Shown: positions 1 to 11,143 of the stretch, one piece after another | Position numbering within the stretch: the stretch's first letter is position 1 | Layout of the letters: every line of letters begins with the position of its first letter | Assembly: GCA_027619675.1 (NCBI GenBank) | Contig: JAQCHG010000018.1 | Coordinates: 1 to 11,143, forward strand | Source of the DNA: Cyanobacteriota bacterium | Lineage (GTDB): Bacteria > Cyanobacteriota > Cyanobacteriia > Phormidesmidales > Phormidesmidaceae | DNA: 11,143 bases | Reading direction: 5' to 3' | Program-made: the position numbers and the translations under genes | Notes under the pieces: generated by a model | The model's input: the letters and a program-made list of their open reading frames with translations, nothing else | Databases searched by the model: none | Told to the model about the DNA's origin: nothing

Positions 1-168
1 TACCTGCCGGGGCGGTGGGGCAGCGGTTTCTTCCGCCACCTGCGCCTGACGGGCCTGAATCAGCGATCTCACCACCCAAAAGGCCCCCCCCGCCAGCAGC
101 AGGGCCCCCACAATCAATATCCACAGGGTTTTCCCAGGGATGGGCCACTGGGGACGGTTGGTAGTCAT
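1..168 (-). CDS. Membrane-anchored efflux adaptor (HlyD/RND type), N-terminal part only
   Basis: Only the first 56 codons are in the window; the gene continues beyond the left edge. The ATG at 168 is followed by a short basic and polar stretch (MTTNRPQW), then a hydrophobic segment at about residues 14-32 (LWILIVGALLLAGGAFWVV), then a polar stretch rich in Gln, Ala and Pro. One N-terminal membrane anchor followed by a linker is the usual start of periplasmic adaptor proteins that join an inner-membrane pump to an outer-membrane channel. The gene is divergent from a TetR-type regulator with a palindrome between them, the standard layout of a repressor-controlled efflux operon. An AGGA element lies 11 bases before the start. 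No adaptor domain proper is visible, so the family call rests on the anchor and context; another single-pass membrane protein is possible. Confidence 0.6.
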   Translation of the reverse strand, partial: MTTNRPQWPIPGKTLWILIVGALLLAGGAFWVVRSLIQARQAQVAEETAAPPPRQV

Positions 169-221
169 ACAGTTGCAAATCCTGACGGGACAGGGAATGT
201 CGTCCCTTCCTAGAGGATAAT

Positions 222-237
222 TGCACTGAACAGTGCA
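222..237. promoter_or_regulatory. Probable TetR-family operator (perfect inverted repeat)
   Basis: TGCACTG-AA-CAGTGCA is a perfect 7-bp inverted repeat around a 2-bp centre. After one mismatched pair the symmetry resumes for two more pairs (219-240). It lies in the divergent gap between the efflux adaptor (start 168) and the TetR-type regulator (start 311), where such regulators normally bind to repress both directions. Size and symmetry fit a TetR dimer. Binding is inferred, not shown. Confidence 0.7.
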
Positions 238-255
238 GTTGTGGGCCTTAACGTT

Positions 256-281
256 ATATTTCAGCCCAATATTTCAGCCCA
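256..281 (+). repeat. Perfect 13-bp tandem duplication upstream of the regulator
   Basis: ATATTTCAGCCCA occurs twice head to tail, at 256-268 and 269-281, without a mismatch. It sits between the operator and the ATG at 311. Thirteen is not a multiple of three, so the duplication would shift any reading frame running through it; this argues that the stretch is leader or promoter DNA, not coding. The AT-rich part could contribute a -10-like element, but no convincing -35/-10 pair is seen. Confidence 0.75.
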
Positions 282-310
282 GCGTGCCCCCCGTGTCCCC
301 GCCCGTGCCC

Positions 311-955
311 ATGGTTTCTCACCCTGATCCTGCCGCCCCTCCGGTGCTGCCCGAGTTGTCCCCCAAGGCGGAGGTCATCTTGGCTGCCGCCACCCAGGTG
401 TTTTTGTCGTCGGGCTATGACGGCACCAGCATGGATCGGGTGGCAGCGGCGGCGGGGGGATCTAAACACACCATTTACCACCACTTTGCCGACAAGCAGG
501 GGTTGTTTTCTGCCCTGATTGAGCGGTTGGTATTGCGGCGATTTTACAGCGCCTTTGGCCCTGAAGAGTCGGCCCAAGCTCCCCCCCAGGTGCGATTACG
601 CCACCTGGCGGATGTGCTGCTGAGCCTCCAGGACAGCGCCGACTACATCGACTTTTTGCGCCTGCTCATTGCTGAGTCCAAGCAGTTTCCAGAATTGGCC
701 CAACTCTACACCGAGGCGGTGGTGCGCCGGGGCCACGACTGCTTTGTGAACTACGTGGCCACCCATCCCGATCTGCATTTTGCTGACCCCCCAGCGATCG
801 CCCACATTTTCTTTGGTGCCCTGATCGCCTATATCCTCAGCCAGGAGGTGCTGCAAGCCAAGCAGGTCATCCCCCTAGAGGCCGCCATCCTGCGGGACAC
901 CCTGGTGACCATGATTGTGGCCTACGGTCAGGGAGAAGCTGCCCTACCCCAGTAG
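311..955 (+). CDS. TetR/AcrR-family transcriptional regulator
   Basis: A 214-residue protein, the usual length for the family. The N-terminal DNA-binding domain is clear: helix 1 at about residues 19-33 (AEVILAAATQVFLSSG), then GYDGTSMDRVAAAAGGSK and the recognition helix ending in the family hallmark TIYHHFADKQGLF (54-66). The remaining helical part is the ligand and dimer domain; it resembles the AefR-like C-terminal domain in FLRLLIAESKQFPEL, but the ligand cannot be predicted. The frame is open upstream to a GTG at 233, but that start would put the operator (222-237) and the 13-bp duplication inside the gene and add a Pro-rich low-complexity stretch. The ATG at 311 is therefore preferred, although no clear Shine-Dalgarno precedes it. 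It probably represses itself and the divergent efflux adaptor. It converges on the FAD oxidase gene with a 23-bp gap and no evident terminator. Confidence 0.9.
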   Translation: MVSHPDPAAPPVLPELSPKAEVILAAATQVFLSSGYDGTSMDRVAAAAGGSKHTIYHHFADKQGLFSALIERLVLRRFYSAFGPEESAQAPPQVRLRHLADVLLSLQDSADYIDFLRLLIAESKQFPELAQLYTEAVVRRGHDCFVNYVATHPDLHFADPPAIAHIFFGALIAYILSQEVLQAKQVIPLEAAILRDTLVTMIVAYGQGEAALPQ

Positions 956-978
956 CGGCGACGGTCATCCCTACTCAG

Positions 979-2112
979 CTACCCCAAAACCTGGGCAATC
1001 ACCTCTTCCGCTAGCCCAAAGGCCAGGGTCATCCCGGCACCACTCAAGGCATTCACGAGGGTAACCCCCGTTTCGGGTGCCGCGATAAACTCCGTTTGGC
1101 CCGGCAGTTTGGCATAGATGCCGTGCCAGGTTTCAGCGATGGTTAAGGATGGCACGCGGGCAAACCGCTGCAAATAATCCAAAATGAACTGATTGACATC
1201 GGCGCGATCGAAGGGGTCAAAGGTAAGGCCGTATTCATGGGAGTCCCCTAGCACCAGCTCCCCCAGGCCGTTTTGAGACATCATCACGTGGATGTGCCAG
1301 GCCACCGCAAAGGGCAGTTCGCGCTGCAAACGCTGCCTCAAGGTGCCCAGGGAAGGACAGTCGGCAAAGGCGGCGTAATGGGTGAGGGTGAGGCCACCGC
1401 AGAGGGCTGGTCCCAGCCGCCACTGATCCGCCTGGGGGCCAGTGCGCATCATTTGAAGTTTGGACTTCGTGATGCCACTGCTGCGATAGATCTGGGGATA
1501 GAGGGTTTCAAAGTCGGCCCCAGAACAGACAAAGATATGGTCGGCTTGCCAACGCTCCCCATTCACGGTCAAATGCGGTGACTCAATGGCGGTGACGGTT
1601 TGGCCAAACTGAATGTCGATGTCGAAAGCCGCAGCCAGTACCTGGGGCAGGGTCCAGAGGGCTTCGCGGGGATCAACAATCACCTCTGTCTCACTCCACA
1701 GTGCCCCCAACAAGCCCTCGGTCATGGCGGCGGGGCTTTTAGCGGCCACCTCCCCAGGGGTCAAACAATGCACCGTATCGGTGTGGGACTGGTGAGTGGC
1801 AACAAACTCTTCAATGACCGCTAGTTCATCGGCATGGTAAGCCAGGTGTAAGGAACCCACCGGATCGGCAAAAAAGCCGCCTTGATGGGCCATGTCTAGC
1901 CAAATTTGCCGCGATCGCAGCGCCCGATCCCGCAGTGGCCCCAGCGGTTGCCCAATCGGCCAAACCATCCCAAAGTTCCGAATAGAGGCCCCGACGGCCT
2001 TTTCACTGCGCTCAAATACCGTCACCCGATGGCCTTGACGGGCAGCGGCGAGGGCATGGGCCAGGCCAACGATACCCGCGCCAACAATGGCGATTTCAGT
2101 GGAATGGGTCAT
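979..2112 (-). CDS. FAD-dependent amine oxidase of the phosphonate-associated type (TIGR03364-like)
   Basis: A 377-residue protein of the glycine/D-amino-acid oxidase (DAO) fold. The N-terminal Rossmann motif is intact: GAGIVG at residues 11-16 and the ribose-binding Glu34 in VFER. This is followed by GASIRNFGMVWPIGQ (about 41-55), which would lie near the flavin. The C-terminal FAD segment NALSGAGMTLAFGLAEE is also present. There is no signal peptide, so it is cytoplasmic. It is the last gene of a minus-strand run and lies 81 bp after the phosphonatase-like HAD gene. In databases a clade of such oxidases is recurrently linked to PhnX-like hydrolases and is proposed to deaminate 2-aminoethylphosphonate or a methylated or hydroxylated relative to the 2-oxoethylphosphonate that the HAD enzyme cleaves. 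Fold and cofactor are secure. The substrate is inferred from the neighbour; glycine, sarcosine or D-amino-acid oxidation is the alternative. Confidence 0.85.
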   Translation of the reverse strand: MTHSTEIAIVGAGIVGLAHALAAARQGHRVTVFERSEKAVGASIRNFGMVWPIGQPLGPLRDRALRSRQIWLDMAHQGGFFADPVGSLHLAYHADELAVIEEFVATHQSHTDTVHCLTPGEVAAKSPAAMTEGLLGALWSETEVIVDPREALWTLPQVLAAAFDIDIQFGQTVTAIESPHLTVNGERWQADHIFVCSGADFETLYPQIYRSSGITKSKLQMMRTGPQADQWRLGPALCGGLTLTHYAAFADCPSLGTLRQRLQRELPFAVAWHIHVMMSQNGLGELVLGDSHEYGLTFDPFDRADVNQFILDYLQRFARVPSLTIAETWHGIYAKLPGQTEFIAAPETGVTLVNALSGAGMTLAFGLAEEVIAQVLG

Positions 2113-2193
2113 GGGGAGGGATATGGGGCAGCGGATCCAGGGGAGAACCGTTCAAACGGGGCGGGCGCGCCCTCGGGCGGAGGCACTGCCGGG
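2113..2193 (-). other. Palindrome-rich spacer between the HAD and FAD oxidase genes
   Basis: This 81-bp spacer holds compact inverted repeats: CCGTT-2-AACGG at 2148-2159, the 10-bp palindrome GGGCGCGCCC at 2163-2172, and an overlapping GCCC-TC-GGGC at 2169-2178. No T-run follows on the minus strand, so a terminator is not supported. The structures could lower expression of the downstream oxidase or stabilise mRNA ends. No Shine-Dalgarno is seen before the oxidase ATG at 2112. Confidence 0.45.
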
Positions 2194-2928
2194 TCAGGTC
2201 TCCAGCCAAGTCTGCAATTGGATTTGAAAGTCACTTAAGGAGGCGAACAAACCATCGTTGCCGTGGGCAGCCAATTGCGCCTCGGTATGGGTGCCGTTGG
2301 TGACGGCGCAGGTATAGGCGCACCCAGCCTGGCGACCGGCCTGTAAATCTGAAGGGGTATCGCCGATCGCCACCACCCGTTTCGGATCCGTTACCCCCAG
2401 ATAGTACATCCCCTTTTGAATCATGAAGGGGGCAGGGCGACCCTCATTGTTGTGGATCTCGGAGGGGGTCACAGACATCTGAATCAGCGAGTCGGAGCTA
2501 CCCACATAGCGATCGTCCAACCCTTGGTCCCAGCCAAGGCGATGCAGAATGATATCGGTGACTTCCCGATAAAACCCCGTGGTCAGCAGGATGTGGATGC
2601 CTCGGGCGTTTAACCAGTGGAACAAGTCTAAACACCCTGGGGTGGGCACCACTGGCTCAGTGCGGTAATGGTGTTCCAAGATTTCCCGAAAGCGATCGTA
2701 GGAGGCCGTCACCCGTGGACCATAGTCCGGATGCTCTGCCCCCAGGTGTTCTGCCCATAGGGCTTGGAATACCGCCCGTTTAGGCAGCCCCATCATGGCA
2801 TTTACCTGGTCTGGGGCTGCTTGCAGACCCGTTTGTTGAGCTGCCGATGCAAAGCAATGCAGCACCTCATCGTTGTCTTGGACCGTGGTTCCGGCCATAT
2901 CAAAGGCGATGAGCTTAATATCAGCCAT
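2194..2928 (-). CDS. Phosphonatase-like HAD hydrolase (PhnX-related, TIGR03351-like)
   Basis: A 244-residue HAD-superfamily enzyme. The nucleophile motif is FDMAGTTV, with Asp10 as nucleophile and Ala12 where most HAD phosphatases have a second Asp; DxAGT is the signature of phosphonoacetaldehyde hydrolase. MGLPK at 46-50 in the cap domain aligns with MGLLK of PhnX, so Lys50 matches the Schiff-base lysine that activates the aldehyde for C-P cleavage. The Thr motif lies in LLTTGFYRE (114-122). GRPAPFM (163-169) matches the GRPYPWM region of PhnX, and the metal-binding motif is GDTPSDLQAG (from 189). Expected reaction: hydrolysis of a 2-oxoethylphosphonate (phosphonoacetaldehyde or relative) to an aldehyde and phosphate in the cytoplasm. 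The frame extends 27 codons upstream, but the ATG at 2928 starts right before the HAD core strand, has GGGA about 9 bases ahead and avoids overlap with the Nudix gene ending at 2946. No PhnW aminotransferase is in the window. Confidence 0.9.
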   Translation of the reverse strand: MADIKLIAFDMAGTTVQDNDEVLHCFASAAQQTGLQAAPDQVNAMMGLPKRAVFQALWAEHLGAEHPDYGPRVTASYDRFREILEHHYRTEPVVPTPGCLDLFHWLNARGIHILLTTGFYREVTDIILHRLGWDQGLDDRYVGSSDSLIQMSVTPSEIHNNEGRPAPFMIQKGMYYLGVTDPKRVVAIGDTPSDLQAGRQAGCAYTCAVTNGTHTEAQLAAHGNDGLFASLSDFQIQLQTWLET

Positions 2929-2945
2929 GGCAGTGTTTCCCAGGG

Positions 2946-3392
2946 TTAACGCGCATCTCCGGGCACCCGTCCGGCAGCTATCAAGGCCTCCCAGGTGCGG
3001 CGAGAGCATTGTTCACGGGACAGGTCTGCAATCGCGTGCCACTGAATGCCCTGGGGACCAATCTCTTCCACATCAGTGGGGGTAAAGGTGGTGGGCCGAG
3101 GGGAGGCTGAGCAGCGGTACACCAAGCCGAGGGTATGGAGTTGGCCATCGTCACAGGGGTAAAATCCTTCCACAACCGTGAGCAATGACGCAATGGCAAA
3201 GTCTTGAATACCCGTCTCTTCCAGCACTTCCCGTCGTAGCCCCGTCACCACATCTTCAGCCGGATCTAATCCTCCCCCTGGCAAATCCCAGCAGTCTGGC
3301 TCTGGTGGTGTCATTTGATGCAGGAGCAACACCTGATCCTGGTCGATAAATAAGGCCAGAACACTGACCCGCAGTTGGGTTTCGGTAGTCAT
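2946..3392 (-). CDS. Nudix hydrolase
   Basis: A 148-residue Nudix-fold protein. The complete Nudix box occupies residues 40-62: Gly40, Glu46, then REVLEETGI from Arg54, matching GX5EX7REUXEEXGU without deviation, so the Mg-binding glutamates are present and the enzyme should be active. The N-terminal strand (LRVSVLALFIDQDQVLLLHQ) and WDLPGGGLDP before the box are typical of the nucleoside-diphosphate-X hydrolase fold. The substrate cannot be read from the sequence; family members cleave NDP-sugars, NTPs, ADP-ribose and similar compounds. The frame runs open far upstream, but this is a shadow of the oppF-like gene, and the ATG at 3392 gives the normal Nudix length. It lies 17 bp before the HAD gene and starts the phosphonate-related trio. 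It could process a nucleotide-activated intermediate or be a passenger; the sequence does not decide. Confidence 0.88.
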   Translation of the reverse strand: MTTETQLRVSVLALFIDQDQVLLLHQMTPPEPDCWDLPGGGLDPAEDVVTGLRREVLEETGIQDFAIASLLTVVEGFYPCDDGQLHTLGLVYRCSASPRPTTFTPTDVEEIGPQGIQWHAIADLSREQCSRRTWEALIAAGRVPGDAR

Positions 3393-3410
3393 AGGGGGGT
3401 GGGGACCGAT

Positions 3411-3433
3411 GTACACCAACCTCAATGGTGTAC
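3411..3433 (-). repeat. Perfect hairpin in the leader of the Nudix gene
   Basis: GTACACC (3411-3417) and GGTGTAC (3427-3433) form a perfect 7-bp inverted repeat with a 9-base loop, ending 18 bases before the Nudix start codon. It could be a leader hairpin affecting translation or an operator for an unknown dimeric regulator. Nothing resembling a known riboswitch is seen. Confidence 0.5.
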
Positions 3434-3439
3434 CGCAAA

Positions 3440-3459
3440 GGTTTAAAGGGGAGGTTAAG
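3440..3459 (-). promoter_or_regulatory. Possible Pho-box elements upstream of the Nudix/HAD/oxidase operon
   Basis: On the minus strand CTTAACCT (3459 to 3452) is an exact match to the cyanobacterial Pho-box 8-mer as generally described. TTTAAACC (3447 to 3440) follows after 4 bases and matches 6 of 8 positions. The expected spacing is 3, and no good third repeat is seen, so this is a weak candidate. The position, 48-67 bases before the Nudix start and downstream of a possible terminator, fits a separate promoter for the catabolic genes. Confidence 0.35.
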
Positions 3460-3510
3460 GCTCGGCCTTTGGCCACCCAGGGACTGTCATCAATTAGCGC
3501 CAGAACCCTT

Positions 3511-3537
3511 GTTTTAAAACGGCTACAGCCTCTAGCC
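3511..3537 (-). terminator. Possible intrinsic terminator after the ABC ATPase gene
   Basis: Read on the minus strand, GGCTA (3537-3533) and TAGCC (3525-3521) form a 5-bp stem with a 7-base loop, followed directly by GTTTTAAAAC. The stem is short and the T-tract is only four long, so termination would be weak. It lies about 50 bases after the oppF-like stop codon, in the right place to end the transporter operon. Confidence 0.4.
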
Positions 3538-3586
3538 ACAGCATAGAGGGGGGCGTGGAGAGATGGGATAGGGGGCATTGTCTGGC

Positions 3587-4597
3587 TCAGGATGCCGCTG
3601 CCATCTCTGGCTGATCTGCAACCCGATGGCAGGCCGCCCCATGGCTGACAGACAACTGGGTCCAATCCGGTTTGATCGACTTGCAGCCTGCCTCCGCCAC
3701 GGGACAGCGGGTGTGGAACCGACAGCCTGAGGGGGGGGTAATCGGGGAGGGAATTTCTCCGGCGAGGCGGATGCGATCGCGATCGGCATCGGGATCCAAA
3801 GGCGGAATGGCTGACAATAGGGCCTGGGTGTAGGGGTGACTGGGGCGGGCAAAGAGTTCTTGGGTGGGGGCAATCTCGACGATTTCCCCCAGGTACATCA
3901 CCGCCACCACATCGCAAAAGTGGGCCACCACCGACAGATCATGGCTGATGAACATAAATGCCAGGTTCATGTCCTGCTGGAGGGCCTTGAGCAGGTTCAA
4001 AATATTGGCCTGAATGGACACATCCAACGCCGCCACCGCTTCATCCGCCACCAAGAAGCTGGGTCCCGAAACCAGGGCACGGGCGATCGCAATGCGCTGC
4101 CGCTGCCCCCCAGAAAAGGCATGGGGAAAGCGGCGCAGATGTTCCAAATTCAGCCGACAGGTTGCCGCCACTTCCCGCACCCGGCGATCCGTCTCTTGTC
4201 GATTACGGGTGAGGCCCATGGCTTCCAAAGGCTCAGCAATAATGTCCCGTACCGTCATGCGGGGCGAGAGGGAGGCATAGGGATCTTGGAAGATCATCTG
4301 GGCATGGCGACGCAGCAGTTGGGTGCTGCTGCCCTGCATCTGAGCCACATTCAAGCCCTGTTCCCCCACCCTGAGGGTGACCTCTCCGCTCGTGATCGGA
4401 GCCGCCTTGAGGAGGGCACGACCGACGGTAGTTTTGCCAGAACCGGATTCCCCCACCAGACCAAAGACCTGACCAGGGAAGATATCAAAACTGACCCCGT
4501 CCACGGCCCGGACCACCTGAGGTTTGCCCTTCAGGAAACCGCCCCCGATGGGGTAATGCACCTTGAGATTCCGGACAGAAACCAGCGGCTGCGTCAT
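3587..4597 (-). CDS. Peptide-type ABC transporter ATPase, OppF/DppF-like
   Basis: A 336-residue ATPase of the oligopeptide/nickel class. The nucleotide-binding motifs are in order: Walker A GESGSGKT (49-56), Q-loop Q104 in IFQDPYASLSP, signature SGGQRQR (162-168), Walker B VADEAVAALD (183-192) and switch His219 in ISHDLSVV. The C-terminal extension carries the oligopeptide-transporter Cys motif (SGCRFHTRCPVAEAGC), which separates this class from other importers. It would pair with the preceding ATPase to power the two permeases on the cytoplasmic side. Its start overlaps the stop of the upstream ATPase gene by 4 bases (ATGA), indicating translational coupling. One oddity is DEAVAALD in place of the usual DEPxSALD; the catalytic Glu186 and the D-loop are intact, so activity is expected. 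A 194-bp gap follows, with a weak terminator candidate. Confidence 0.93.
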   Translation of the reverse strand: MTQPLVSVRNLKVHYPIGGGFLKGKPQVVRAVDGVSFDIFPGQVFGLVGESGSGKTTVGRALLKAAPITSGEVTLRVGEQGLNVAQMQGSSTQLLRRHAQMIFQDPYASLSPRMTVRDIIAEPLEAMGLTRNRQETDRRVREVAATCRLNLEHLRRFPHAFSGGQRQRIAIARALVSGPSFLVADEAVAALDVSIQANILNLLKALQQDMNLAFMFISHDLSVVAHFCDVVAVMYLGEIVEIAPTQELFARPSHPYTQALLSAIPPLDPDADRDRIRLAGEIPSPITPPSGCRFHTRCPVAEAGCKSIKPDWTQLSVSHGAACHRVADQPEMAAAS

Positions 4598-5622
4598 CGG
4601 TGGACCTCCTCCAGCACTTTTTCATCCAATAGGTGGCAGGCGGCCCGGTGATGGGGATCGGTCTCCGCTGCGACGGGCACATCGGTGCGGCAGCGGAGGC
4701 GATCGGGGGCATGGGGGCAACGGGGGTGAAACACGCAACCCTGGGGCCGTTCTAGGGGGCTGGGAATATCGCCGGGGATGGGTAGCAGCGGTTGATCCAA
4801 CCTATCAATGCGGGGAATCGCCTTAATCAGTCCTTGGGTGTAGGGGTGCTGGGGGTCCCGAATGATGGTGCGCACCGGCCCCGTTTCCATCGCCCTCCCC
4901 AGGTACATCACCAGCACATCGTCGGCAATTTGAGAAATTACCGCCAGGTCATGGGAGATGAAGAGGATGGCCATGCCAAACTCGTTTTGCAGTTCCGCCA
5001 GCAAATCTAAAATTTGCGCCTGAATGGTCACATCCAGGGCGGTGGTGGGCTCATCTGCAATCAGCACCGCTGGCCGCATCACCAGGGCGGAGGCGATCAT
5101 CGCCCGCTGGCGCATCCCCCCCGACAGTTGAAAGGCATATTGATCAATCCGCAACTCCGGGTTAGTCATGCCCACCCGCTCTAGCATGTCGATCGCCTGC
5201 TGACGGGCCTGGGCTCGGCTAACGTTACGGTGTAGCCGAATCCCCTCAATCATTTGATTGCCGATGGTGTATAGGGGGGAAAACGCCGCCGAGGGTTCCT
5301 GGAAAATCATGGCGATTTCCCCCCCCCGAATCTGATCTAGGGTTTTGCTGCGGCGATCTAGCTTGGCAATATCGATGTATTTGCCCTGCTTGGTTTGGTA
5401 GAGAATGCTGGAATTAGGGGCGATCGCGGCATTCGATGGCAGCAACTGCATCAGGGATTTGGTTGACACCGATTTACCAGAACCCGACTCCCCCACAATC
5501 CCCAGGGTTTTACCCGGCTCCAACCCAAAAGAGAGATCGTCAACGGCGGTGACCAGCCCCTCATCGGTGCTGAAGCTGATGGATAGGTTGGAGACGCGCA
5601 ATACCGCAGAGTCTTCAGCCAT
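4594..5622 (-). CDS. Peptide-type ABC transporter ATPase, OppD/DppD-like
   Basis: A 342-residue ATPase of the oligopeptide class. Walker A is GESGSGKS (44-51), the Q-loop is [11 protein letters not shown] (Q108), the signature is LSGGMRQR (166-173), Walker B is [11 protein letters not shown], and the switch histidine lies in FISHDLAVI. The C-terminal extension has the class Cys motif ([17 protein letters not shown]). The [11 protein letters not shown] variant of the signature region is typical of the DppD/OppD half; the other half has QRQRIAIARAL. It forms a heterodimer with the downstream ATPase in the usual architecture of these importers. The ATG at 5622 lies 9 bp after the permease stop, with AGGAGG present in that short junction as Shine-Dalgarno, so the start is well supported. 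Confidence 0.93.
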
Positions 5623-5631
5623 AACGACCTC

Positions 5632-6771
5632 CTAACGTTGAATACCGGAATAGGGGTCGGCAGCATCCCGCAAGCCATCCCCCAGCAAGGTGAACGAGAG
5701 CACCGCCACCACAAAGAAAATCAGCGGAATAAAGAACCAGGGCGTCAACTGGATCGCTTGCACCGTGGTCATTTCTTGGAGCAACACCCCCCAAGACATG
5801 GTGGGTCGCCGCAGCCCTAGCCCCACGATGGATAGGGCCGTCTCATCCAAAATCCGATAGGGGAAGTTAATCACCAGCTCCACGATGATGTAGCTGGCAA
5901 AACCGGGCAGCAGGTGCCGGGTGACGATGCGCCAGCCATTGGCCCCCGCCAGTCGAGCCGCCAGCACATATTCCTCTTCCCGCGAAGCCAATAAATAGGA
6001 CCGGATGCGGCGGGCTAGGGTGGGCCAGTTCACCAAGCCCAGCACTAGGGTCATGGCGAAATACACCTGTTGGTTTGTCCAGTCGCGCGGAAACATCGCC
6101 GTCAGCGCCATGTACAAGGGAATGGGCGGAATCACCCGCACCAAATCCGTAAACGCCTGAATGGTGCTATCCACCCAGCCGCCCACATATCCCGCTACGC
6201 CCCCGATGAACAGGCTGAGGATAAAGGAGATCAAAATCCCCAAAAAGCCAATGGTGAGGGAGGTGCGGGTGGCAAACATGACCCGACTGAAGAGGTCCAA
6301 CCCGTTGGAGTCTGTGCCAAACAGGTGTACTTTGCCCCGCTCAACGCCAAATAGGTGGAGATCGCTGGGGATCACGCCCAACAGCTTGTATTCACCCGCC
6401 CGATGGAAAAACTGTAGATTCCGCCGGATGGGCTTGCCGTTTTCCATTAGTGCCTCCACCTGATACTGCTTCTCGATGACGCTGTAGCTGCTGGTCATCT
6501 GTTGAACGAAGGGCCATAATTGGCAGCCTTCGCTATCGCAAAAGCGGATCAATTGGGGGGGACCAGCGGTGTAGTCGGGGTTGCGATCGTCCGCCAGACC
6601 AGAATAGGGGGCGATAAACTCTGCAAACAGGGCGATCCCAATAAATAGACTCAGCACTGCACCGCCCAGGGCGGCTAACCGATTGGCCTTAAACCGCGAC
6701 CAAAACAGTTGCCATTGGGACGCGGTGTAATAATCTTCCTTCCGGGTCTTTCGTTTAAATGGATTGGCCAT
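5632..6771 (-). CDS. Peptide-type ABC transporter permease, DppC/OppC-like
   Basis: A 379-residue inner-membrane permease. A basic N-terminus is followed by the class-specific first helix at about residues 32-53, introduced by FWSRFKANRLAALGG. A long extracytoplasmic loop of roughly 100 residues follows, then HLFGTDSNGLDLFSRVMFATRTSL, the conserved GTDxxGRDxxSR region, here with Leu for Arg. Five further hydrophobic segments follow. The cytoplasmic coupling (EAA) loop is EEYVLAARLAGANGW, and the C-terminus is LLGDGLRDAADPYSG, typical of the family. The long loop after helix 1 exceeds that of short DppC proteins and fits a binding protein of unusual size. The gene starts 2 bp after the upstream permease stop and is followed 9 bp later by the first ATPase, so all four transporter genes are one transcription unit. 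Confidence 0.92.
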   Translation of the reverse strand: MANPFKRKTRKEDYYTASQWQLFWSRFKANRLAALGGAVLSLFIGIALFAEFIAPYSGLADDRNPDYTAGPPQLIRFCDSEGCQLWPFVQQMTSSYSVIEKQYQVEALMENGKPIRRNLQFFHRAGEYKLLGVIPSDLHLFGVERGKVHLFGTDSNGLDLFSRVMFATRTSLTIGFLGILISFILSLFIGGVAGYVGGWVDSTIQAFTDLVRVIPPIPLYMALTAMFPRDWTNQQVYFAMTLVLGLVNWPTLARRIRSYLLASREEEYVLAARLAGANGWRIVTRHLLPGFASYIIVELVINFPYRILDETALSIVGLGLRRPTMSWGVLLQEMTTVQAIQLTPWFFIPLIFFVVAVLSFTLLGDGLRDAADPYSGIQR

Positions 6772-6773
6772 GA

Positions 6774-7795
6774 CTATCGTCCTTTTAACCGCACCCGTGG
6801 ATCAAGCACTGCCATCAAGACATCCGCCAGGAAGTTGGCGGCAATGATCACGGTGGTGACGCAAACCAAAATCCCTGCCGCCGTGTTTTGGTCAGCATCC
6901 AAAAAGGCCAGCAATAGCTCTTGCCCCAGCTCCCCTAGCACCAAAATCGAGGCGACAATGGGCAATTCGTTAAAGGAGAAAAGTCAAATCCAATGGTAGA
7001 AACAATGGGCATGACCGCATGGCGGGCGGGATATTTAATCAACATCGGCCAGCCAGAAAGGCCCCGAGCCTGGGCAGCGGTGACATAGAGTTTGCCCATT
7101 TCATCTTTCATCAACCCCCGCATGGTTTGTAGTTGAAAGGCGGTCGTAGACCAGCCCAGCACCAGCAGCGGGATATAGGCATGACCCAGAAAATCCAGAA
7201 ATTTTGCCAATGAAAAGGGTTGGCCGCGAAACTCTTGGGACACCAGCCCCGTGACATCTAAGTTAAAGACAAAGGCGTTGAGCATTAACAGCACCAGGGC
7301 GATCGCGAAGTTGGGCAACGCTAACCCCAAATAGGAGATCAGAGTCACCACCCCGTCCGCCCATCCCGATTTTCGGGTGGCCACCCAAATCCCCACCGGA
7401 ATAGCAATCAGGTAGGAAAAAACCATCGCCCCAAGCACGAGGACAAAGGTGTAGAGAAACTTGTCGCCAATCAGGGCATTAACGGATGTTTCCACCCGAA
7501 AAGCGGGACCAAAGTCGAATCGGGTCATCACATGCCAGAGCCATTCCCCATAGCGCACCAAAAAGGGGCGATCGAGTCCTAGCTGGGCGCGCACCTGGTC
7601 GATTTCGGTTTGGGTGATGGTCACCCCAGTGCCGGAATATTTGCGAAACAATTCCCGTTCAGCATAGTCACCGGGCATCAGTTCGATCAGCCCGTAAATC
7701 ATGAACGAGACCGCTAATAGGGTCAGCGCTGCAATCAGCAATCGCCCTAAAAGAAACCGCCAAAAGGCTTCATTGGTTGCCGCGTTAGACGCCAT
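6774..7795 (-). pseudogene. Peptide-type ABC transporter permease, DppB/OppB-like, interrupted by a frameshift
   Basis: The frame starting at the ATG at 7795 encodes a clear DppB-type permease: FLLGRLLIAALTLLAVSFMIYGLIELMPGD at the N-terminus, several membrane segments, and the coupling loop YVTAAQARGLSGWPML. After STIGFDF (codons ending near 6980) the similarity stops, and a short unrelated tail ends at 6935. The missing C-terminus lies in the next frame from about 6974 to 6774: FNELPIVASILVLGELG, a last hydrophobic helix, and the family ending VLDPRVRLKGR. Joined, the protein would be about 339 residues, normal for DppB. The net change equals a 1-base loss or a 2-base gain within TTTTCTCCTTT; a duplicated TC would explain it. 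The rest of the gene is well preserved and the operon spacing is intact, so the break is very recent or a sequencing error. Without repair, the last helix is lost and the importer should fail. Confidence 0.85.
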
Positions 7796-7813
7796 AGCCC
7801 CCAGTTTGATACA

Positions 7814-7834
7814 TGCCCCTAGAGATGTAGGGCA
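7814..7834 (-). repeat. Leader hairpin before the permease operon
   Basis: TGCCCCTA (7814-7821) and TAGGGCA (7828-7834) pair over seven positions with one bulged C and a 6-base loop. It lies between the Pho-box-like array and the permease start at 7795, so it would be in the 5' leader of the operon mRNA or would overlap the promoter. No T-run follows, so it is not a terminator. Confidence 0.4.
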
Positions 7835-7837
7835 AAG

Positions 7838-7867
7838 ACGTAAAGCCCCGGTTAACTCAAGGTTAGG
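7838..7867 (-). promoter_or_regulatory. Candidate Pho box (three 8-mers at 11-bp period) for the transporter operon
   Basis: Read on the minus strand, three 8-mers separated by exactly 3 bases are CCTAACCT (7867-7860), GTTAACCG (7856-7849) and CTTTACGT (7845-7838). Against the cyanobacterial SphR/PhoB pattern PyTTAAPyPy(T/A) they match 7, 6 and 6 of 8 positions. The array ends 42 bases before the permease start, a normal place for an activator site next to a promoter. A convincing -10 element was not found. Because the flanking genes handle phosphorus compounds, phosphate-starvation control is a sensible inference. Confidence 0.55.
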
Positions 7868-7889
7868 GGGGCACTGAAGCGTGATCCCA

Positions 7890-7917
7890 AGCGATGGCTA
7901 AGCCGCTTGCCATCGCT
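7890..7917. repeat. Perfect 9-bp inverted repeat in the divergent region
   Basis: AGCGATGGC (7890-7898) and GCCATCGCT (7909-7917) are perfect inverted complements. The 10-base loop TAAGCCGCTT can itself add AAG/CTT pairs, giving a long hairpin. No T-run follows on either strand, so it is unlikely to be a terminator. It may be an operator, an RNA structure, or one copy of a dispersed palindromic repeat; only a genome-wide search would tell. Confidence 0.6.
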
Positions 7918-8124
7918 GCTAGGAGCCATATCTGACGGGCAATGGAACCAGGCAACAGGGAAAATTGATATGGGCTTAAAGATTCATAAAGTTGTCGTGG
8001 GTCTCATGCCAAATCCCTGTGAGGCTGCGCTCAACCAAAGGCTTATCCCCCTTACCCCTCAAAGGGTCATGAGTGGCAATCTCAAATGGAATGGGTATAA
8101 CGTTCAGAGTTAACGATAGCCGAC

Positions 8125-8154
8125 CTTAATTGCTCGGAAAACTATTCTTAATTG
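8125..8154 (+). promoter_or_regulatory. Candidate Pho box upstream of the phosphodiesterase gene
   Basis: CTTAATTG occurs at 8125-8132 and again, identically, at 8147-8154. The 22-bp distance is exactly two 11-bp Pho-box periods. Each matches 7 of 8 positions of PyTTAAPyPy(T/A). The 8-mer in the middle register, GGAAAACT (8136-8143), matches only 4 of 8, so the array is imperfect. A possible -10 with an ATAA core is CATAAC at 8169-8174, 14 bases after the array, which is a little far. The array lies 74 bases before the ATG at 8229 and would drive the phosphodiesterase and binding-protein genes. Confidence 0.45.
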
Positions 8155-8228
8155 ATTTCCAGTTTTTTCATAACAGGTTTTTAGTCCGCACTTGCTAATG
8201 TCCTTCCTGGATTTTGTTCAGGGCGGCT

Positions 8229-9089
8229 ATGGCGGAGCGCGTCATACTGGTGATTTTGGATGGGCTGCGGTTCGATGTGGCCCAGACCTCTATGGGCTAT
8301 TTAGCCCACTGGGTTGAAACCGCCCAAGCCAGCCTCTATCGGGTGCAGGCGGAATTGCCCACCTTATCCCGTCCCCTATATGAGGTTCTGCTCACGGGCA
8401 CTCCGGTTTCAATGAATGGCATTGGGGCCAATGATGTGGTGCGCCTGTCTCACCAACGCAGTGTGTTTCATCAAGCCACCGCTCAAGGGTTGACCACAGC
8501 CGCCGCCGCTTATAGCTGGTTTAGCGAACTGTATAATCGCGCCCCCTTCGATCCGATCAGCGATCGCGACCAGCACGATGTCACCCTACCCATCCAGCAC
8601 GGTCGCTTCTACTGGGCAGACAGCTATCCCGACTCCCATTTGTTGGCCGACGCCGAGATCCTACGGCAGCAGCACACCCCCGACTTTCTGCTGGTACATC
8701 CCATGGGCATCGACCATGCGGGGCATTGCTATGGAGGCAACAGTGCAGAATATCGCAACTGCGCCATCGCCATGGACTCGCTGCTGTCCCACTATCTGCC
8801 CCGGTGGCGAGGAGCGGGCTACACGATTTTGATTACCGCTGACCACGGCATGAATGCCGACGGCATGCACGGTGGCAACCTGCCGGATGTGCGCGAAGTG
8901 CCCCTGTTTTGCTTTGGTCCCCAATTTGAGCCTGGAATCCAGCAGCCTGCCCTAGCTCAACGGGCGATCGCCCCCCTGATTTGCGACCTGCTCGGGGTGC
9001 CCCCAGCGGCAGCCATGTCGCCCCCCCTGATCTCGGGTTACCCCTCCCAAGCTTCCCCTTCACACATTGCGGCTCCAGCCCCTACCTAG
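8229..9089 (+). CDS. Cytoplasmic phosphodiesterase/phosphonate-ester hydrolase of the alkaline phosphatase superfamily
   Basis: A 286-residue protein of the type I phosphodiesterase/nucleotide pyrophosphatase group. All elements of the two-metal site are visible: Asp11 in VILDGLR, nucleophile Thr45 in LPTLSRP, Asp162 and His166 in GIDHAGH, Asp205-His206 in ITADHGM, and His214 in MHGG. The superfamily includes nucleotide pyrophosphatases, phosphonate monoester hydrolases and phosphonoacetate hydrolase PhnA; the exact substrate cannot be read off. There is no signal peptide or membrane helix, so it acts in the cytoplasm, on imported substrate. The ATG at 8229 is chosen over an in-frame TTG at 8214 because AGGGCGG begins 9 bases ahead and the first strand follows at once. 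It is about as short as the fold allows. It is followed 71 bp later by the binding-protein gene, presumably in one operon, and is divergent from the permeases. It may release an aminophosphonate from an ester for the FAD and HAD enzymes. Confidence 0.85.
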   Translation: MAERVILVILDGLRFDVAQTSMGYLAHWVETAQASLYRVQAELPTLSRPLYEVLLTGTPVSMNGIGANDVVRLSHQRSVFHQATAQGLTTAAAAYSWFSELYNRAPFDPISDRDQHDVTLPIQHGRFYWADSYPDSHLLADAEILRQQHTPDFLLVHPMGIDHAGHCYGGNSAEYRNCAIAMDSLLSHYLPRWRGAGYTILITADHGMNADGMHGGNLPDVREVPLFCFGPQFEPGIQQPALAQRAIAPLICDLLGVPPAAAMSPPLISGYPSQASPSHIAAPAPT

Positions 9090-9097
9090 GGCCATGG

Positions 9098-9118
9098 CTG
9101 CTGAGCGGGTCTCAGCAG
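9098..9118 (+). repeat. Strong hairpin between the phosphodiesterase and binding-protein genes
   Basis: CTGCTGAG (9098-9105) and CTCAGCAG (9111-9118) form a perfect 8-bp stem with a 5-base loop, followed by a pyrimidine stretch (TCTATCTTCTCC) without a true T-run. It starts 9 bases after the stop of the phosphodiesterase gene. It may be a weak terminator or an mRNA-stabilising stem that lets the binding protein be made in excess, as is common for importer operons. Confidence 0.6.
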
Positions 9119-9160
9119 TCTATCTTCTCCATTCACAGACAAGGATCTCTGAGGAAAGCT

Positions 9161-11143
9161 ATGACACTTGCGCGGAAACGACTTGGATTTTTGGCGACCT
9201 CCTTGGCCGCAACCCTAGCCCTGGTAAGCTGTAGCACCAGCTCCGACAGCCCCAGGGCTGGTGGCGGTGGCGGCAATGCCGAGGGCAGTTGTCCGGCCAT
9301 GACCGTCGCAGACGATCAAGGAATTGCAGCCGGGGCATATCCCCAACAGTATGACCTCGCGGAATATCAAACAGTGGCGGGTTGCGAGATGACCTTCGTG
9401 GCCAACCCCGAAATTGAGGAACTGAACGGGCAAATTGCTGGTAACGCTGACCTGCCTCCCCTGGCAGAGCGCCTACCTGCTGAGCCTCTAGTGGTGGTGC
9501 CCTATGAAGCAGTAGGGGTTCATGGCGGCACCCTGAATGGGTTGTCCAAAGCCACCGAGTCCGGGACTTCCGACCTGCTGTCCGTCCGTCACGTCAACCT
9601 GTTCCGGTTCTCCGACGACCTGCAAACCATCGTCCCCAACGTGGCACGGGACTTTGAGTGGAACGATGATTTCACAGTTCTGACCGTGTACCTGCGGGAA
9701 GGCCACAAGTGGTCCGATGGCCAGCCCTTCACCGCTGAAGACATCGTCTTCTGGTACAACAATGTCCTCGCCGATGAAACCCTCTATTCCGAGGGCATCC
9801 CCGATCGCTTCTTGGTGGGCGGTGAACCCATGCAGGTAGAAGCCGTTGATGAAACCACCGTTACCTTTACCTTGGCCCAGCCCAAGCCCGGTTTAACAGC
9901 CCTGTTCGCCACCGACTACGCCCAACCCTTCCTGCCCAAGCATTTCCTCGGGCAGTACCATCCCGCTGTGGATGACAACGCCGAAGCCAACGCCACGGAA
10001 GCCGGCTTCGAGAGTTGGGATGAAGCCTTCAATTTTTACTACGGCAGCAGCGACTGGAAGGATGTGCCCTCTCCCCTGCTTAAGGATCCTGCTAAGGCAG
10101 AGAGCCTAGAGCGGGCGGTGATGCCTACCCTGGAATCCCACATTCTGATTTCCGACACGGCTGAAGGTCGCCAACTGGTGGCCAATCCCTACTTCCACCA
10201 AGTAGACACCACTGGCCAGCAGCTCCCCTACATCAGCCGGATTGATGAACTCTATGTGCCAGAGGTTGAAGTCCAAAACCTCAAGCTCTCCAATGGGGAA
10301 GTGGCCTACAAATCCCAGGCGGTGTTTGGTGAAGATCTGCCGGTGTTGCAGCAAAACGAGGCCCAAGGCAACTACGTGGTAGATGCCGTGCCCACCGTGG
10401 GTGAATCCATGGTGGTGTATTCCTTCAACGTCAATCACAAGGATGAAGGACTGCGGGAGATCTTCGGCGACCTCCGCTTCCGTCAGGCGGTCAGCCATGC
10501 CCTCAATCGAGAAGAGATCAATGAGTTGGTCTTCTTTGGCCTCGGCACCCCAGCCCAGTACACCGCCGTTGATCCCAATACGGTTAACTTCGTCACGGAG
10601 GAGCAGAAGACTTACCTAATCGAGTTCGATACCGACAAGGCGAATGAACTGCTGGATGATATGGGGTTGGTGGATGCCGATGGCGATGGCACCCGCGATC
10701 GCCTCGATGGCTCCCCCCTGGTCATTAACCTACAGTTCGCCACCCAAGGCGGCCCAGTGAAGATGCACGAGCTATTTGCCCAGTATCTGGATGATGTCGG
10801 GCTCAACGTGCAGCTCAAGGAAGTCACCTCTGACGAATATCGCGCCAGCCAAGCAGCCAACGACCTAGACATCATGACCTGGACCAAGGCCTACACGTCC
10901 GCCTTTTTAGCCGGGTCCCGCGAGCCTTTGTTCCCGCCCTTTGGCGATTACTTTAGCCTCACCAATGGCCACCTCTGGGCCAAATACATTGAGACCGATG
11001 GGGCCGAAGGTGTGGAGCCCCCCGAGTGGGTGACAGAATTGGATGCCAAGTCCATTGAGTACCAGTCCTACACCTTGGGAAGCCCTGAATCAGATGCCCT
11101 AGGTAAGGAGATTGTGGATCTGCTGCAATCTGAGCTGCTGTTC
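9161..11143 (+). CDS. Lipoprotein substrate-binding protein of a peptide-type ABC importer (SBP_bac_5), 3' end outside the window
   Basis: Open for 661 codons with no stop before the window ends. The ATG at 9161 has GAGGA 5 bases ahead. A lipoprotein signal is clear: MTLARKR, a hydrophobic core, and lipobox LVSC with Cys24, then a flexible linker with five glycines (34-38). The family 5 signature TVYLREGHKWSDGQPFTAED with FWYNNV follows, and further on FRQAVSHALNREEI, the conserved hinge-region motif. Residues 505-516 (DADGDGTRDRLD) have Asp at positions 1, 3, 5, 9 and 12 of an EF-hand-like loop and may bind calcium. The protein is longer than the usual 500-600 residues of this class. It would deliver substrate to the divergently encoded permeases. 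The class carries peptides, nickel, sugars and other solutes; the gene neighbourhood suggests an organophosphorus ligand, but nothing in the sequence proves that. Confidence 0.92.
   Translation, partial: MTLARKRLGFLATSLAATLALVSCSTSSDSPRAGGGGGNAEGSCPAMTVADDQGIAAGAYPQQYDLAEYQTVAGCEMTFVANPEIEELNGQIAGNADLPPLAERLPAEPLVVVPYEAVGVHGGTLNGLSKATESGTSDLLSVRHVNLFRFSDDLQTIVPNVARDFEWNDDFTVLTVYLREGHKWSDGQPFTAEDIVFWYNNVLADETLYSEGIPDRFLVGGEPMQVEAVDETTVTFTLAQPKPGLTALFATDYAQPFLPKHFLGQYHPAVDDNAEANATEAGFESWDEAFNFYYGSSDWKDVPSPLLKDPAKAESLERAVMPTLESHILISDTAEGRQLVANPYFHQVDTTGQQLPYISRIDELYVPEVEVQNLKLSNGEVAYKSQAVFGEDLPVLQQNEAQGNYVVDAVPTVGESMVVYSFNVNHKDEGLREIFGDLRFRQAVSHALNREEINELVFFGLGTPAQYTAVDPNTVNFVTEEQKTYLIEFDTDKANELLDDMGLVDADGDGTRDRLDGSPLVINLQFATQGGPVKMHELFAQYLDDVGLNVQLKEVTSDEYRASQAANDLDIMTWTKAYTSAFLAGSREPLFPPFGDYFSLTNGHLWAKYIETDGAEGVEPPEWVTELDAKSIEYQSYTLGSPESDALGKEIVDLLQSELLF

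What the first reader, a model, noticed from the sequence alone, without database searches (positions are those of the whole stretch)
979..11143. Possible new organophosphorus scavenging system: peptide-type importer with phosphodiesterase, FAD amine oxidase and phosphonatase-like HAD
Seen: a full set of peptide-type ABC components (binding protein, two permeases, two ATPases) clustered with a cytoplasmic alkaline-phosphatase-superfamily diesterase, an FAD amine oxidase, a PhnX-like HAD enzyme and a Nudix hydrolase. Known: the oxidase/PhnX-like pair occurs in aminophosphonate catabolism, usually discussed with PhnCDE-type transport. Inferred: the importer takes up a conjugated aminophosphonate (for example a phosphonolipid head group, phosphonate ester or phosphonopeptide). 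The diesterase then frees the aminophosphonate, the oxidase deaminates it and the HAD enzyme releases phosphate. The combination would extend phosphonate use to larger conjugates.
Basis: partly seen in the sequence, partly recalled or inferred. Interest (0 to 1): 0.85.

Follow-up and report, generated by a model that had tools for sequence, protein, structure and literature searches.

The report
Conjugated-aminophosphonate uptake and breakdown cluster
A cyanobacterial gene cluster joins a peptide-type importer and a phosphodiesterase to known kinds of enzymes that pull phosphate out of aminophosphonates, which suggests that the cell eats aminophosphonates still attached to a sugar or glycerol; the substrate has not been tested.

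Summary
The genes are as described, with two flaws: one permease frame is broken and the binding protein runs off the contig. The oxidase is a PbfD-family enzyme (TIGR03364, over cut-off); such enzymes oxidise N-methyl-AEP, and one also AEP, to phosphonoacetaldehyde (2023). The HAD keeps phosphonatase's nucleophile and Schiff-base lysine but scores below both curated cut-offs. HAD and oxidase are neighbours in 21 of 22 cyanobacterial loci, beside varying transporters.

Less expected: the cassette NPP-type phosphodiesterase + Opp-type importer (74-88% identical) also sits beside the pair in Vacuolonema, with a PhnF regulator. The two oxidases lie in separate well-supported clades. A 56% relative of the binding protein in Rhodobacteraceae SC52 is followed by PhnW, PhnX and a sulfatase-like hydrolase. 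Against: a second relative (Ruegeria) has no phn genes beside it; none of the 22 loci has this importer; diesterase orthologs in Pseudomonas, Vibrio, Aeromonas and Enterococcus have no PbfD or PhnX nearby.

Best reading: uptake of an esterified aminophosphonate, release by the diesterase, then PbfD and HAD. Linkage is supported; the substrate is inferred. New variant of a known kind.

The parts
979..2112 (-). PbfD-family FAD oxidase (AEP / N-methyl-AEP oxidative deamination by homology)
   Evidence: TIGR03364 448.5 bits over cut-off 285.1; 60-78% identical relatives in 22 cyanobacterial loci
2194..2928 (-). PhnX-like HAD (phosphonoacetaldehyde hydrolase-like)
   Evidence: TIGR03351 167.1 bits, below cut-off 218.9; Asp10 kept in 69 of 69 and Lys50 in 68 of 69 aligned rows; Lys aligned with the Schiff-base Lys of solved phosphonatase
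2946..3392 (-). Nudix hydrolase, role in the cluster unclear
   Evidence: PF00293 60.5 bits; a close relative lies within the fetched flanks in 4 of 22 cyanobacterial PbfD loci; none seen in L131
3587..4597 (-). Opp-type importer ATPase (F-like)
   Evidence: PF00005 + PF08352; 84.5% identical to the copy in L131
4594..5622 (-). Opp-type importer ATPase (D-like)
   Evidence: PF00005 + PF08352; 82.0% identical to the copy in L131
5632..6771 (-). Opp-type importer permease (C-like)
   Evidence: PF00528 + PF12911; 87.9% identical to the copy in L131
6935..7795 (-). Opp-type importer permease (B-like), N-terminal part; frame broken near 6,995
   Evidence: PF00528 + PF19300; three-frame translation; 88.2% over 272 residues to an intact 346-aa relative in L131
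8229..9089 (+). NPP-type two-metal phosphodiesterase (alkaline phosphatase superfamily), no room for a signal peptide
9161..11143 (+). Opp-type (SBP_bac_5) binding lipoprotein, cut by the contig end
   Evidence: PF00496 188.4 bits; full-length 706-aa twin P0121; 84.3% identical to the copy in L131

Best explanation
The cluster lets a cyanobacterium use an aminophosphonate that is still esterified to another molecule (most likely a glycerol- or sugar-linked 2-aminoethylphosphonate or its N-methyl form). Inferred: the lipoprotein and the two-permease, two-ATPase importer bring the conjugate in. Inferred: the cytoplasmic NPP-type enzyme hydrolyses the phosphonate ester and frees the aminophosphonate. 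By family: the PbfD oxidase converts it to phosphonoacetaldehyde with release of ammonia or methylamine. By homology and conserved residues: the HAD enzyme cleaves the C-P bond to acetaldehyde and phosphate. The PbfD-HAD core is conserved in cyanobacteria while the transporter around it is exchanged; this Opp + diesterase cassette is the version for bulky substrates.
For: PbfD membership over cut-off, with PbfD enzymes shown elsewhere to make phosphonoacetaldehyde (PMC10590968). HAD active-site residues kept. HAD and oxidase on one strand with starts 0.7-1.1 kb apart in 21 of 22 cyanobacterial loci (these are the cyanobacterial ones of the 80 kept out of 374). PhnS2/T2/U2 over cut-off beside the pair in L036, and a trio similar to L036's in 6 of the 12 oxidase-bearing stretches. 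Phn-HD oxygenase over cut-off downstream in both loci scanned, L043 and L053. The cassette is 74-88% identical while PbfD is 65% and HAD 59%, and the two PbfDs sit in separate starred clades, so the association was made twice, or the cassette moved. In G493 remnants of diesterase and binding protein lie side by side near a PhnF gene. A relative of the importer (binding protein 56%) in Rhodobacteraceae SC52 is followed by PhnW (479.7 bits, cut-off 400.8), PhnX (331.9, cut-off 220) and a sulfatase-like hydrolase. Full-length diesterase in 10 of 388 class genomes, 8 of which also hold PbfD (42 of 388 overall), Fisher p 4e-7, relatedness ignored. Predicted fold is that of NPP phosphodiesterases.
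Confidence: 0.5

Rival explanations
1. General organophosphodiester scavenging: importer and diesterase take up and cut ordinary phosphodiesters such as glycerophosphoethanolamine or sugar phosphodiesters, and the PbfD-HAD pair next door is an independent phosphorus-acquisition route grouped for co-regulation.
Against: A relative of the importer precedes PhnW-PhnX in SC52. PhnF regulators sit beside the diesterase in L131 and beside its remnant in L161. The diesterase co-occurs with PbfD in 8 of 10 genomes.
Confidence: 0.25
2. The Opp importer takes up free AEP or N-methyl-AEP (or an aminophosphonate peptide cut by ordinary peptidases), simply replacing PhnS2/T2/U2; the diesterase does another job.
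For: The same PbfD-HAD core is served by PhnS2/T2/U2-like, by a second distantly PhnS2/T2-like and by Opp-type transporters in different cyanobacteria.
Against: None of the 22 stretches shows the PhnS2/T2/U2-like trio and a diesterase ORF together.
Confidence: 0.13
3. An ordinary peptide or oligosaccharide importer that happens to lie next to an aminophosphonate pair.
For: Opp-type proteins are common (three more PF00496 proteins in this genome; distant Opp-like ORFs also lie in the stretches L141 and L142). The closest solved relatives of the binding protein include the pectin-binding SPH1118 and a protein named oligopeptide-binding.
Against: The same genes lie together in a different order in L131 with a separately branching PbfD, and a relative lies beside PhnW-PhnX in SC52.
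Confidence: 0.12

Closest known systems
PbfD-phnX aminophosphonate catabolic clusters (Zangelmi et al. 2023, PMC10590968; outline, section 8, first part of the discussion and passages read)
   Same: TIGR03364 oxidase associated with a phosphonatase gene, often without PhnW; [quoted passage not shown]
   Different: No NPP-type diesterase and no Opp-type importer appear in what I read
PhnS2/T2/U2 and AepXVW/AepSTU transporters of 2-aminoethylphosphonate (PMC8316502, passages)
   Same: ABC import feeding AEP breakdown; a PhnS2/T2/U2 set lies beside the same PbfD-HAD pair in relatives
   Different: AepX and AepS carry PF13343; the window's binding protein is PF00496 with two Opp permeases and two Opp ATPases
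Agrocinopine (Acc) uptake and cleavage in Agrobacterium (PMC4526662, passages; PMC7356202, start of abstract in a listing)
   Same: Cluster C binding protein and ABC importer bring in a sugar phosphodiester that a phosphodiesterase (AccF) cuts inside: the same logic
   Different: Sugar phosphate diester, not phosphonate; whether AccF is related to the window enzyme was not tested here
Phosphonate monoester hydrolases (PEH/PehA) postulated to free phosphonates from marine polysaccharides (PMC5649143, passages)
   Same: Alkaline phosphatase superfamily enzyme ahead of phosphonate breakdown
   Different: PEH is the sulfatase-like kind and is discussed there with C-P lyase; the window enzyme is a compact cytoplasmic NPP-type protein

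Membership tests
PbfD (TIGR03364 oxidases) | Score over the curated cut-off of TIGR03364 | tested here: met
   448.5 bits against 285.1
PbfD (TIGR03364 oxidases) | Gene next to a phosphonatase-type HAD | tested here: met
   Neighbours in the window and in 21 of 22 cyanobacterial loci
PbfD (TIGR03364 oxidases) | Oxidises N-methyl-AEP (and AEP in some members) | not testable with these tools
   Needs the purified enzyme
PhnX phosphonatase (TIGR01422) / PhnX-like (TIGR03351) | Curated score cut-offs | tested here: not met
   92.5 against 220 and 167.1 against 218.9; the four relatives scanned (L131, L053, L036, L062) also score below both
PhnX phosphonatase (TIGR01422) / PhnX-like (TIGR03351) | DxAGT nucleophile motif and Schiff-base lysine of the cap | tested here: met
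   Alignment with solved phosphonatases; Asp in 69 of 69, Lys in 68 of 69 rows
PhnS2/T2/U2 AEP transporter | PhnS2-type binding protein and PhnU2 permease | tested here: not met
   Window binding protein is PF00496 and matches no PhnS model; no PhnU2 over cut-off in the held 61.7%-complete genome
Opp/Dpp-type (cluster C) ABC importers | PF00496 binding protein, OppB/OppC permeases, two ATPases with oligo_HPY | tested here: met
   OppB-type frame broken
Opp/Dpp-type (cluster C) ABC importers | Curated cut-offs of named peptide or nickel importers | tested here: not met
   Among the matches listed (for the ATPases the best 25 only) none of the five proteins reaches a cut-off
Opp/Dpp-type (cluster C) ABC importers | Binds peptides | not testable with these tools
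   Needs binding assays
NPP phosphodiesterases (PF01663) | NPP fold | tested here: met
NPP phosphodiesterases (PF01663) | Two-metal site and catalytic nucleophile | tested here: met
   D11, S47, D162, H166, D205, H206, H214 and N68 invariant in 47 sequences and aligned with Xac NPP (weak local scores); the roles of the Xac NPP residues are recalled. The nucleophile is Ser, not Thr
NPP phosphodiesterases (PF01663) | Cleaves phosphodiesters | not testable with these tools
   Needs the purified enzyme
Phosphonoacetate hydrolase PhnA (same superfamily) | PhnA similarity | tested here: inconclusive
   No PhnA model among the NCBIfam matches; PDB PhnA 1ei6 matches only weakly, E 0.017

The most novel reading that the evidence does not exclude
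Bacteria of several phyla have dedicated systems for aminophosphonates that are still tied to glycans or glycerol: an alkaline-phosphatase-superfamily esterase placed ahead of an aminophosphonate pathway. In cyanobacteria it is a cytoplasmic NPP enzyme with an Opp importer; in Rhodobacteraceae SC52 a sulfatase-like enzyme with a related Opp importer and PhnWX; in some Bacteroidota PF01663 enzymes beside PbfD, two of the three scanned carrying PA14 and chitobiase-type domains.
Probability: 0.35. Interest if true: 0.75.

Novelty: new variant of a known kind. Interest (0 to 1): 0.6.

Why it matters
Bacterial phosphonate synthesis largely decorates cell surfaces with molecules such as AEP (PMC6697681, start of abstract in the listing), and phosphonates of high-molecular-weight marine organic matter are ester-bound to polysaccharides (PMC5649143, passages). 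How cells release and take up such bound forms before C-P cleavage is little known; the transporter paper that I looked into (PMC8316502, passages) concerns free AEP. A mobile cassette of importer plus diesterase in front of a characterised kind of oxidase would give a specific, testable route and a gene marker for use of bound aminophosphonates by cyanobacteria.

Tried and rejected
Low-score TIGR03364 matches (367 of 386 phylum genomes) are generic FAD oxidoreductases; only 5 of 386 pass the cut-off there. The class search with the window protein gives 42 of 388 at 1e-60.

A Pho-box-like triplet was sought in seven stretches with a recalled consensus. The best in the window (7838-7867, towards the Opp genes) scores 19 of 24 and 7 of 200 shuffles reach it; one in L131 between PhnF and the diesterase is reached by 6 of 200; the other five by 19 to 200 of 200. 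With seven stretches tried this is not significant. No Rfam match at gathering scores and no tRNA in the window.

A PhnF regulator was sought in the window's genome: none over cut-off, best 32.3 bits; the genome is only 61.7% complete. No PhnU2 over cut-off there either.

In the loci L036-L115, alkaline-phosphatase-superfamily-like ORFs are commoner within 4 kb of PbfD than at 4-9 kb (22 against 8 in 597 and 659 kb). One profile was built from seven of those same loci, many hits are weak (22-88 bits), one weak hit that I checked (L100) matches no Pfam family, and the loci are related, so I use this only as a hint. Strong hits (over 200 bits) within 4 kb: 7 of 58 non-cyanobacterial loci, six of them in the profile. 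PhnA did not show among the 50 rows, which excludes nothing.

Paper searches around this combination listed no paper whose title or abstract start describes it; I did not open every paper listed, and the library lacks most subscription journals and all bioRxiv.

The Fisher test ignores relatedness; 9 of the 10 full-length genomes belong to two families (f1, f5). I left out of the ten the four partial or decayed copies (G609, G612, G493, G498; three of the four hold PbfD) and one weak match (G438, no PbfD). G558 counts as lacking PbfD because its copy is a fragment near the contig edge.
Full report
What is there. The window is a whole 11,143-base contig of an incomplete cyanobacterial genome (61.7% complete); its genus includes a genome (G488) whose contig length, 5,473,176, equals that of Leptolyngbya sp. 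PCC 6406. On the minus strand, in the direction of transcription, lie an OppB-type permease (frame broken near 6,995), an OppC-type permease, two Opp-type ATPases, a Nudix hydrolase, a PhnX-like HAD protein and a FAD oxidase. Divergently, on the plus strand, lie a PF01663 hydrolase and a PF00496 binding lipoprotein that runs off the contig. A 706-residue protein identical to the 661 residues held here suggests that about 45 residues are missing (P0121).

The enzymes. The oxidase scores 448.5 bits on TIGR03364 (cut-off 285.1). That is the family in which PbfD1 is annotated; purified PbfD enzymes oxidise N-methyl-AEP to phosphonoacetaldehyde, and PbfD2 reacts with AEP only four-fold more slowly (PMC10590968; outline, section 8, first part of the discussion and passages read). 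[quoted passage not shown] The HAD protein is below the cut-offs of both phosphonatase models, and so are the four relatives scanned. It aligns with solved phosphonatases with the nucleophile motif and the Schiff-base lysine in place; across 69 aligned rows the Asp is kept in 69 and the Lys in 68. I therefore take the step from AEP or N-methyl-AEP to phosphate as the likely chemistry; it is by homology, not shown here.

The pair is conserved; the transporter is exchanged. The scan kept 80 of 374 loci with relatives of the oxidase; 22 are cyanobacterial (L036-L057). Of these 22, 21 have the HAD gene upstream on the same strand, starts 0.7-1.1 kb apart; L057 (PCC 6406) has none. None of the 22 shows the Opp binding protein or permeases in the flanks held (up to 10 kb, shorter in some), and two (L045, L052) show the diesterase. 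In L036 the transporter beside the pair is PhnS2/T2/U2, all three over cut-off. A trio similar to L036's, one copy with a partial permease, lies next to the pair in 6 of the 12 oxidase-bearing stretches (L141, L162, L164, L166, L167, L168; similarity only, cut-offs tested in L036 alone). The Opp kind is in L131, as in the window. In the remaining two, L142 and L165, none of these sets was seen; L142 has a distant OppB-like ORF (123 bits) and L141 a distant binding-protein ORF (77 bits). The stretches were not a random sample: four were chosen because they hold the diesterase. A Phn-HD phosphonate oxygenase over cut-off follows the oxidase in L043 and L053, the two loci scanned for it.

The Opp cassette. 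Identities to the window are 65% for the oxidase and 59% for the HAD, but 74% for the diesterase and 82-88% for the five importer proteins (OppB over 272 residues only). In a tree of 30 oxidases the window falls in one starred clade (7 rows, 100/99) with PhnS2/T2/U2-type neighbours, and L131 in another (4 rows, 96/93). So the cassette joined this pair twice, or moved, or is old and lost in most relatives; the lower divergence of the cassette favours movement. Gene order also differs. In G493, which groups with L131, fragments of diesterase and binding protein lie side by side near a PhnF gene, while the intact pair sits elsewhere with a PhnS2/T2/U2-like set. In the class sample the binding protein is found in 3 of 388 genomes at 1e-30: own, G496 and the G493 fragment.

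Outside cyanobacteria. A relative of the importer in Rhodobacteraceae bacterium SC52 (binding protein 56%, other parts 49-61%) is followed directly by PhnW (479.7 bits, cut-off 400.8), PhnX (331.9, cut-off 220) and a sulfatase-like hydrolase. This is an independent join of the same importer kind, AEP breakdown and an alkaline-phosphatase-superfamily hydrolase. The only other plasmid record at 1e-100, Ruegeria conchae, has the importer without phn genes. In 7 of 58 non-cyanobacterial loci a strong PF01663-type hit lies within 4 kb of PbfD (profile built partly from these); two of the three scanned carry PA14 and chitobiase-type domains. The diesterase itself has orthologs (47-56%) in Pseudomonas, Vibrio, Aeromonas and Enterococcus plasmid records, in an operon binding protein - diesterase - two permeases - ATPase, with a GntR-like gene in front in three of the four and another HAD-family gene behind in Pseudomonas and Vibrio, without PbfD or PhnX in the stretches fetched. 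That argues for a diesterase acting on imported organophosphorus diesters, of which phosphonate esters may be one kind.

Mechanism. I propose uptake of an esterified aminophosphonate, cytoplasmic release by the diesterase, oxidation by PbfD and C-P cleavage by the HAD. The last two steps rest on family evidence, the first two on linkage and fold. The logic has a known parallel: Agrobacterium imports agrocinopine with a cluster C binding protein and cuts the phosphodiester inside with AccF (PMC4526662 passages). The binding protein's best solved relatives are a putative oligopeptide-binding protein (5ipw) and the pectin-binding SPH1118, with an alpha-galactoside-binding protein next (SPH1118 from abstract starts). 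So 'peptide-type' should not be read as 'peptide-binding', and a sugar-linked ligand is at least as likely (inference).

Verdict. The oxidase-phosphonatase core has been known since 2023; the link to an Opp importer and an NPP-type diesterase did not turn up in the literature searches I ran and is repeated in a second cyanobacterial lineage, with a parallel in SC52. The substrate remains inferred.

Noticed in passing
6775-7795 (-): OppB-type permease frame is broken near 6,995; the C-terminal part continues in another frame. Assembly error or decay; the relative in L131 is intact.
   Followed up: partly
332-955 (+): TetR-type regulator (PF00440, PF14246) at the left end; no relative labelled in the fetched flanks, role unknown.
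   Followed up: no
2946-3392 (-): Nudix hydrolase of one subfamily recurs near PbfD in L043, L048, L053 and L056 (4 of 22 cyanobacterial loci).
   Followed up: partly
L189, L190, L191, L192: Conserved operon of binding protein, NPP-type diesterase, two permeases and an ATPase in Pseudomonas, Enterococcus, Vibrio and Aeromonas (another HAD-family gene behind it in Pseudomonas and Vibrio); 179 of the 199 plasmid records with the diesterase are Enterococcus. I found no description of its function but did not search for one beyond.
   Followed up: partly
L161 (G493 C5 near 6,235,000), L144 (G612), G498 C84 near 58,100: Decayed remnants of the diesterase (in G493 also of the binding protein) in three genomes that keep PbfD-HAD with another transporter: the cassette is being lost.
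   Followed up: partly
L043:11655-12419, L053:11127-11663: Phn-HD (TIGR03276) oxygenase over cut-off downstream of PbfD in two cyanobacterial loci.
   Followed up: yes
L084, L073: PF01663 proteins with PA14 and chitobiase C-terminal domains next to PbfD in Bacteroidota; possibly release of aminophosphonates from glycans.
   Followed up: partly
L132:3710-8886: In G469 the diesterase is followed by a PotABCD-like ABC transporter, while PbfD lies on another contig.
   Followed up: no
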